DNA of 64,000 nt from Pseudacidovorax sp. (GTDB lineage Bacteria; Pseudomonadota; Gammaproteobacteria; Burkholderiales; Burkholderiaceae_C). Shown one piece after another: positions 1 through 64,000 of the stretch. The stretch lies in the NCBI RefSeq assembly GCF_017991995.1, contig NZ_JAGOPN010000002.1:124001-188000 (forward strand). The letters are read 5' to 3'. Position 1 is the stretch's first letter. Every line of letters starts with the position of its first letter. The notes beneath the pieces are model-generated. The model worked only from the letters and a program-made list of their open reading frames with translations, made no database searches and was not told the origin of the DNA. Position numbers and translations under genes: made by a program.

Positions 1-268
1 CCTTGCTGGAATTGAGGATGCGGAACTGGATGCCCGCCTCGTCGGTCGCGATGGCCATGGCGCCGCCCAGGGCGTCCACTTCCTTGACCAGATGGCCTTT
101 GCCGATGCCGCCGATGGACGGATTGCAGCTCATCTGGCCCAGGGTTTCGATGTTGTGTGTGAGCAGCAGGGTGCGGCAGCCCATGCGGGCCGCGGCCAGC
201 GCCGCCTCGGTGCCGGCGTGGCCGCCACCGACGACGATCACGTCGAAGGAATCGGGATGGATGTACAT
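1..268 (-). CDS. mnmG: MnmG (GidA), tRNA uridine 5-carboxymethylaminomethyl modification enzyme, N-terminal part
   Basis: The first 89 codons of MnmG are present; the gene runs off the left edge. The protein starts [20 protein letters not shown], which holds the Rossmann FAD-binding motif GGGHAG. It is followed by the family signatures [16 protein letters not shown] and GIQFRILN. MnmG works with MnmE in the cytoplasm to modify the wobble uridine of several tRNAs. The ATG at 266-268 is the only start that begins at the conserved N-terminus. In many proteobacteria mnmG lies beside the replication origin, which fits the origin-like region found about 7 kb away. Confidence 0.97.
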
Positions 269-303
269 GAGGAATGTCTCGAAAAGAAGGTGTCGGAGGT
301 GGC

Positions 304-723
304 TCAGGCCTCGATCAACTCGGTGCGCAAGCCGACGGCCGCGGCGGCAGCCGCCTGGCGCCGGTCGGCCGTCACGAACAGGTCGACGCCGGCCGCCTGT
401 GCCGTGCCGATGGGCAGCGCATCGAAGGCATGGAGCCGGGTCGCTTCCATGGCCGCCATGGCCAGCGCCTCGACGCGCCGGTCCATGGCCATGCATTCCA
501 GCTCGGCAAAGTCTTCGTGGATGATCGCCATAATGCGGCGGTAGTCCTCATCGGCCAGCACGCCTTCGTGGCGCTGCCGGTTGAGGGCGCTGGCGATCTC
601 GGCCTTGCAATGGGCCGCCACCACCACGGCGGAGGCCTGGTCGCTCAGTGCGAGCAGTTGCTCCCGGCCGGGTTCGGCGATGTAGCGCTTGGCCAGCGCC
701 GAGGCATCGAACAGCACGCGCAT
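304..723 (-). CDS. vapC: VapC-type PIN-domain ribonuclease toxin
   Basis: This 139-residue protein starts [19 protein letters not shown]. That is the PIN-domain opening with the first metal-binding Asp and a following acidic residue. Further acidic positions lie in [10 protein letters not shown] and near the C-terminus in [13 protein letters not shown] toxins cleave RNA, often tRNA or rRNA, with Mg2+. The gene lies 3 bp downstream of its antitoxin on the same strand, so the pair forms one operon. Length and motif order are normal for VapC. The RNA target cannot be read from the sequence. Confidence 0.9.
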
Positions 724-726
724 GGC

Positions 727-978
727 TCAGGCGCCCCGCTCGCGCTCGTCGATGATGAGCTGGGCGCCCGTGCGGCCATCGGGGCGCACCAGCTGCAGCG
801 GTTCGATGGGCTGCTTCCAACGCGGAACGCGGGCCACCGGCTCGGCCGCCTCGCCCACCGGCACCAGATCGGCCACCGGCCGGCCGTGGCGCAGGATGCG
901 CACGCGCTCGCCACGCTCGACGAGATCGAGCATGGCCGACGCATTGGCACGGAACTCACTCAGAGGAAGGGTGTGCAT
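727..978 (-). CDS. Phd/YefM-family antitoxin of the VapC pair
   Basis: This 83-residue protein starts MHTLPLSEFRANASAMLDLV and continues GERVRILRHGRPVADLVPV, the typical Phd/YefM DNA-binding fold. The C-terminal part (KQPIEPLQLV and RTGAQLIIDERER) is expected to wrap the toxin. The gene comes first in the operon, as usual for type II systems. Its product should neutralise the PIN toxin and repress the operon by binding the palindrome directly upstream. The ATG at 976-978 is the natural start; no Shine-Dalgarno fits between it and the palindrome. Confidence 0.88.
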   Translation of the reverse strand: MHTLPLSEFRANASAMLDLVERGERVRILRHGRPVADLVPVGEAAEPVARVPRWKQPIEPLQLVRPDGRTGAQLIIDERERGA

Positions 979-979
979 G

Positions 980-1007
980 AATGTACAAAATCAGCGTTTT
1001 GTACATT
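980..1007 (-). promoter_or_regulatory. Palindromic operator of the Phd/VapC operon
   Basis: A perfect inverted repeat, aatgtacaaaa-N6-ttttgtacatt, ends 1 bp before the antitoxin start codon (976-978). Eleven-base arms and AT-rich composition in GC-rich surroundings point to the autoregulatory operator. Because it abuts the ATG, the promoter must overlap or lie upstream of it, and the leader must be very short or contain the palindrome. Confidence 0.8.
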
Positions 1008-1067
1008 TTAGGAAAGACCGCAATCCCTTTGCCGGCCTAAGGGTGCGCGGACCGGCCCCAAAACAAA

Positions 1068-1092
1068 AGAGCGCAGGGATCGCCTGCGCTCT
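1068..1092 (-). terminator. Intrinsic terminator for the minus-strand small genes
   Basis: A perfect 10-bp stem, agagcgcagg / cctgcgctct, has a 5-nt loop. On the minus strand it is followed by a T-rich run (complement of aaacaaaa at 1061-1067), as expected for the end of the transcript from the small genes at 1508-1132. Confidence 0.75.
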
Positions 1093-1131
1093 CTTATCGG
1101 GGAGGGGACTTCGGGCCCCAGGTCCGGCAAC

Positions 1132-1317
1132 TCAGGCCGTGGCCAGTTCGCGGACGGGCTGAGCCGCTGTGGTCGCCGCGCGCTTGCGGCGGCTCACAGG
1201 CAGCTGCCAGTTGCGCTGGGTGACCTCGATCACATGGCGCACCCGGTCCTTTGGAGACACCAACGCGCCGATCCGGCGCGTCCCTGCAATGGAACGGAGG
1301 ATGTCCAGCGTGTCCAC
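1132..1317 (-). CDS. Small hypothetical protein (61 aa, GTG start)
   Basis: I do not recognise this family. From a GTG at 1315-1317 the frame reads VDTLDILRSIAG and later SPKDRVRHVIEVTQRNWQLP, then a basic stretch SRRKRA. The protein is hydrophilic, with no signal peptide or membrane segment. The start is 5 bp beyond the stop of the DUF1328 gene, so translation may be coupled. A clear intrinsic terminator follows 40 bp after the stop. That position between a real gene and a terminator is the main support; a ribosome site is weak. A chance open frame in GC-rich DNA remains possible. Confidence 0.45.
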   Translation of the reverse strand: MDTLDILRSIAGTRRIGALVSPKDRVRHVIEVTQRNWQLPVSRRKRAATTAAQPVRELATA

Positions 1318-1322
1318 GGTGT

Positions 1323-1508
1323 TCAATCCAGCACCTTCTTGGCGGCGCCCACGCCCAGGGCGGCCAGCACCACGAACACCACGGCCATCAGCAGGAACAG
1401 GCCGAACAGCAGCTTGGCGATGCCGGCGGCACCGGCGGCCACGCCGCCAAAACCCAGGGCACCCGCCACCAGAGCGATCAGGGCAAAGATCAGTGCGTAC
1501 TTGAGCAT
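1323..1508 (-). CDS. DUF1328 family small membrane protein (YtjA-like)
   Basis: This 61-residue protein starts [20 protein letters not shown] and ends with [15 protein letters not shown]. Two hydrophobic helices separated by a short Gly/Ala-rich turn are the hallmark of DUF1328. These small inner-membrane proteins are often stress-induced and have no established biochemical function. A good ribosome site, aaaggag, lies 7 nt upstream of the ATG, which settles the start. The gene is divergent from the glutathione S-transferase gene; the 229-bp gap between them shows no strong operator. Confidence 0.85.
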
Positions 1509-1737
1509 GGTTGACTCCTTTGTCGTCTCGTTGTGCGGCGAGCATTCGACTGAGCCTGCCGCGGTGCCTGAAGCGTAGTTGCGGCCTGTGCACCAAGCTG
1601 GACAGTGCCGCCCGCATGACCCCGTAGGACAAGCTCGCGCGCCGATCCAAGTACATTCGCGCTGCCGTGCAGGCCGCCACCGGACTGCACGCCACGCTCT
1701 CGCTTCCAGACCTTTTCCAACAGAAGGAGCCCTCTCC

Positions 1738-2346
1738 ATGAAGCTGTATTACTCCCCCGGCGCCTGCTCGCTCTCCCCGCACATCGCCCTGCGCGAAGCC
1801 GGCCTGGCCTTCGAGCCGGTGCTCGCCAGCACCAAGTCGCACAAGCTGCAGGATGGCACCGACTACTACGGCATCAATCCGCTGGGCTACGTGCCGATGC
1901 TGGAACTGGACGACGGTACCCGCCTGCGTGAAGGCCCGGCCATCGTGCAGTACATCGCCGACCAGGTCCCCACCAAGAATCTGGCGCCCGCCAACGGCAC
2001 GCTGCAGCGCTACCGCCTGCAGGAATGGCTGACCTTCATCGGCACCGAGATCCACAAGGGCTTCAGCCCGCTGTTCAACCCGGCCGTGCCCGAAGACACC
2101 AAGAAGGTCTTCGCCGACAAGCTGCGCACGCGCTTCCAGTGGCTGGACAGCCAGCTTGAAGGCAAGGACTACCTGATGGGCGAGCACTTCAGCGTCGCCG
2201 ACGGCTACCTGTTCACCACCGTCAACTGGGCCAAGCCGATGAACATCGACCTGAGCGCCTACAAGCACCTGCTGGCCTGGCATGCGCGCGTGGGCGCGCG
2301 TCCGGCCGTGCAGGAAGCGCTCAAGGCCGAAGGACTGCTGAAGTAA
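1738..2346 (+). CDS. gst: Beta-class glutathione S-transferase
   Basis: This 202-residue cytosolic protein starts [20 protein letters not shown]. Cys10 in GACSLSP is the residue that binds glutathione in bacterial beta-class enzymes. The thioredoxin-like N-terminal domain has the cis-proline loop GYVPMLEL and the glutathione-contact motif [12 protein letters not shown]. The helical C-terminal domain carries [15 protein letters not shown]. It should conjugate or otherwise use glutathione in detoxification. A strong ribosome site, gaaggag, precedes the ATG, and an intrinsic terminator follows, so the gene is probably monocistronic. Confidence 0.95.
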
Positions 2347-2369
2347 GGCAGGGTCCATTGGCCGATCAG

Positions 2370-2407
2370 GGCGGGCGACGTGCCAAGCGCGACGCCCGCC
2401 TTTTTTT
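2370..2407 (+). terminator. Intrinsic terminator after the glutathione S-transferase gene
   Basis: An 8-bp GC stem, ggcgggcg / cgcccgcc, is followed at once by seven T residues, 24 bp after the stop codon. Confidence 0.9.
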
Positions 2408-2523
2408 GGGCGGCCCGGCCGGCACGCCTACACCGAAAACCACAACCCTGCCGTAGCGCCGTCACTGGCCGTGACCTACCCTGCCGCCTTCGTCTTTCTC
2501 ATCCCCACTTCAACACCCGAGCC

Positions 2524-3633
2524 ATGAGTTCTTCCCTCTTCGACCCCGTCCAGGCCGGCGACCTCCAGCTCGCCAATCGCATCGTGATGGCACCGCTGAC
2601 GCGCAACCGTTCGCCCAACGCCATCCCCAAGCCGATCACGGCCACCTATTACGCGCAGCGTGCCACCGCCGGCCTGCTGATCACCGAGGCCACCGCCATC
2701 AGCCACCAGGGCCAGGGCTATGCCGACGTGCCGGGCCTCTATGGCACCGAGCAGCTGGACGGCTGGAAGCGCGTCACGCAGGCCGTGCACGATGCCGGCG
2801 GCAAGATCGTCACCCAGCTGTGGCACGTGGGCCGCGTGTCGCACGACAGCCTGCAGCCCGACGGCCAGCCGCCGGTCGCGCCCTCGGCCATCGCCGCCAA
2901 GACCAAGACCTACCTGATCGACGCGCAGGGCAACGGCAGCTTCGCCCCCACCTCCACGCCCCGCGCGCTGGACCTGGAAGAGCTGCCCGGCATCGTCCAC
3001 ACCTTCGCCGCGGCCGCCCGCAACGCCGTGGAGACCTGCGGCTTCGACGGCGTGGAAATCCATGCCGCCAATGGCTACCTGCTGGACCAGTTCCTCAAGG
3101 ACGGCGCCAATAAGCGCACCGACGACTACGGCGGCAGCATCGAGAACCGCGCACGCCTGCTGCTGGAATGCACCCGTGCCGTGGTCGACGCGGTGGGCGG
3201 CGGCAAGGTGGGCATCCGCCTGTCGCCGGTCACGCCGGCCAACGACATCGTCGACAGCGATCCGCAGCCGCTGTTCAACCATGTGGTGCGCCAACTGGGC
3301 CCGCTGGGCTTGGCCTATGTGCACGTGATCGAAGGCGCCACCGGCGGCCCGCGCGACGTCGAGGGCCGGCCCTTCGACTACGAGGCGCTGAAGAAGGCGT
3401 ATCGCGAGGCGGGCGGCAAGGGCGCCTGGATGGTCAACAACGGCTACACCCGCGAGCTGGCCGAGGAAGCCGTGAAGAAGGGCGCAGACCTGGTCGCCTT
3501 CGGCCGCCCCTACATCGCCAACCCGGACCTGGTGCGCCGCCTGAAGGAGAACGCCCCGCTCAACACGCCGGACACCAAGACCTTCTACGGCGGCGGCGAG
3601 AAGGGCTACACGGACTATCCGACGCTGAGCTGA
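2524..3633 (+). CDS. Old Yellow Enzyme family alkene reductase (NemA-like)
   Basis: This 369-residue FMN enzyme reduces activated C=C bonds or nitro groups of electrophiles with NAD(P)H in the cytoplasm. It is a TIM barrel with the family motifs in order: MAPLTRNRS near residue 20 (FMN-contact Thr), QLWHVGRVSH near residue 100, GVEIHAANGYLLDQFL near residue 180 (the His/Asn pair that binds the substrate oxygen), and RTDDYGGS. The end, FGRPYIANPDLVRR, is the FMN phosphate region. The ATG at 2524 starts the conserved sequence. The neighbouring glutathione S-transferase suggests a shared detoxification role, but a terminator separates the genes. Confidence 0.93.
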   Translation: MSSSLFDPVQAGDLQLANRIVMAPLTRNRSPNAIPKPITATYYAQRATAGLLITEATAISHQGQGYADVPGLYGTEQLDGWKRVTQAVHDAGGKIVTQLWHVGRVSHDSLQPDGQPPVAPSAIAAKTKTYLIDAQGNGSFAPTSTPRALDLEELPGIVHTFAAAARNAVETCGFDGVEIHAANGYLLDQFLKDGANKRTDDYGGSIENRARLLLECTRAVVDAVGGGKVGIRLSPVTPANDIVDSDPQPLFNHVVRQLGPLGLAYVHVIEGATGGPRDVEGRPFDYEALKKAYREAGGKGAWMVNNGYTRELAEEAVKKGADLVAFGRPYIANPDLVRRLKENAPLNTPDTKTFYGGGEKGYTDYPTLS

Positions 3634-3675
3634 AGCGTCAGAGACTGCCGGCGTGCGCGCTTGCAGGCATGGACC

Positions 3676-3701
3676 GGAAGGGCAGCTTCGGCTGCCCTTC
3701 C
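3676..3701. terminator. Bidirectional hairpin between convergent genes
   Basis: A perfect 11-bp stem, ggaagggcagc / gctgcccttcc, is capped by a ttcg tetraloop. It lies between the stops of the reductase (plus) and copA (minus). There is no long T-tract, so it may act as a weak terminator or as a 3'-end stabiliser. Confidence 0.65.
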
Positions 3702-3702
3702 G

Positions 3703-5985
3703 TCATTCCGACCGCTGGCCCGACGATGCCGGCTGCCAGCGGCGCAGCAGCAGGGCATTGGCCATCACGCTGACGCTCGACGCCGCCATGGCCGCACCGG
3801 CCACCACCGGGCTGAGCAGCCCGAAGGCCGCGAAGGGGATGCCGACCACGTTGTAGGCGAAGGCCCAGAACAGGTTCTGCCGGATCTTGGCCACCGTGCG
3901 GGCCGACAGGTCGAAGGCCTGAGCCACGAGGGCCAGATCGCCGCGCATCAGGGTGATGCCCGCGGCTTCCATGGCCACGTCGGTGCCGTTGGCCATGGCC
4001 AGGCCCACATCGGCCGCGGCCAGCGCAGGTGCGTCGTTGGCGCCGTCGCCCACCATGGCGACCACGCGTGCGCCGCCTTCCTTCAAGGCCGCCACGGCGG
4101 CCGCCTTGTCGGCCGGCAGCACCTGTGCCCGCACGTCCTCGGCCGCGATGCCCACGCGCCGGGCCAGCGCCTGCGCGGCACGCGCGTTGTCGCCGGAGAT
4201 CATCACCACCCGCAGCCCGCGCGCACGCAGGGCCGCCACCGCCTCCGCCGCCCCCGGCTTGGGCTCATCGGTGAAGCCGAGCAATGCCTCGACCGCCTTC
4301 ACCCGCTCACCCTCCGCATCGAGGCTCAGCAGCGCGGACACCGAGGAACCTGTGGACAACAGCGCCTCGACCTTTTCCGGTGGCAAGGCAGCACCCAATT
4401 CCTCGCACCAGCGCAGGCTGGCGAGTGCCCAGGGCGTGCCATCGATCACGGCGCGGATCCCACGGCCCGGCACGGCGCGAACCTCGAGTGCCTCGTCGGG
4501 CGCGAGGTCCCGCGACTTCGCGGCCTCCATCACCGCCCGGGCCAGCGGATGTTCGCTGCCCTGCTGCAGCGTGGCAGCGATGCGCAGCACCTGCCCTTCG
4601 TCCAAGGTCCCCGTCGCGTCGAGCCGGCTGAGCTGCGGCTGTCCGCGCGTCAGCGTGCCCGTCTTGTCGAAGGCCACTGTGTCCACCCGGTGCGCGCGCT
4701 CCAGCGCCGTCGCGTCCTTGATCAGGATGCCGTGGCGTGCGGCGACGCCGGTGCCGGCCATCACCGCCACCGGCGTCGCCAGGCCCAGCGCGCAGGGGCA
4801 GGCGATCACCAGCACGGCCACCGCGTGGATCAGCGCCGTTTCAAGCGGCGCACCGCCCAGGAACAGCCAGCCCAGCAGCGTCAGCAGCGCCAGGCCCAGC
4901 ACGACCGGCACGAAGACGGCAGCCACCCGGTCCACCAGCCGCTGGATGGGCGCCTTGGCGGCTTGCGCGTCCTCCACCAACCGGATGATGCGGGCCAGCA
5001 CGCTTTCCGTGCCGACAGCCAGCACCTCCACCACCAGGCGGCCGGCGCCATTGACCGAACCGCCCGTCAGCCGGCTACCGGCCGACTTGGCCACGGGCAG
5101 AGGTTCGCCCGTGAGCATGGATTCGTCCACTTCCGACTCGCCTTCCAGCACGCGGGAATCGGCCGGGATGCGTTCGCCGGGCCGCACGGCCAGCCGGTCG
5201 CCCACCATCACCTCGGCCAAGGGAACATCGCTTTCCTCGGTGCGGCGACCACGCGACTGCAACAGGTGCGCCGTCTCGGGCCGCAGTTGCTGTAGCGCAC
5301 GGATGGCCGACGTGGCCTGCCGCTTGGCGCGCGCCTCCAGCCACTTGCCCAGCAGCACCAGCGCGATCACGACCGACGAGGCTTCGAAATAGAGATGGGG
5401 TTCGCCGCCGTGCGCGCCATGCAGGCGGGCGCGCCACCAGAGCCACAGCGACAGCCCGAAGGCAGCGCTGGTGCCCAGGGCGACCAGCAGGTCCATGTTG
5501 CCGGTCCCGGCCCGGGCCGCATGCCAGCCTGCGCGGTAGAAGCGCGCGCCCAGCACGAACTGCACGGGCGCCGCCAGCAACAGTTGCAGCCAGGCAGGCA
5601 GCATCCAGTCCAGCCCGAAGGGCATCCCCAGCATGGGCAGCACCAGAGGAAAGGACAGCAGCAGCGCCGCGGCCACCGGGCCGAATCCTGCCCATGGCCC
5701 CACCCCCGCTTCTGCCTGCGTCGCCTCGGCACTGCGCGGTTCGTAGCCGGCCTGCCGGACGGCGCGTCGCAGCCGGAGTGCGGCATCGGCACCGTCGTCG
5801 CCCGACCAACGGACGCGGGCCGATTCCGTCGCCAGGTTCACGCTGGCCTCCTGCACACCCGGCACCTGGCGCAGGGCCTTTTCCACACGGGACACACAGG
5901 AGGCACACGTCATGCCGCCGATGCCGAGGTCCAGCGTCTGCGCGGCCCCCGGGACGGGCGCGGTGTCGATCGAAGATGCATTCAT
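3703..5985 (-). CDS. copA: Copper-exporting P-type ATPase CopA
   Basis: This 760-residue inner-membrane pump exports Cu(I) at the cost of ATP. The order is one N-terminal heavy-metal domain ([15 protein letters not shown], CxxC near residue 30), membrane helices, the actuator loop with TGEP, the metal-channel motif [11 protein letters not shown], the phosphorylation motif FDKTGTLT, the SEHPLARAV motif and the hinge [10 protein letters not shown]. All catalytic residues are present. The start ATG (5983-5985) lies just before the metal domain and only 7 bp from a CueR-type -10 element, so the message is probably leaderless. It is divergent from copZ and cueR, and both directions have CueR boxes. 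Confidence 0.96.
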
Positions 5986-5992
5986 GGACGCA

Positions 5993-6023
5993 AGGCTACG
6001 GCTTGACACGGTGGCAAGGTCAA
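5993..6023 (-). promoter_or_regulatory. CueR-type promoter of copA
   Basis: On the minus strand, -35 ttgacc (6023-6018) and -10 tagcct (5998-5993) are separated by 19 bp. That over-long spacer is typical of MerR-family activated promoters. The dyad ttgacctt...gtgtcaag spans the spacer. The -10 lies 7 bp before the copA ATG, so transcription should begin at or next to the start codon. Confidence 0.75.
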
Positions 6024-6088
6024 GACGTCCTCGCCACGTCGACGGACATCGGAAATGCGCAGCACGGCGCCAAAAGGGTTTTGTTGCC

Positions 6089-6119
6089 TTGACCTTCACA
6101 TCGTGTCAAGGTCCACACT
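6089..6119 (+). promoter_or_regulatory. CueR-type promoter of copZ-cueR
   Basis: A -35 ttgacc at 6089 and a -10 cacact at 6114 are separated by 19 bp. The spacer carries the dyad gacctt-N11-aaggtc (6091-6113). This is the usual MerR/CueR architecture, in which the regulator twists DNA to correct the long spacer. It faces the copZ gene. Confidence 0.8.
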
Positions 6120-6163
6120 CCAGGGTGTTCCCTTTTTTTTAGGCCCTCTCACAGGTTTTTTTC

Positions 6164-6370
6164 ATGACTTTTCCTCTCCACGTCTTCCAGGTCAGCGGAA
6201 TGAGCTGCCAACACTGCGTCCGTGCCGTCACCCAGGCGGTCCAGGATGTCGATCCCGATGCCGAGGTGCGCATCGATCTGCCCGCCGGTCGCGTGGAGGT
6301 GCAGAGCGCCGAAGCCCCCGCCGCACTGCAGGACGCGATCCGCGAAGCGGGCTATACCGTCCAGGGCTGA
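6164..6370 (+). CDS. copZ: Copper chaperone CopZ (heavy-metal-associated domain)
   Basis: This 68-residue cytosolic protein is a single HMA domain. The Cu(I)-binding motif GMSCQHC sits at about residues 12-18, followed by the beta-alpha-beta-beta-alpha-beta pattern ending REAGYTVQG. It should carry Cu(I) to CopA or to the sensor. A CueR-type promoter lies directly upstream and cueR follows 31 bp downstream, so the two are probably co-transcribed. The ATG at 6164 has only a weak ribosome site. Confidence 0.92.
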   Translation: MTFPLHVFQVSGMSCQHCVRAVTQAVQDVDPDAEVRIDLPAGRVEVQSAEAPAALQDAIREAGYTVQG

Positions 6371-6401
6371 CGCCTTTTTCCTCACGGAACCCGGTCCGGC
6401 C

Positions 6402-6848
6402 GTGGCCCCCCGTTCCTCCTCGCCGTCCACAGCGACGGCCCCACCGCTCACCATCGGCCAGGCCGCCGCCCGCTCCGGCGTGTCGGCCCGCATGGTGCGC
6501 CACTACGAGACGCTGGGGCTGCTGCCCGCCGTCTCGCGCACCGACGCCGGTTATCGCCTCTACGGCGATGCCGACGTCCATTCCCTGCGTTTCATCAAGC
6601 GGGCCCGCGACCTGGGCTTCTCCATCGACGAGATCCAGCAGCTCGTCGGCCTCTGGCATGACCGCAGCCGCCCGAGCGCGGCGGTGAAACGCATTGCCCG
6701 CACCCACCTGGACGACCTGGACCGGCGCATTGCCGAACTCCAGGCCATGCGCGGCACGCTCGCCCACCTGGTCCATGGCTGCCGGGGCGACCATCGGCCC
6801 GACTGCCCCATCCTCGAAGACCTGGCAGGAAGCGGCCTACCGCGCTGA
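6402..6848 (+). CDS. cueR: CueR, copper-responsive MerR-family activator
   Basis: This 148-residue protein has an N-terminal winged-helix domain (LTIGQAAARSGVSARMVRHY, then DAGYRLYG) and a dimerisation helix (LDDLDRRIAELQAM). Its C-terminal metal loop is HGCRGDHRPDCPI. The Cys-x7-Cys pair in that loop is the Cu(I) site that defines CueR within the MerR family. The chosen start is a GTG at 6402, about 15 residues before the DNA-binding domain; a start closer to TIGQAA is possible. It should activate both copA and copZ-cueR in response to Cu(I). Confidence 0.93.
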   Translation: MAPRSSSPSTATAPPLTIGQAAARSGVSARMVRHYETLGLLPAVSRTDAGYRLYGDADVHSLRFIKRARDLGFSIDEIQQLVGLWHDRSRPSAAVKRIARTHLDDLDRRIAELQAMRGTLAHLVHGCRGDHRPDCPILEDLAGSGLPR

Positions 6849-7217
6849 ACACGCGTCGGATCGCCCAGGCCCGGTGATCCGGCCGGGCGAATGTGCCCAT
6901 CGTGTCTCTCGATCACGCCACACGAACGCTTGCGCGAAGCCGCGGAAAGCCCCCGTTTGTGGAAAAGCGGCCGCCCTACCCCCGGACGGCGCTCAAGACG
7001 CCGTGTTATCCGCTTCTCCCCAGCTGGACTGGATAACTTTGTGGGCAACTCGCGCGTTGTCTTGTAAAGCCACTGCAAGTCCTTGATATCAATGAACTTT
7101 CAACAATCTGCACAAATAATCAGCAGTGCATATTTAAGGCGTCCAAAGCCCAATCCCACATTTGCACCCCCCTTGTCAAAGGACAACTGTGGGGATGAAT
7201 CCGGCACAACTGCCCGG

Positions 7218-7226
7218 TTATCCACA
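7218..7226 (+). promoter_or_regulatory. DnaA box (perfect TTATCCACA)
   Basis: Exact match to the strong DnaA-box consensus in copy A of the origin module. Its counterpart in copy B is at 7717. Confidence 0.85.
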
Positions 7227-7337
7227 CCCGAGGACGGACGGCCGGCATTTGTCCCCATCGGTGCGACATCCACGAAGCAACCCTGCCCACATGGGCCAAG
7301 GAAGGCCAAATGCCTGTCCGGCCGAGGGATTTGTGGG

Positions 7338-7346
7338 TTTTCCACA
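7338..7346 (+). promoter_or_regulatory. DnaA box (one mismatch, TTTTCCACA)
   Basis: One mismatch to the consensus. The equivalent position in copy B (7836) is a perfect box, so this copy has diverged at one base. It is followed by the shared aggccgg and ccttatctat blocks. Confidence 0.65.
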
Positions 7347-7716
7347 GGCCGGTGGCTTCCTTATCTATTACGACTATTCAGATATTGAAGATGAAGGAAG
7401 GAAAACCGGGACAACGGGCGCCCGCAAAAAAAAGTGGAGATGTCGCGGCGCGCCGATCCGATGGAGAACGACCGAAGCGACGCCGGCTGGGGGACGCCGA
7501 AACCGCCGTCTGTCCCCATATTCGTTGGACAACTTTGTGGGCAACTGTCGGACTGCCTTGTAAAGCCATCGCAACTCTTTGATTTACAACAAGTATCTTT
7601 GGGCTGCTCATTTTTTTGGCAGTGCATAGTTTGAGCCGGTATCGGCGCTTGGCAGCCAGAAAGCAGACGTCCTGTCAAAGAACAACTCTGGGGACGGCTG
7701 TGGAACAAGCGCCGTC

Positions 7717-7725
7717 TTATCCACA
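7717..7725 (+). promoter_or_regulatory. DnaA box (perfect TTATCCACA)
   Basis: Exact match in copy B, 499 bp after the box at 7218. Confidence 0.85.
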
Positions 7726-7835
7726 GCCAGGGCGCTTCGGCCGAGGTTGTTCGCCCGCCCACGACAGCACGGACGCAGGGTTGCCCACATCCGTCGCTCG
7801 GCGCCAAATCCTTGGCAGGCCGGGGAAAACCATGG

Positions 7836-7844
7836 TTATCCACA
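7836..7844 (+). promoter_or_regulatory. DnaA box (perfect TTATCCACA)
   Basis: Exact match in copy B, directly before the AT-rich tract at 7859-7900. Confidence 0.85.
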
Positions 7845-7995
7845 GGCCGGGTGCATCCTTATCTATGACGACTAATGTTGAAATAAAAGAAAAGAACAAA
7901 GTCAGGACAACTCCTGCGCCGGGCGTCAAAGCGCAATTCACGGTCTTTCCGAAATCGCTGGGTGCCCTGCGTCCGCACCGCTACGATCCGCCCCC

Positions 7996-8799
7996 ATGCC
8001 GAATCCACCCCCTGCCGTTGCCACGGCCCCGACCGCGCCATCGGTCGGGGTTCGGCCGCGCATCCTGGTGGCGGAGGATGAGCCGGGCATCGCCGACACG
8101 GTGCAGTACGTGCTGCGCAGCGACGGCTTTGCGCCGGTGTGGTGTGCCACCGGTGGCGCAGCCCTGGCGGAATTCGCCGCCGAGCCGCCGGCGCTCGCCA
8201 TCCTGGACATCGGCCTGCCCGACATGAACGGCTTCGATCTCTTCCGGCGATTGCAGGCCCTGCCGGGCGCGGCGGACGTGCCCATCGTCTTCCTCACGGC
8301 GCGTACCGACGAGATCGACCGCGTGGTGGGGCTGGAGCTGGGGGCCGACGACTACATCGCCAAGCCCTTTTCGCCGCGCGAACTGGTGGCCCGGGTGCGG
8401 GGCATCCTGCGGCGCAGCCAGCGGGCGGGTCCGGTGCCTTCGATGCCGGTGACGACACTGGCCACGGCGCCGCAGGCACCCGCCCTGCCCTTCGTGGTCG
8501 ACGACGAACGCCTGCAGATCCGCTACTACGGCCGCGTGCTCGAGCTGTCGCGCTACGAATTCGGCCTGCTGCGCCTGCTGGTGCAGCGCCCGGGCCGCGT
8601 GTTCAGCCGCGAGGAGCTGCTCGACCGCGTGTGGGGCGGCGACAGCGAGAGCCTGGACCGCACCGTCGACGCCCACGTCAAGACGGTGCGCGCCAAGCTG
8701 CGCGCGGTGGCGCCCGAGGTCGAGGCCATCCGCACCCACCGCGGCACCGGCTACGCGCTGCACGAAGACCTGCCGCCTTCCACGTCCCTCGTCCCATGA
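7996..8799 (+). CDS. creB: CreB, OmpR-family response regulator
   Basis: This 267-residue protein has an N-terminal receiver domain (RPRILVAEDEPGIADTVQYV, phospho-acceptor Asp71 in LAILDIGLPDMNGF, switch Thr in FLTAR, and Lys in YIAKPFSPRE). A winged-helix domain follows (LSRYEFGLLRLLVQRPGRVF, then DRTVDAHVKTVRAKLR and THRGTGYAL). Receiver and output match E. coli CreB closely. A linker of about 30 residues is longer than in CreB. It overlaps creC by ATGA. The ATG lacks a good ribosome site and sits about 100 bp from the origin region. CreB binds direct repeats TTCAC-N6-TTCAC; one such site is in this window at 13848. Confidence 0.88.
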   Translation: MPNPPPAVATAPTAPSVGVRPRILVAEDEPGIADTVQYVLRSDGFAPVWCATGGAALAEFAAEPPALAILDIGLPDMNGFDLFRRLQALPGAADVPIVFLTARTDEIDRVVGLELGADDYIAKPFSPRELVARVRGILRRSQRAGPVPSMPVTTLATAPQAPALPFVVDDERLQIRYYGRVLELSRYEFGLLRLLVQRPGRVFSREELLDRVWGGDSESLDRTVDAHVKTVRAKLRAVAPEVEAIRTHRGTGYALHEDLPPSTSLVP

Positions 8800-10265
8800 G
8801 GCGTTCGCCGAGCCGGCGCACCCGCATCTTCCTGGCCGTGCTGCTGATCTACGTGGCCGGTATCACCTGGCTACTGTGGCGGGTGGTCGGCGACATCGAT
8901 CCGCGCTACCGCGAATCGGCCGAGGAAGCGCAGGTGGAGATCGCCCAGCTCATGGCCACGCTGGTCGAGCAGGACGTGATCGCCGGCGCCATCGACACCC
9001 GGCGGCTGGAGCCGCTGTTCCGCGCCCTCTATGCGCGCGAGTTCTCGGCCCAGATCTACAACCTGCACAAGCAGAAGGTGGAACTGCGGGTCTACGTCAC
9101 CGACCGCAGCGGCCGGGTGATCTACGACTCCACCGGCCGCGCCGTGGGCGCCGACTATTCGCGCTGGATCGACGTCAGCCGCACGCTGGCAGGCGGCTAT
9201 GGCGCCCGCGCCACGCGCGACGTGGAGTCCGACCCGCTCAGTTCGGTGCTCTATGTGGGGGCGCCCATCCGCTGGGCGGGCGAGATCGTCGGCATGGTGG
9301 GCGTGGGCAAGCCGGTACAGAGCTTCGGCCAGTTCGTGCAGGACGCCCGCCAGCGCGTGATCTGGGTCGGTGCCGGCTCGGCGGCGGCATTGCTGGTGCT
9401 GGCGCTGATCGTCTCGGTGTGGCTGGTGCGCCCCTTCGGCCTCACGGCCGATTACATCCGCTGGCTGCGCACCCAGCGTGGCTTCCATCCGCTGCGCATG
9501 CTGCGCCGTGCCGCCGCCATGGCGCGCGGCGCCGTGCAGGAGATGGGCGACGCCTTCACCGGCCGCAACTACGTGGCCGACTACGTCCAGACCTTCACCC
9601 ACGAGATCAAGAGCCCGCTGTCGGCCATCCGCGGCGCCGCCGAGCTGCTGCAGGAAGCCGGCATGCCGCCCGAGGAGCGCGTGCGCTTCCTGGCCAATAT
9701 CGGCCGCGAGAGCGAGCGCATCCAGCAGCTGGTGGACCGCATGATGGAACTCACGGCCCTGGAGACGCGCCGCGTGCTCGACCAGGTGCAGCCCGTGGCC
9801 CTGGGCGCCCTGCTGCGTGAGGCCGCCCAGGGCGTGGCGCCGGCCGCCGCGCGCCGTGGCGTCGTGATCGACGTGCAGGGCCTGCGCGAGGACCTGGGCG
9901 AGGTGCATGCCGACGGCGACCCGCTGCTGCTGCGACAGGCCGTGGGCAACCTGCTGGACAACGCCATCGACTTCTCGCCCGAGGGCGGCACCGTGCGGCT
10001 CAGCCTGCGGCTGCAGGGCCGGCGCGGCGTGATCGCGGTGCGCGACCAGGGGCCGGGCATCCCTGCCTATGCGCAGGCGCAGGTCTTCCAGAAGTTCTAT
10101 TCGCTGGCGCGGCCGCACAGCCAGAAGAAGAGCACCGGCCTGGGCCTCGCTTTCGTGCGCGAGATCGCGGCGCTGCACGGTGGCAGCATCGCGCTCGGCA
10201 ATGCGGAAGGCGGTGGCGCGCAGGCCACGCTGACCTTGCCGCTGATCAGTGGGCAGCTGCGATGA
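8796..10265 (+). CDS. creC: CreC, sensor histidine kinase
   Basis: This 489-residue inner-membrane kinase has helix 1 at about residues 11-30, a periplasmic CreC-type sensor (VTDRSGRVIYDSTGRAVGAD, YSRWIDVSRTL, GGYGARATRD), and helix 2 at about 188-212. His269 sits in the H-box FTHEIKSPLSAIRGA. ATP-lid motifs are NLLDNAIDFSPEG, DQGPGIP and TGLGLAFVREI. The sensor wording (VGADYSRW, YGARAT) is specific to CreC among kinases. CreC responds to growth state in E. coli and to penicillin-binding-protein inhibition in Pseudomonas. Here PBP1A and an exosortase operon follow. No creD homologue is in the window. Confidence 0.9.
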   Translation: MRRSPSRRTRIFLAVLLIYVAGITWLLWRVVGDIDPRYRESAEEAQVEIAQLMATLVEQDVIAGAIDTRRLEPLFRALYAREFSAQIYNLHKQKVELRVYVTDRSGRVIYDSTGRAVGADYSRWIDVSRTLAGGYGARATRDVESDPLSSVLYVGAPIRWAGEIVGMVGVGKPVQSFGQFVQDARQRVIWVGAGSAAALLVLALIVSVWLVRPFGLTADYIRWLRTQRGFHPLRMLRRAAAMARGAVQEMGDAFTGRNYVADYVQTFTHEIKSPLSAIRGAAELLQEAGMPPEERVRFLANIGRESERIQQLVDRMMELTALETRRVLDQVQPVALGALLREAAQGVAPAAARRGVVIDVQGLREDLGEVHADGDPLLLRQAVGNLLDNAIDFSPEGGTVRLSLRLQGRRGVIAVRDQGPGIPAYAQAQVFQKFYSLARPHSQKKSTGLGLAFVREIAALHGGSIALGNAEGGGAQATLTLPLISGQLR

Positions 10266-10326
10266 GGCGACCCGGCCGATGTCCGCCAACCCGCACCTTC
10301 CCCGCCTGCCGACGATCCACGCCGCC

Positions 10327-10716
10327 ATGACCCCCGACGACCCCCAAGACCTGTGCGCCCACCTGCAACAGCTGGAGGTGGAACTGCACCATCCCGGCAC
10401 GCCCTGCGACGCGGGGCGGCTGGAGGCCCTGCTCCATGCCGATTTCCACGAGGTGGGCCGTTCCGGCCGTCCCTACGACCGCGCCACTGTCGTGCGCTAC
10501 CTGTCGCAGGTGCTGACGCCGCCGGCGGTGCATTCCAGCGACTTCCGGCTGGAACGGCTGGCGCCGGATCTGGCACTGCTCAGCTATCGCTCGGCGCAGC
10601 GGGCGGCCGACGGCGGCCCGTTGTTGCAGACGCTGCGGGTCTCGCTGTGGAAGCGCGAGGGTCTGGCGTGGCAGCTGCGCTATCACCAGGGAACGCCAGC
10701 GGCGTCCGCTGACTGA
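10327..10716 (+). CDS. DUF4440/NTF2-like protein
   Basis: This 129-residue cytosolic protein (MTPDDPQDLCAHLQQLEVEL start) contains DAGRLEALLHADFHEVGRSG and YDRATVVRYLSQ, then a beta sheet ending LWKREGLAWQLRYHQG. That is the SnoaL/DUF4440 cone fold, often found as small binding or isomerase-like domains. No catalytic role can be named. It begins 61 bp after creC on the same strand and could be the third gene of that operon. An upstream ATG at 10279 would add 16 residues; I prefer 10327 because it begins just before the conserved helix. Confidence 0.75.
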   Translation: MTPDDPQDLCAHLQQLEVELHHPGTPCDAGRLEALLHADFHEVGRSGRPYDRATVVRYLSQVLTPPAVHSSDFRLERLAPDLALLSYRSAQRAADGGPLLQTLRVSLWKREGLAWQLRYHQGTPAASAD

Positions 10717-10809
10717 GGGTGGGGGCGCCCCGATTCGGGCCTGCGCCGGCCCGGCATTTGCATGGCCGGAGTCATCCAGGCCCGCGGGCCGCGTTCTCCC
10801 CTCTCTCCC

Positions 10810-11088
10810 ATGCGTGCATCCTCTCCCTCTTCGCGGCCGACCATCGTGGCCGGCATTCCCAAGCTGCCGGCACGCAGTGCCGCCATCGTCGTGCCCCTCC
10901 TGCTGTCGCTGCTGATGAGCGGCGTCGTGTCGGCCATCAGCACGTTGCGCGGCGCGGGCTGGACGCCCGATTTCCTGCATCTCTGGCTGGGCGCCTGGAT
11001 GCTGTCCTGGGCGGTGGCCTTTCCGCTGGTCGTGGTGCTGCTACCCACGGTGCGCCGCCTGACCGGGCTGGTGGTCGACCTGCGCTGA
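10810..11088 (+). CDS. DUF2798 small membrane protein
   Basis: This 92-residue protein has two membrane helices: IVVPLLLSLLMSGVVSAIST and WLGAWMLSWAVAFPLVVVLL, then RRLTGLVV. The pair of helices with a conserved Met-Ser-rich first helix and Trp-Ala-x-x-Phe-Pro in the second matches DUF2798. Function is unknown. It starts about 94 bp after the DUF4440 gene and may extend the creBC transcript. An ATG at 10762 would give a longer, low-complexity N-terminus and is less likely. Confidence 0.75.
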   Translation: MRASSPSSRPTIVAGIPKLPARSAAIVVPLLLSLLMSGVVSAISTLRGAGWTPDFLHLWLGAWMLSWAVAFPLVVVLLPTVRRLTGLVVDLR

Positions 11089-11112
11089 CGACGCAGCCGC
11101 GTGCCATGAAAA

Positions 11113-11132
11113 AACCCGGCCGAGGCCGGGTT
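11113..11132 (-). terminator. Intrinsic terminator of mrcA
   Basis: The stem aacccggc / gccgggtt has a cgag loop. On the minus strand it is followed by a run of T (complement of the a-run at 11109-11114), 25 bp after the mrcA stop. It may also act on the convergent DUF2798 transcript. Confidence 0.85.
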
Positions 11133-11157
11133 GTCGGGGCAAGCGGCGCGGGGCGCC

Positions 11158-13611
11158 TCAGCGGAACATGTTCAGGATCCGGTTGCGCTCGTCCGGCTGC
11201 GCAGGCGCTGCAGGTTGCCCAGGCTGGGCTGGCTGGCCGGGCATGGCCGGGATGACCGGCTGGTTGCCCCACGACGGCGCAGGGCCGGTCGTCGGGGCGC
11301 CGCTGTTCACCTCCACCGGCGTGATCGGCGTCAGGGCGGCTTCCACCCCGAGGGATTGCACGCCCTGGCCGTTGGCGTATTCGTCGTACATCCATTCGCC
11401 GCTGGCGTTGGTCACGCCCGGCGGCACGTCCAGCTTGGCCACCGGGACGCCCTTGAGTGCACCCTGCATGTAGCGCGTCCAGGCCGGCAGCGCCAGGCTG
11501 CCGCCGGTCTCGCCGCGCACGCCGAGCTGGCGGGGCGTGTCGTAGCCGATCCAGGCCACGCCCACGCGGGTCGGCTGGAAGCCGGCGAACCAGGCATCGT
11601 GCGAATCGTTGGTGGTGCCCGTCTTGCCGTAGAGGTCGTCGCGGCGCAACGTGCCGTAGGCGCGGCGGGCGGTGCCGTTCTTGACCACGCTGTTCAGCAG
11701 CGTGTCGATCACGAAGGCATTGCGCGCGGGAATGACGCGGCCGGCCTCGTCGGCGGGCTTGGGCGGGGTGTCCTCCAGCACCTGGTCGCGCGCGTCGGTG
11801 ATGCGGGCGATCAGCCGCGGCTCCACCTTCAGGCCGCCGTTGGCGAACACCGAGTACGCCGCGGCCATCTGCAGCGGCGTCACCGAGCCGGCGCCCAGGC
11901 CCATGGTCAGGTACGCGGGATGCTTGTCGGCCGCGAAGCCGAAATGCGTGATCCATTCCTGCGCATAGGCGGGCGTGATGGCGTCCAGCACGCGGATGGT
12001 CACCACGTTCTTCGACTGCTCCAGCGCCTGGCGCAGCGTGATCGGGCCGGCATAGGTGTTGTCGTAATTCTTGGGCTCCCAGGGCGCACCGCCGGTGGCG
12101 GCGGCGTCGAAGGACAGCGGCGCGTCGTTGACGATGGTGGCGGGCGTGAAGCCCTTCTCCAGCGCGGCCGAATAGATGAAGGGCTTGAAGCTGGAGCCCG
12201 GCTGGCGCCAGGCCTGCGTGGCATGGTTGAACTTGTTCTTGTTGAAGTCGAAGCCGCCGACGAGTGCCTTGATGGCACCATCGCGCGGGTCGATGGCCAC
12301 GAAGGCACCTTCGACCTCCGGCAGCTGGGTCACTTCCCAGCTGTTCTGCGGGCCGGTGCGGGCGATGCGCACGATGCTGCCGCGGCGGATGCGCAGCGGC
12401 TCGGCCGCCTTCTCCACCAACCCGCGCTGCACGGCCTGCAGGCCGCGGCCGGTGATCTCGATGCTGTCGCCGTTGGCGCGCACCGCCACCACCTTGCGCG
12501 GGCTGGCCTCCAGCACCACCGCAGCCATCATGCCGCCACTGTCGGGCTTGTCCGAAAGGGCATCGTCCACCGCGCTGTCCAGATCCTGCGCTTCGGCGGG
12601 CAGTTCGACATAGCCTTCCGGACCGCGGTAGGGCTGGCGCTGTTCATAGTCGACGATGGCCTCGTGCAACCCCTCATAGGCCGAGCTCTGGTCGTTGCGC
12701 GCCACCGTGGTGTAGACCTTGAAGCCCTTGGTGTAGGTGTCGTCGCCGTACTTGGCCACCATCTGCTGGCGCACCATCTCGGCCACGTAGTCGGCATGCA
12801 GGCCCGATGGCTCGGCGGCGTCGCGCAGCTTGAGCGGCTCCTGGCGCGCCTTCTCGGCATCGGCCTGGCTCAGGTAGCCGGTCTCGACCATGCGGCTGAT
12901 CACGTACTGCTGGCGGGCCACCGCGCGGCGGGGATTGGCGATCGGGTTGTTGCTGCTGGGCGCCTTGGGCAGGCCGGCCAGCATGGCGGCCTCGGCCACG
13001 GTGATGTCCTGCAGCGGCTTGCCGAAATAGGTCTGGGCCGCGGCGGCAAAGCCGTAGGCGCGGTTGCCCAGGTAGATCTGGTTCAGGTAGATCTCGAGGA
13101 TCTGGTCCTTGGTCAGCTCGTCCTCCAGCCGCCAGGCCAGCAGCGCCTCCTTCAGCTTGCGGGTGAAGGTGCGCTCCGAGCTCAGGAACATGTTGCGCGC
13201 CACCTGCTGGGTGATGGTGGAAGCGCCCTGCCGCACGCCCCCATGCAGTGCGTTGGAGATCACCGCCCGCGTCAGGCCGATGGTGTCGAGTCCGCCATGC
13301 TGGTAGAAGCGCGCGTCCTCGGTGGCCAGCACCGCGTCCTTGAGCACCTTGGGGATCCTGTCGATGGGCACCAGCTGCCGGCGTTCCTCGCCGAACTCGC
13401 CGATCAGGTCGCCGTCGGCGGTGAACACGCGCAGCGGCAGCTTGGGCTGGTAGTTCTGCAGCGTGCTCACGTCGGGAAGCTGGCGCGACATCAGCGCCGC
13501 GGCAATGCCGACGATGGCGGCGCCGCAGACCACCGCGGTGGCACTGCCGATGGCGGTCCACTTGGCGGCTCGGCGCAGGCGGGGATCGGACAGACGGTCT
13601 TTGAAGGACAT
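11158..13611 (-). CDS. mrcA: Penicillin-binding protein 1A, bifunctional glycosyltransferase/transpeptidase
   Basis: This 817-residue class A PBP polymerises and cross-links peptidoglycan in the periplasm. One N-terminal helix (about residues 20-40) anchors it. The glycosyltransferase-51 domain has the catalytic Glu98 in ATEDARFYQHGG and the motifs GASTITQQVARNMFL and LEIYLNQIYLGN. An OB-like insert follows. The transpeptidase has GSSFKPFIY (Ser-x-x-Lys), the Ser-x-Asn motif SKNVVTIR and KTGTTND. The tail is Pro/Gln-rich, ending ERNRILNMF. The ATG at 13609-13611 begins the cytoplasmic tail MSFKDRLSD. It is divergent from the exosortase operon; a hairpin (ccggcggg / cccgccgg, 13636-13671) lies in its leader. 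Confidence 0.96.
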   Translation of the reverse strand: MSFKDRLSDPRLRRAAKWTAIGSATAVVCGAAIVGIAAALMSRQLPDVSTLQNYQPKLPLRVFTADGDLIGEFGEERRQLVPIDRIPKVLKDAVLATEDARFYQHGGLDTIGLTRAVISNALHGGVRQGASTITQQVARNMFLSSERTFTRKLKEALLAWRLEDELTKDQILEIYLNQIYLGNRAYGFAAAAQTYFGKPLQDITVAEAAMLAGLPKAPSSNNPIANPRRAVARQQYVISRMVETGYLSQADAEKARQEPLKLRDAAEPSGLHADYVAEMVRQQMVAKYGDDTYTKGFKVYTTVARNDQSSAYEGLHEAIVDYEQRQPYRGPEGYVELPAEAQDLDSAVDDALSDKPDSGGMMAAVVLEASPRKVVAVRANGDSIEITGRGLQAVQRGLVEKAAEPLRIRRGSIVRIARTGPQNSWEVTQLPEVEGAFVAIDPRDGAIKALVGGFDFNKNKFNHATQAWRQPGSSFKPFIYSAALEKGFTPATIVNDAPLSFDAAATGGAPWEPKNYDNTYAGPITLRQALEQSKNVVTIRVLDAITPAYAQEWITHFGFAADKHPAYLTMGLGAGSVTPLQMAAAYSVFANGGLKVEPRLIARITDARDQVLEDTPPKPADEAGRVIPARNAFVIDTLLNSVVKNGTARRAYGTLRRDDLYGKTGTTNDSHDAWFAGFQPTRVGVAWIGYDTPRQLGVRGETGGSLALPAWTRYMQGALKGVPVAKLDVPPGVTNASGEWMYDEYANGQGVQSLGVEAALTPITPVEVNSGAPTTGPAPSWGNQPVIPAMPGQPAQPGQPAAPAQPDERNRILNMFR

Positions 13612-13847
13612 GGGAAAGAAACAGGAAGAGGTCGGCCGGCGGGAGGGAAGGCGAGCATGCCCGCCCGCCGGAAGGCCGCCGTAACAAGGCGTTGCCTGCA
13701 CGCCGGCAGGCGCGCAAGCCTCGCGCTGTCACGGCAGCCACGCTGTCGGACGGCGGCAGCATTCTCGGTGCGGCGGGTGCCACGCCGTCGGCAGGGCCAT
13801 CGTCGCCGCGGATCTTGAAAGGAGGCTGAAGGGCGCTGCACACGGAC

Positions 13848-13863
13848 TTCACACAGGCTTCAC
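13848..13863 (+). promoter_or_regulatory. cre tag, predicted CreB binding site
   Basis: TTCAC-acaggc-TTCAC is an exact match to the CreB recognition repeat TTCAC-N6-TTCAC. It is 92 bp upstream of the VIT/VWA gene and 236 bp from mrcA, in a 344-bp gap (13612-13955) with no gene. It is oriented toward the exosortase operon. I found no other exact copy in the gene gaps I inspected. Confidence 0.7.
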
Positions 13864-13955
13864 ATGGCGCGTGGGGCTTCATCGGCCCTTCCTTCTGGCT
13901 TCGGATGCCGCGCGGACAGTCCTTCCCATCGCACACACCGAGGAAGGAACCGACC

Positions 13956-16022
13956 ATGAATCCGAACTTGTCCTGGCGCCCCCGGCGCAGTCCCGAAGCC
14001 CGCGGCTGCGGCCTGTGGGCGTTCACGGCGCTGATGGCGCTGGCCGCCTTTGCGTTGCTGGTGTGCCGGCCTGTCCTTGCACAGGAGGCTGGCAACGATG
14101 CCACCGCGAGTCCCTATCTGGTGGTGCAAAGCGACACCCCCGGCACCGACCGCCTGCCCCTCAAGCGCACCGACGTCGACGTGCGCATCGCCGGTGTCAT
14201 CGCCGACGTGCGGGTGACGCAGACCTACCGCAACGAAGGCGAGCGCACGCTGGAGGCGCGCTACGTCTTTCCCGGCTCCACGCGCGCCGCCGTCGGTGGA
14301 ATGAACGTGCGCATCGCCGACCGGCTGATCACCGCGCAGATCCGCGAGAAGCAGCAGGCGCGGCTGGAATACCAGGAAGCGAAGCAGGCCGGCCAGACGG
14401 CTGCGCTGCTCGAGGCCGAGCGGCCCAACGTCTTCCAGATGAACGTGGCCAACATCCGGCCGGGCGACGAGGTGCGTGTGGAACTGCGCTACACCGAGCT
14501 GCTGCTGCCGCAGTCGGGCCGCTACCAGTTCGTCTACCCCACCGTGGTGGGCCCGCGCTACGTGGGCACCGGTGGTGGCGGGGGACCGTGGAGCGCCCAG
14601 CCCACGCTGCCCGCCGGCACGGCCAGTGCCGCGGCCTTCTCGCTCAAGCTGAGCCTCGATGCGCCGCTGCCGCTGGCGGACATCCGTTCGTCCAGCCATG
14701 CGCTGGCCATCCAACCCAGGCCCGACGACCGGCATGCCGCCCTCACCTTGCGCGAGGATGGCCGGCCGCTGGCCAACCGCGACTTCGTGCTCGACTTCGC
14801 CCTCGCCGGTGAGCGCATCCAGTCGGGCCTGATGCTCTATCCGGGCAGCGGGCCGGATGCGGAGAACTTCTTCCTCGCGATGGTCGAGCCGCCGCGCGCC
14901 GTGGCCGCCGAGCGCATCGTGCCGCGCGACTACCTCTTCGTGGTGGACATCTCCGGCTCCATGCACGGCTTTCCGCTGGACACGGCGCGCGTCCTGCTCG
15001 AGCGGCTGATCGGTGGCCTGCGGCCCAGCGACACCTTCAACGTGATGCTGTTCGCCGGCAGCAACCGCATGCTGTCGCCCAGGCCGGTGCCGGCGACACG
15101 GCCCAACATCGAGCGGGCGCTCAGGACGCTCACCGACATCCAGGGCGGCGGCAGCACCGAGCTGATCCCGGTCTTGCGCCAGGCCTATGCCCAGCCCAAG
15201 GCCGAGGGTGTCTCGCGCAGCATCGTGGTGGTGACCGACGGCTACGTCACGGTGGAACGCGAGGCCTTCACGCTGGTGCGCGAGCACCTGGACCAGGCCA
15301 ACCTGTTCGCCTTCGGCATCGGCGCCTCGGTCAACCGGCACCTGATCGAGGGCCTGGCCCGGGCTGGCCGTGGCGAGCCCTTCGTCATCACCGATGAACG
15401 GCAGGCGCCCGAACAGGCAGCACGCTTTCGCCGCATGGTGGAGTCGCCGGTGCTCACCGGCCTGAAGGCGCGCTTCGACGGCCTGGAGGTGTACGACGTG
15501 GAACCGGCCCGGCTGCCCGACGTGCTGGGCGAGCGGCCCGTGGTGCTGTTCGGCAAGTGGCGCGGCACGCCGCGCGGCCAGCTGGTGGTGGAAGGCCGCA
15601 GCGCCGAAGGCCCGTGGCGCCAGGTGCTGCCGGTGGACGCAGGCAGCCTGGCCCCTCAGGCCACGGCCTTGCGCGCCCTGTGGGCCCGCGACCGCATCGC
15701 GGCGCTGGACGACCAGGAGGGCCTGGAAGGCAGCGGCCAGCAGCGCGACGCCATCACCGCGCTGGGGCTCAAGTACAGCCTGCTCACCGCCTACACCAGC
15801 TTCATCGCCGTCGACCAGGTGGTGCGCGGCACGGGCGATGCCGGCACGACGGTCGACCAGCCGCAACCCTTGCCCGAAGGCGTGAGCGAACTCGCGCTGG
15901 GCATGCCGGTGCCCGCCACGCCCGAGCCCGAGACGCTGGGTGCCGTGGCCGTGGCGCTGGGCATGCTCGCCATGCTGCGCCGCCGGCTGCGTCGGCACGA
16001 CGCGCGGCGCATGACCGCCTGA
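13956..16022 (+). CDS. VIT/VWA-domain surface protein with PEP-CTERM-like sorting tail
   Basis: This 688-residue protein carries a signal peptide (hydrophobic residues about 24-42, cut near VLAQEA). A VIT domain follows (VDVRIAGVIADVRVTQTYRN, LEARYVFPGS, RIADRLITAQIREKQQAR). Next is a von Willebrand A domain with the metal site DYLFVVDISGSMHGFPLD and VVTDGYVTVE. The C-terminus is PATPEPETLG, a membrane helix and RRRLRR. That tripartite tail is a PEP-CTERM-like exosortase signal. The exosortase gene follows 17 bp later. A good ribosome site (aggaagga) sets the ATG. I infer it is the single dedicated substrate, exported and processed at the membrane. Its ligand is unknown. Confidence 0.88.
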   Translation: MNPNLSWRPRRSPEARGCGLWAFTALMALAAFALLVCRPVLAQEAGNDATASPYLVVQSDTPGTDRLPLKRTDVDVRIAGVIADVRVTQTYRNEGERTLEARYVFPGSTRAAVGGMNVRIADRLITAQIREKQQARLEYQEAKQAGQTAALLEAERPNVFQMNVANIRPGDEVRVELRYTELLLPQSGRYQFVYPTVVGPRYVGTGGGGGPWSAQPTLPAGTASAAAFSLKLSLDAPLPLADIRSSSHALAIQPRPDDRHAALTLREDGRPLANRDFVLDFALAGERIQSGLMLYPGSGPDAENFFLAMVEPPRAVAAERIVPRDYLFVVDISGSMHGFPLDTARVLLERLIGGLRPSDTFNVMLFAGSNRMLSPRPVPATRPNIERALRTLTDIQGGGSTELIPVLRQAYAQPKAEGVSRSIVVVTDGYVTVEREAFTLVREHLDQANLFAFGIGASVNRHLIEGLARAGRGEPFVITDERQAPEQAARFRRMVESPVLTGLKARFDGLEVYDVEPARLPDVLGERPVVLFGKWRGTPRGQLVVEGRSAEGPWRQVLPVDAGSLAPQATALRALWARDRIAALDDQEGLEGSGQQRDAITALGLKYSLLTAYTSFIAVDQVVRGTGDAGTTVDQPQPLPEGVSELALGMPVPATPEPETLGAVAVALGMLAMLRRRLRRHDARRMTA

Positions 16023-16039
16023 TCGAGGGAGCAACGCCA

Positions 16040-16924
16040 ATGAACCTCGTCGATTGGGCGGGCCGCCATCCCCGCAGCCTGGAGGCGGCGATCCGTCTCG
16101 ACCGCCTGCCGCCTGTGCTGTGGCTGCTGGCCACCGCCCTGGTGCTCTGGCCCACCTGGGGCTGGATGGGCGCCCGCATGCTGGACCGTTCGGACGATCC
16201 GCTGGGCCTGCTGGCACTGGGTGCGCTGGGCCTGTTCGCCTGGCAGGGTCGGCGGTCGCTGCGTGCCTCGCCGCGGCTGGGGCTGCTGTCCGTGGCGGCG
16301 TTCGGCGTGCTGGCCTCTTCGCTGCTGCGGGCCGGCGTTGCGCTGCCGCCGCTGGCCACCGGCCTGCTGGCCGTGCTGGCCCTGGCCTGCGTGCTGCTCG
16401 CCTTTCTGCCCAATGGGCAGCCTGCCCTGCCGGTGCTGGGCCTGGCGGTGCTCGCCCTGCCCCTGCTGTCCTCGCTGCAGTTCTATGCGGGCTATCCGCT
16501 GCGGCTGGTCACGGCCGAGGCGGCGCGCTGGCTGCTGGCGCCGTTCTTCGTCGTCGAGCGTGCCGGCAGCAGCCTGTGGGTCGATGGCCGGCTGGTGATC
16601 GTGGATGCGCCCTGCTCCGGCGTGCAGATGGTGTGGATGGGCTACTTCACCGCCTGCGTGGTGGCGCTGTTCATGACGCGGATGGACGACCGCGCCTTCC
16701 TGCGCCGGCTGCCCGTGGTCGGACTGGTGGTGCTCGGCGGCAATGTGCTGCGCAATGCCCTGCTGGTGGGCCTGGAGGGCGCCGGCCATGCGCCCGGGCC
16801 GCTGCTGCACCAGGCGCTGGGGCTGGCGCTGCTCGCCGTGGTGTGCGGTGCCATCGGGCGGCGGATGCTGCGCGCGGCACCGCAGGGCCTTGCCCTCGGA
16901 AAGGATCGCCATGCGCTGGCCTGA
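16040..16924 (+). CDS. Exosortase (dedicated, VIT-protein associated)
   Basis: This 294-residue polytopic membrane protein has the exosortase catalytic triad: Cys192 in DAPCSGVQM, Arg238 in GNVLRNALL and His257 in LLHQALG. Exosortases are membrane transpeptidases that process PEP-CTERM proteins. About eight helices precede and surround the triad. It sits directly after a gene whose product has a matching C-terminal signal, and no polysaccharide (eps) genes are near. That suggests a one-target system rather than a general one. It overlaps the next gene by 14 bp, so translation is coupled. I do not assign a letter subtype. Confidence 0.88.
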   Translation: MNLVDWAGRHPRSLEAAIRLDRLPPVLWLLATALVLWPTWGWMGARMLDRSDDPLGLLALGALGLFAWQGRRSLRASPRLGLLSVAAFGVLASSLLRAGVALPPLATGLLAVLALACVLLAFLPNGQPALPVLGLAVLALPLLSSLQFYAGYPLRLVTAEAARWLLAPFFVVERAGSSLWVDGRLVIVDAPCSGVQMVWMGYFTACVVALFMTRMDDRAFLRRLPVVGLVVLGGNVLRNALLVGLEGAGHAPGPLLHQALGLALLAVVCGAIGRRMLRAAPQGLALGKDRHALA

Positions 16925-17489
16925 TGTCTTCGCGCCTTCGCCATGGCGCAACCACTTCGCGCACCGGGTGCTGCACAAGCTGGCGTTCGCGCTCGTGCTG
17001 GTGGTGAGCCTGGTGGCCAGCCTCTGGCCGCTGGCGCAGGACGGTGTCGTGCCGTCTTCGTCCCATGCCGCCTCGCCCGAATGGCCCGCCACCTGGGGCG
17101 GCGTGCCGTTGAGGCCGCAGGCGCTGGGCGAGGTGGAAGCCCGCTTCGTCCGCCACTTTCCCGGCCACATCGCCCGCTTCACCGACGGCCGGCAGGTGCT
17201 GGTGATGCGGCAGGTCGAGCGTCCCACGCGCCTGTTGCATCCGGCCGAGGACTGCTGGCGCGCGCTGGGCTACCGCATCCTCCAGGCCCGGCTCGAACAC
17301 GATGCGCGCGGCCGGCTGTGGCGCTGCTTCCACGCCGAGCGCGCGGGGAGCAGCACCCAGCGCGTGTGCGAGCGCATTGAGGATGCCGCCGGCCGATCTT
17401 TCACCGACACTTCCGCCTGGTACTGGGCCAGCTGGCGCACGAGCGCCGCCGGTCCCTGGACGGCGGTGACCGTGGTCTCGCCGCCATGA
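16911..17489 (+). CDS. EpsI-like exosortase-associated protein
   Basis: This 192-residue protein has one N-terminal membrane helix (LAFALVLVVSLVASLWPL) followed by an extracytoplasmic domain. Motifs VMRQVERPTRLLHPAEDCWR and ALGYRILQARLEHD resemble the EpsI domain that accompanies exosortases, either fused or as a separate gene. EpsI proteins are thought to assist export or sorting, but the reaction is not known. The start overlaps the exosortase gene. The conserved Pro-Glu-x-Cys-like core is PAEDCW here. Confidence 0.75.
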   Translation: MRWPDVFAPSPWRNHFAHRVLHKLAFALVLVVSLVASLWPLAQDGVVPSSSHAASPEWPATWGGVPLRPQALGEVEARFVRHFPGHIARFTDGRQVLVMRQVERPTRLLHPAEDCWRALGYRILQARLEHDARGRLWRCFHAERAGSSTQRVCERIEDAAGRSFTDTSAWYWASWRTSAAGPWTAVTVVSPP

Positions 17490-17516
17490 ACGACACGACA
17501 GACAACGGGACGCGAT

Positions 17517-18797
17517 GTGAACAAGGGGCTGCGTTTGCTGCTGTGGGGCCTGCTGGCCCTGCTGCTGACGGCAGCGGTGGCGGCCGTGGCGGTGGTGCGC
17601 ATCGCGCTCGCGCCGGCCAAGGACGAATGGGCGGTGGACTGGCGCGTCGGTCCCTTCACGGTGCCGGTGGGCGTGCCCACGGTGCTGCGGCTGGCCACCT
17701 CGTCCTGGATCGCGCCGCGACTGGACGGCCGCCGGCTGCAGACGGCCCAGGGCCCCATCGACCTGCACTGGGACGCCCCGCGTACGCAACTCGGCCTGCG
17801 CTGCGCGCCCTGTCGCCTCGGGCTCGCGGCGATGGGCTCGCAGCCGCTTCAGCTGACCGAGCTGCGCCTGACAGCACGGCGCGACGTGGATGTGCTGCGC
17901 GGCGAGCTCGACGCGGTGCCAGCCAGCGCGAGTACCGAAAGCCTGCACGGCCGCTGGCAGGGCCGGCTCACGCAGCGTGACCTGCACATCGATGCCAGCT
18001 TCGACGAGGCACCCATCGCGCGCTGGTATGCCGTGCTGGCCACGGGCCTGCCCGAGCTGGAGCGCGCCCGCATCGGCGGCACGGCGTCGGGCCGCCTGCA
18101 AGTGCAGCTGCCCTCGGGCACGCTGGGGCTGCAGCCGCGCATCAGCGGCTTCACCGTGGAGGGCCTGGGCACCGAGGCGCTGCTGAATGCGCGCAGCCAG
18201 TGCGGGCCTTCCGCCCAGCTCAAGGCCGACAGCTGGCTGGCCCGCGCGGTGATCGCGGCGGAGGACCAGCGCTTCTTCCAGCATCCCGGCTTCGACCTGA
18301 TCGAGCTGCAGGCCGCCTTCGACCGCAACCAGCACAAGGGTGCGGTCGAGCGCGGCGGCAGCACGCTCACCCAGCAGTTGGCCAAGGTGCTGGTGACCGG
18401 CAGCGAGCGCAGCCTGCAGCGCAAGCTGCGCGAATTGCTCTACGCGGTGGACATGGAGCAGCAGCTGGGCAAGGCGCGCATCCTGCAGCTGTACCTGGAC
18501 CATGCGCCCTGGGGCCGGGTCTGCGGCGCCGAGGCGGCAGCGCGCTTCTATTTCGGCCGCCCGGCGGCGCGGCTGGAGCCGGCGCAGGCGGTCTGGCTGG
18601 CGGCCATGCTGCATGCGCCCAGCGCCGCCGCCGAGCGCTGGCAGCGTGAGGGCAGCCTGGACCCGCAGCGCGTGCAGTGGGTGGCCGAGGGCATCCGCGG
18701 CATCAGCCGCGGCCAGCGAGAGGCCCTGCTGCGCAACGTGACGCAGGCGCGCTACCCCTGGCCGGGCAACCTGCCGCCCTCCCCGCCCGCGCGCTGA
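17517..18797 (+). CDS. Membrane-anchored monofunctional peptidoglycan glycosyltransferase (GT51) with extra N-terminal domain
   Basis: This 426-residue protein starts with a GTG (17517). An N-terminal helix is at residues 4-30, a beta-rich domain of about 190 residues follows that I do not recognise, and the C-terminus is a GT51 domain. GT51 motifs are AVIAAEDQRFFQHPGFD (catalytic Glu249), RGGSTLTQQLAKVL, RKLRELLYAVDMEQ and GAEAAARFYFGRPA. There is no transpeptidase domain. It should polymerise glycan strands at the membrane. MtgA is normally about 240 residues, so the N-terminal extension is unusual and may place the enzyme near the exosortase target. It is the last gene of the operon. Confidence 0.85.
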   Translation: MNKGLRLLLWGLLALLLTAAVAAVAVVRIALAPAKDEWAVDWRVGPFTVPVGVPTVLRLATSSWIAPRLDGRRLQTAQGPIDLHWDAPRTQLGLRCAPCRLGLAAMGSQPLQLTELRLTARRDVDVLRGELDAVPASASTESLHGRWQGRLTQRDLHIDASFDEAPIARWYAVLATGLPELERARIGGTASGRLQVQLPSGTLGLQPRISGFTVEGLGTEALLNARSQCGPSAQLKADSWLARAVIAAEDQRFFQHPGFDLIELQAAFDRNQHKGAVERGGSTLTQQLAKVLVTGSERSLQRKLRELLYAVDMEQQLGKARILQLYLDHAPWGRVCGAEAAARFYFGRPAARLEPAQAVWLAAMLHAPSAAAERWQREGSLDPQRVQWVAEGIRGISRGQREALLRNVTQARYPWPGNLPPSPPAR

Positions 18798-19036
18798 CTG
18801 AATGCCACGGCTGGGGGCCGCCCCCCGCGCCAGGCGCGGCGACGTAGGAACAATCCCACAGGCTGCCTGGCCTCATTGTTTCCTGATCGTGAACAGCACG
18901 TTCGGCAACGACCAGGGTTTTCCCTAGCTCAACGGTCCACAATTCATCTCACGGGCCAGCGATTGAACGCAGACCCGAAGCCGGTGGGGCAGGTGCCCCG
19001 CCCGCTCTGTTCAACGCTCTGCTTAGGAGAAAAATC

Positions 19037-19390
19037 ATGACCAAGACCTCGAAGATCATCGCCCTTGCCGCCCTGTCGTTCGCCGCCGTTGCCGGCGCCA
19101 GCGCCGAGGAATACCAAGGCGTCGTCGCCCCCGTGTCGGCCTTCAGCCGCGCCGAAGTGAACGCCCAGGCTGTGCAGGCCGCTCGCGCCGAGCAGAACCT
19201 GGAATACGTCGGCCAGCAGGTCGCCGTGGCCCCGGCCGCTCCCCGCAGCCGTGCCGCCGTGCAGGCCGAAGCCGTCGCCGCTGCCCACAGCCCGACCTGG
19301 AACCTGGACTCCAAGGCCTTCGTGAACAGCACCATCCCGGCCCAGTACACCCAGGGCAGCCTGTCCGTCTACCGCAAGGCCGGCCTGTAA
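19037..19390 (+). CDS. Secreted small helical protein, DUF4148-like
   Basis: This 117-residue protein has a signal peptide (residues 1-23, cut after GASA). A mature domain follows with two copies of a helical motif: SRAEVNAQAVQAARAE and SRAAVQAEAVAAAHS. DUF4148 proteins of Burkholderiales share this Ser-Arg-Ala/Asp-Val-x-Ala pattern; their function is unknown. A strong ribosome site, aggag, precedes the ATG. It is preceded by a 239-bp gap without any recognised feature and followed by a long untranslated region and a terminator. It is probably periplasmic and abundant, judging by the strong signals. Confidence 0.75.
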   Translation: MTKTSKIIALAALSFAAVAGASAEEYQGVVAPVSAFSRAEVNAQAVQAARAEQNLEYVGQQVAVAPAAPRSRAAVQAEAVAAAHSPTWNLDSKAFVNSTIPAQYTQGSLSVYRKAGL

Positions 19391-19564
19391 TCAGGCCGCC
19401 ACGCCACGCCGTGCGATTCCTGAGGGATCGGCCGTGCGTGGCGAACCCCCGGCAGAACGGGATGGAGGCGGACCGGGCCTGACACCGGGTTCGTCTTCGT
19501 CCCCTCAGGCGGGCACCGCCTGTGAAAGAGGTCCGGGATGGGGCCTGGGAGGCGCCTGACTGCA
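19391..19564 (+). other. Structured 3' untranslated region, possible sRNA source
   Basis: The 174 bp between the stop of the secreted protein and its terminator can fold into several hairpins, for example aggcgg-gca-ccgcct near 19507-19521 and gccacgcc...cgtgcgtggc near 19397-19442. It holds no credible gene. A 3'-UTR-derived small RNA ending at the terminator is possible, without direct proof. Confidence 0.35.
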
Positions 19565-19593
19565 GCCGGCACGTGAAAGCGTGCCGGCTTTTT
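19565..19593 (+). terminator. Intrinsic terminator
   Basis: A perfect 9-bp stem, gccggcacg / cgtgccggc, with a tgaaag loop and five T residues ends the transcript of the secreted helical protein. Confidence 0.92.
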
Positions 19594-19711
19594 CGTTGTG
19601 GGCAAGGCCTCGGTGAGCAGCCGGCGGGGCCGGCGGCAGGAAGCGGCAGGCGCGGGGCGCACGACAATGCCGACCGACCCCTTTCCTCCCCTCCTTCTCA
19701 CGGCACCCCTC

Positions 19712-20527
19712 ATGAAAGTCCTGTTCCTCGGCTACGGCAACATGGGCCGCGCCCTCGGCGAGGCCTGGCGCGACAGCGGTCGCGTCCAGACCCTGCTGGC
19801 CATCGATCCCGCGCCTCTGCCTGAAGGCGCTGCGCCGGTACCCGGCCGGCATGCCAGCGTGCAGTCGCTGCAATCGGCGGGCGATGCGGCGGGCGGTGTC
19901 GACCTGGTGGTCGTGGCCGTCAAGCCGGCCATGGCGGCCGACGCCTTGCGCGCCCTGCCCGCCGACTGGCTGGCCCAGGCCGTGGTGGTGAGCGTGGCCG
20001 CCGGTGTCACCGTCGCCACGCTCGAAGCAGCCCTGCCCCTGGGCACGCCGGTCATCCGCGTCATGCCCAACACACCGGCCATGCTGCGCGCCGGTTGCAC
20101 CGGCCTTTACGCCGCGCCCGGCGTGGACGAGGCCCGGCGCGAGCAGGTCGGCGCCCTGTTCGCCACCGTGGGCAGCGCGCATTGGGTGGACCAGGAATCG
20201 CACATCGACCTCGTCACCGCCATCAGCGGCAGCGGTCCGGCCTACTATCACCTGTTCAGCGAGGCGCTGGCGCAGGCCGGCTTGGCGCTCGGCCTGTCGC
20301 CCGAACTGGCCCGTGCCCTGGCGGCCGACACGGCCTGGGGCGCCGCCGCGCTGCAGCACCAGCCGGATGCCGACTTCGCGGCATTGCGCCGAGCCGTCAC
20401 TTCGCCCAACGGCACCACGGCCGCGGCCATCGCCGTGTTCGAAGAGGGCGAGGCGCTGCGGGTGCTGGTGAAGAAGGCGGCCGAGGCGGCGCACCGGCGC
20501 GCCGTCGAACTCTCGGCGGGCGGCTGA
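19712..20527 (+). CDS. proC: Pyrroline-5-carboxylate reductase
   Basis: This 271-residue cytosolic enzyme makes L-proline from 1-pyrroline-5-carboxylate with NAD(P)H, the last step of proline synthesis. It starts MKVLFLGYGNMGRALGEAW, with the Rossmann motif GYGNMG. Family motifs VIRVMPNTPAMLRAG, AISGSGPAYYHLFSEAL and VTSPNGTTAAAIAVFE follow in order. The usual SPGGTT reads SPNGTT here, a minor change. The ATG at 19712 begins the conserved strand; a longer frame upstream is not conserved-looking. It lies alone between a terminator and a convergent gene. Confidence 0.95.
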   Translation: MKVLFLGYGNMGRALGEAWRDSGRVQTLLAIDPAPLPEGAAPVPGRHASVQSLQSAGDAAGGVDLVVVAVKPAMAADALRALPADWLAQAVVVSVAAGVTVATLEAALPLGTPVIRVMPNTPAMLRAGCTGLYAAPGVDEARREQVGALFATVGSAHWVDQESHIDLVTAISGSGPAYYHLFSEALAQAGLALGLSPELARALAADTAWGAAALQHQPDADFAALRRAVTSPNGTTAAAIAVFEEGEALRVLVKKAAEAAHRRAVELSAGG

Positions 20528-20624
20528 GCGCGCGTCTGCGCTGCGGCTCGCGACTTCGGCTATTGCTTCGGTTGCGGCATGCGGATGGCCCGCAGACCGT
20601 GGGCTGAAAGCGAACGCCGGACGC

Positions 20625-21425
20625 TCAGGCTGCGCGCCGCGCCAGGAAGTCCAGCACCGCCGCGTTGAACGCCCGCGGCTGTTCGAAGTAGGCCGAGTGC
20701 CCCGCATCGGCCACCACCACCAGTTCGCTGCCGGCCACCCGTTCGTGGAATTCGCGGGCCACGGCCACCGGCACGATCGGATCCTGGTCGCCCACCAGGA
20801 AGAGCGTGGGGCAGGCCAACGCGTCCAGCGCCGCCAGCGGAATCAGCCGGTCCGGCGCCATCAGACCCTGCAGCGCCGCACCCCAGTCGGCGGCGGGAAT
20901 CGAATGGGCGCTGGGGTTGAAGTGGTTGATCTGCGCGTAGAGCGCGGCCTTTTCCGGCTCATGGTCCAGGAACCAGCGGCCCAGCGAACGCTGCTCGATG
21001 CTCACCGCCTTCTGCGACAGCTGGCGCGTGGCCAGGATGTCCAGCAGCACGGGATGGTCCACCGCCATCGACGTGTCGCAGGCCGCGAAGGCTGCCACCC
21101 GCCCGGGATGCGAGAGGGCGAGCTTCAGCCCGATCATGCCGCCGAGCGACTGGCCCACCAGCCTCACACGGTCGATGCCCTCGTGGTCGAGGATGGCGAT
21201 CACGTCGTCCACGAACAGCCCAAGGTCGAATTCCGCCAGCGGCGCGGCCGAGCGGCCGAAGCAGCGGATGTCCATCGTCAGGCAGCTGTAGCGGGACGCG
21301 AACGCGGGCAGCTGTTGCCACCAGGTGGCGGCATTGGAGCCGGCGCCATGGCAGAACAGCATGGCCGGGCCGTCGCCCTGGCGTTCGTAGTAGATGGCGC
21401 GGCCGTGGGAAGTGACGAAGGGCAT
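20625..21425 (-). CDS. Alpha/beta hydrolase (3-oxoadipate enol-lactonase-like)
   Basis: This 266-residue cytosolic hydrolase has the oxyanion motif CHGAGSNAATWW and the nucleophile elbow GQSLGG. The acid is in LVGDQDPIVP and the catalytic His in ADAGHSAYFEQP. Overall order and length fit the PcaD/BioH-like group; the substrate cannot be determined. It is 25 bp downstream of a Bug receptor gene, so the two are probably one operon. A divergent LysR regulator faces it. The hydrolase could act on an ester or lactone that the receptor binds. Confidence 0.85.
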   Translation of the reverse strand: MPFVTSHGRAIYYERQGDGPAMLFCHGAGSNAATWWQQLPAFASRYSCLTMDIRCFGRSAAPLAEFDLGLFVDDVIAILDHEGIDRVRLVGQSLGGMIGLKLALSHPGRVAAFAACDTSMAVDHPVLLDILATRQLSQKAVSIEQRSLGRWFLDHEPEKAALYAQINHFNPSAHSIPAADWGAALQGLMAPDRLIPLAALDALACPTLFLVGDQDPIVPVAVAREFHERVAGSELVVVADAGHSAYFEQPRAFNAAVLDFLARRAA

Positions 21426-21450
21426 GGTCGGAAAGGCGAAGGGAGGAGGC

Positions 21451-22440
21451 TCAGTTGGCCTTGAGGTTCAGGCTGCGGACCAGCTGGCCCCAGCGTTCGG
21501 TATCGCTGCGCACCAGCTGCGCGTACTGTTCCGGCGTGGTGGACAGCGCGGTCATGCCCTCGAACTCCAGCTGCTTGCGTGTTGTCGGGTCGGCCTGCGC
21601 GGCCGCGAGTGCGGCATGCAACCGGCGCACGATCGGCGCGGGCGTGCCCTTGGGCGCGGACAGACCGATCCAGGCGCTGATCGTCAGCTGCGGATAACCC
21701 AGTTCGGCGAAGGTGGGCACCTGCGGCGCCAGCGGGCTGCGCTGCGCGCTGGAGACCGCCAGCACCTTGAGCTTGCCCGCCTGCACCGGAGCCAGCGCGC
21801 TGTTCAACGGAATCACGGTCAGCGGCACCACGCCCGCCAGCACGTCCTGCAGGGCGGGTGCGCCGCCCTTGTAGGGCACATGCGTCAGCTTCACGCCCGT
21901 GGCGCGCTGCAACTGCTCCATCACCAGGTGGCCGGTGCTGCCGGCACCCGAGCTGGCGTAGTCGAACTTGCCGGGCTCGCGCCTGGCCTGCTGCAGGAGG
22001 TCGGCGAAGTCCTTGACGCCGGCGTCGGGCCGCACCACCAGCCACTGCGCACCTTCGCCGATGGTGCCGATGTGCTCGAAGTCGCGCACGATGTCGAAGC
22101 CGATGCCGTCGTACATGGACTGGGCGATGGTGTTGAGCATGCCGGTGGCCACCAGCGTGTAGCCGTCCGGCGGCGCCGCGGCGGCCATCTGCGTGCCGAC
22201 GATGTTGCCGGCACTGGTCTTGTTGTCGATCACCACCGGCTGCTTCAGCACCTGGCTCATGTGCTGGGCCAGCGGTCGGATGGTGCGGTCATAGGGGCCC
22301 CCGGCCGGGGCCGGCACGATGATGCGGATGGGGCGGCTGGGCCAGTCGGCGCTGCCCTGGGCCTGCGCCGTGGTGGCCGTGGCGAGCAGGGCGCCCAGCG
22401 TGGCGAGCGCGCGCCGGCGATCGAAGGAATGCATGGTCAT
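21451..22440 (-). CDS. Bug family periplasmic solute receptor (TctC-like)
   Basis: This 329-residue protein has a signal peptide (RRRALATLGALLATATTAQA, possibly Tat because of the Arg triplet). It carries the Bug signatures PSRPIRIIVPAPAGGPYD, TSAGNIVGTQMAA and THVPYKGGAPALQDVLAG. Bug proteins bind carboxylic acids and similar ligands in the periplasm. No TctA/TctB membrane genes are nearby, so this is an orphan receptor, as is common in Burkholderiales. ATG 22440 has a good ribosome site, aggagac; another ATG lies 2 codons on. It is transcribed with the hydrolase, opposite a LysR gene. Confidence 0.92.
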   Translation of the reverse strand: MTMHSFDRRRALATLGALLATATTAQAQGSADWPSRPIRIIVPAPAGGPYDRTIRPLAQHMSQVLKQPVVIDNKTSAGNIVGTQMAAAAPPDGYTLVATGMLNTIAQSMYDGIGFDIVRDFEHIGTIGEGAQWLVVRPDAGVKDFADLLQQARREPGKFDYASSGAGSTGHLVMEQLQRATGVKLTHVPYKGGAPALQDVLAGVVPLTVIPLNSALAPVQAGKLKVLAVSSAQRSPLAPQVPTFAELGYPQLTISAWIGLSAPKGTPAPIVRRLHAALAAAQADPTTRKQLEFEGMTALSTTPEQYAQLVRSDTERWGQLVRSLNLKAN

Positions 22441-22515
22441 GTCTCCTGGGATGGCGCGTGAACGCGCTCGTGTGTCTGCGGATCGAGCCGGCATCTTCAT
22501 CGTCCCAGCGATCAG

Positions 22516-22542
22516 TGACCAATTAAATCGGGTGGCTGGTCA
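22516..22542. promoter_or_regulatory. Probable LysR operator between divergent genes
   Basis: tgacca (22516-22521) and tggtca (22537-22542) form a dyad with a 15-bp AT-containing spacer in the 119-bp gap between the Bug gene and its divergent LysR gene. Position and symmetry suit a LysR binding site. Confidence 0.5.
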
Positions 22543-22559
22543 TTAGACTTTGCGATGGC

Positions 22560-23540
22560 ATGACCCCTCCACCTCCGGCTTCCACCCTGCTCAATCGCCT
22601 GCTTTCCCGCGGCAAGTTCCGCCATGTGCAGGTGTTGCTCCAGCTGGCCGAACTGGGCAGCGTGCAGCGCACGGCCGATGCCATCGGCATGACGCAGTCC
22701 GCCGTCACCCAGACGCTGGCTTATCTGGAACGGCTTCTCGACGTGCGCCTGTTCGAGCGCCACGCCCGCGGCGTGCGGCCCACGCCCGCCTGCACCGACC
22801 TGCTGCCCGTGGCCCGTCAGCTGATGCTGGGCATGGCCGACGTGGCGGGCGCGGTGGATGCGCGGCGGCGCCAGGGCCTGGGCTTCGTGCGGGTGCTCGC
22901 GTCGGTCTCCGCCATCCACGGCGTGCTGGTGGATGCGCTGCCCGCGTTCGCGCAGGCGCAGCCGGCCATCCGGGTGCAGCTGGCCGAGGCCGAGGGCGAG
23001 GACCAGTTGCTGGCCATCGCCCGTGCCGAGGTCGATCTGGTGGTCTGCCGCCGGCCGGGGGCCATGCCGCAGGGCTGGGAATTCCATGCGTTGCGCAAGG
23101 ACCGCTTTGCCGTGGTCTGCCGCGCGGACCATCCGCTGCTGGCCGATCCCGCCGTCCCTGGCGGCTCACCCGCGGCCGGTCTGCCGGCCGACCAGGCCTG
23201 GGCAGCGCTCGCGGCCCATCCCTGGCTGCTGCTGCCTGCCGGCGTGGCCGCGCGGGGGCATTTCGACGCGCTGTGCGAGCGCTTCGGCCGCACGCCGCCG
23301 ATCTATCCGGTCAGCACCCGCTCGCTGCCGCTCATGGGCTGGCTGTTGCGCCACCAGCCGCTGCTGGCACTGCTGCCGTTGAACCTGGCGCGGCCCTGGC
23401 TGGCCACCGGTGAGCTGCGCGAGCTGCCGCTGGCCGACATGGCCGCCATCGAGCCCATCGGCCTCCTGCAGCCACAGTCGGGCATGGGTGAGGCGGCCTC
23501 GGCGCTCAGCGACTTCCTGCGCGGGCGCGTGGACGGCTGA
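22560..23540 (+). CDS. LysR-family transcriptional regulator
   Basis: This 326-residue regulator has an N-terminal winged helix (LLQLAELGSVQRTADAIGMT, QSAVTQTLAYLERLL) and a C-terminal periplasmic-binding-like effector domain beginning around residue 105. It is divergent from the Bug receptor and hydrolase genes, which it probably controls in response to their substrate. The ATG at 22560 is used because the earlier ATG at 22555 hits a stop after two codons. Confidence 0.9.
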   Translation: MTPPPPASTLLNRLLSRGKFRHVQVLLQLAELGSVQRTADAIGMTQSAVTQTLAYLERLLDVRLFERHARGVRPTPACTDLLPVARQLMLGMADVAGAVDARRRQGLGFVRVLASVSAIHGVLVDALPAFAQAQPAIRVQLAEAEGEDQLLAIARAEVDLVVCRRPGAMPQGWEFHALRKDRFAVVCRADHPLLADPAVPGGSPAAGLPADQAWAALAAHPWLLLPAGVAARGHFDALCERFGRTPPIYPVSTRSLPLMGWLLRHQPLLALLPLNLARPWLATGELRELPLADMAAIEPIGLLQPQSGMGEAASALSDFLRGRVDG

Positions 23541-23558
23541 GCGATCGCAGCCTGCCTC

Positions 23559-24458
23559 TCAGCCTGCCGCCTGCGCCACCAGCCACTGCCGGAACAAGGC
23601 CAGCGCCGGCCGCGCATCGTCCACCGCCGGCTCCACCAGGTAGTGGCTGCGTTCGCCGCGCAGCGGACGCGGGCAGGCGATGGCCAGTTCGCCGCGGGCC
23701 AGTTCGGCTTCGATCAGCAGCGGCGGCAGCAGCGCGATGCCCAGCCCGTGCGCTGCCGCCACCGCCAGCATCGAGAAGAGCTCGTAGCGCGGCCCGGCGC
23801 CGCCGCGCGGGTTGTCCACGCCCTGCGCCTCGAACCACTGCCGCCAGCCGTCGGGCCGGGTGCTCTGCTGCAGCAGCGGCAGGCGCGCCACCTGCGCGGG
23901 CGTGAGGGCGGCGCGGCCGTCCATCAGCGCGGGACAGCACACCGGCACCACCTCCTCGTGCCGCAGCAGCGTGTGGCGCGTGCCGGCCCAGGTCGCGGCC
24001 TGCTGCGGCGTGCCGGTGTAGAGCGCGGCATCGAAGGGCGTGTCGTTGAAGAGGAAGGGCCTGGTCTGCGTCTCGATGTGGACGGTGATGTCCGGATGCG
24101 CCTTCGCCAGCAGCGGCAGCCGCGGGATCAGCCAGCGCGTGGCCAGCGTTGGCACCGCCGCCAGCTGCAGCGAACCGCCCGCGCCCTGGCGGGCCATGGC
24201 GTCGAGGGTGTCGCGCTCCATGGCGTCGAGCTGGCGGCGGATCTGCCGCGCATAGTCGGCACCGGCCGCCGTGAGCTGCACGCCGTGGCGGGTGCGGCGG
24301 AACAGCGCGAGGCCCATGAAGGCCTCCAGCGCGCCGATCTGGCGCGAGACGGCGCTCTGCGTCAGAGCCAGCTCTTCGGCGGCGCGGGTGTAGCTCTCGT
24401 GCCGGGCCGCGGCCTCGAAGCAGGCCAGCGCCTGGGTGGAGGGGATCTTGCGTCGCAT
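23559..24458 (-). CDS. LysR-family regulator of the glutaryl-CoA genes (GcvA-like)
   Basis: This 299-residue protein starts MRRKIPSTQALACFEAAARH, then YTRAAEELALTQSAVSRQIG, the winged helix of the GcvA group of LysR proteins. The effector domain follows (LQLAAVPTLATRWLIPRLP). It is divergent from gcdH and its CoA-transferase, a gene order seen in many Burkholderiales. It probably activates them when glutarate or glutaryl-CoA is present. The convergent LysR gene next to it ends 18 bp away. Confidence 0.9.
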   Translation of the reverse strand: MRRKIPSTQALACFEAAARHESYTRAAEELALTQSAVSRQIGALEAFMGLALFRRTRHGVQLTAAGADYARQIRRQLDAMERDTLDAMARQGAGGSLQLAAVPTLATRWLIPRLPLLAKAHPDITVHIETQTRPFLFNDTPFDAALYTGTPQQAATWAGTRHTLLRHEEVVPVCCPALMDGRAALTPAQVARLPLLQQSTRPDGWRQWFEAQGVDNPRGGAGPRYELFSMLAVAAAHGLGIALLPPLLIEAELARGELAIACPRPLRGERSHYLVEPAVDDARPALALFRQWLVAQAAG

Positions 24459-24547
24459 GGTCCAGTTCAACGGTGAAGGTATGCCGTCGCTACATAGTTG
24501 ATGGCCACCTGTCGCCTTGGACCATCTGCGGCGCATTGTCGCCAGAT

Positions 24548-24562
24548 ATGCCCAATACGCAT
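24548..24562. promoter_or_regulatory. LysR-type T-N11-A motif upstream of gcdH
   Basis: atgcccaatacgcat is a dyad (atgc-N7-gcat) that contains the T-N11-A pattern of LysR sites, in the 208-bp gap between the LysR gene and gcdH. The remainder of this gap shows no clear -10 or -35 element. Confidence 0.45.
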
Positions 24563-24666
24563 GCCTGGGTGCCGATTTCTCGTTTGCGCCGCCATTGGCG
24601 CCGGGCGTACGATGCCTCGCATCCCCCGCAACCTGCAGCCGCTCACGCGCACGGAGACCGCACGCC

Positions 24667-25866
24667 ATGGCCACCAAAGCCGCCTTCCACTGGGACGATC
24701 CCTTCCTTCTCGACCAGCAACTGACCGACGACGAACGCGCCGTGCGCGAGGCGGCCAATGCCTACTGCCAGGACAAGCTGGCGCCGCGCGTGCTGGAGAT
24801 GTTCCGCGGCGAGAAGACCGACCTGTCGATCTTCCGTGAGATGGGCGAGCTGGGCCTGCTGGGCCCGACCATCCCCGAGCAGTACGGCGGCCCCGGCCTC
24901 AACTACGTCTGCTACGGCCTGATCGCGCGCGAAGTGGAGCGCGTCGATTCCGGCTACCGCTCCATGGCCAGCGTGCAGTCCTCGCTGGTGATGGTGCCCA
25001 TCTACGAATTCGGCACCGAGGCGCAGAAGCAGAAGTACCTGCCCAAGCTGGCCAGCGGCGAGTTCATCGGCTGCTTCGGCCTGACCGAGCCCGACCACGG
25101 CTCCGACCCCGGCAGCATGGCCACCCGCGCCTACAAGACCGACGGCGGCTATCGCCTCAAGGGCAACAAGATGTGGATCACCAACTCGCCGGTGGCCGAC
25201 GTCTTCGTCGTCTGGGCGAAGGAAGTGAGCGAAGGCGGCGCCGTCGGCCCGATCCGAGGCTTCGTGCTCGAGAAGGGCATGAAGGGCCTGTCGGCCCCGG
25301 CCATCCACGGCAAGGTGGGCCTGCGCGCCTCCATCACCGGCGAGATCGTCATGGACGACGTCTTCGTGCCCGAGGAGAACGCCTTCCCCGAGGTGCAGGG
25401 CCTCAAGGGCCCCTTCACCTGCCTGAACAGCGCCCGCTACGGCATCAGCTGGGGCGCCATCGGCGCCGCGGAGGACTGCTTCCACCGCGCCCGCCAGTAC
25501 GTGCTGGACCGCAAGCAGTTCGGCCGTCCCCTGGCCGCCAACCAGCTGATCCAGAAGAAGCTGGCCGACATGCAGACCGAGATCACGCTGGGCCTGCAGG
25601 GCAGCCTGCGCCTGGGTCGCATGAAGGACGAGGGCATCGCCGCGGTCGAGATCACCTCGATCATGAAGCGCAACAACTGCGGCAAGTCGCTGGACATCGC
25701 CCGCCTGGCGCGCGACATGATGGGCGGCAACGGCATCAGCGACGAGTTCGGCGTGGCGCGCCACCTGGTGAACCTGGAGGTGGTCAACACCTACGAGGGT
25801 ACGCACGACGTGCACGCGCTCATCCTCGGCCGCGCGATCACGGGTATTGCAGCATTCAGCAACTGA
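24667..25866 (+). CDS. gcdH: Glutaryl-CoA dehydrogenase
   Basis: This 399-residue FAD enzyme oxidises and decarboxylates glutaryl-CoA to crotonyl-CoA in lysine, tryptophan and aromatic breakdown. It has the GCDH-specific [15 protein letters not shown] segment, the acyl-CoA dehydrogenase signature [33 protein letters not shown] and the catalytic Glu in [20 protein letters not shown] shorter N-terminus than the mitochondrial enzyme is normal. The next gene, a CoA-transferase, starts 2 bp after the stop and would supply glutaryl-CoA. Confidence 0.95.
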
Positions 25867-25868
25867 GC

Positions 25869-27110
25869 ATGCCCAGCAGCCCAGCCGCCGCGCTTGACGG
25901 CATCAAGGTCCTCGACCTGTCCCGCGTGCTCGCGGGCCCCTGGTGCACCCAGATCCTCGCGGACCTCGGGGCGGACGTGGTCAAGATCGAGCGGCCCGGC
26001 GTGGGCGACGACACCCGCAGCTGGGGCCCGCCCTTCCTCAAGGACGCCGAGGGCCAGGACACCACGCAGTCCACCTACTTCACCGCCTGCAACCGCAACA
26101 AGCGCAGCATGACGGTGGACATGGCCTCGGCCGAGGGCCAGCAGATCCTGCGCCGCATGGCGGCCGAGGCCGACGTGGTGGTCGAGAACTTCAAGACCGG
26201 CGGCCTGGCCCAGTACGGGCTGGACTACGCCAGCCTGCGCGCCCTCAACCCGCGGCTGGTGTACTGCAGCGTCACCGGCTTCGGCCACGACGGCCCCTAT
26301 GCCGAGCGCGCCGGCTACGACCTGATGATCCAGGCCATGAGCGGCATGATGAGCATCACCGGTCGGCCCGATGCCGAGCCCGGCGGCGGTCCGCTGCGGG
26401 TGGGCGTGGCGCTGATCGACCTGTTCACCGGCTGCTATGCCTCCACCGCCATCCTGGCCGCGCTGCGTGCGCGCGAGGCCAGCGGCGAGGGCCAGCACAT
26501 CGACATGGCGCTGCTGGATGTGTCCATGGCCATCCTGGCCAACCAGGCCACCGCCTTCCTCAACACCGGCAAGCCGCCGCAGCGCCAGGGCAACACGCAC
26601 CCCAGCCTCGCGCCCTACCAGGACATCGCGACACAGGATGGATCGATGCTGCTGGCCATCGGCAACAACGGCCAGTTCGCGCGCTTCTGCGAGGCGGCCG
26701 GCCATGCCGAATGGGCGGCCGACGAACGCTTTGCGAGCAACACGCTGCGCGTGAAGCACCGCGCCGAGTTGATCGCGCTGATGGAGGCCGTCACCCGCAC
26801 CCGCACCACGGCGCAATGGGTGACCCTGCTCGAAGACAAGGCCGTGCCCTGCGGCCCCATCAACGACATCGGCCAGGCCTTCGGCGATGCACAGGTGCGC
26901 TCACGTGGTCTGGCCGTCACGCTGCCGCGCGATGCGGGCGACGGCATCGACGCCATCACCGGCGTGGCCAGCCCTCTGCGGCTGACCGCCACGCCGCCCG
27001 TGCTGCGCCGCGCGCCTCCGGCCCTGGGTCAGCACACGGACGAGGTGCTGGCGGAGCTGGGCTTTTCGGCCGACGAGGTCGCCCGGCTGAAGTCCAGCCA
27101 GGTCGTCTGA
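25869..27110 (+). CDS. CaiB/BaiF family CoA-transferase (probable succinyl-CoA:glutarate CoA-transferase)
   Basis: This 413-residue class III CoA-transferase starts with the family signature VLDLSRVLAGPWCTQILADL and GADVVKIERPGVGDDTR. The catalytic Asp lies in ERAGYDLMIQAMSGMM; EGQHIDMALLD and NTHPSLAPYQ follow. The enzyme swaps CoA between acids through an aspartyl-CoA intermediate. Placement directly behind gcdH, in the same operon, suggests that glutarate is the acceptor and succinyl-CoA the donor. The exact substrates are inferred from context only. Confidence 0.9.
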   Translation: MPSSPAAALDGIKVLDLSRVLAGPWCTQILADLGADVVKIERPGVGDDTRSWGPPFLKDAEGQDTTQSTYFTACNRNKRSMTVDMASAEGQQILRRMAAEADVVVENFKTGGLAQYGLDYASLRALNPRLVYCSVTGFGHDGPYAERAGYDLMIQAMSGMMSITGRPDAEPGGGPLRVGVALIDLFTGCYASTAILAALRAREASGEGQHIDMALLDVSMAILANQATAFLNTGKPPQRQGNTHPSLAPYQDIATQDGSMLLAIGNNGQFARFCEAAGHAEWAADERFASNTLRVKHRAELIALMEAVTRTRTTAQWVTLLEDKAVPCGPINDIGQAFGDAQVRSRGLAVTLPRDAGDGIDAITGVASPLRLTATPPVLRRAPPALGQHTDEVLAELGFSADEVARLKSSQVV

Positions 27111-28007
27111 TCAGGCGGCCGCCCGCGGCGCCTCGCGCCGCACCAGGTACAGCCCGCTGGCGATGATGATGGCGCTGCCCGCCAGCGTCCACGCGTCGGG
27201 CGTGGCGCGCCAGATCAGCCAGTCCAGCAGCAGGCCCCAGGCCAGGGCGCTGTATTCGAAGGGCGCCACGGCGGCGGCCTGGCCGTGGCGGAAGGCCTCC
27301 GAAATGGCCAGCTGCGCCAGGAAGCCCGCGACGGCCAGCGTCGCAATGGCCGGCACATGCTGCGCGGACACGGGCGTCCACACGGGCAGCGCCAGTGCGC
27401 CGCCGCCCACGGCCAGGCTGACGGTGGTCCAGAACACCAGCGCGCTGCTCGGCTCGGTACGGCTGGCCAGACGGCCCAGCACATTGCTCAGTGCATAGCA
27501 GGCGGCGGCGCCCAGCACGGCCAGGGCGCCGGTCGTGAGGAAGGCCTCGCCGTCCGGCCGCAGCGCCACCACCACGCCGCCGAAGCCCGCCACGATGGCC
27601 ACCCAGTGCCGTGGCTGAATCCGCTCGCCCAGCAGGGGCACAGCGAGCAGGCTGATGAGCAGCGGCGCGACGAAGCTCAGCGTGTAGGCTTCGCCCAGCC
27701 CCATCGTGCGCAGACCGGAGGTGTACAGCACCAGCATCAACACGCTGAGCACGCCACGCATCAGATGCAGGCGCCAGCGCATGCCGCGGTGGAACACCTG
27801 CCCGCCCTCGCGTCGACACAGGATGTACAGCGCGATCATGGGCAGCGAACTCCAGCCCCGCAGCGCCACCACCTGGGCCGGCGCGAAGTGGCCGCCCAGC
27901 ACCTTGAGCATGGCGTCCACCACGCCGAAGGCGGCACAGGCGGCCAGCATGGCGACGATACCGCGCAGCGTGCCCGACAGGCGGGTGGCGACGAAGGTGC
28001 CGCTCAC
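27111..28007 (-). CDS. EamA/DMT superfamily transporter
   Basis: This 298-residue inner-membrane protein has about ten helices in two EamA repeats (GIVAMLAACAAFGVVDAMLK; ALRGWSSLPMIALYIL; TGALAVLGAAACYALSNVLG). Typical motifs such as GEAYTLSFVAPLLISLLAVP and FEYSALAWGLLLDWLIW are present. The substrate is unknown; relatives export amino acids or metabolites. I chose the GTG at 28007 because it gives the family length and avoids running through the upstream gene. An ATG at 28097 would overlap it. Confidence 0.85.
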   Translation of the reverse strand: MSGTFVATRLSGTLRGIVAMLAACAAFGVVDAMLKVLGGHFAPAQVVALRGWSSLPMIALYILCRREGGQVFHRGMRWRLHLMRGVLSVLMLVLYTSGLRTMGLGEAYTLSFVAPLLISLLAVPLLGERIQPRHWVAIVAGFGGVVVALRPDGEAFLTTGALAVLGAAACYALSNVLGRLASRTEPSSALVFWTTVSLAVGGGALALPVWTPVSAQHVPAIATLAVAGFLAQLAISEAFRHGQAAAVAPFEYSALAWGLLLDWLIWRATPDAWTLAGSAIIIASGLYLVRREAPRAAA

Positions 28008-28053
28008 CGACCCGGCCCGCCGTGCCAGGCGGGATGCGCGTGCGAATGCGCCC

Positions 28054-28524
28054 TCATCCAGCGCGACCCAGCAGCGCGACGACGAAGACCAGCACACCCA
28101 GCACCAGGTTGAAGGCCACGCGCAGCCGGATGCGGTTGAGCGCCGCGCCGGCCTCGGGCCACTGGTGGGCAGCCACCGCGCGGCGCAGTGCCGGGAAGGC
28201 GCTGGCGCGGATGGTGATGTAGATGAGCGTCATCACCGCCGCCAGCCCCGCCATCGCATGCACCCGCCAGTGGGCGTTCGCGAAGCCGCCCATCTGCCCC
28301 AGCATCGCGAAGCCGCTGAGCCACAGTGTGGCGATCGCGATGTCCACGCCGATCAGGAAGCGGCGCAGCACGGCGGTCATCAGCGGCAGTCGCTGCGGCG
28401 GGGCCAGCAGCGCGGCCGCGGCCGGCCGCACGGCGAGGTGCAGCGTGGCCATGCCACCCACCCAGAAGGCGGCGGCGAGCACATGCAGCAGAAGAAGCAG
28501 GGCGTAGAGGATGGTGGGGCTCAT
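28054..28524 (-). CDS. CopD-like four-helix membrane protein
   Basis: This 156-residue protein has four helices: LYALLLLLHVLAAAFWVGGM, FLIGVDIAIATLWLSGFAML, AMAGLAAVMTLIYITIRASA and RVAFNLVLGVLVFVVALLG. The HVLAAAFWVGG opening, with a His in helix 1 and another in the loop (NAHWRVHAM), matches the CopD/DUF2214-type family that may bind haem or copper. Function is not established. It ends 46 bp before the DMT transporter and begins 57 bp after the stop of the larger helical protein, so all three may share a transcript. Confidence 0.7.
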   Translation of the reverse strand: MSPTILYALLLLLHVLAAAFWVGGMATLHLAVRPAAAALLAPPQRLPLMTAVLRRFLIGVDIAIATLWLSGFAMLGQMGGFANAHWRVHAMAGLAAVMTLIYITIRASAFPALRRAVAAHQWPEAGAALNRIRLRVAFNLVLGVLVFVVALLGRAG

Positions 28525-28581
28525 GGGGGGTCGGGTTCTGGGGGAAGGTGGGGGATGCCTCGAAGGGCATGGGTCGGCCGA

Positions 28582-30240
28582 TCATCCCATTGCCGCGCGT
28601 CGGACGGCACGCCGTGGCGGTGGCTCCAGCGCCAGCAGCTCGGCGGGCAGCGCGTCGTTCCAGACGTCGCGAAAGTAGGCGCGGTCGCTGGCCACCAGCT
28701 GCGGCAGCACGGCGCGCAGCCGGGCGAGGGCCGCGGCCGCGGTGCCCAGGTCGCGGCCATGGGCGGCGAACCAGGCCTGCTCGAACAGCAGGCCCGCCAG
28801 CTGCAGGCCGGGGTAGCGGCGCTGGCCCGCGTCGTGATCGGCCAGATGTTGCGCGGCCACCCCGGCCCAGCCGCCGCGCATGGCGGGGCCGTCCAGGCCG
28901 GGCGCGAGGCGGTCCTCCGCGCTCTCTTCGGCAAGGGCGCGGGGCGTGAGCGGTCGCAAGGCCGCGAACTCGGCCAATGGCAGGCCGGGGCGCGGCTGGC
29001 AGTCGCCGCGAGCGATGCGCATCAGGTAGATGGCATTCCACGCCGAGCGGCCCTGCCCATCGGCCAGGCTGCACAGCCATTCGCTGAACGCGATCCACTG
29101 CACCGCATGCCGGCGCGCCTGCGCACCGCGTGCCTGCGCCGCCGCCTGCACGCCCAGGCCCACGCGGTCGAACAGCCACACGGCCATGCCCATGTTGGCC
29201 GCCACATGCTGTGCGGCATCGAAGGCATGCGACTCGAAGGCCGCGGCCAGGGCGCGGCCGAAGTGCTGCATGGCCTCGTCGGCTTGCAGTGCGGCGGTGG
29301 CGGCGTCCGTGGTGGCCAGGCCCAGCGCACGCGAGCGGCAGGCGAGCGCCCACAGGTTGCTCCACTCGAAGCGCACCTGCGGATGGTGGCGCAGCAGCGG
29401 CGCCTGCTGCGCATCGCGCGTCATGGCGGCCAGTTGCGCCTGGGCCTGCGGCAGATCGCGGGCGGTGTAGCTGCACCACGCGCCCACGATGGCGGCCATC
29501 GCGCCCAGGTAGTCGTGGCTGGCCACCTGGCGGGCCAGGCGCTGGCGTTGCAGGGCGGCCAGGCGCTTGCGGGCCTGTGCGTCGTCGCCCAGGCGGCGCC
29601 AGAGCAGCGCTTCGTTGAGCGTGACCAGCGCGCGTTGGTAGTCGTCCTGGGCCAGGTCGGCCGCCTGGCGCATGGCGGCCAGCGCGCTGGTGGGCGCTTT
29701 GGCATCGCGCCGGCCTTGCACCGGAGCGGCCCAGCGGCCCTGCCGCATGGCCTGCTGCGCGGCGGCGAGCTGGTGCCAGAAGCGGGCGTCCTGCAGTTGC
29801 ACCGCGCTGGCCTGTGCTTCTGCGGCGCTGGTACGAGCGCGCCGCGGCGATGCGGAAAGACCCAGGAACGCCGCCACATCGGCCGGCCGGGCCGCCTGCC
29901 CGTCGACGCGCAGACGCAGGCGCCGCGCCTCGGCGGCAGGCAGCCAGAAGGGACCCTGGCTGCGGCCCTCGGCATTGAGGAAGCGCGGGTCGCGCGCCGC
30001 GTCCGGGCCCCAGCCCACGCGTAGGCCCCAGGCCTTGAAGTCGCGGAAGGCGCGACTGACCACCATGCGCAGGGTTCGCGCGGACGACACCTGCCCGCGC
30101 AGGGCATCGACCGCCACCACCTCGCCAATTCGCTGCGCATGGTGCAGCCGCACCAGCAGCCACAGCGATTGATAGGCCGCCGGCCGGCCGCCCACCGACT
30201 GGGGCGAGCTGAGTTCGATGTCGATGGAGGGCAATGGCAT
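28582..30240 (-). CDS. Winged-helix/helical-repeat protein, candidate regulator
   Basis: I do not recognise a named family for this 552-residue protein. Residues about 20-110 look like a winged helix: LWLLVRLHHAQRIGEVVAVD, then ARTLRMVVSRAFRDFKAWGL and a wing RSQGPFWLP. The rest is alpha-helical with repeated Ala/Leu patterns suggestive of TPR-like repeats (LAQDDYQRALVTLNEALLWR). There is no signal peptide or membrane segment. The architecture recalls signal-integrating regulators. It is divergent from a class A beta-lactamase gene, with 182 bp between them. Direct repeats tgtgacag (30255 and 30264) lie just before its start codon. Regulation of the lactamase is possible but unproven. Confidence 0.6.
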   Translation of the reverse strand: MPLPSIDIELSSPQSVGGRPAAYQSLWLLVRLHHAQRIGEVVAVDALRGQVSSARTLRMVVSRAFRDFKAWGLRVGWGPDAARDPRFLNAEGRSQGPFWLPAAEARRLRLRVDGQAARPADVAAFLGLSASPRRARTSAAEAQASAVQLQDARFWHQLAAAQQAMRQGRWAAPVQGRRDAKAPTSALAAMRQAADLAQDDYQRALVTLNEALLWRRLGDDAQARKRLAALQRQRLARQVASHDYLGAMAAIVGAWCSYTARDLPQAQAQLAAMTRDAQQAPLLRHHPQVRFEWSNLWALACRSRALGLATTDAATAALQADEAMQHFGRALAAAFESHAFDAAQHVAANMGMAVWLFDRVGLGVQAAAQARGAQARRHAVQWIAFSEWLCSLADGQGRSAWNAIYLMRIARGDCQPRPGLPLAEFAALRPLTPRALAEESAEDRLAPGLDGPAMRGGWAGVAAQHLADHDAGQRRYPGLQLAGLLFEQAWFAAHGRDLGTAAAALARLRAVLPQLVASDRAYFRDVWNDALPAELLALEPPPRRAVRRAAMG

Positions 30241-30422
30241 GGGGAAGACGGCGATGTGACAGGTGTGACAGCAGTGCGGCGCGGGCGGCCCCGCGGGCTT
30301 GGTGGCCGGGGCGGGCCTTCCTACGATGCGGGCTCGTCGCGACGCCCTTGCCCTTGCCCTTGACCGCCTGCCCCGCATTGTGGGCGGCCTTCCCGCACCC
30401 ATCATCTGTCCACAGGATCTCC

Positions 30423-31352
30423 ATGACCTTCCACTACCCGGCTGCTTCTCTTGAACTCGCGCAGCGCCGTCGCCTTCTGTCCGCCCTCGCCGCCGCGCCG
30501 CTGGTGCTGGCCACGACAGCATGCGCCACCGCCGCCGCGCCCGCCGACCGCGAGGCGCAGGCCGCGCTGAACGCCCTGGACGAAGGCTTCGATGACCGGC
30601 TCGGCGTGTTCGCGCTCGACACCGGCTCCGGCGCCACGCTGGGCCATCGTGCGGGCGAACGCTTTCCCATGTGCAGCAGCTTCAAGGCCGTGCTGGCGGC
30701 GTCCATGCTGGACCGCAGCCGTCGGCAGCCGGACTGGCTGGCCCACCGCGTGCGCTATGCCAAGGCCGACCTGGTCAGCTATTCGCCCGTCACCGAGCGC
30801 CATGTGGGCGAGGGCATGACCGTGGCCGAACTCTGCGCCGCCACGGTGCAGTACAGCGACAACGGCGCCGCCAACCTGCTGATGGCCCAGAGTGGCGGCC
30901 CGCAGGCGCTCACCGCCTTCGCGCGCAGCCAGGGCGACAGCGCCTTCCGGCTCGACCGCATCGAACCCGCACTCAACAGCGCGATTCCGGGCGACGAGCG
31001 CGACACCACCACGCCCGAGGCCATGGCCCGGCTGCTGCAGCGGCTGGTGGTGGGCGAGGGCCTGCCGCCGCGCGAGCGCCAGCAACTGGCCGACTGGCTG
31101 CGTGGCAACACCACGGGCGCACGGCGCATCCGCGCGGGCGTGCCGGCGGCCTGGACCGTGGGTGACAAGACGGGCACCGGCGCTCACGGCTCGGCCAGCG
31201 ACATCGGCATCGTGTGGCGACCGGGCATGGCACCGCTGGCGCTGGCCATCTACACGACGCGGCCGAAGGCCGATGCGCCGGCGGACGAGGCCGTGATCGC
31301 CGAAGCGGCGCGCATCGTGGCCCGCTGGGCGGGCGCGGGACGGCCGGCCTGA
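30423..31352 (+). CDS. bla: Class A beta-lactamase
   Basis: This 309-residue protein is a serine beta-lactamase acting in the periplasm. All catalytic motifs are present: Ser85-x-x-Lys88 in MCSSFKAVLAA, Ser145-Asp-Asn in YSDNGAANLL, the omega-loop Glu181 in DRIEPALNSAIPGD, and Lys249-Thr-Gly in DKTGTG. These correspond to standard positions 70, 73, 130, 166 and 234. A Cys precedes the active Ser (standard 69), but position 238 is Gly, so the disulfide of known class A carbapenemases is absent. The leader (RRRLLSALAAAPLVLATTAC) looks like a Tat signal, possibly with a lipobox-like end. The resistance spectrum cannot be read. Confidence 0.94.
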   Translation: MTFHYPAASLELAQRRRLLSALAAAPLVLATTACATAAAPADREAQAALNALDEGFDDRLGVFALDTGSGATLGHRAGERFPMCSSFKAVLAASMLDRSRRQPDWLAHRVRYAKADLVSYSPVTERHVGEGMTVAELCAATVQYSDNGAANLLMAQSGGPQALTAFARSQGDSAFRLDRIEPALNSAIPGDERDTTTPEAMARLLQRLVVGEGLPPRERQQLADWLRGNTTGARRIRAGVPAAWTVGDKTGTGAHGSASDIGIVWRPGMAPLALAIYTTRPKADAPADEAVIAEAARIVARWAGAGRPA

Positions 31353-31506
31353 GCCCGCGTTCGCCCAACAGGGCCATCGGGCGTTCGCGTCGATGCCGCG
31401 CCGCCCGCGCTGTCACCGGCGCAACAGCGCCGGGCGCGCGCGCCGGTCAACATGGGCGAGCGCCCATCCACGGCCCTGCGTGGAGGCACCTTGAACGGAG
31501 ACCTGA

Positions 31507-31932
31507 ATGTCCATGTCGCTGCCTTTCGACCGCGTCGCCATCGATCCGACGCGCGACAGCTTCAAGCAGTTGTTCGACCAGGTGCCGGCGGACACCCCGG
31601 TGCTCATGCTCAACCTGCTGGCCTTCCGCGCGCAGGCCGCCGATGCACCGGGCGCGCCGGTGCGCTCGGGCCGCGCCGCCTACGCCACCTACAGCGAGGC
31701 GGTGGTGCCGCTGCTGGCGAAGGTCGGCGGGCAGGTTCGCTGGGTCGGCGATGCGCGTCATGCGCTGGTGGCGCCGCCCGGCGAGTCCTGGGACGAAGTG
31801 CTGCTGGTGGAGTACCCCACGCGCGACGCCTTCGCCGCCATGATCCAGTCGCCCGAGTACCGGGCCATCGTGCATCACCGCACGGCGGCGCTGCGCGATG
31901 CGCGGCTGATCGCCACCACGCAGCGGCCCTGA
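31507..31932 (+). CDS. DUF1330 family protein
   Basis: This 141-residue cytosolic protein has VLMLNLLAFRAQAADAP, AAYATYSEAVVPLLAKVGGQ and WDEVLLVEYPTRDAFAAMIQ then SPEYRAIVHHRTAALRDARL, which is the dimeric alpha/beta barrel (DUF1330) pattern. Function is unknown. The 154-bp gap before it holds no recognised signal, so it is probably a separate unit. The ATG at 31507 begins six residues before the first conserved helix. Confidence 0.8.
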   Translation: MSMSLPFDRVAIDPTRDSFKQLFDQVPADTPVLMLNLLAFRAQAADAPGAPVRSGRAAYATYSEAVVPLLAKVGGQVRWVGDARHALVAPPGESWDEVLLVEYPTRDAFAAMIQSPEYRAIVHHRTAALRDARLIATTQRP

Positions 31933-31941
31933 GGCCCCGCC

Positions 31942-32232
31942 TCAGCGGCCCAGATGGCCGAGCAGTTCGCAGCGGCCCACGCCCAGGTCGTTGAGCTCGT
32001 GCTGGCCCATCGCCATCAGCAGCGCGCCCTCTTCCCGCAGGCGTCGCGCCTGGATGCGGCGAACGCGCTGCTGCGCTGCTTCATCGCGCAGACGCTGCAG
32101 CAGGCCGGCGCGGGCCGGCTTCGCCGTAGCCTCGACCATGGCCTCGCGCGGCACGGCACCCGGCACGATGGCGCGACGGGGTGTGGCGGCGCTCGGGCAG
32201 GCGGTGGCGGGTTGCAGCACGAGGGTGTTCAT
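31942..32232 (-). CDS. DUF1127 small protein
   Basis: This 96-residue protein ends with the DUF1127 motif, RIQARRLREEGALLMAMGQH then ELNDLGVGRCEL. DUF1127 proteins are small, basic, helical proteins, some involved in RNA turnover or phosphate and carbon balance. The N-terminal 45 residues are low in complexity. It is divergent from a LysR gene with a clear dyad in the 114-bp gap, so that LysR protein is its likely regulator. Confidence 0.8.
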   Translation of the reverse strand: MNTLVLQPATACPSAATPRRAIVPGAVPREAMVEATAKPARAGLLQRLRDEAAQQRVRRIQARRLREEGALLMAMGQHELNDLGVGRCELLGHLGR

Positions 32233-32319
32233 GATCGGCTCCTGGCGTGTGTTTCTGGCACGAGGTGGTGAAAGGAGCCGCGATCATGCGCCGCGGCGCA
32301 GCATCGGAGAAGTTGAGAG

Positions 32320-32340
32320 TTCTGAGGGCTGCGATCAGAA
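32320..32340. promoter_or_regulatory. LysR-type dyad operator
   Basis: A perfect dyad, ttctga-N9-tcagaa, ends 6 bp before the ATG of the LysR gene and 87 bp from the start of the divergent DUF1127 gene. It is well placed for autorepression and for control of the neighbour. Confidence 0.6.
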
Positions 32341-32346
32341 TGCCTG

Positions 32347-33249
32347 ATGCGCCAATTGAACCTCGACCAGGTGCGCACCCTGGTCGCCATCGCCGACCTC
32401 GGCAGCTTCTCGGCCGCCGCCCAGGCCCTGCACCTGGCCCAACCCACCGTGAGCCTGCATGTGAGCGAGCTGGAGTCGCGGCTGGGCGTGCCGCTGCTGC
32501 TGCGCTCACCGCGGCATGTGCAGCCCACGCCAGCCGGCGCCGAGCTGGTCGAGCGTGGCCGTCGCCTGTTGCGCGATGCCGACGAAGCCATGGACGCCGC
32601 CCGGCGGCGGCATGCGGGCCTGGAGGGGCGGGTGCGCATCGGCGTCTCCACCACCAGCGTGGTGGTCGACCTGCTGCCGCCGGTCTTCGAGGCGCTGGCC
32701 GCCCGCTACCCGGGCATCGAGCTGTCGCCCGTGTTCGTGGGCTCGGCCGACTCGGCCACCGGGCTGGTGGGCGGCGCGGTGGACCTGGCGGTGGTCGCCC
32801 TGCCCCAGCCGGCTCTGCCCGGCGTGCGCTTCACGCCCTGGTTGCGCCACGAGATGCGGGCGCTGGTGCCGGCGGTGTGGCCGGCCTTGCCCAAGCGCGC
32901 CACGCCGGCCTGGCTGGCGCAGCGGCCGCTCATCATGAACGAGCCCGGCACGCGCATGCAGACGCTCACGCTCGAATGGTTCGGTCGCGCCGGCTTCTCA
33001 CCGCGGGCCCGCATCGAGCACAACTACGACGTCGCGATGCGCGGCCTGGTCGAGGCCGGCTATGGCGCCGCGCTGCTGCCGCTGCGGGCCAGCCATGAGG
33101 AGGCCGCCGGCTCGCGCGTGCGGGTGCTGCCGCTCAGCCCCCGGCTGGTGCGTCAGCTGGTGATCGGACACCGAACCCAGGAGCCCGCCGGCGGTCCGGT
33201 GCGGCGGGTGGTGGACATGCTGATGGAGATGGCGGGCCAGGTGGGTTGA
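32347..33249 (+). CDS. LysR-family transcriptional regulator
   Basis: This 300-residue protein starts MRQLNLDQVRTLVAIADLGS, then FSAAAQALHLAQPTVSLHVS, the winged helix of LysR proteins. The effector domain (RVRIGVSTTSVVVDLLPPVF) follows from about residue 93. It is divergent from the DUF1127 gene and has a dyad directly upstream of its start. The effector is unknown. Confidence 0.9.
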   Translation: MRQLNLDQVRTLVAIADLGSFSAAAQALHLAQPTVSLHVSELESRLGVPLLLRSPRHVQPTPAGAELVERGRRLLRDADEAMDAARRRHAGLEGRVRIGVSTTSVVVDLLPPVFEALAARYPGIELSPVFVGSADSATGLVGGAVDLAVVALPQPALPGVRFTPWLRHEMRALVPAVWPALPKRATPAWLAQRPLIMNEPGTRMQTLTLEWFGRAGFSPRARIEHNYDVAMRGLVEAGYGAALLPLRASHEEAAGSRVRVLPLSPRLVRQLVIGHRTQEPAGGPVRRVVDMLMEMAGQVG

Positions 33250-33317
33250 AGGGCGCGCCGGCTCGTGCCGTCCATGCAGTCACGCCGTGCTGGTCCGCGC
33301 CGGCTGCGGCGCCTCGT

Positions 33318-34496
33318 TCAACGTGCGGCGGAGGCGCCCGGCGCCGGCCCGGTATAGCGTGCACGCGGCCGGATCAGCGTGCCCGTGGCCTGCTGCTCCA
33401 GTGCATGGGCGATCCAGCCCACGGCACGCGCCAGGGCGAACAGCACCAGCGGCGCATGCGCCGGCAGCCGGTGGGCGGTGGTGAGCGCTGCGAGTGCGAA
33501 GTCCACGTTGGCCTTTTCGCCCATCAATCGCTCGCCCACCTCCCGCAATTCGGCATAGGGCGCAGGCAGATCGATGCGGGCGAGCAGCGCCTGGCATCGC
33601 ACATCGCCCTGCGGATAGAGCGGATGGCCGAAAGCGGGCAGCCGCCGGCCCAGCGACAGCCATTCGTGCATCGCCGCGTCCACGCCCTCGCGCTCGGCCG
33701 CGCGGACCAGGCCCAGCGTGGCACGGGCCGCGCCGCCATGAAGTGGGCCGCTCAGCGCCGCGAGGCCACTCAACACGCTGGCAGCCAGCGAGGCGCCGGT
33801 GGAGGCCGTGACGCGCGTCGCGAAGGTGGAGGCATTGAGTTCGTGGTCGGCCAGCAGCACCAACGCGCGCCGGATCAGGTCGGCGGCCTTCGGCCGGCGC
33901 CAGACGGCGGCCAGGCGCTCGTGCACCCGCTCGCCGCGCGACGGGCCGGCCAGTGCATCGGCCAGCAGGCCCATGAGTCCTGCTGCTTCATGGAGCAGCG
34001 CGAGGCGGCCCCGCCCCCGCCCTGGCGGATCCGCCGCGGCCCTCACGGCCAGCGCCGTCATCGCGCTCGCGAGCGGGGCAGTAAACGAAGCCGGTGCGCC
34101 CGTCGGTCCCGGAGAGGCAAAGGGATACGCCGGCCCGTCCCACAGCAGCGCGGACACCTGCTCCAGCGTGCCCTCTTCTGCCAGCGCACAGGCATCCTGC
34201 CCGCGGTAGTAGAGCCGCCCGGCCACCACCGTCGAAATGCCCGAAGCCAGCACCGGCTCGCCCCACTGGATGGCCTCTCCCGCCAGCGCTGCGTCGCTGC
34301 GCCGGCCCTGCCGGCGCGCGGCCAGGCGTTGCACGTCGTCGCGGTGGTAGAGGCTGCGCCGCGGGTCGGCCGTGTCAGCCTGCGTGCGGATGCGCCCGCG
34401 GCTCACGTTGGCATAGAGCGTCTGCGGACGCACTTTCAGCAAGGCCAGGGCATCGGCGGCAGGCAGCCACAGCGGCAGCTTCTCGGCAGCGGTCAT
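33318..34496 (-). CDS. Citrate synthase family protein with N-terminal helix-turn-helix
   Basis: This 392-residue protein joins a MerR-like excisionase-type HTH (LPAADALALLKVRPQTLYAN, RRSLYHRDDVQRLAAR, residues 5-60) to a citrate-synthase fold. Citrate-synthase motifs are LLADHELNASTFATRV, GGAARATLGLV, FGHPLYPQGDVR and NVDFALAALT, the last keeping the catalytic Asp. It may be a synthase that also binds DNA, or a regulator that uses the fold as a ligand sensor. It is divergent from a second paralogue, and symmetrical sites lie between them. The ATG at 34496 has no strong ribosome site; the next ATG upstream (34529) overlaps the dyads. Confidence 0.85.
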   Translation of the reverse strand: MTAAEKLPLWLPAADALALLKVRPQTLYANVSRGRIRTQADTADPRRSLYHRDDVQRLAARRQGRRSDAALAGEAIQWGEPVLASGISTVVAGRLYYRGQDACALAEEGTLEQVSALLWDGPAYPFASPGPTGAPASFTAPLASAMTALAVRAAADPPGRGRGRLALLHEAAGLMGLLADALAGPSRGERVHERLAAVWRRPKAADLIRRALVLLADHELNASTFATRVTASTGASLAASVLSGLAALSGPLHGGAARATLGLVRAAEREGVDAAMHEWLSLGRRLPAFGHPLYPQGDVRCQALLARIDLPAPYAELREVGERLMGEKANVDFALAALTTAHRLPAHAPLVLFALARAVGWIAHALEQQATGTLIRPRARYTGPAPGASAAR

Positions 34497-34516
34497 GTTG
34501 ATGAAATGAATCAAGA

Positions 34517-34547
34517 TTGACGTCAACATTGTGCGGTTTCCACAATG
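34517..34547. promoter_or_regulatory. Paired palindromes between divergent citrate-synthase genes
   Basis: ttgacgtcaa (34517-34526) is a perfect 10-bp palindrome. It is followed at once by the dyad cattgtg-N7-cacaatg (34527-34547). Both lie in the 86-bp gap. The HTH-bearing citrate-synthase protein encoded next door is a natural candidate to bind them. Confidence 0.55.
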
Positions 34548-34582
34548 CCTCGCATCCCCAACGACACACGAAAGGCGGCGAC

Positions 34583-35713
34583 ATGACGGACGATGACAAC
34601 AACGGGCTCGAGGGCGTGGTGGCGGCCCACACGGTGCTGTCCGAGGTGGACGGCGCCGCGGGCCGGCTGGTGCTGCGCGGCCATGTGCTGGACGACATCG
34701 CTGGCCGCTGGCGCTACGAAGAGGTGCTGGCGCTGCTCTGGCAGGGCTTCTTCGCGCAGCTGCCTGCGGCGCCGGAGCTGGCCCTCGCGCTGGGCCGTGC
34801 GCGCACCGACGTGGCGGCCCTGCTGCGCGCGGACGATCGCGCCGCGCTGTCGGCCCTGACGCCGCTGGAAGCCATGCGCGCCCTTCTCGCCCGCGTGCCC
34901 GACGGCGACGATCTGCCTACGGCCTTGCGCCTAGTGGCGGCGCCCGTCGTCTTCACGGCAGCGGTCCTGCGCTGGAAGGCGGGCGAGTCGGCCCTTGCGC
35001 CCGAGCCCGAGGCTTCCCATGCGGCCGACTTCCTGCGCATGGTGTCTGGCCGGCCGGCCACGTCGGCCCAGGCGGCGGCGCTCAACGCCTACCTGGTCAC
35101 GGTGGCCGACCACGGCCTCAACGCCTCGACCTTCGCCGCGCGTGTCGTCGCGTCCACGGGCGCCGGCCTGGCCTCGGCCGTGCTCGCGGGCCTGAGCGCG
35201 CTCAAGGGCCCGCTGCATGGCGGCGCGCCCGGGCCGGTGCTGGACATGCTCGATGCCATCGGCCATGCCGATGCGGCCGCGCTCTGGCTGGACGCCGCGC
35301 TGGACCGCGGCGAGCGGCTGATGGGCTTCGGCCACCGCATCTACCGGGTGCGCGATCCGCGTGCCGACGCGCTGAAGAAGGCGCTGCGCCAACTGGCCCA
35401 GGCTGGCGGTGTGGAAGCCGGCCGCGTTGCGCTGGCCGAGGCCGTGGAGCGCGCCGCCCTCGCCTCGCTGCAGGCCCGCAAGCCGGGCCGGGTGCTGGAG
35501 ACCAATGTCGAGTTCTACACCGCCCTGCTGCTCGAAGCCGTGGGCCTGCCGCGCGAGGCCTTCACCGCCGTCTTCGCGGCCGGCCGGGTCGGCGGCTGGG
35601 TGGCGCATGCGCGCGAGCAGGTGCAGCGCGGGCGGCTGATCCGGCCGCAGTCGGTGTACGTGGGGCCGGCACCCGCGGCGGCTGACAAGGTGGCCGAGCC
35701 GGCGGTTGCCTGA
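34583..35713 (+). CDS. Citrate synthase/2-methylcitrate synthase family protein
   Basis: This 376-residue cytosolic enzyme has citrate-synthase motifs in order: VTVADHGLNASTFAARVVAS (acyl-CoA His region), LKGPLHGGAPGPV, MGFGHRIYRVRDPRAD and LETNVEFYTALLLEAVGL, then RVGGWVAHAREQ. The catalytic acid in NV(D/E)FY is Glu here, while its neighbour has Asp. It should condense an acyl-CoA with a 2-oxo acid such as oxaloacetate; the preferred substrate is unclear. ATG 34583 follows a ribosome site, aaaggcggc. Confidence 0.85.
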   Translation: MTDDDNNGLEGVVAAHTVLSEVDGAAGRLVLRGHVLDDIAGRWRYEEVLALLWQGFFAQLPAAPELALALGRARTDVAALLRADDRAALSALTPLEAMRALLARVPDGDDLPTALRLVAAPVVFTAAVLRWKAGESALAPEPEASHAADFLRMVSGRPATSAQAAALNAYLVTVADHGLNASTFAARVVASTGAGLASAVLAGLSALKGPLHGGAPGPVLDMLDAIGHADAAALWLDAALDRGERLMGFGHRIYRVRDPRADALKKALRQLAQAGGVEAGRVALAEAVERAALASLQARKPGRVLETNVEFYTALLLEAVGLPREAFTAVFAAGRVGGWVAHAREQVQRGRLIRPQSVYVGPAPAAADKVAEPAVA

Positions 35714-35856
35714 CGACAGTTGCTCGAAGTCGTTGGGGTGGGCCATGGTGAGCGCGCGTCTTTGGCATCGCCGAAGCCGGTGCCACTTAGACTCCGCGCC
35801 CCGTGTCGACCTGCGTGCATCCGCCGCGGGTCGGCATGGGCTGCAGAAAGCGAACC

Positions 35857-36915
35857 ATGGCCACTTCCGACGCGTGCGATCCCGAGCTTGTCCCCGCCCA
35901 CACCACCGTCGCCGCGCGTTCCGTGGCGGGCTGGGCGCAGCGGCACTATGGGTTGGCGGTGGAGCACTGTGTGCTGATCCGCCGTGGTCTCAATGACAAC
36001 TACGCCCTGCGCGTGGCGGGTGGCGTGCGCCACGTGGCGCGGCTCTATACCATCCGCCCGCGTGGCCCCTTCAACGTCGATTTCGAGACCGCGCTGCTGA
36101 AGCACCTGCAAGGCCGCGGCGTGGGCGTGGCCGCCCCCGTCGATACGACGGCGGGCGGCTCGCATGTGCGTCTGCCGTGTCCCGAAGGCGAGCGCGGGTT
36201 GGCACTCTTCCACCACGTCGAAGGCGCCGTGCCGGACGCTCTGGACGACTTCGCCGCGACCGGCGAGGTGCTGGCCCGCATGCATGCCGCCGCGCGGGAC
36301 TACGCCGGCCCGCCCAGCCTCTACGCACTCGATGGCCACGGCTTGGCCGGCCGCACGCTCGCCTGGTTGCGGGCCTATCCCGGCCTCGATGCCGGCGTGC
36401 TCGCCAGCTACGAATCGCTGATCGGTTCCTTGCTGGAGGAGCTTGCCGCGGCCGAGCCCGCGCTGACCCGCGTGCTGTGCCACGGCGACACCCATGGTTT
36501 CAACAACCATGTGGTGGCCGACGAAGCGGGCAGCAAGCGCGCGGTCCTCTTCGACTTCGACGATGCGGGGCCGGGCTTCCTGGCCTACGACCTGGGCGTG
36601 ATGCCTTGGTCCTACCTGCTCCGCAAGGGCCTGCGCGAAGCCGACGACCTGCTGCGCGAGCGCTGGACGCACTATCTGGCCGGCTACCGCGCTGCGGGTG
36701 GCTTGATCACCGACGCGGATCTGGCGGCCCTGCCGTTGTTCATCCAGCTGCGCCATCTCTGGAACCTGGGCGAGGGCGTCGGGCGCCTGCACCATTGGGG
36801 AACCAGCGTGGCGCCCGAGGACTGGCTGCGCAAGCAGATCGAGGTGATGGCGGCGTGGAAGAGGCTGGATCTGGGCCCGGCTTCCGCCGACAGCGTGGGG
36901 GGCCCGCCCGTGTGA
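35857..36915 (+). CDS. Aminoglycoside phosphotransferase/homoserine kinase-like phosphotransferase
   Basis: This 352-residue protein kinase-like enzyme has the phosphate-binding start LIRRGLNDNYALRV, the catalytic loop VLCHGDTHGFNNHVV and the metal site VLFDFDDAGPGFLAYDL. The HGDxHxxN and DFDD motifs define the APH/ChoK superfamily. The substrate is probably a small metabolite; a Trp-rich C-terminal part (WNLGEGVGRLHHWG) resembles the homoserine kinase II/YihE group. GTG 35803 or ATG 35836 would extend the N-terminus; I chose 35857 as the shortest start that keeps the fold. It overlaps no neighbour and reads toward the DUF3253 gene. Confidence 0.8.
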   Translation: MATSDACDPELVPAHTTVAARSVAGWAQRHYGLAVEHCVLIRRGLNDNYALRVAGGVRHVARLYTIRPRGPFNVDFETALLKHLQGRGVGVAAPVDTTAGGSHVRLPCPEGERGLALFHHVEGAVPDALDDFAATGEVLARMHAAARDYAGPPSLYALDGHGLAGRTLAWLRAYPGLDAGVLASYESLIGSLLEELAAAEPALTRVLCHGDTHGFNNHVVADEAGSKRAVLFDFDDAGPGFLAYDLGVMPWSYLLRKGLREADDLLRERWTHYLAGYRAAGGLITDADLAALPLFIQLRHLWNLGEGVGRLHHWGTSVAPEDWLRKQIEVMAAWKRLDLGPASADSVGGPPV

Positions 36916-36925
36916 CGATGCCGTC

Positions 36926-37516
36926 ATGCGCCCGACCGACGCCACCGTCCGCCTCACCATCGCCGACCTGCTTGAACGCCGTGCCACCGAGGCGACGGTC
37001 TGCCCCTCGGAGGTGGCCCGTGCGCTGTCGGCGGACGATTGGCGACCGCTCATGCCGCAGGTCCGGGCTGTTGCCATCGAGATGGCGAGGCAGGGCAATC
37101 TGGAGATCCGCCAGCATGGCCGAGCTTTGTCACCCGAAGCGGCGTTGCGCGGCCCGATCCGGCTGGGCCGCACGAGCTCGGCCGCCGCCGCTGGTGCACA
37201 CACCGGCGGCCATCCCACCACGCCCGACGGGCGCTACTTCGTCGTGCGGGGCCGGCTCTGGCGCAAGGCCAACCCGGACCTGCCGCAAGACAAGCGCGAC
37301 GCCCTGGTGCGCCAACTGATGGACGCCCGCCGTGCCCTGCGCGGCCGTCGCTCCGAAGCCGAGCGCCAGGCCGCGCGCGAACAGGTCGACCAGGCCAAGC
37401 GGGCCCTGGGCGAGCGCGGTCCGGTGTGGTGGACCGACGGCGCGCCCGACTTCAACCGCCGCATGGCCCGCAACACGCCCTACCGCGACTGGTTCGCTGC
37501 GCTGCCGGAAGGTTGA
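36926..37516 (+). CDS. Fusion of a DUF3253 domain and a second small conserved domain
   Basis: This 196-residue cytosolic protein has two parts. Residues 8-80 are DUF3253, a winged-helix-like domain: [59 protein letters not shown]. Residues about 100-196 ([53 protein letters not shown]) match a separate small family whose members are often mislabelled Tol-related. The two usually occur as separate proteins. The function of both is unknown. Its 3' end overlaps the 3' end of the convergent MFS gene by 37 bp. Confidence 0.75.
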
Positions 37517-38667
37517 GCCGGACGCAGCCCCAGCCACAGCAGCGCCGCCGCGATCAGGCCCAGCGGCAGCACAGAGCCCAGGTTCAGCAGCGTCCAACCC
37601 CGCGTGGTGACCAGGGCACCCGACGCGAAGGAGGTGCCCGCCAGCACGGCGAACTGCAGGAAGTTCATCGCCCCCTGCGCCCGGTTGCGCTCCTGCGGCG
37701 TGTGCGATTGCAGCGAGAGCGTGGTGCTGCCGGTGAACAGGAAGTTCCAGCCCACGCCCAGCAGGAAGAGCGCGATGGTGAAGTGGTGCAGTTCCACGCC
37801 CGACAGCGCGATGGCCACGCACAGCATGTTCAGCAGCACGCCCGTGCCCATGATCGGCAGCGTGCCGAAGCGCTGGATCAGGTGGCCGGTGAAGAAGCCG
37901 GGCGCGAACATGCCGATCACATGCCACTCCAGCACGAAGGCCGCGTCCGAGAAGGGCAGGCCGCACTGCTGCATGGCCAGCGGCGTGGCCGCCATCAGCA
38001 GGTTCATCACGCCATAGGCCAGCGCGCCGCCCATCGCCGCAACCAGGAAGGTGGGCTGCCGCAGCAGTTGCGCCACGCTGCGGCCGGCGGAGGCCGACGA
38101 GGTGGCCAGCGGCGGCGGAAAGCGCATCAGGGCCAGCAGGCCCATGGCCAGCAGCGCGACCACCGCCAGCGCCAGGTAGGCGCCGACGAAGGGCGCGGCC
38201 GTGAGGTCGCGCGTGCGGGCCGCCAGGTTGGGCCCGACGATGGCGCCGATCAGCCCACCCGCCATCACGTACGACACCGCCTTGCTGCGCATGGCCGGCG
38301 CGCACAGCTCGGCCGAAGTGAAGCGGTAGAGCTGGCCGTTGGCCGAGTAGTAGCCCGCCAGCAGCGTGGCGGCGCACAGCAGCCAGAACTGGCGCGTGAA
38401 GGCCGCGAAGGCGCACAGCAGGGCCGAGCCCAGCGCCACGAGCAGGCCGAGGAAGAAGCCCGTCTTGCGCCCGAGGCGCCCCTGCACCCAGGCCACCGGC
38501 GCGGTGAACAGCGCGCCGCCCACCACATAGCCCATGACCGGCAAGGTCGCCATCCAGCCATGGGGCGCGAGGGCCAGCCCCACCAGGCCGTTGATGGCGA
38601 TGAAGGTCACGTTGTTGGTGAGGAACAGCCCCTGCAGGGCCGTCAGCAGCCAGAGGTTGCGGTTCAT
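37480..38667 (-). CDS. Major facilitator superfamily transporter
   Basis: This 395-residue inner-membrane protein has about 12 helices. It starts [20 protein letters not shown] and has the MFS loop motif [20 protein letters not shown] between helices 2 and 3. A central cytoplasmic loop lies near [14 protein letters not shown]. Related proteins are drug or metabolite exporters; the substrate is unknown. Its ATG overlaps the stop of panE (ATGA), so both are translated from one transcript. It ends inside the convergent DUF3253 gene. Confidence 0.9.
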
Positions 38668-39566
38668 CGTGCCGCCGGCGGCGTCTCCAGCAGCCGGACC
38701 ACGCTGTGCAGCAGCCGGTTCAGCGGCACCGGCACGCCCAGCGCATCGCCGCGCCGCACCACATAGCCGTTGATGTGGTCGATCTCGGTGGGCTTGCCGC
38801 GCATCAGGTCCTGGGCGGTGGAGGAGAACTGCGCCGGCATGGTGGCCGCGATGGCGTCGACCGCGGCATACGGATCGCCCGGCACCTGCACGCCGTCGGC
38901 CTGCGCCACGGCCAGGCACTCGTCGGCGATGGCGCGCAGCGTCGGCAGGATGCCCGGCGCCGGATGGATTACGCCATAGGGCTGGCGGGTGATGGCCGAG
39001 ATCGCGTTGTAGGCGGCATTGAGGATCAGCTTGGCCCACAGCGCGCCGATGGCCTGCGGCGACACCTCGGTGGGCACGCCGGCGGCCTCCAGCAGGGCCG
39101 CAATCTCGGCACTGCGCGCCGACGGGCCGATCACCAGTTCGCCGCGGCCGTGGTGGCGCAGATGGCCGGGCCCTTCCATCTCGGTGGCGACGTAGACCAC
39201 GGCCGGCACCACCGTCTGCTGCGGCAGCACCGCCTGCAGGCGCTCGGCGTTGTCCACGCCGTTCTGCAGGCTCAGCACCAGCGCGCCGGGCGGCAGGTGC
39301 GGGCGCATCTGTTCGCCTGCGGCCGCGGTGTCGGGCGACTTCACGCAGAACAGCACCACGTCGGCACCAGCGACGGCCTCGGGCCCGGTCGCGGCCTGCA
39401 GCGGTACCTGCTCGTCGAAGCGCGTGGTCTGCATGCGCAGGCCCTTGGCGCGCACCGCCTCCACATGGGCCGGCCGGCCGATCAGCACCACCGAATGTCC
39501 CGCGCGGGCCAGCATGCCCCCGTAGTAGCAGCCGACCGCGCCGGCGCCCATCACTGCGACCTTCAT
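38664..39566 (-). CDS. panE: 2-dehydropantoate 2-reductase (ketopantoate reductase family)
   Basis: This 300-residue NADPH enzyme starts [20 protein letters not shown]. Catalytic Lys lies in [18 protein letters not shown] and the substrate-binding Glu in [18 protein letters not shown]. Both key residues of the PanE/ApbA family are present. It reduces a 2-oxo acid; in pantothenate synthesis this is 2-dehydropantoate. Burkholderiales carry several paralogues, so the true substrate could differ. It is followed, with overlap, by the MFS transporter, and preceded 19 bp away by glsA on the same strand. Confidence 0.85.
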
Positions 39567-39585
39567 CTTTCGCTCCTTCGCATCC

Positions 39586-40521
39586 TCAGAAAACGGACAG
39601 CCCGGTGCGGGCCACGAACAGTTCGAGGGCCTTCATGCCCAGGTGGGAATTGCCCGTGCCATCGAGCGCGGGCGACCACACGCACAGCGTGAGCCGGTCC
39701 GGCACCACCGCCACGATGCCGCCGCCCACGCCGCTCTTGCAGGGCAGGCCGATGCGGAAGGCGAACTCGCCCGCCGCGTCATAGGTGCCGCAGGTGAGCA
39801 TCAGCGCATTGATGCGCCGCGTCTGGCGCTCGGTCACCACCTGCTCGTCGGCATTGGCAGGATGGGCGCCGTCCCGGGCCAGGTAGCTGGCGGCGCGGGC
39901 CAGCTGGCGGCAGCTCAGGGCCAGCGCGCACTGGTGGAAGTACAGGTCCAGCACCTCGGCCACCGGGTGGTCCAGCTTGCCGAAGCTCTTCATGAAATGG
40001 GCCAGCGCCAGGTTGCGGTGGCCGGTGGCGGCCTCGGAGGCGGCGACCTCCTCGTCGAAGACGACCGGCTCGCCCGCGAGGTGGCTCAGGAAGCCGCGCA
40101 GCGTGTCCCGCGCATCGGCGCCGTAGAGGTCGACGATGCGGTCGGCCACCGCGATGGCGCCGGCATTGATGAAGGGATTGCGCGGCTTGCCCTGCTCGCT
40201 CTCCAGCTGCACCAGCGAGTTGAAGGGATTGCCCGAAGGCTCGCGCCCGATGCGCGCCCACAGTTCGGCCTCGGGCATGTGCCGCATGGCCAGCGTGAGC
40301 GAGAAGAGCTTGGAGATGCTCTGGATCGAGAAAGGCACATCGCCATCGCCTGCCACGGCCTCGTGGCCGTCGCAGGTGCGCAGCGCGATGCCGAAGCGGT
40401 GGGCGTCCACGCGGGCCAGGGCGGGGATGTAGCTGGCGACCTTGCCCTCGCGCCCCGCCTCGGGCTGCAGGGTGTGGACGATGTCGTCGAGGACGGCCTG
40501 GAAGTCGAGGGAGCTGTTCAT
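39586..40521 (-). CDS. glsA: Glutaminase
   Basis: This 311-residue cytosolic enzyme hydrolyses glutamine to glutamate and ammonia. It has the serine-lysine catalytic motif Ser68-x-x-Lys71 in FSIQSISKLFSLTLA. Other conserved stretches are GNPFNSLVQLE, PRNPFINAGAIAV, MLTCGTYDAAGEFAFRIGLP and KSGVGGGIVAVVP. Length and motif order are standard. It is the first gene of a glsA-panE-MFS transcript on the minus strand. Confidence 0.95.
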   Translation of the reverse strand: MNSSLDFQAVLDDIVHTLQPEAGREGKVASYIPALARVDAHRFGIALRTCDGHEAVAGDGDVPFSIQSISKLFSLTLAMRHMPEAELWARIGREPSGNPFNSLVQLESEQGKPRNPFINAGAIAVADRIVDLYGADARDTLRGFLSHLAGEPVVFDEEVAASEAATGHRNLALAHFMKSFGKLDHPVAEVLDLYFHQCALALSCRQLARAASYLARDGAHPANADEQVVTERQTRRINALMLTCGTYDAAGEFAFRIGLPCKSGVGGGIVAVVPDRLTLCVWSPALDGTGNSHLGMKALELFVARTGLSVF

Positions 40522-40597
40522 GGAAAAGGGGGTGGTGGCTGCCCGTTCGGACGCCCCTGCATATGGAAGAAACTTTCTTCAGTTTGTACGTCGAGCT

Positions 40598-41488
40598 TCA
40601 GCCTCTGCGGTTCAGCAACACCAGCCCCACCGATACACCGGCCAACGCCGCCACCAGCTGCGCCGTCAGCGGCTCGCGCAGCAGCAGCACGCCGAAGAGC
40701 AGCGCGAACAGCGGCGTGAGGAAGGTGAAGGGGGAGATGCGGGTGGCCGGGTAGTGCCGCAGCAGCCACATCCAGGCCAGGTAGCTGGCGAAGGCACCGA
40801 TGAAGGTCTGGGCCGCGATGGAGGTCCAGGCGTAGGCCGAATAGCCCAGGCCCCAGGTCTCGCCGCGCACCAGCGAGGCCACCGGTACCACCACGGCCGT
40901 GACGGCCAGTTGATAGAACAGCGTCTTCTCGGCACTGGCGGTGGCCAGCCGGCTGCTGCGGATCACCAGCGTGGTCAGCCCCCACAGCAGGCCCGCCAAC
41001 AGGGCCAGCGCGTCGCCCCGCAACTGCCCGGGCTGGGCATGGCCCAGGCTTTCGCTGAAGGCCACCACCACGGCCGCGAAGGCCAGGGCCAGGCCGATCC
41101 ACTGCACGCCCCGCAGCCGTTCGGCCGGCACCAGCCGCGGCAGCAGCAGGGCCACGAAGAAGGGCGAGGTGTAGAGGAAGACGGTGAGCCGCGAGGCGGT
41201 GGTCAGCTGCAGGCCCAGGTAGATGCAGATGAACTCGCCGGAAAACAGCAGCCCCGCCAGCAGCCCGGCCGCCAGCGTCCCGTCGCGCCGGAACAGCGCC
41301 ACGCCGCGCACCGCGCACCACAGCAGCAGCAGCACGGTGGCCCCCACCATGCGCAGCGTGGCCTGCCACATGGGCGGCACCTCGGCCACGGTGGTCTTGA
41401 TGAGGATCTGCTGCAGGCCCCAGAACGCACAGCAGGCGACGAGGATCAGGAGGGCACGGGTGTCGAGGTGGTCTTTGCGATCGGTCAT
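40598..41488 (-). CDS. EamA/DMT superfamily transporter
   Basis: This 296-residue inner-membrane protein has about ten helices in two repeats (ALLILVACCAFWGLQQILIK; GDALALLAGLLWGLTTLVIR) and the conserved ends PLFALLFGVLLLREPL and LVAALAGVSVGLVLLN. The substrate is not known. It lies 61 bp downstream of an amidohydrolase gene, and could be the last gene of that operon or independent. Confidence 0.9.
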   Translation of the reverse strand: MTDRKDHLDTRALLILVACCAFWGLQQILIKTTVAEVPPMWQATLRMVGATVLLLLWCAVRGVALFRRDGTLAAGLLAGLLFSGEFICIYLGLQLTTASRLTVFLYTSPFFVALLLPRLVPAERLRGVQWIGLALAFAAVVVAFSESLGHAQPGQLRGDALALLAGLLWGLTTLVIRSSRLATASAEKTLFYQLAVTAVVVPVASLVRGETWGLGYSAYAWTSIAAQTFIGAFASYLAWMWLLRHYPATRISPFTFLTPLFALLFGVLLLREPLTAQLVAALAGVSVGLVLLNRRG

Positions 41489-41549
41489 GCAGCGGGCGGC
41501 GTTGTCTCGGCGGTCTTCTGGGGTCAGCCGCCGATCCTAGCCCGCGGGG

Positions 41550-42965
41550 CTAAATGCTGCTGGGCGCGTGCAGGGCCTGCGCGCGGTGCGCGTCCGAGGT
41601 GGCATGCACCCGCTGGATGGGCGCCCGCGCCACGTCGCGCCGGGCGATGGTGGTCACCTCGCGCATCAGCGCGCGGGCGTCCCAGTCCACCGGCCAGCCC
41701 TGCCACAGCCGCAGCGCGCCCTGCACGAAGACGGCGTCGATCTGGTCGCGGTTGGCAAAGCGCACCAGCTCCCAGCCCAGGTCCCAGCTGGGCAGGAACT
41801 CGGGCACGTCCACGTCCAGCAGCAGGAAGTCGGCGGCATGGCCGGCCTCGATGCGACCGGTGATGTGGCCCAGTCCGGCGGCGCGCGCCCCTTCGTGCGC
41901 GGCATGGTCCAGCCAGGTCCAGCCGCCGCCGCAGGAGGAGTCGCCCTTGGCGATGCCCTGGGTCAGGCGCTGGGCCATCTCGGCGGCGTCCATCAGGCGC
42001 AGCGCATCGGCGCGCGTGCCGTCGGTGCCCAGGCCGAAGGGCACGCCCAGCATCTGCAAGAGGCCGGCGTCGAGCACGGCATTGCCCTTCCAGGCGCTGG
42101 CCACGGGGTTGTAGGCCACGGCGGCGCCGCTGTCGCGCAGCAGGCCCAGCTCGCGCGGAGTCAGCAGCGTGGCATGGGCGAGCAGCGCGCTCTCGTTGAG
42201 TGCGCCCACGGCGTGCAGCAGCTCCAGCGGACGCAGGCCGCGCGCGACCAGCGAGCGCTCGACGGCGGCCAGGTGCTCGTTCACATGGGTCTGGAAGCGC
42301 GCGCCGGCCTCGCGGGTGAGCGCGGCCACGTCGTGCAGCATGCGGTCGGTGGCGGCCTCGGGGATGGAGATGGCCAATGACGGGTGCACCAGCGGGTCGT
42401 GCTCGTGCGCCGCAAGGAAGCCCGCCGCGCGGTCGAGGATGCGGCGCGCGCCGGCCTCGCCCTCGGTGTTGCCGGCGTCGTTGCAGATCAGGCCCAGCAC
42501 GCAGCGGATGCCCACCTCGCGCGCGGCCCGCGCCACGCCGCCCAGGCCCTCTTCGGAGCGCGTGCCGGCATCGACCACGGTGGTGAAGCCGCCGCGCAGC
42601 GACTCCAGCGCGGCCAGTTTGGCCGACAGGTAGGCGGCGTGCTCGTCCAGCACGCCTTCCATCGGCACCCAGATGCGGCGGAAGATCTCCGACGGCTCGC
42701 CGAAGGCCAGCGACTTGCCGAAGGCCTGCGTGAGGTGGGTGTGGGTGTCGATGAGGCCGGGCATCAGCAGATGGTTCGGGGCCTCGTACACCGGCAGGCC
42801 CGGATGGGCGGCCCGCACCTCGTCGACCGGGCCGACCTGCGTGAAGCGGCCGTGCTGCACGGCGACGGCCAGGCCCTGCCTCATGCCGCCCCGCTGCAGC
42901 AGGTGGCCGGGGGCGATCAGGAGCGGGGCATCGCCGGCGAGGCGGAGTTGGTCAGCGGACAGCAT
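41550..42965 (-). CDS. Amidohydrolase/deaminase of the TrzA/AtzA family
   Basis: This 471-residue metal-dependent hydrolase has the metal motif PGLIDTHTHLTQAFG, a distal His in RFQTHVNEHL, another in ALLAHATLLT, and the metal Asp in FGLGTDGTRAD. It resembles chlorohydrolases, guanine or cytosine deaminases and SsnA, acting in the cytoplasm on C-N bonds. Ring-binding residues cannot be assigned. ATG 42965 is chosen; a GTG at 42995 would add ten residues. It follows a TauE/SafE gene and a Bug receptor gene on the same strand, under a divergent GntR regulator, which suggests a small uptake and degradation unit. Confidence 0.88.
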   Translation of the reverse strand: MLSADQLRLAGDAPLLIAPGHLLQRGGMRQGLAVAVQHGRFTQVGPVDEVRAAHPGLPVYEAPNHLLMPGLIDTHTHLTQAFGKSLAFGEPSEIFRRIWVPMEGVLDEHAAYLSAKLAALESLRGGFTTVVDAGTRSEEGLGGVARAAREVGIRCVLGLICNDAGNTEGEAGARRILDRAAGFLAAHEHDPLVHPSLAISIPEAATDRMLHDVAALTREAGARFQTHVNEHLAAVERSLVARGLRPLELLHAVGALNESALLAHATLLTPRELGLLRDSGAAVAYNPVASAWKGNAVLDAGLLQMLGVPFGLGTDGTRADALRLMDAAEMAQRLTQGIAKGDSSCGGGWTWLDHAAHEGARAAGLGHITGRIEAGHAADFLLLDVDVPEFLPSWDLGWELVRFANRDQIDAVFVQGALRLWQGWPVDWDARALMREVTTIARRDVARAPIQRVHATSDAHRAQALHAPSSI

Positions 42966-43017
42966 GGGAGAAGGTGCTCGGAAAGGCGCGCTCACAACGT
43001 GGCGCAGAAAGGACGTG

Positions 43018-43767
43018 TCACTTCAGGATCAGCAGGGCGAACCAGCCACCCGTGGCCAGCAGCAGCACGGCCACGCCGCGTTGCAGTTGCGCGATGGGCA
43101 GCCGCCGCGCGGCGCGCTGGCCCAGCAGGCTTCCGGCCATCAGCAGCAGGCCGCACATCAGCGCCAGTCGCCAGTCCAGCCGGCCGGCCAGCGCGTGGAC
43201 GGTGCTGGCGGACACGGCCACCGGCAGCTGCACCGCCTGCGCCGCGGCGACCGCGAAGACCAGCGGCTGGCGCAGCAGCATCAGCAGCGGCAGCAGCAGC
43301 ACCGGGCCGCCGGTGCCCGTCAACGCCGAGCCGGCACCGACTGCCACACCCAGCGCCGCGAGCGCCCCGCTGCCCAGCGTCGGTGCGCCTTCGTGGACGC
43401 CGGCCGACGCCGGCCGCAGCCCGCGCCAGCCTGCCAGCAGCACCAGCGCCGTGACGCCCGCCAGCAGCACCTGCACCGGCAGCCAGCGCACCACCAGCGC
43501 GCCGACCACCGCACCCACGAGCGCACCCGCGAGCAGCGGCACGCAGCGGCGCGCCAGTTCGGGCCGCTGCCGCAGGCGGCCGAGCGCCACCAGCGCCGGC
43601 AGCAGGAAGGCCAGCGACGAGGCCGCGATGGCCTGCGGTGCCGGCACGCCGCCCAGCGTGGTCAAGAGCGGCACCACCAGCACGCCACCGATGCCCGTCG
43701 CGCCGATCAGCGCGCCGGCCGCCAGCAGCAGCGGCGTGACGATCCAGGCGTGGGCGATCAGCGGCAT
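43018..43767 (-). CDS. TauE/SafE family permease
   Basis: This 249-residue inner-membrane protein has about seven to eight helices and the family motifs LLAAGALIGATGIGGVLVVP and GVAVGAGSALTGTGGPVLLL, the two pseudo-symmetric Gly-rich halves. TauE/SafE proteins move sulfonates, sulfite or other organic anions. It sits 16 bp after the Bug receptor gene and 52 bp before the amidohydrolase, so it may be the membrane partner of that receptor. Confidence 0.9.
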   Translation of the reverse strand: MPLIAHAWIVTPLLLAAGALIGATGIGGVLVVPLLTTLGGVPAPQAIAASSLAFLLPALVALGRLRQRPELARRCVPLLAGALVGAVVGALVVRWLPVQVLLAGVTALVLLAGWRGLRPASAGVHEGAPTLGSGALAALGVAVGAGSALTGTGGPVLLLPLLMLLRQPLVFAVAAAQAVQLPVAVSASTVHALAGRLDWRLALMCGLLLMAGSLLGQRAARRLPIAQLQRGVAVLLLATGGWFALLILK

Positions 43768-43783
43768 GTCGGTGGCCTCATCG

Positions 43784-44803
43784 TCATTCGGCCTTGATGC
43801 CGGCTTTGTTCACGACGTCCTGAATGGTCTGGCGCTCCTTCTTCAGGTAGTCGCCGAAGGCCGGGCCGGTGGTCACCACGGGGCGCACGGCGATCTCGCC
43901 CAGGCGGCGCACCACCTCGGGGTCCTTCATCGTGGTCTGGATGGCCTCGGCCAGCTTCGCGGCGACTGGGGCCGGCACGTTGGCGGGCGCCAGGATGCCC
44001 AGCCAGGAGTCCAGCTCGAAGCCCTTCAGGGCCGGCGTCTCGGCCAGGGCCGGCACCTGCGGCGCGATGGGCGCGCGGGCGGCGGAGGTGACGCCCAGGC
44101 CCTTGATCTTGCCGTCCTTGATGAAGGGCAACGCCAGCGACAGCGGCAGCACCGCCAGGTCCAGCTGGCCGCCGGCCACGTCGGTCAGCACCTGCGGGCC
44201 CGACTTGTAGGGCACATGCACGATGTCGATGCCGGCGCGCTGCTTGATGAGCTCGGCCGTCACATGCAGCGAGGTACCCACGCCGTCGGTGCCGAAATTC
44301 AGCTGCCCCGGGTGCGCCTTGGCGTACGTGATCAGCTCGGCGGCACTCTGCGCCGGCAGCTGCGGCTTGCCGACCAGCACGAAGGGCGAGAAGCCGACGG
44401 TGGCGATGGGCGCGAAGTCCTTGAAGGTGTCGTAGCGCACGGCCGAGGGCGCCACCAGCGGTGCCACGTTGAGCGGGCTGGCCACGGCGAACAGCAGCGT
44501 GTAGCCGTCGGCCGGCGCACGGGCCGCCTTCTGCGTGCCGATGGTGCCGGCGGCGCCGGCCACGTTGTCGATCACCATCGGCTGGCCCAGCACCTCGCCC
44601 AGCTTGGCGTTGACCAGGCGGGCCGTCGCATCGACGCCGCCGCCTGCCGCGAACGGTACGATCAGCGTGACCGATTTGGCCGGCCAGGCCTGGGCCTGTG
44701 CGGCGCCGGGCCATGCGGCCAGGGCCATGCCCGCCGCCAGGGCGGCAGCCAGGGTGCGGCGGGTGGAGCTCAGGGAATGGGCGGTGCGGGCGGGATGGGC
44801 CAT
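43784..44803 (-). CDS. Bug family periplasmic solute receptor
   Basis: This 339-residue protein has a signal peptide (STRRTLAAALAAGMALAAWP, cleaved after AQA). Bug motifs are WPAKSVTLIVPFAAGGGVDA, GAAGTIGTQKAARAPADGYT and IVHVPYKSGPQVLTDVAGGQ. It binds a small organic ligand in the periplasm. It is the first gene of a minus-strand group with TauE/SafE and amidohydrolase genes. No TctAB genes are present. The Gly-Gly-Gly loop contacts the ligand carboxylate in known Bug structures. Confidence 0.92.
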   Translation of the reverse strand: MAHPARTAHSLSSTRRTLAAALAAGMALAAWPGAAQAQAWPAKSVTLIVPFAAGGGVDATARLVNAKLGEVLGQPMVIDNVAGAAGTIGTQKAARAPADGYTLLFAVASPLNVAPLVAPSAVRYDTFKDFAPIATVGFSPFVLVGKPQLPAQSAAELITYAKAHPGQLNFGTDGVGTSLHVTAELIKQRAGIDIVHVPYKSGPQVLTDVAGGQLDLAVLPLSLALPFIKDGKIKGLGVTSAARAPIAPQVPALAETPALKGFELDSWLGILAPANVPAPVAAKLAEAIQTTMKDPEVVRRLGEIAVRPVVTTGPAFGDYLKKERQTIQDVVNKAGIKAE

Positions 44804-44867
44804 GGTCGTTCCTCGTTCGGCAGTGTTGAAGGATGGAAAAGCACCTCGACGGTGCGAGAATCTACTC

Positions 44868-44887
44868 GTTATGACAAGTTATAACAA
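44868..44887. promoter_or_regulatory. Tandem GntR operator
   Basis: gttatgacaa and gttataacaa stand side by side as direct repeats with a 10-bp period, one helical turn. The second contains the palindrome gttataac. They lie between the divergent Bug and GntR genes, 15 bp before the regulator start. Confidence 0.6.
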
Positions 44888-44901
44888 GCGATGCAAGCGG
44901 C

Positions 44902-45648
44902 ATGCCAGCCGTGCGGAAGGGCCGCGCCTTGGCTGAGATTCCCCAGTCGCTGCATGCCCGCCTGCGCGATGAACTGCGCGCCGCCATCCTCGACGCCCGA
45001 CTGAAACCGGGCGACAAGCTGCCGTCCGAATCCGAGTTGCAGGCGGCCCATGGCGTCAGCCGGATCACCGTGCGCCAGGCGCTCGGCGCGCTGCAGGCCG
45101 AGGGCCTGATCGTCAAGCTGCACGGAAAGGGTGCGTTCGTCTCGCACCCGAAAGCGGCGCAGAGCCTCAACCGCCTGCAGGGCCTGAACGAGGCGCTGGC
45201 CGCCGAGGCGCGCGCCGTCAGCAACAAGCGCCTGGCCTGGCGCGAGGTGCGGGCCCCCGCCGCCGTGGCGCAGAAGCTGGGCCTGTCAGGCAACACCACC
45301 GTCTACCACCTGCAGACCGTGCGCTACCTGGAGCGCGAGCCGCTGTCGGTCAACAACTCCTGGCTGCTGGTGACGCTGGGCGAGCGGCTGTCGCGGGTGG
45401 ATTTTTCCCAGCGCGACCTGATCGACGTGTTCGAGCACGAGGGCGGCATCGCCGTCGGCCGGGCCGACCTGGAGATCGGCGCCGGCACCGCCCGCGCGGC
45501 GGATGCCCGCCTGCTCAAGCTCGAAACTGGCGCGCCCGTGCTGGAGGTGGAACGCGTCGTGCATGACCAGACCGGCACGCCGGTGCATGTGGAAAGCGCC
45601 GTCTACCGCGCCGACACCTTCCGCTACCGGCTGAGCCTGCAACGCTAG
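44902..45648 (+). CDS. GntR family regulator (HutC subfamily, UTRA domain)
   Basis: This 248-residue regulator has a GntR winged helix (LHARLRDELRAAILDARLKP, PSESELQAAHGVSRITVRQA, KLHGKGAFVSHP). A UTRA effector domain follows (VYHLQTVRYLEREPLSVNNS, VLEVERVVHDQTGTPVHVES). HutC-type proteins bind amino-acid or sugar-like effectors. It is divergent from the Bug/TauE/amidohydrolase genes and should control them. The ATG at 44902 is the first good start after the tandem operator. Confidence 0.9.
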   Translation: MPAVRKGRALAEIPQSLHARLRDELRAAILDARLKPGDKLPSESELQAAHGVSRITVRQALGALQAEGLIVKLHGKGAFVSHPKAAQSLNRLQGLNEALAAEARAVSNKRLAWREVRAPAAVAQKLGLSGNTTVYHLQTVRYLEREPLSVNNSWLLVTLGERLSRVDFSQRDLIDVFEHEGGIAVGRADLEIGAGTARAADARLLKLETGAPVLEVERVVHDQTGTPVHVESAVYRADTFRYRLSLQR

Positions 45649-45727
45649 AAGGGCCCGCCAACCTGCCCGCGCAGCCCGCCGCGTCACGATTGCCCGCCGA
45701 CCTTCCTCAACGCCTTTGCCCGCCGCC

Positions 45728-46666
45728 ATGACCGCTGCCTCCACCATCCCCGTCATCAACATCGCCGCCCTCGCCTCGCCCGATGCCGACGCCCGTCGCC
45801 GCGTGGCGGCCGAGGTGGGCGCCGCCTGCCGGGACATCGGCTTCTTCGCCATCACCGGCCACGGCGTGCCGGCCGAAGTGATCGACGGCGCCTTCGCCGC
45901 CAGCCGCGACTTCTTCGCCCAGCCGGTGGCCGACAAGGCCGCGCTGGCCTACGCCTCGCTCAGCCACAACCGCGGCTATGTGGGCATGGGCGTGGAGGCG
46001 CTGGACGAGAAGCGCGGCGCCGACCAGAAGGAGGCCTTCAACCTCATCTGGACCGACGAGGCCACGCGCCCGCCCAATGCCTGGCCCGCCCTGCCCGGCT
46101 GGCGTGCGCCCGTGCAGGCCTACTTCGATGCCGTGTTTGCCGCCGCCAGCCGCCTGCATGCGGCCTTCGCGCTGGACCTGGGCCTGCCCGAGGACTTCTT
46201 CGCCGACAAGATCGACCGGCCCCTGGCCACACTGCGCCTGCTGCACTACCCCGCTGGGCAGGCGGCCGACCAGGGCGTGGGCGCGGGCGCCCACACCGAC
46301 TACGGCAACGTCACCCTGCTGGCGACCGACGGCGTCTCGGGCCTGCAGGTGCAGGGCCGCGCCCGCGACGAATGGATCGACGTGCCGCCGCTGCCCGGCG
46401 CCTTCGTCTGCAACATCGGCGACTGCCTGATGCGCTGGACCAACGACGTCTACCTGTCGACGCCCCACCGGGTCGTGCGGCCGGCCGCCGAGCGCTACTC
46501 GATCGCCTTCTTCCTCGACCCCAATCCGGAGGCGCTGGTCAGCGCCATCCCCAGCTGCGTGCCGCCGGGCGAGACGCCGCGGCACTCGCCGGTCACCACG
46601 CAGGCCTATCTGCAGGCCCGCTTTGCGGCCACCTACGGCGCCGCAGCGACGGCGCCGGCTGGCTGA
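45728..46666 (+). CDS. 2-oxoglutarate/Fe(II) oxygenase of the isopenicillin-N-synthase-like family
   Basis: This 312-residue cytosolic protein starts MTAASTIPVINIAALASPDA, then GFFAITGHGVP, typical of the family. The iron site is His-x-Asp in GAHTDYGNVTLL and His in STPHRVVRP. The co-substrate Arg-x-Ser is in AERYSIAFFL. It should hydroxylate or oxidise a small molecule; the substrate is unknown. ATG 45728 is preferred to a TTG at 45716. It follows the GntR gene by 79 bp and may be part of the same catabolic set. Confidence 0.9.
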   Translation: MTAASTIPVINIAALASPDADARRRVAAEVGAACRDIGFFAITGHGVPAEVIDGAFAASRDFFAQPVADKAALAYASLSHNRGYVGMGVEALDEKRGADQKEAFNLIWTDEATRPPNAWPALPGWRAPVQAYFDAVFAAASRLHAAFALDLGLPEDFFADKIDRPLATLRLLHYPAGQAADQGVGAGAHTDYGNVTLLATDGVSGLQVQGRARDEWIDVPPLPGAFVCNIGDCLMRWTNDVYLSTPHRVVRPAAERYSIAFFLDPNPEALVSAIPSCVPPGETPRHSPVTTQAYLQARFAATYGAAATAPAG

Positions 46667-46806
46667 GCAGCGGCAGGCGCCGGCTGCTCGCCAGGCCCAC
46701 CTGGGCCCTGCGATGGTGTGGCGTGCGGCGGCGGTGGGCATGACCCATACCGCCGCCGTCCGGCACGGGGCATCATGCGGCACCTTCTTCGACACCGCCC
46801 CTTGCC

Positions 46807-48204
46807 ATGACGCCTGCGCTCCACGCCATGTTCGACGCCCAGCACGCCGCCAGCCGCGCCCAGCCGGAGACGCCGCTCGCGCTGCGCCGCGACCGCCTGC
46901 TGAGGATGCGCGGCCTGCTCCAGCAGCACGGCGCGGCGCTCGCCCAGGCGGTGCAGGCCGATTTCGGCGTGCGCTCGGCACCGCTGACCGAGATCGCCGA
47001 CATGCTCCTCTTGCGTGAAGGCGTGGCCGACGCGCTGCGCCATCTGCGCGCGTGGTCGCGGCCGCGCCGGGTGCGCACGCCGCTCACCCTGCAACCGGCG
47101 CGTGCATGGATCCAGCGGCAACCGCTGGGCGTGGTGGGCGTGCTCTCGCCCTGGAACTATCCGCTGCTGCTGTCGCTCGGGCCTGCTGCCACGGCCATGG
47201 CGGCCGGCAACCGCGTGATGCTCAAGCCCAGCGAGCGGACGCCCCGCACCTCGGCGCTCACGGGCGAGCTGGTGGCGCAGCACTTCGCGGCCGACGAGTT
47301 CTGCGTGGTCAATGGCGACGCGGCGTTGGCTGCGGAATTCGCCGGCCTGCCCTTCGACCACCTCTTCTTCACCGGCTCCACCGTCGTCGGGCGGCATGTG
47401 GCTGCGGCGGCGGCCGCCAACCTCACGCCCACCACGCTGGAGCTGGGCGGCAAGTCTCCCTGCGTCGTCGACCCGTCCTGCCGCATCGACGAAGCGGCAG
47501 CGCGCATCGCGCATGGCAAGCTGCTCAATGCCGGGCAGACCTGCATTGCCCCCGACTACCTGCTCGCCCCGGCAGCCATGCATGCCGCACTGGCGGATGC
47601 CATCGGGCGGGCCGCCGGGCGCATGTTCCCGACCGTCGGCGGCAATCCCGACTACACCGCGCTGATCGATGACCGCCACGCCCAGCGGCTGGCGCGCCTG
47701 CTGGACGATGCCGTCTCGCGCGGCGCCGAGGTGCGCGTGCTGGGCGCCGACGGTGCCGATGCGCGCCAGATGGCGCCGCGCCTGGTGCTGGGTGCCACGC
47801 CCGACATGGCGCTGATGCAGGAGGAGATCTTCGGTCCGGTGCTGCCCGTGCTGGCCTGCGAGAACGCGCAGCAGGCCGTGCAGTTCATCAACGCGCGGCC
47901 ACGGCCGCTGGCGCTGTACTGGTTCGGGGAGGATCGCGCGGCCCGCGATGCCCTGCTGCAGCAGACCACCAGCGGCGGTGTGAGCATCAACGACACGCTG
48001 GTGCACATCGCCCATCCGCGCTTGCCTTTCGGTGGCGTGGGCGACAGCGGCTGGGGCGCCTCCCATGGCGAGGCGGGTTTCCTGCGCTTCACGCACGAGA
48101 AGGCGGTGCTGGTGCAGTCGCGCTGGTCGCTGGGCAGCCTGCTGCATCCGCCCTACGGTCCCCGAACCGAGCGGCTGCTGGCCGCAATGCGCCGTCGCGG
48201 CTGA
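46807..48204 (+). CDS. Aldehyde dehydrogenase (coniferyl aldehyde dehydrogenase type)
   Basis: This 465-residue NAD(P) enzyme has the nucleophile Cys in NAGQTCIAPDYLL and the general base Glu in TTLELGGKSP. The Asn anchor is in LSPWNYPLLLSLGP, and the C-terminal motif is RLPFGGVGDSGWGASHGEAG. The APDY segment after the Cys and the C-terminal lobe resemble the CalB group that oxidises aromatic or long-chain aldehydes. It lacks the N-terminal extension of betaine aldehyde dehydrogenases. It stands 140 bp after the oxygenase gene; that gap shows no signals. Confidence 0.9.
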   Translation: MTPALHAMFDAQHAASRAQPETPLALRRDRLLRMRGLLQQHGAALAQAVQADFGVRSAPLTEIADMLLLREGVADALRHLRAWSRPRRVRTPLTLQPARAWIQRQPLGVVGVLSPWNYPLLLSLGPAATAMAAGNRVMLKPSERTPRTSALTGELVAQHFAADEFCVVNGDAALAAEFAGLPFDHLFFTGSTVVGRHVAAAAAANLTPTTLELGGKSPCVVDPSCRIDEAAARIAHGKLLNAGQTCIAPDYLLAPAAMHAALADAIGRAAGRMFPTVGGNPDYTALIDDRHAQRLARLLDDAVSRGAEVRVLGADGADARQMAPRLVLGATPDMALMQEEIFGPVLPVLACENAQQAVQFINARPRPLALYWFGEDRAARDALLQQTTSGGVSINDTLVHIAHPRLPFGGVGDSGWGASHGEAGFLRFTHEKAVLVQSRWSLGSLLHPPYGPRTERLLAAMRRRG

Positions 48205-48221
48205 GGCCGGATTCGTCGCGC

Positions 48222-48731
48222 CTACAGCGGGTGCTCGGTATAGAAGCGGCCGCCGTGGAAGAGCAACGGGGCCACACCGGCCCGATGCGCGCAGCGCTCC
48301 ACCTCGCCGACGAAGATGACGTGGTCGCCTTCTTCATAGCGGCTGCGGTTGAAGCATTCGAAGCTGGCCACGCAGCCCTCCAGCACGGGCGCACCGGCCA
48401 CGCCTGGGGCCCAGTCCACGCCCACCCAGCGGTCCACTCCGCGTGCGGCGAAGCGCTCGGCCAGCGCCTTCTGGCTGGCGGCCAGGATGTTGACCGCGTA
48501 GTGCGAGCCCGCGCTGAGGTCGGGCATCGAACCCGCGCTGCGCGCCAGGCTCCACAGCACCAGCGGCGGCGTCAGCGACACCGAGTTGAAGGAGTTGGCC
48601 GTGAAACCCACCAGCCGTCCATCGGCGGCCCGCGCCGTGATGATGGTCACGCCGGTGGCGAACATGCCCAGGGCGGCGCGGAACTCGGCGGCGGAAAAGT
48701 CGGGCGCTTGGGCCTGGAGGGGTGCGGTCAC
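48222..48731 (-). CDS. Flavin reductase-like (HpaC/RutF family) protein
   Basis: This 169-residue FMN-binding protein has FRAALGMFATGVTIITARAA, VGFTANSFNSVSLTPPLVLW and HYAVNILAASQKALAERFAA, the split-barrel flavin reductase pattern. The C-terminal end is PLLFHGGRFYTEHPL. Such proteins supply reduced flavin to two-component monooxygenases or act as oxidoreductases. No monooxygenase partner is next to it. It converges on the aldehyde dehydrogenase, with 17 bp between the stops. Confidence 0.88.
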   Translation of the reverse strand: MTAPLQAQAPDFSAAEFRAALGMFATGVTIITARAADGRLVGFTANSFNSVSLTPPLVLWSLARSAGSMPDLSAGSHYAVNILAASQKALAERFAARGVDRWVGVDWAPGVAGAPVLEGCVASFECFNRSRYEEGDHVIFVGEVERCAHRAGVAPLLFHGGRFYTEHPL

Positions 48732-48881
48732 GGAAGAGGGCCTGGTGGCGGGAGGCGGTCGGCCGGCATTGTCCCGCAGGCCGCTTGCCGGGGGCAGTGA
48801 CAGGGTCAGGCAGGTGCAGATGCAGGCGTCAGGCGCTGCGCGCCGCTGGCCGATGAAGGGGGTTGAAGAAGGCCCGGCGCC

Positions 48882-50111
48882 TCACCCGAAGAACCAGTAG
48901 CAGACGGCGATCGCGGCCACCACGCCCGCCAGCTCGGCCAGCAACGCACAGCCCACCGCGTGCCGCGCCCGCTGGATGCCCACCGCGCCGAAGTACACCG
49001 CCAGCACGTAGAAGGTGGTCTCGGTGCTCCCCTGGATGGTGGCGGCCACCAGCGCGGGGAAGCTGTCCACACCGTGGGTCTTCATGGTCTCGATCAGCAG
49101 CGCCCGCGCCGCGCTGCCCGAGAAGGGCTTGACCAGCGCGGTGGGCAGCGCATCGACGAAGCGCGTGTCCCAGCCCGTCTGCGCCACGCACCAGCGGATG
49201 CCGTCCAGCAGCAGGTCCAGCGCGCCCGAGGCCCGCAGCACGCCGATGGCGCAGAGCATGGCCACCAGGTAGGGCAGCAGGCCCTTGGCCACGTCGAAGC
49301 CTTCCTTGGCGCCCTCGATGAAGCGGTCGTACACCGCCACCCGCCTGAGCGCGCCGACCACGAGGAAGACGATGACGATGCCGAACAGCAGCAGATTGCC
49401 CATCAGCGACGAGAGCTGCGCCAGCGCCTGCGCCGACAACGCGGCCAGCAGCGCCATGAAGCCCGCCAGCAGCGCCGCGCCGGGCAGCAGGTAGGCCAGC
49501 ACCACCGGATCCCACAGTTTCAGGCGCTGCACCAGCGCCACCGACAGCAGCCCCACCAGCGTCGACGCGCTGGTCGCCAGCAGGATGGGCAGGAAGACCA
49601 GCGTCGGATCGGCCGCGCCCTGCTGTGCGCGGTACATGAAGATGGTCACCGGCAGCAGCGTGAGCGAGGACGCGTTGAGCACCAGGAACAGGATCTGCGC
49701 ATTGCTGGCCGTGTCGGGCTGTGGGTTGAGCGTCTGCAGCTCCCGCATGGCCTTCAGGCCGATGGGCGTGGCCGCGTTGTCCAGGCCCAGCGCATTGGCC
49801 GCGAAGTTCATGGTGATGAGCCCCAGTGCCGGATGGCCGGCCGGCACTTCGGGCATCAGCCGCCGAAAGAGCGGCCCCAGCGCCCGCGCCATCAGCGCCA
49901 CCAGGCCGGCCGCTTCGGCGATGCGCAGAAAGCCCAGCCACAGCGTGAGCGTGCCGAAGAGCAGCAGCATGATCTCCACCGACAGCCTGGCCATGGCGAA
50001 CAGTGCCTCGACCATGGCGGCGAAGACCGTCGCGTCGCCACCCACCAGCCAGCGCGAAAAGCCCGCCACGGCGGCGACGAGGAAGAAGGACAGCCACAGG
50101 CCGTTGAGCAT
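48882..50111 (-). CDS. SpmA-SpmB fusion, nucleoside-recognition (Gate) domain membrane protein
   Basis: This 409-residue inner-membrane protein joins two Gate-domain units. The first half (GFLRIAEAAGLVALMARALG, MNFAANALGLDNAATPIGLK) matches SpmA. The second half (VAMLCAIGVLRASGALDLLL, ALVKPFSGSAARALLIETM, GSTETTFYVLAVYFGAVGIQ) matches SpmB. In Bacillus these are two spore-maturation genes; fusions in proteobacteria have no sporulation role and are probably transporters. ATG 50111 gives the usual N-terminus; 50156 would add 15 residues without a matching pattern. Confidence 0.88.
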   Translation of the reverse strand: MLNGLWLSFFLVAAVAGFSRWLVGGDATVFAAMVEALFAMARLSVEIMLLLFGTLTLWLGFLRIAEAAGLVALMARALGPLFRRLMPEVPAGHPALGLITMNFAANALGLDNAATPIGLKAMRELQTLNPQPDTASNAQILFLVLNASSLTLLPVTIFMYRAQQGAADPTLVFLPILLATSASTLVGLLSVALVQRLKLWDPVVLAYLLPGAALLAGFMALLAALSAQALAQLSSLMGNLLLFGIVIVFLVVGALRRVAVYDRFIEGAKEGFDVAKGLLPYLVAMLCAIGVLRASGALDLLLDGIRWCVAQTGWDTRFVDALPTALVKPFSGSAARALLIETMKTHGVDSFPALVAATIQGSTETTFYVLAVYFGAVGIQRARHAVGCALLAELAGVVAAIAVCYWFFG

Positions 50112-50311
50112 GGTGGAAAGCGATGCAGAGGGAGCGGGAATGCGCGCGCGGATCATAGGAGCCGCCGCGCCGCATCCAAGGCCGCGTCGGCCCGCTGGCG
50201 ATGCTCAGTGGCAAGGGCGGCGCGTGATGCGGCGCCATGTCGGAGATGCTCATGCGAGCGGCGGCGTTGTTGGATGAGGGGGCGGCGCAGGGCCGCGTCG
50301 CCCGGCGTCGA

Positions 50312-50590
50312 TCAGGCGGGTGGCCACCGGCGGGCCGTGTGAACGAGCGCCAGAATCCAGACCGCGTCGTCGTGCACTTCGTAGACCAGCCTGTAGCTCT
50401 CGTGCACGACGAGTTCGCGCGTGCCGGCAACGCGGCCTGCGCGCCCCAGCAGCGGGTGCGCCGACAGGCGGCCAGCCGCGTCGCCGAAACGCTCGTCCAT
50501 GCCGATGGCGGCCAGGGGCTTGTCCCGGCCGATGAAGTCCAGGATGTCCGCCCGATCCTGCTCTGCGGCCGAGGTCCAGAAGACTTTCAA
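50312..50590 (-). CDS. RelE/ParE-family toxin
   Basis: This 92-residue protein starts MKVFWTSAAEQDRADILDFI and has LLGRAGRVAGTRELVVHESY and RLVYEVHDDAVWILALVHTA, the ParE/RelE fold with its basic-aromatic C-terminus (HTARRWPP). It overlaps the antitoxin stop by 4 bp. ParE toxins poison gyrase, RelE toxins cut mRNA; the two cannot be told apart here. The 200-bp stretch on its far side (50112-50311) has no recognisable gene. Confidence 0.9.
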   Translation of the reverse strand: MKVFWTSAAEQDRADILDFIGRDKPLAAIGMDERFGDAAGRLSAHPLLGRAGRVAGTRELVVHESYRLVYEVHDDAVWILALVHTARRWPPA

Positions 50591-50880
50591 GGCTTGTTTG
50601 CGTCCGCGCGGGCTTGGAGCCGGGCGCGGCGCTCGGCAAATCGGGCCTCGACCTCGTCGGCGCTGGCGTGCTGGCCGGCGGCGCGTTGTGCGCGGGCCGT
50701 GGCCACCTTGTCCTGCAGGAAAGCGTCGTAGTCCCTCGCGTCTCGCTGGCGCTGGACGAAGTCGCGCATGAGTTCCCGGACGATCTGCGAAGCCGGCCGG
50801 TCGCTGGCCTGCGCCTCCGCCATGAAGGCGTCGCGCAGTTCCGGCTCGAGTTTCATGGTGAAGACGGCTTCCTTGGGCAT
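50587..50880 (-). CDS. Ribbon-helix-helix antitoxin of the RelE/ParE pair
   Basis: This 97-residue protein starts MPKEAVFTMKLEPELRDAFM, with the ribbon strand FTMKLEPE and helices RDAFMAEAQASDRPASQIVR. The C-terminal half is a charged helix (RQRDARDYDAFLQDKVATAR). It is the first gene of the pair and should repress its own operon and bind the toxin. Order and overlap are standard for type II systems. Confidence 0.9.
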   Translation of the reverse strand: MPKEAVFTMKLEPELRDAFMAEAQASDRPASQIVRELMRDFVQRQRDARDYDAFLQDKVATARAQRAAGQHASADEVEARFAERRARLQARADANKP

Positions 50881-50933
50881 GGCGGCTCCTGAAAACGTAG
50901 GGACGATGTCTCTATTTTGTCAGTACCTCGTCA

Positions 50934-51746
50934 TCACCGGGGCATCTCGCCGAAGCGCCCGTGCCGCCCCGCCCCCGCTGCGAAGCGCGCAGCGCCCGCC
51001 TCACCCTCGGCGAAGAAGGCCGGCACGCCGTTCGCGCCCTCCTGCCGCAGTGCCTCGTCCAGCGGCAGATCCCACTGCGCATAGGCGGAGCGGCGGTCGG
51101 CCCGCATGCATTGCTGCGGAAAGACCGCCAGCTCGCGCGCCCAGGCGTGGGCGGCGGCCAGGGCGTCGCCACGGGGCACCACGCGGTTGACCAGGCCCAT
51201 CGCCAGCGCCTCGTCCGCGGGCACGGGCCGCCCGCTGAGGATCAGGTCCATCGCCCGGCCCATGCCCACCAGGCGCGGCAGCCGCACGGTGCCGCCATCG
51301 ATCAGCGGCACGCCCCAGCGGCGGCAGAAGACGCCCATCACCGCGTCGTCGGCGGCCACGCGCAGGTCGGCCAGCAGGGCCAGTTCCAGGCCGCCGGCCA
51401 CGGCGTAGCCCTCGATGGCGGCGATCAGCGGCTTGGCCAGCGCCATGCGCGTCGGACCCATGGGGCCGGGGCCTTCGCCGCGGGCATCCAGCGCATTGCG
51501 CGCGGCCGGGTCGGTGGCGGCCGCCAGGTCGGCGCCCGCACAGAAGTGGCCACCGGCGCCGGTGAGCACCGCCACGCGCAGCGCGTCGTCGGCCTCGAAG
51601 CGTTCGAAGGCCTTTCGCAGCGCTTCGGCGGTGGCGCCGTCGACCGCGTTGCGCTTGTGCGGCCGGTCGAGGGTGATGGTGCAGACGGGGCCGTCGGCGG
51701 CGTAGTGCACGCTCGTCTGCGGGGCAGAGGAGGAGAGATCGGTCAT
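50934..51746 (-). CDS. Enoyl-CoA hydratase/isomerase (crotonase) family protein
   Basis: This 270-residue enzyme has VCTITLDRPHKRNAVDGATA, the oxyanion segments HFCAGADLAAATD and IEGYAVAGGLELALLADLRV, and WGVPLIDGGTVRLPRLVGMG. The first catalytic Glu position is Ala in GYAVAGGLELA-type proteins, and the second is Asp in PLIDGG, so hydratase activity is uncertain. It may be a CoA ligand-specific hydratase, isomerase or hydrolase. It lies downstream of the MalT-like regulator gene on the same strand with a 48-bp gap. Confidence 0.85.
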   Translation of the reverse strand: MTDLSSSAPQTSVHYAADGPVCTITLDRPHKRNAVDGATAEALRKAFERFEADDALRVAVLTGAGGHFCAGADLAAATDPAARNALDARGEGPGPMGPTRMALAKPLIAAIEGYAVAGGLELALLADLRVAADDAVMGVFCRRWGVPLIDGGTVRLPRLVGMGRAMDLILSGRPVPADEALAMGLVNRVVPRGDALAAAHAWARELAVFPQQCMRADRRSAYAQWDLPLDEALRQEGANGVPAFFAEGEAGAARFAAGAGRHGRFGEMPR

Positions 51747-51794
51747 GGACGGGGCTCCTGATTGATGAGGTTCGCGGTCGGGGAGGCGCCTGCC

Positions 51795-54467
51795 CTACCG
51801 CACCACCCCCGCCTGCCGCGCCAGCGCCACCGCCTGCGTGCGGCTGCGGGCGCCGAGCTTGAGGTTGATGTTGCGCAGGTGGGTGCGCACGGTGCTGTCC
51901 GAGACGAACAGCTTCTCTGCCATGGCCGCGTTGGAATAGCCGGCGGCCAGCAGTTCCAGCACGCGGATCTCCTTGCGGGTCAGCGGCTCGGCCAGCGGTG
52001 CGGGCGGGGCGTCGCCGGCGGCCGGCTCGTCCTCGTGCACCTCGCCGAAGGCGGCGGCCAGGCGCGCCACATGGTCGGCATAGATGGGCCCGGCCTCGTC
52101 CAGCCGGGCGCGGTCGGCCTGCAGGGCGCGCAGCAGCGGCGCCAATGCAGGCCCCTCGTCCAGCAGCAGCCGCACGAAGCCTTCGCGCGCGGTCTCGGCC
52201 AGCACGGCGGCCAGCACTGCCTGCGCCTCGGCCGCCGCACCTGCGCGCGCCTGGGCCAGCGCCAGCAGCACGCGCAGCTTGAGCGCCCGGTGCCGCCGCG
52301 CCAGTGTGTCGGCCTCGGCGATGGCGGGGGTCAGCGCCTGCCGCACGGCCTCGGTGTCGCCGAAGCGCAGCTGCCAGCGCCAGCGGCCGATGGCGATGTC
52401 GTCCACCGGGTGGGCCGGCAGGTTGAGGCGGCGCACGCGGTCCCACACGGCGGCGTCGTCCGCGCGCTCCAGCATGTCGGCGGCCGCGTCGCGGTTGCCC
52501 TGAAGCATCAGGAGGCGCGCGTGCTCCAGTTTGGCGCTGGCCACCACGCGCGGCAGCTGGCGGTCGTGGCCCAGGTATTCCAGCTCGGTCAGCAGCTGGA
52601 AGGCGCTGTCCACGTCGCCCTGCAGGAAGGCGATGCGCGCCCGCATGCGGTAGGCCGCGATCACGTGGTCGGGCAGCCCGACGTCGCGGGCCAGCGGCAG
52701 GTACACGCTCAGCAGGTGCTCGGCGCCGGCCAGGTCGTCGCTTTCGTACAGCACGCCGGCATGCAGCACGCCGGCCCAGGCATTGCCCTGCGTGGGGTTG
52801 TACGAGGCGCTGCGCGGCGTGGCGGACAGGGCCACGCGAAAGCGCGCGGCGGCCTGGCGCAGCCGGCCTTCGGCCAGATCGAGCACGCCTTCCATGGCCT
52901 CGGTGTACATGCGGTTGAAGATGCTGCCGGCCTGGCTGCGGCGGGCGGCGTCGAGCAGGCGGTGGGCCTCGTGCTGCTCGCCCATCACCGAGACGATGTA
53001 GGCCATGGCATTGGCCAGCGCGCTGTCGGCGAAGGCGCGGCAGGTGGGCAGCCGCCGCAGGTTCGCCTGGCCGACCGGGTAGGCGTCCTCGGGATGGTCC
53101 TGCATGGCCAGCAGCAGCGGCTGCAGGCCGTTGACATGGGCGCGCACGGCGGCGTCCTCGCTGGTCTCGCAGCCGCTGGCGCGCAGCCGCTGCAGCGCCT
53201 GCCAGGGCCCGCGGGTGAAGCATTCGGCCCAGGTGGCCACCATCTGCAGCAGCGGTTGGCCGGCCAGCTGCTCGGGCGGCAGCGCGGCGAACCAGCGGTC
53301 CAGCAGGCGCATGCGGCCTTCCTCCAGGAAGCGCTCGGCATGGCGTGCCAGCAGGGCCAGCGCATGCGGATGGTCGCCGCCCTCGATGGCATGGTCGATG
53401 GCGGGCACCGGCCGGCCCTGGGCCTCGTACCAGCCGGAGGCCGCCAGGTGCAGCCGCGCCACGTCGCCGGGCCGCTCGCGTGCCAGCTGGGCGCGCAGGA
53501 AGTCGGCGAACAGGCTGTGGTAGCGGTAGCTGCGCGCATCGCTGGCCAGCGGCGCCAGGAAGAGGTGGCCGGCCTCCAGCTGCGCCAGCAGCGCCGCGCA
53601 GTCGGCCCGCGGGGCCACGGCGGCGCACACCTGTGCGTCGAGCACGCGCAGCACGCTGGTGCGCAGCAGGAAGTCGCGCACCTCCTCGCTCTGCTGGGCC
53701 AGCACGTCCTCGGCCAGGTAATCGGCCACGGCGCGGTCGGAGCCCGAGAAGCGCTCGACGAAGTCGCTGCCCGCGGCGCCATGCCGTTGCAGCGCCAGCG
53801 AGGCCAGCCACAGCGCGCCGGCCCAGCCCTCGGTCTTGGCCAGCAGGCGCTCCAGCGTGTCGCGTGGCAGCGCCTTGCCGCGCAGGCGGAAGAACTCCTC
53901 GGCCTCGGCGGCCGAGAAACGCAGCAGGGCGGCATCGATCTCCAGCAGCTGGCCGCGGGCCCGCAGTCGACCCAGGCCCAGATCGGGCAGGCTGCGCGAG
54001 CCGATCACCAGCTGGGCCTGGCGCGGCAGGCCGTCGAGCAGTTGCCGCACCAGGCCGATGACGGCGGGCGACTGCAGCACCTCGAAGTCGTCGAGGAAGA
54101 GCGCGAAGGGCAGCGCGTCATGGCCCAGGGCTGCGATGGGGTCGCCCCGGCCGCTGCCCGGTGCGGGCTCGATGCCCAGGGCCTGCACCGCCGCGCCCAG
54201 GCCTTGCAGAAAGCGCGGCACGTCGTTGTCGGCGCTGTCCAGCGTGAGCCAGGCGGTGGCGATGCCCTCGGCCTCGAAGCGGTCGCGTATCTGGCGCATG
54301 GCGGTGGTCTTGCCGAAGCCGGCCGGCGCGCGCACCAGCAGCAACCGGGCGCGGGCCGCCTCGTGCACCTGCCGAGCGATGGCCTGCCGCAGCACCTGCG
54401 CCGCAGGCGGTGCGGGTGGGCTGAGCTTGGCGGGCTGGACGGGCACGGAAGGCGGCGGGGCGGACAT
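51795..54467 (-). CDS. MalT/AlkS-like LuxR-family ATP-dependent regulator
   Basis: This 890-residue regulator has an N-terminal STAND ATPase with Walker A in RAPAGFGKTTAMRQ (about residues 46-59) and Walker B in ALFLDDFEVL. A winged-helix and a long TPR-like region follow (RLHLAASGWYEAQGRPVPAI and repeats). The C-terminal LuxR helix-turn-helix is LTRKEIRVLELLAAGYSNAA then FVSDSTVRTHLRNINLKLGA. MalT-type proteins assemble on inducer and ATP binding. It is divergent from the fadB-type gene (147-bp gap), so it may activate acyl-CoA breakdown, as AlkS does for alkanes. No inducer can be named. Confidence 0.92.
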   Translation of the reverse strand: MSAPPPSVPVQPAKLSPPAPPAAQVLRQAIARQVHEAARARLLLVRAPAGFGKTTAMRQIRDRFEAEGIATAWLTLDSADNDVPRFLQGLGAAVQALGIEPAPGSGRGDPIAALGHDALPFALFLDDFEVLQSPAVIGLVRQLLDGLPRQAQLVIGSRSLPDLGLGRLRARGQLLEIDAALLRFSAAEAEEFFRLRGKALPRDTLERLLAKTEGWAGALWLASLALQRHGAAGSDFVERFSGSDRAVADYLAEDVLAQQSEEVRDFLLRTSVLRVLDAQVCAAVAPRADCAALLAQLEAGHLFLAPLASDARSYRYHSLFADFLRAQLARERPGDVARLHLAASGWYEAQGRPVPAIDHAIEGGDHPHALALLARHAERFLEEGRMRLLDRWFAALPPEQLAGQPLLQMVATWAECFTRGPWQALQRLRASGCETSEDAAVRAHVNGLQPLLLAMQDHPEDAYPVGQANLRRLPTCRAFADSALANAMAYIVSVMGEQHEAHRLLDAARRSQAGSIFNRMYTEAMEGVLDLAEGRLRQAAARFRVALSATPRSASYNPTQGNAWAGVLHAGVLYESDDLAGAEHLLSVYLPLARDVGLPDHVIAAYRMRARIAFLQGDVDSAFQLLTELEYLGHDRQLPRVVASAKLEHARLLMLQGNRDAAADMLERADDAAVWDRVRRLNLPAHPVDDIAIGRWRWQLRFGDTEAVRQALTPAIAEADTLARRHRALKLRVLLALAQARAGAAAEAQAVLAAVLAETAREGFVRLLLDEGPALAPLLRALQADRARLDEAGPIYADHVARLAAAFGEVHEDEPAAGDAPPAPLAEPLTRKEIRVLELLAAGYSNAAMAEKLFVSDSTVRTHLRNINLKLGARSRTQAVALARQAGVVR

Positions 54468-54614
54468 GGGACGAGGCGGCGCGCGTGGCGCGGAGTGACA
54501 AGGGCCGCGCGGCGGCGGCCGGCCACTTTCGTCGGTTTGGACGATGGCCGCAAGAAGGGGCGATTCCTAGACTGCCCTCGGCATCGAAGGCCGAGACACC
54601 CAGGAGACAACACC

Positions 54615-56765
<2,151 letters not shown>

Positions 56766-56831
56766 ACCCACACACGCCGTCGCCTGCCGCCTTGGCAGGC
56801 GCCCTTCACCACGACACAGGAGAGCCCCTTC

Positions 56832-57614
<783 letters not shown>

Positions 57615-57637
57615 TCGCTACGCCTGGGTAACGGGCC

Positions 57638-57715
57638 TCACTTGTTCCGCGTGAAGTGGTCCATCACGATGACGAGGACAATGACGAGCCAGTGAAGCAG
57701 CGTGAACTTGTGCAT
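57638..57715 (-). CDS. Putative 25-residue single-helix membrane peptide
   Basis: Read on the minus strand from the ATG at 57713, this frame gives MHKFTLLHWLVIVLVIVMDH and ends FTRNK before a TGA. It is one hydrophobic helix with basic ends, like small membrane regulators, and its opening resembles helices of TatA-like proteins. The ribosome site is poor, and no homologue is known to me. It sits in the 176-bp gap between the SDR and a toxin gene. Confidence 0.3.
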   Translation of the reverse strand: MHKFTLLHWLVIVLVIVMDHFTRNK

Positions 57716-57790
57716 GGAGATGCCATGTAGATGTCTGATCAAGCCTTGTTGCGCGGGCCCGCCCATCAAGCGACGTGCTATTCAGAAAAG

Positions 57791-58222
57791 TCAGGGCAAA
57801 TCATGCACTGAACGCGCAAAGGGATTGAACACCTCGACGGCCAGCGCCTTGAAGTCCGCCACGTTGCGGGTGGCCACGGTCAGGCCATGGATCTGTGCGG
57901 TGGCGGCGATCATGGCGTCTTCGTAGAGCGTGTCGGACTTCCGGTGCATCAGCCGCGCCCAGACCCGGAAGGCCGCGGCGTCCATGGGCAGGACGTTGTA
58001 GGCGCTGGCGATCTGCGCGAGCCATGCCTCGATCTCCTGGGCCTTGGCCGCATCCTGCTCCTTCGTCAGCTCGATGCCGGCCTGGATCTCGCCGAGCGAG
58101 ACCGCCGAAAGATGCAACTGCGCATCGTCCAGGGACTTCAGCCAGGCGACCACCCCGCCGTGCGGGCGCAGGCGGCGCAGTTCGGAGACGACGTTGGTGT
58201 CGAGCAGGTAGCCCTGCGTCAC
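57791..58222 (-). CDS. vapC: VapC-type PIN-domain toxin
   Basis: This 143-residue protein starts at a GTG overlapping the antitoxin stop (GTGA). It opens VTQGYLLDTNVVSELRRLRP, with the first PIN-domain Asp. It has acidic residues in SAVSLGEIQAGIELT, and DTLYEDAMIAATAQIHGLTV, where the conserved Asp and the AATA segment lie. TVATRNVADFKAL completes the active site. It is the StbB/FitB-like VapC type, an RNA-cleaving toxin. Confidence 0.92.
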   Translation of the reverse strand: MTQGYLLDTNVVSELRRLRPHGGVVAWLKSLDDAQLHLSAVSLGEIQAGIELTKEQDAAKAQEIEAWLAQIASAYNVLPMDAAAFRVWARLMHRKSDTLYEDAMIAATAQIHGLTVATRNVADFKALAVEVFNPFARSVHDLP

Positions 58223-58476
58223 CGCTGCGGCTCCACCTTGCGCCTGCGCGCCTGGCCGCGAGCGGGCACCAGCAGATCGGTGCGGCCGTCGTCCGACAGC
58301 AGCAGCTGCTTGAGCGACGGACGCGCCGCCGACTGCAGCCGGCGCCATTCCTGCACCGGCACCAGCACGGCCGCTTCGGCGCCACGGCGGGTCACCATCT
58401 GCGGGCCTTGCGCCAGGCAGGCATCGAGGAATTCGCTGAACCGCGCCTTGGCGTCCTGGACGGGCCATGTGTGCAT
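58219..58476 (-). CDS. Phd/YefM-family antitoxin of the second VapC pair
   Basis: This 85-residue protein starts MHTWPVQDAKARFSEFLDAC, then AQGPQMVTRRGAEAAVLVPV, the Phd/YefM DNA-binding domain. The C-terminal part (TDLLVPARGQARRRK) is basic. It resembles the antitoxin at 727-978 (same MHT opening, same RRG/LVPV end) but differs along most of its length. It should repress the operon and neutralise the toxin. Two dyads lie upstream. Confidence 0.9.
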   Translation of the reverse strand: MHTWPVQDAKARFSEFLDACLAQGPQMVTRRGAEAAVLVPVQEWRRLQSAARPSLKQLLLSDDGRTDLLVPARGQARRRKVEPQR

Positions 58477-58501
58477 CGAAAAGCTCCCCTGTTGAACTGG
58501 T

Positions 58502-58546
58502 CAGACAACTAGTCTGTCAGCGGAGCCTCGTACTGTCAAACGACAG
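58502..58546 (-). promoter_or_regulatory. Two dyads upstream of the second Phd/VapC pair
   Basis: cagac-aacta-gtctg (58502-58516) and ctgtc-aaac-gacag (58533-58546) are two perfect short dyads sharing the half site ctgtc/agac. They lie 26 to 70 bp upstream of the antitoxin start, so the antitoxin probably binds both. Confidence 0.5.
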
Positions 58547-58620
58547 ACCTCGCCGCCTGCTCCTCGGCGGGACTTTCGCCCATCGGCGGGCGGCCGGCCC
58601 GGAGTCGGGATCGATCCCCT

Positions 58621-58655
58621 CCAAATCGTTGGGATCCAAATGATTGGCCTATCAT
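58621..58655 (+). promoter_or_regulatory. Tandem MarR operator
   Basis: ccaaatcgttgg (58621-58632) and ccaaatgattgg (58636-58647) are direct repeats of CCAA-N4-TTGG, each palindromic, with a 3-bp spacer. A further dyad, atgat-N6-atcat (58640-58655), overlaps the second repeat. They end 7 bp before the MarR start codon. Confidence 0.75.
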
Positions 58656-58662
58656 CCGCCCC

Positions 58663-59121
58663 ATGAATGACGACACCCCCGCCCTGCCCCGCCAGCGCTT
58701 CGGCATGCGTTTCGTCGTGCTGGCCCGTCGCTGGCGCCGGGCGCTGGACGCGCAACTTGCCGCCCTGGGCCTGACCGACGCGGGCTGGCCGCCGCTGATG
58801 TACCTGGCCGAGGCGGGCGGCGGGCTCACGCAGCGGGAGCTGGCCGAGCGCATCGGCATCGACGGCTCCAGCCTGGTGCGGCTGCTGGACCAGCATGCCC
58901 GCGCCGGCTGGATCGAGCGCCGCGACGATCCGCAGGACCGCCGCACCTGGCGGCTCTTCCTCACCCGCGACGGGCGCGCGGTGGTGCGTCGCATCCAGGC
59001 GGTGCTGGACCGGGTGGAAGGCCGCATGCTCGCCGGGCTGGACGACGCACAGCTGCAGGCGCTGCTCGATGGCTTCGACCGCATCGGCGAAGGCATCGCA
59101 GCCCTGGAGTCCGGAGCATGA
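58663..59121 (+). CDS. MarR-family transcriptional regulator
   Basis: This 152-residue protein has a winged helix with LTQRELAERIGIDGSSLVRL and the wing RRDDPQDRRTWRLFLTRDG, the MarR signature. Its N-terminal helices (FVVLARRWRRALDAQLAALG) form the dimer. MarR proteins usually repress efflux or catabolic genes and are released by aromatic ligands. Its stop overlaps the start of a FUSC efflux gene (ATGA), so the pair is one operon. The tandem operator is 7 bp before its start. Confidence 0.93.
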   Translation: MNDDTPALPRQRFGMRFVVLARRWRRALDAQLAALGLTDAGWPPLMYLAEAGGGLTQRELAERIGIDGSSLVRLLDQHARAGWIERRDDPQDRRTWRLFLTRDGRAVVRRIQAVLDRVEGRMLAGLDDAQLQALLDGFDRIGEGIAALESGA

Positions 59122-61103
59122 GGGCCCCCCCGGCCGTTTCGGCCGCCGGTGCCCTTTCCTTCGAACGCCTCGCGCGCCACCTCGGCTTCGAGCCCGCCCG
59201 CCTGGCGTTCACCCTTCGCACCGCGGCCGGCTCGGGCATGGCGCTGCTGCTGGGGGGCCTGTTGGGCCTGGACCATCCCCAATGGGCGGCCATGACCGTG
59301 TGGATCGCGGCGCAGCCGCTGCGCGGCCACCTGATCGAAAAGAGCCTGTACCGCCTGCTGGGCACGGCCGCCGGTGCTGCCTATGGCGTGACGCTGGTGG
59401 CCCTGGGCCACGGCTCGCCGGCGGTGCTGGTGCCCGGGCTGGCGCTGTGGGCCGGGCTGTGCGCCGGGGCAGGCCAGCTGCTGCGCGGCTTCGCGAGCTA
59501 CGGCACTTTGCTGGCCGGCTATTCGGCGGCGATGGTGGCGCTGCTCGACGCCAGCCATCCGACGCACATCGCGGCCTTCGGCCTCGACCGGCTGCTGACC
59601 ATCGGCCTGGGCGTGGTGGTGGCGCTGGCCGTGAGCCTGCGCTTCGCTGCCCGGCCGCCGGCCGATGCGCTGCACCTTCGCATGCGCACCCTCTGCCTGG
59701 ATCGGCTGCGCGAACTGGCCGCCTGGGCGCGCACCGGCGTGCCGCTCGCACACACGGCGCGCGACACCCAGCTGGCCGAACTGGCGCGCCTGGAGGAAGG
59801 GTTGGAGCTGCAGGTCGCCGGCCGCCTCGATTCCCGTCGCGAGGTGCGCGCGCTGCGCCAGGCGCTGACGGCCCAGGTCGGCTTGCTGCTGTGGTGGCCG
59901 GGGGCTCAGGCGCCCGCCCGCGCCGATGGCGCCGCGCTGGCCGATGCCCTGCAGGCCACGCTCGATGCCGCCGTCGCCGGCCGGCCGGTGGGCCCTTCGC
60001 TCCTGCAGGCCGCGACGGTGGCCGAGGCGCAGAACGCCGAACTGGCTGCGGTGCTGCGTCGCCTTGGCGCGGCGGCTGGCAGCATCGAAAGCCCTGCCGG
60101 TGGCGCAGGCGCGCGGGCGCCCAGCGCCACGCCATCCGTCGCACAGCCGCAGGCCGCCTTCGAACCAACCGTCGTGCTGCACCGCGACTGGATCGCCGCG
60201 CGCGAGACCTTCCTGCGCTCCGTCCTGACGCTGGGCCTCATCGGCGGGCTGTGGCTGGCGACCGGCTGGCCTGCGGCGCCGCTGCTCATGCTGGGCGTGG
60301 CGGTGATGACCACGCTCTTTTCCACCGCCGACGACCCGGCGCGGATCATGCGCTCGGTCTTCTGCGGCCAGTTGCTCGGCGCCGCCGCGGCGCTGGCGGT
60401 GCAGGCCCTGCTCTGGCCGTGGGTGGACGGTGCGCTCGGGCGGTTGCTGATGTGCCTGCCGCTGGTGTTGGCCGGCGCCTTCGTGCTGGCGCATCCGCGC
60501 ACGGCGCGCTTCGGCTTCGACTTCAACCTCGTCGGCCTGCTGCTCCTGCAACCCATGCATGCCCGGGCGTTCGCCTGGCCGACGGGGCTGGCCGAGGCGG
60601 CGGCGGTGGTGGCCGGGCCGCTGGTGGCGCTGGCGGCCTTCCGCCTCGTCTTTCCGCCGGGCGGGCGCCGCCGCTATGCGCAGCTGTCGACGCTGATGCA
60701 GGCGGAGGTCTCGGCCATGGCCGCGCAGCCGCAGGCGTGGCGACGGGCCGAGGTGTGGCGGGCCCGCTTGCAGCACCGCGTGCTGCGCCTGGTCCGCTGC
60801 GCCGATGCGGCCGGCCTGGCGCCGGAGCATGGCGCACGCCAAGGCCTGGCCGTGCTGGCCACGGGGCAGGCGGTGCTCGCGCTTGGGCAACTGCTGGCGC
60901 AGGACGCGCTGCCGCCCGCCGACCGTCGCCGCGCGCAGGCCTGGCTGCGTCGGCTGGCCCGGCCCATGCGCAGTCCGGCCCAGGCCCACCGCCGGGGCCG
61001 CCTGCTGGCGCGCGATGCGTTGCGGCTCGGCCCCCCGCCCGCCGGGCATGCGTCGGCTTCGGCGCTGCAGCACGCCGCCCGGGTGCTGGCGCGGGCAGCC
61101 TGA
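59118..61103 (+). CDS. FUSC-family efflux transporter (AaeB-like)
   Basis: This 661-residue inner-membrane protein has two sets of about six helices. Set one begins LRTAAGSGMALLLGGLLGLD and includes WAAMTVWIAAQPLRGHLIEK, then SLYRLLGTAAGAAYGVTLVA, the FUSC motif. A cytoplasmic coiled middle (RRLGAAAGSIESPAGG) follows, and a second set begins SVLTLGLIGGLWLATGWPAA. AaeB proteins export aromatic carboxylic acids. No AaeA-like membrane fusion protein is adjacent, so it could act with a distant partner. It is co-translated with the MarR gene, which implies induction by a toxic aromatic ligand. Confidence 0.9.
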   Translation: MRAPPAVSAAGALSFERLARHLGFEPARLAFTLRTAAGSGMALLLGGLLGLDHPQWAAMTVWIAAQPLRGHLIEKSLYRLLGTAAGAAYGVTLVALGHGSPAVLVPGLALWAGLCAGAGQLLRGFASYGTLLAGYSAAMVALLDASHPTHIAAFGLDRLLTIGLGVVVALAVSLRFAARPPADALHLRMRTLCLDRLRELAAWARTGVPLAHTARDTQLAELARLEEGLELQVAGRLDSRREVRALRQALTAQVGLLLWWPGAQAPARADGAALADALQATLDAAVAGRPVGPSLLQAATVAEAQNAELAAVLRRLGAAAGSIESPAGGAGARAPSATPSVAQPQAAFEPTVVLHRDWIAARETFLRSVLTLGLIGGLWLATGWPAAPLLMLGVAVMTTLFSTADDPARIMRSVFCGQLLGAAAALAVQALLWPWVDGALGRLLMCLPLVLAGAFVLAHPRTARFGFDFNLVGLLLLQPMHARAFAWPTGLAEAAAVVAGPLVALAAFRLVFPPGGRRRYAQLSTLMQAEVSAMAAQPQAWRRAEVWRARLQHRVLRLVRCADAAGLAPEHGARQGLAVLATGQAVLALGQLLAQDALPPADRRRAQAWLRRLARPMRSPAQAHRRGRLLARDALRLGPPPAGHASASALQHAARVLARAA

Positions 61104-61223
61104 GAGGGGCCGCCGCGGTCCGCGGCCCTCGAAATTCGTCGCTTCGGACGAGCGACGCCGCCGCCCTCGCCGCCCAGAATCCACGCGGACTTCCGACGAA
61201 CCGCATTGGAGACTGGAGACACC

Positions 61224-62408
61224 ATGGCAGAAGCATTCATCGTCGCCGCCACCCGCACCGCCGGCGGGCGGCGCGGCGGCAAACTCTCGGGCTGGCACCC
61301 GGTGGACCTGGCGGCCCAGGTGATCGACGAACTGGTGCGCCGCGCCGATGCCGATCCGGCGCTGGTCGAGGACGTGATCATGGGCTGCGTCAGCCAGGTG
61401 GGCCAGCAGGCCACCAACGTGGCGCGCAATGCGGTGCTGGCCTCGTCGCTGCCCGAGTCGGTGCCTGGCACGTCGGTCGACCGGCAGTGCGGCTCCTCGC
61501 AGCAGGCGCTGCATTTCGCGGCCCAGGCGGTGATGAGCGGCAGCATGGACGTGGTGATCGCCGCCGGCGTGGAGAGCATGTCGCGCGTGCCCATGTTCAC
61601 GCCCAACGCCCTGCCGCTCAAGGCCGGCCTGGGCGGCTACATGAGCCCGGCCATGCAGAAGCGCTATCCCGGCGTGGAGTTCAGCCAGTTCATGGGCGCC
61701 GAGATGATGGCCAAGAAGTACGGCCTGTCGAAGGAGCAGCTCGACGTCTACGCGCTGCAGAGCCACCAGCGTGCCGTGGCGGCCACCCACGAGGGCCGCT
61801 TCGCCAGGGAGATCCTGGCGGTCGAGGCCCGCAGCGCCGAAGGCGGCGCCGAGGGCGAGGGCCAGCCGCACATGGTGGACGAGGGCATCCGCTTCAACGC
61901 CACGCTGGAGGGCATCGCCGGCGTCAAGCTGATCCAGGAGGGCGGCCGCTGCTCGGCGGCCACCGCCAGCCAGATCTGCGACGGCGCCACCGGCGTGATG
62001 GTGGTCAACGAGCGTGGCCTCAAGGCGCTGGGCGTCAAGCCGCTCGCGCGCATCCACCACATGACGATGATCGGCCACGACCCGGTGATCATGCTGGAGG
62101 CCCCCATCCCCGCCACGCAGCGCGCGCTGCAGAAGGCCGGCATGAAGATCGACGACATCGATCTGTTCGAGGTCAACGAGGCCTTCGCGCCCGTGCCCCT
62201 GGCCTGGCTGCAGGTGACGGGCGCCGACCCGGCGCGCCTGAACGTCAACGGCGGCGCCATCGCCCTGGGCCATCCGCTGGGCGCTTCCGGCACCAAGCTG
62301 ATGACCACGCTCGTGCACGCCCTGCACGACCGCGGCGGCCGCTATGGCCTGCAGACCATGTGCGAAGGCGGCGGCATGGCCAACGTGACCATCGTCGAGC
62401 GGCTTTGA
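61224..62408 (+). CDS. Acetyl-CoA acyltransferase (thiolase)
   Basis: This 394-residue cytosolic enzyme cleaves 3-oxoacyl-CoA or condenses acetyl-CoA units. It has the acyl-accepting Cys in TSVDRQCGSSQQALHFA (near residue 89), the His in NGGAIALGHPLGASGTK and the second Cys in MCEGGGMANVTIV. The start ATG 61224 follows tggaga. It has the FadA/PcaF-type length and could complete the pathway begun by the fadB-type enzyme and SDR. A GC-rich hairpin (gggccgc / gcggccc, 61107-61128) lies before it, so it is probably its own unit. Confidence 0.94.
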   Translation: MAEAFIVAATRTAGGRRGGKLSGWHPVDLAAQVIDELVRRADADPALVEDVIMGCVSQVGQQATNVARNAVLASSLPESVPGTSVDRQCGSSQQALHFAAQAVMSGSMDVVIAAGVESMSRVPMFTPNALPLKAGLGGYMSPAMQKRYPGVEFSQFMGAEMMAKKYGLSKEQLDVYALQSHQRAVAATHEGRFAREILAVEARSAEGGAEGEGQPHMVDEGIRFNATLEGIAGVKLIQEGGRCSAATASQICDGATGVMVVNERGLKALGVKPLARIHHMTMIGHDPVIMLEAPIPATQRALQKAGMKIDDIDLFEVNEAFAPVPLAWLQVTGADPARLNVNGGAIALGHPLGASGTKLMTTLVHALHDRGGRYGLQTMCEGGGMANVTIVERL

Positions 62409-62442
62409 ACGTGCATTGAGCCACGGCTGATTGCGGCTCGGG

Positions 62443-62471
62443 GCCGGCCCGTCACGGCCCCACGGGCCGGC
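62443..62471 (+). repeat. GC-rich hairpin between the thiolase and livG
   Basis: A perfect 10-bp stem, gccggcccgt / acgggccggc, with a 9-nt loop lies 35 bp after the thiolase stop. There is no T-tract, so it may be an imperfect terminator or a leader structure of livG. Confidence 0.4.
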
Positions 62472-62521
62472 GTGCGCGGCGCGCGCCGGCCCTTCCATCA
62501 CAACACCAGGGCAGGACTTCC

Positions 62522-63347
62522 ATGACCCAGGACTTCGGAGACAGACACGCCGCCGCGCCCCTGCTGCGCATCGAGGGGCTGTCGGTGCGCTTCGGCGGCA
62601 TCGTGGCGCTCGACGGCGTGGGCTTCGACGTGGCCGCCGGCCAGGTCTGCGGCCTGATCGGGCCCAACGGCGCGGGCAAGAGCACGCTGTTCAACTGCCT
62701 CTCGCGCCTGTACGGCTGGCAGGCCGGGCGCATCGCGTTCGCCGGCCGCGCGCTGGACACGCTGCCGCGCCACCGCATGGCGGCGCTGGGCATCGGCCGC
62801 ACCTTCCAGAACCTGGCGCTTTTCGCCAGCATGACGGTGCGCGAGAACGTGCGCGTGGGCACGCACACCCACCAGCATGCGGGCTTCCTGCGCGACGCGC
62901 TGCGCCTGCCCGGCGTGCGGCGGCTGGAGGAGGAGGCCGAGGCACGCACCGAGGAATTCATCACCCTGCTCGACCTGGGTGCCGTGGCCGACCGCCGCGT
63001 CGCCGACCTGCCCTTCGGCACCCAGAAGCGGGTCGAGCTGGCACGCGCCCTGGCGGCGCGCCCCCGGCTGCTGCTGCTGGACGAGCCCGCCTGCGGCCTC
63101 AACCACGAGGAGCTGGAGGGCCTGGGCGACCTGATCCTCGCGCTGCGTGCGCGGCTGGGGCTGACGGTGCTGCTGGTGGAGCACCACATGGGTCTGGTCA
63201 TGCGGGTGAGCGACAAGGTGGTCGCGCTCAACTTCGGTCGCAAGATCGCCGAGGGCACGCCCGAGGCCGTGCGCCGCCATCCCGAGGTGGTCCGCGCCTA
63301 CCTGGGCGACGAGGGTGCCGCCGAGCCGGCCCTGGAGGTGCGCCAGC

Positions 63348-63364
<17 letters not shown>
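62522..63364 (+). CDS. livG: Branched-chain amino-acid-type ABC transporter ATPase LivG
   Basis: This 280-residue ATPase has Walker A GLIGPNGAGKSTLFN, the Q-loop GIGRTFQNLALFAS, the signature variant DLPFGTQKRVELARAL and Walker B LLLLDEPACGLNHEE. The LivG type is shown by the long insert after FNCLSRLYGWQAG and the RTFQN motif. It energises import of leucine-like amino acids or related organic acids. Its 3' end overlaps livF by 17 bp. Permease and binding-protein genes are presumably past the right edge. The thiolase beside it suggests uptake of a compound that is degraded through CoA esters. Confidence 0.92.

Positions 63365-64000
<636 letters not shown>

Follow-up and report, generated by a model that had tools for sequence, protein, structure and literature searches.

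A dedicated exosortase operon under probable CreBC control in Pseudacidovorax sp. and its relatives

In the 64,000-nucleotide stretch of Pseudacidovorax sp. DNA analysed here (the window), the operon at 13956-18797, which encodes a VIT/VWA surface protein, the exosortase XrtQ, an EpsI-like protein and a GT51 peptidoglycan glycosyltransferase, very probably represents a dedicated exosortase system that is directly controlled by the two-component system CreBC and that has joined or replaced creD as a CreB target. The cre tag upstream of the operon, CreB and the operon itself are conserved and co-occur among relatives; binding by CreB, activation of the operon, the CreC signal and processing of the VIT protein by XrtQ are what we infer. 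A regulator of cell-wall state appears to control an operon for a surface protein and a wall enzyme in many relatives of this soil and water bacterium, and our literature searches found no paper linking CreBC with exosortases. The original prediction of a CreBC-controlled exosortase counterpart of the dedicated sortase systems is supported by the conserved tag and neighbourhood.

Table 1. Features of the creBC-exosortase locus, in positions of the window
Feature	Position	Strand	Basis or detail
creB, OmpR-type response regulator	7996..8799	+	NF008296 307.6 bits vs cut-off 273; Response_reg + Trans_reg_C
creC, sensor histidine kinase	about 8778..10265 (start approximate)	+	NF008312 551.7 bits vs cut-off 356
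DUF4440 gene	10249-10716		between creC and PBP1A
PBP1A	11158-13701	-	
Predicted CreB site	13837..13863	+	half-sites TGCAC 13837, TTCAC 13848, TTCAC 13859; exact cre tag 13848-13863
Second, degenerate repeat block, possible second CreB box	13877..13902	+	CTTC at 13877, 13888, 13899
-10-like element GGACAGT	13914..13920	+	read by eye
VIT/VWA surface protein, 688 aa	13956..16022	+	Pfam VIT + VWA
xrtQ, exosortase Q (XrtQ)	16040..16924	+	NF012182 366.8 bits vs cut-off 270
EpsI-like exosortase-associated protein	16911..17489	+	matches C-terminal part of exosortase T model
GT51 peptidoglycan glycosyltransferase	17517..18797	+	Pfam Transgly (PF00912) 148.9 bits

Profile matches locate creB, creC and the four genes of the operon where they had been placed before (Table 1). 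The predicted succession of creC and PBP1A holds in that both genes are present, with PBP1A on the minus strand, but the DUF4440 gene intervenes. Cell-wall synthesis had also been described as built into the system. PBP1A neighbours the operon in only 6 of the 48 stretches of the family set, and we therefore reject it as a system part and regard it as merely a local neighbour, despite its position beside the operon in 70 of the 80 loci of the named set, mostly from Variovorax. The neighbourhood of the operon itself is not unique to this genome: 44 of the 48 family stretches have the four genes in the same order, all on one strand, and the order recurs in 75 of the 80 named loci. Of the 45 family stretches with VIT, 33 also have creC upstream and in the same direction.

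The exact TTCAC-N6-TTCAC tag lies 92 bp before the ATG of the operon and, as claimed, occurs once in the window, where 0.04 copies are expected from shuffles. In the available portion of PMC3660660, the known CreB tag is the same motif as these TTCAC repeats upstream of VIT. The tag belongs to a longer array, in which the TGCAC/TTCAC/TTCAC block is followed by the CTTC block, with 11-bp steps within each. CTTC-N7-CTTC is found downstream of the tag in 30 of 41 VIT promoters and in none of 30 creD promoters, and elements similar to the -10-like GGACAGT are visible by eye in other listed promoters. The whole 6.24-Mb genome contains three exact tags. One of the other two lies inside the start of an SDR-like reading frame and the second near a contig end, with no clear downstream gene by eye, and hence neither is counted in the regulon. 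Autoregulation of creBC through the tag was rejected as well, because none of the 29 assessable creB upstream regions carries it; the single raw hit among the 30 regions counted, at L038, is an indexing artefact of a stretch that starts within creB. Whole-genome tag counts are low and alike in genomes with XrtQ, in XrtQ-less genomes with CreB (52 of 81 counted) and in CreB-less genomes (50 counted), so that it is the position of the tags, and not their raw number per genome, that constitutes evidence.

As foreseen, the tag is conserved upstream of orthologous operons. In the family set, 40 of 43 assessable loci have it upstream of VIT, exact and oriented alike, and the remaining three have one mismatch; 43 of the 48 loci were counted, after L079, L080 and L081 (no VIT aligned), L066 (100-N assembly gap) and L072 (contig cut) had been dropped. 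In the named set, which is dominated by Variovorax, 75 of 76 assessable loci have the exact tag and one has a single mismatch, four of the 80 loci being dropped with an upstream region that was not assessable. Since at least nine named loci probably derive from the same genomes as loci of the family set, the counts from the two sets cannot be treated as independent. When every 5-mer that recurs with the tag spacing is ranked over the 43 family loci, TTCAC comes first (40/43) and is followed by CTTCA (32), which is the TTCAC repeat with the frame moved back by one base; opposite-orientation repeats at this spacing number zero. The bases flanking the VIT-promoter tag vary, and the tag itself is fixed. 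Conservation extends to loci in which creBC is unlinked: loci L041, L068 and L073, with creB on the same contig at a distance of 24-44 kb, and loci L063 and L070, with creB on another contig, all retain the exact tag. The operon with the exact tag is also present in another family (G476, L252).

In line with the predicted link between CreB and XrtQ, CreB is found in 44 of 46 XrtQ genomes versus 84 of 253 others (Fisher p 1.8e-16, uncorrected for relatedness), and a 45th XrtQ genome, G146, has CreB via its locus L058. XrtQ matches span 31 of 141 genera. The textbook target of CreBC is creD, as stated in the available text of PMC4689548. In XrtQ-less CreB genomes, the tag precedes creD in exact form in 26 of 34 cases and with one mismatch in six, and two have none. 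In contrast to those genomes, of which only 2 of 36 lack creD, creD is absent from 25 of 44 XrtQ genomes; the XrtQ side of this comparison has 44 genomes, five of the 49 being incomplete and left out, the XrtQ-less CreB side has 36 of the 81, and the CreB and creD samples are non-random and uncorrected for relatedness. One of the two exceptions, G028, is unlikely to be a true CreB bearer, having a weak CreB and a reversed gene order. The window's genome gave no CreD match (PF06123, E 1e-10). As judged from the sequence tree, the CreB proteins of most XrtQ genomes form a clade of their own: the 42-row side holds 39 XrtQ rows (support 99/95), in a tree whose XrtQ-less rows number only 11 and come mostly from the top CreB matches by score. 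Four genomes with XrtQ or an XrtQ-like protein (G188, G570, G330 and G374) have their CreB on the other side; in two of them the tag is present only with one mismatch (L075, L251), and in two the target protein is a different one.

The VIT/VWA protein possesses an N-terminal signal-like helix, the DxSxS metal-site residues and a C-terminal sorting tail, VPATPEPETLGAVAVALGMLAMLRRRLRR. It scores 411.8 bits against TIGR03788, under the cut-off of 551.65, and its fold resembles ITIH1 (6fpy, Foldseek E 1.6e-35). The tail, which had been described as PEP-CTERM-like, is conserved and shows the three-part build, consisting of TPEP, a predicted helix (residues 660-679) and RRR, but neither TIGR02595 nor any other NCBIfam model matches it (15800-16022) at E 0.01. 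Its own tail profile ranks the VIT tail first in every one of 39 genomes. A claim of a single target was nonetheless rejected on weaker PEP-CTERM-like matches in many genomes, including 37 at E <= 1 in G096 and eight in the window's genome; with these further tails, XrtQ may serve more than one target. In the exosortase, C191, R237 and H256 (alignment A1 numbering) show no variation among the 21 aligned sequences, and we take this Cys, Arg and His to be the exosortase catalytic residues. The EpsI-like protein aligns to positions 284-451 of the 472 in the exosortase T model (E 1.5e-9).

The GT51 protein consists of an N-terminal membrane helix, a beta-rich domain (residues 39-216) and the Transgly domain. 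Its N-terminal part has no Pfam match, and the beta-rich domain belongs to no known family. An AlphaFold2 model (pLDDT 84) matched 22 PDB folds at E <= 0.001, every one of them GT51/PBP, and an AsmA-like fold of the N-terminal domain was rejected on the same search. Residues E249, D250, F253, H256 and G258 are invariant or at least 90% conserved across 45 sequences, and presumably carry the known roles of the GT51 motifs.

Like the proteobacterial dedicated sortase system (TIGR03788/TIGR03785/TIGR03787), the system has a VIT/VWA target of that broad family, an enzyme that sorts it at the membrane and a two-component pair, yet it has an exosortase instead of a sortase, the TPEP tail, and CreBC in place of the dedicated kinase and regulator. 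CreBC of the window score 132.5 and 96.6 bits against the regulator and kinase models TIGR03787 and TIGR03785, under the cut-offs of 335.7 and 612.2. Unlike the window operon, sortase-linked VIT genes, used as a control, have no exact cre tag within up to 700 bp upstream (0/30), and two of the 30 have a one-mismatch form. The PEP-CTERM/EpsH (XrtA) system with PrsK/PrsR likewise has a two-component system and a sorting enzyme whose targets are preceded by a cis element; in the portion of PMC1569441 available, however, PrsR is of the sigma-54 type with sites before many targets, whereas the window has an OmpR-type CreB, a direct repeat and one operon. In the XrtN/TIGR04477 and MSEP-CTERM/TIGR04286 systems, too, an exosortase is dedicated to a target with a VIT domain, but neither model is among the two that match the window VIT protein at E 0.001; two more distant Burkholderiales targets match models of these types weakly (114.6 and 106.1 bits versus 250). 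With creBCD and blrAB, the system has in common the regulator pair and the tag before the target, and it differs in that the target is the VIT-XrtQ-EpsI-GT51 operon, in a genome with no CreD match.

We propose that CreC senses the envelope or wall state and, as is expected for its family, phosphorylates CreB. CreB would bind the TTCAC direct repeats, and perhaps the degenerate repeats downstream as well, and would most likely activate the operon promoter. The VIT/VWA protein would be exported and anchored in the membrane by its TPEP-helix-Arg tail, which XrtQ and its EpsI-like helper, by analogy with the exosortase family, may cut, so that the protein is released or attached to the surface. 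GT51, judging from its fold and motifs, would polymerise wall glycan alongside. Within this clade, the operon would have joined creD as a CreB target and, in many genomes, replaced it.

Activation is the step of this model with the most serious competitor. Repression of the operon by CreBC, with the VIT protein appearing when CreBC is quiet, is a real if rather unlikely possibility: in the available text of PMC4689548, CreBC reduces creD promoter activity in S. maltophilia, so that the sign of regulation may be reversed. The available parts of the same source and of PMC2654508, however, describe activation of creD in E. coli, P. aeruginosa and Aeromonas, and the repeat array in the window ends 11 bp before the -10-like element, which by eye suggests the layout of an activated promoter. 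We consider it very improbable that the tag belongs to creD and was kept for creD, and that the VIT operon simply ended up beside creBC/creD. Apart from the textbook standing of creD, nine XrtQ genomes have creD divergent from VIT with one intergenic tag array common to both, but in these same genomes the tag, oriented as before creD elsewhere, points to VIT. The tag also persists in genomes without creD, that of the window included, and at VIT loci far from creBC, and the second repeat pair of VIT promoters is absent from creD promoters.

Many OmpR-family regulators bind direct repeats spaced by about 11 bp. Reading of the repeats by an OmpR/PhoB-type regulator other than CreB is nevertheless highly unlikely, given that the motif is identical to the known CreB tag (PMC3660660, available portion) and precedes creD in the same family, that nearly all XrtQ genomes have CreB, and that creC so often lies upstream of VIT. 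The least credible explanation is an association by shared ancestry of a few related genera, with no functional meaning. Most matches do come from one family, the Fisher tests are uncorrected for relatedness and Variovorax dominates the named set, but the tag is fixed amid varying bases, is kept without creBC linkage and recurs with the operon in another family, and XrtQ is spread over many genera. Direct control of the operon by CreBC remains the reading that we favour.

To our knowledge, exosortases are a class with little functional work. Under CreBC control, XrtQ would have a defined route of regulation, a single evident substrate and GT51 as its partner, and switching one regulator would open cleavage and the acceptor to study. 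We regard as unlikely a bolder version, in which CreBC of this clade is a wall-damage controller whose main output is the VIT/VWA coat protein with GT51 (in some genomes a MurA paralogue) and not creD, and in which XrtQ may join VIT to the GT51 glycan; if so, the cell would respond to wall stress with a covalently bound surface layer. The findings also bear on the unsettled purpose of CreBC and CreD: the lineage seems to retain the regulator and its site and to exchange or supplement the effector, an arrangement that points to a common role in the envelope and to a narrow gene set. In G197 (L112), a tag is followed by a gene that looked alpha-2-macroglobulin-like; it was set aside, its first 482 residues being without Pfam or NCBIfam confirmation. 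The G129 locus keeps creB, creC, the tag and GT51 without VIT or XrtQ, and in some relatives the murA paralogue is preceded by the tag.

Curated NCBIfam cut-offs are exceeded by CreB, CreC and exosortase Q (XrtQ) of the window, and family searches identify the final gene of the VIT operon as a GT51 transglycosylase. The VIT/VWA protein scores 411.8 bits against TIGR03788, the VIT target model of the proteobacterial dedicated sortase system, which lies below the cut-off of 551.65, and the EpsI-like protein matches exosortase T in its C-terminal part only. Among the named contigs (best 80 of 227 loci), the nearest XrtQ is from Pseudacidovorax (97-98%). The exact cre tag TTCAC-N6-TTCAC occurs once in the window, versus 0.04 copies expected, and three times in the whole 6.24-Mb genome. 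Both this tag and creD as its target are already known, as stated in the accessible parts of two papers (PMC3660660; PMC4689548).

The predicted neighbourhood recurs well beyond the genome of the window. Specifically, XrtQ is found over its cut-off in 46 of 299 same-family genomes and, with weaker matches included, in 55 genomes that span 31 of 141 genera. In 44 of the 48 family stretches fetched (45 at other over-cut-off matches and three at weaker ones), the VIT-XrtQ-EpsI-GT51 order is kept on one strand; one exception has no GT51 match (L065), and three lack at least two genes or are cut (L079, L080 and L081). Same-strand creC lies upstream in 33 of the 45 VIT-holding stretches. Among the best 80 of 227 named loci, mostly from Variovorax together with Xenophilus, Pseudacidovorax, Ottowia, Xylophilus and Ramlibacter, 75 hold the complete four-gene set. 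Additionally, CreB is present at E 1e-70 in 44 of the 46 XrtQ genomes, and the locus of G146 adds a 45th, which leaves a 76%-complete genome (G104) as the sole exception; of the 253 remaining family genomes, 84 have CreB.

The tag is likewise conserved upstream of the orthologous operons, being exact before VIT in 40 of the 43 family loci that could be assessed (one mismatch in L052, L075 and L077) and in 75 of 76 assessable loci from the best 80 of 227 named ones, the last having one mismatch. When all 5-mers repeated at N6 spacing were counted, TTCAC ranked first (40/43 family loci), and CTTCA, in second place (32), reads this repeat from one base earlier. Other spacings comprise N17 in seven loci with triple repeats and four single cases, and the opposite orientation was not found upstream of VIT in the family loci. 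The site consensus (n = 41) reads acTTCACRC[CA]GRCTTCACACA. In a control set of 30 VIT genes over the TIGR03788 cut-off from class-wide genomes, upstream stretches of up to 700 bp held no exact tag, and two of the 30 had a one-mismatch tag. An exact tag is also kept at loci that 24-44 kb of the same contig separate from creB (G255, G091 and G267) and at loci whose creB is on a different contig (G005 and G193). Exact tags are few, and alike in number, in XrtQ genomes, XrtQ-less CreB genomes and CreB-less genomes, and the evidence therefore lies in the place of the tag rather than its number. Taken together, the original proposal of a dedicated exosortase system under CreBC stands up to the comparative checks set for it (neighbourhood, tag conservation and co-occurrence), and these genome comparisons strongly support a regulatory link through which CreBC would act on the VIT operon.

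Downstream of the tag, a second direct repeat, CTTC-N7-CTTC, is found in 30 of 41 VIT promoters; GCTT, the 4-mer next in rank at this period with 9, is a shifted reading of this repeat, and none of 30 creD promoters carries the exact repeat. The two repeat blocks of the VIT promoter are predicted to be two tandem CreB boxes, an arrangement known from promoters activated by PhoB-type regulators.

Coordinates of features in the window and in fetched loci
Feature	Location	Remark
VIT/VWA-XrtQ-EpsI-like-GT51 operon	window 13956-18797 (+)	
Exact tag TTCACACAGGCTTCAC	window 13848-13863	
Repeat blocks	window 13837/13848/13859 and 13877/13888/13899	
-10-like GGACAGT	window 13914	after both repeat blocks
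Beta-rich domain of GT51 protein	window 17631-18164	residues 39-216
DUF4440 gene	window 10249-10716	between creC and PBP1A
Copper pair	window 3703-6845	
creBC locus of G129	L226:4962-6525	creB-creC-tag-GT51
Tag-preceded frame of G197	L112:1501-3015	
VIT-domain proteins of G330/G374	L253:10464-12935; L254:9996-12395	exact tag directly upstream

The tag also marks other genes. In 34 XrtQ-less, CreB-bearing relatives with creD, it precedes creD exactly in 26, with one mismatch in six and not at all in two, usually at a distance of 75-105 bp from the first matched codon. Nine XrtQ genomes have creD and VIT in divergent orientation, with the intergenic tag array oriented to VIT; ten others have creD elsewhere, and its own tag there is exact in four, has one mismatch in five and is absent in one. 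creD was not found in 25 of 44 XrtQ genomes (41 of the 44 over the XrtQ cut-off), including that of the window, nor in two of 36 XrtQ-less CreB genomes. Of 19 murA paralogues examined (about 300 bits to TIGR01072, under its cut-off), four have an exact tag 70-125 bp upstream (G212, G199, G096 and G105; loci L243, L229, L343 and L336), six a one-mismatch match (G282, G119, G035, G129, G192 and G098; that of G035, merely 24 bp upstream, is doubtful) and nine neither; the paralogue search returned none in the genome of the window. At its creBC locus, G129 carries GT51 alone behind creBC and the tag, without VIT, XrtQ and EpsI, which ties GT51 itself to the tag, and G027 keeps creB-creC-tag plus an XrtQ remnant. 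In G197, an exact tag with a consensus-like spacer precedes a long reading frame by 53 bp; the resemblance of this frame to alpha-2-macroglobulin, noted by eye, was unconfirmed by family searches.

On the CreB tree (54 rows), 39 XrtQ rows and the XrtQ-less G129, G090 and G252 form one side (support 99/95), and the other 12 rows comprise eight XrtQ-less genomes and four with XrtQ or an XrtQ-like enzyme (G188, G570, G330 and G374); the XrtQ label changes five times versus 10.1 in shuffles. In line with this, identity to the CreC of the window is 51-73% for most XrtQ-linked copies outside Pseudacidovorax and 38-40% for eight of 11 XrtQ-less copies. Within the small, non-random XrtQ-less sample of both comparisons, this concordance argues for a distinct CreBC lineage in most of the clade, plus a few separate pairings. 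A sample of 300 genomes from the order gave XrtQ matches (E 1e-20) in seven, four of them outside the family. Of these four, G476 has all four genes in order with an exact tag, and G570 carries VIT-XrtQ-EpsI behind a tag with one mismatch. In G330 and G374, an XrtQ-like enzyme (128 bits, under cut-off) is preceded by a different, tag-bearing membrane protein of 823 or 799 residues that combines a VIT domain with a VPEPETW tail; these proteins, from another Burkholderiales family, weakly resemble XrtN targets. CreB is over cut-off in all four genomes, on another contig or about 18 kb away (G476).

In a Foldseek comparison, the predicted model of the VIT protein (pLDDT 72) matches inter-alpha-inhibitor heavy chain 1 (6fpy, E 1.6e-35), and by sequence the nearest protein of solved structure is PARP4 (E 1.1e-50); in the VIT protein, the DxSxS residues D331, S333 and S335 are invariant (35/35). 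The conserved VIT tail consists of V-P-S/G/A-T-P-E-P, a helix and an Arg cluster, although some copies, for example that of L078, deviate. In a tail-profile search, it ranks first in each of the 39 genomes (E 1e-10 to 3e-28). Non-VIT matches begin at 4e-7 and are plentiful in some genomes (37 in G096); the genome of the window has eight, and the match ranked second there, after the VIT tail, is at 3e-4. Besides an N-terminal helix, the GT51 protein contains a beta-rich domain, for which no Pfam match and, at E <= 0.001, no separate PDB fold match was found.

Literature searches, with small coverage of subscription papers, found nothing on exosortase with creBC, exosortase with a VIT domain, exosortase Q, or exosortase with XrtN, XrtK or MSEP-CTERM, and only unrelated papers under XrtQ. 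Two-component regulation is already known for PEP-CTERM systems, but the regulator is the sigma-54-type PrsR in the accessible text (PMC1569441), and a Burkholderia CreB-like biofilm operon is reported, in the portion available, to be without orthologues in Comamonadaceae (PMC5192318). In Pseudomonas aeruginosa, PBP4 loss activates CreBC and creD according to the part of the paper available (PMC2654508), and a wall signal is therefore plausible. Elsewhere in the window, the DUF4440 gene has an own-sequence match in just four of the 80 named loci (best 80 of 227), and a heavy-metal P-type ATPase (TIGR01525, TIGR01511) with a divergent CueR-type regulator (TIGR02044, 159.9 over a cut-off of 147.4) forms an ordinary copper pair.
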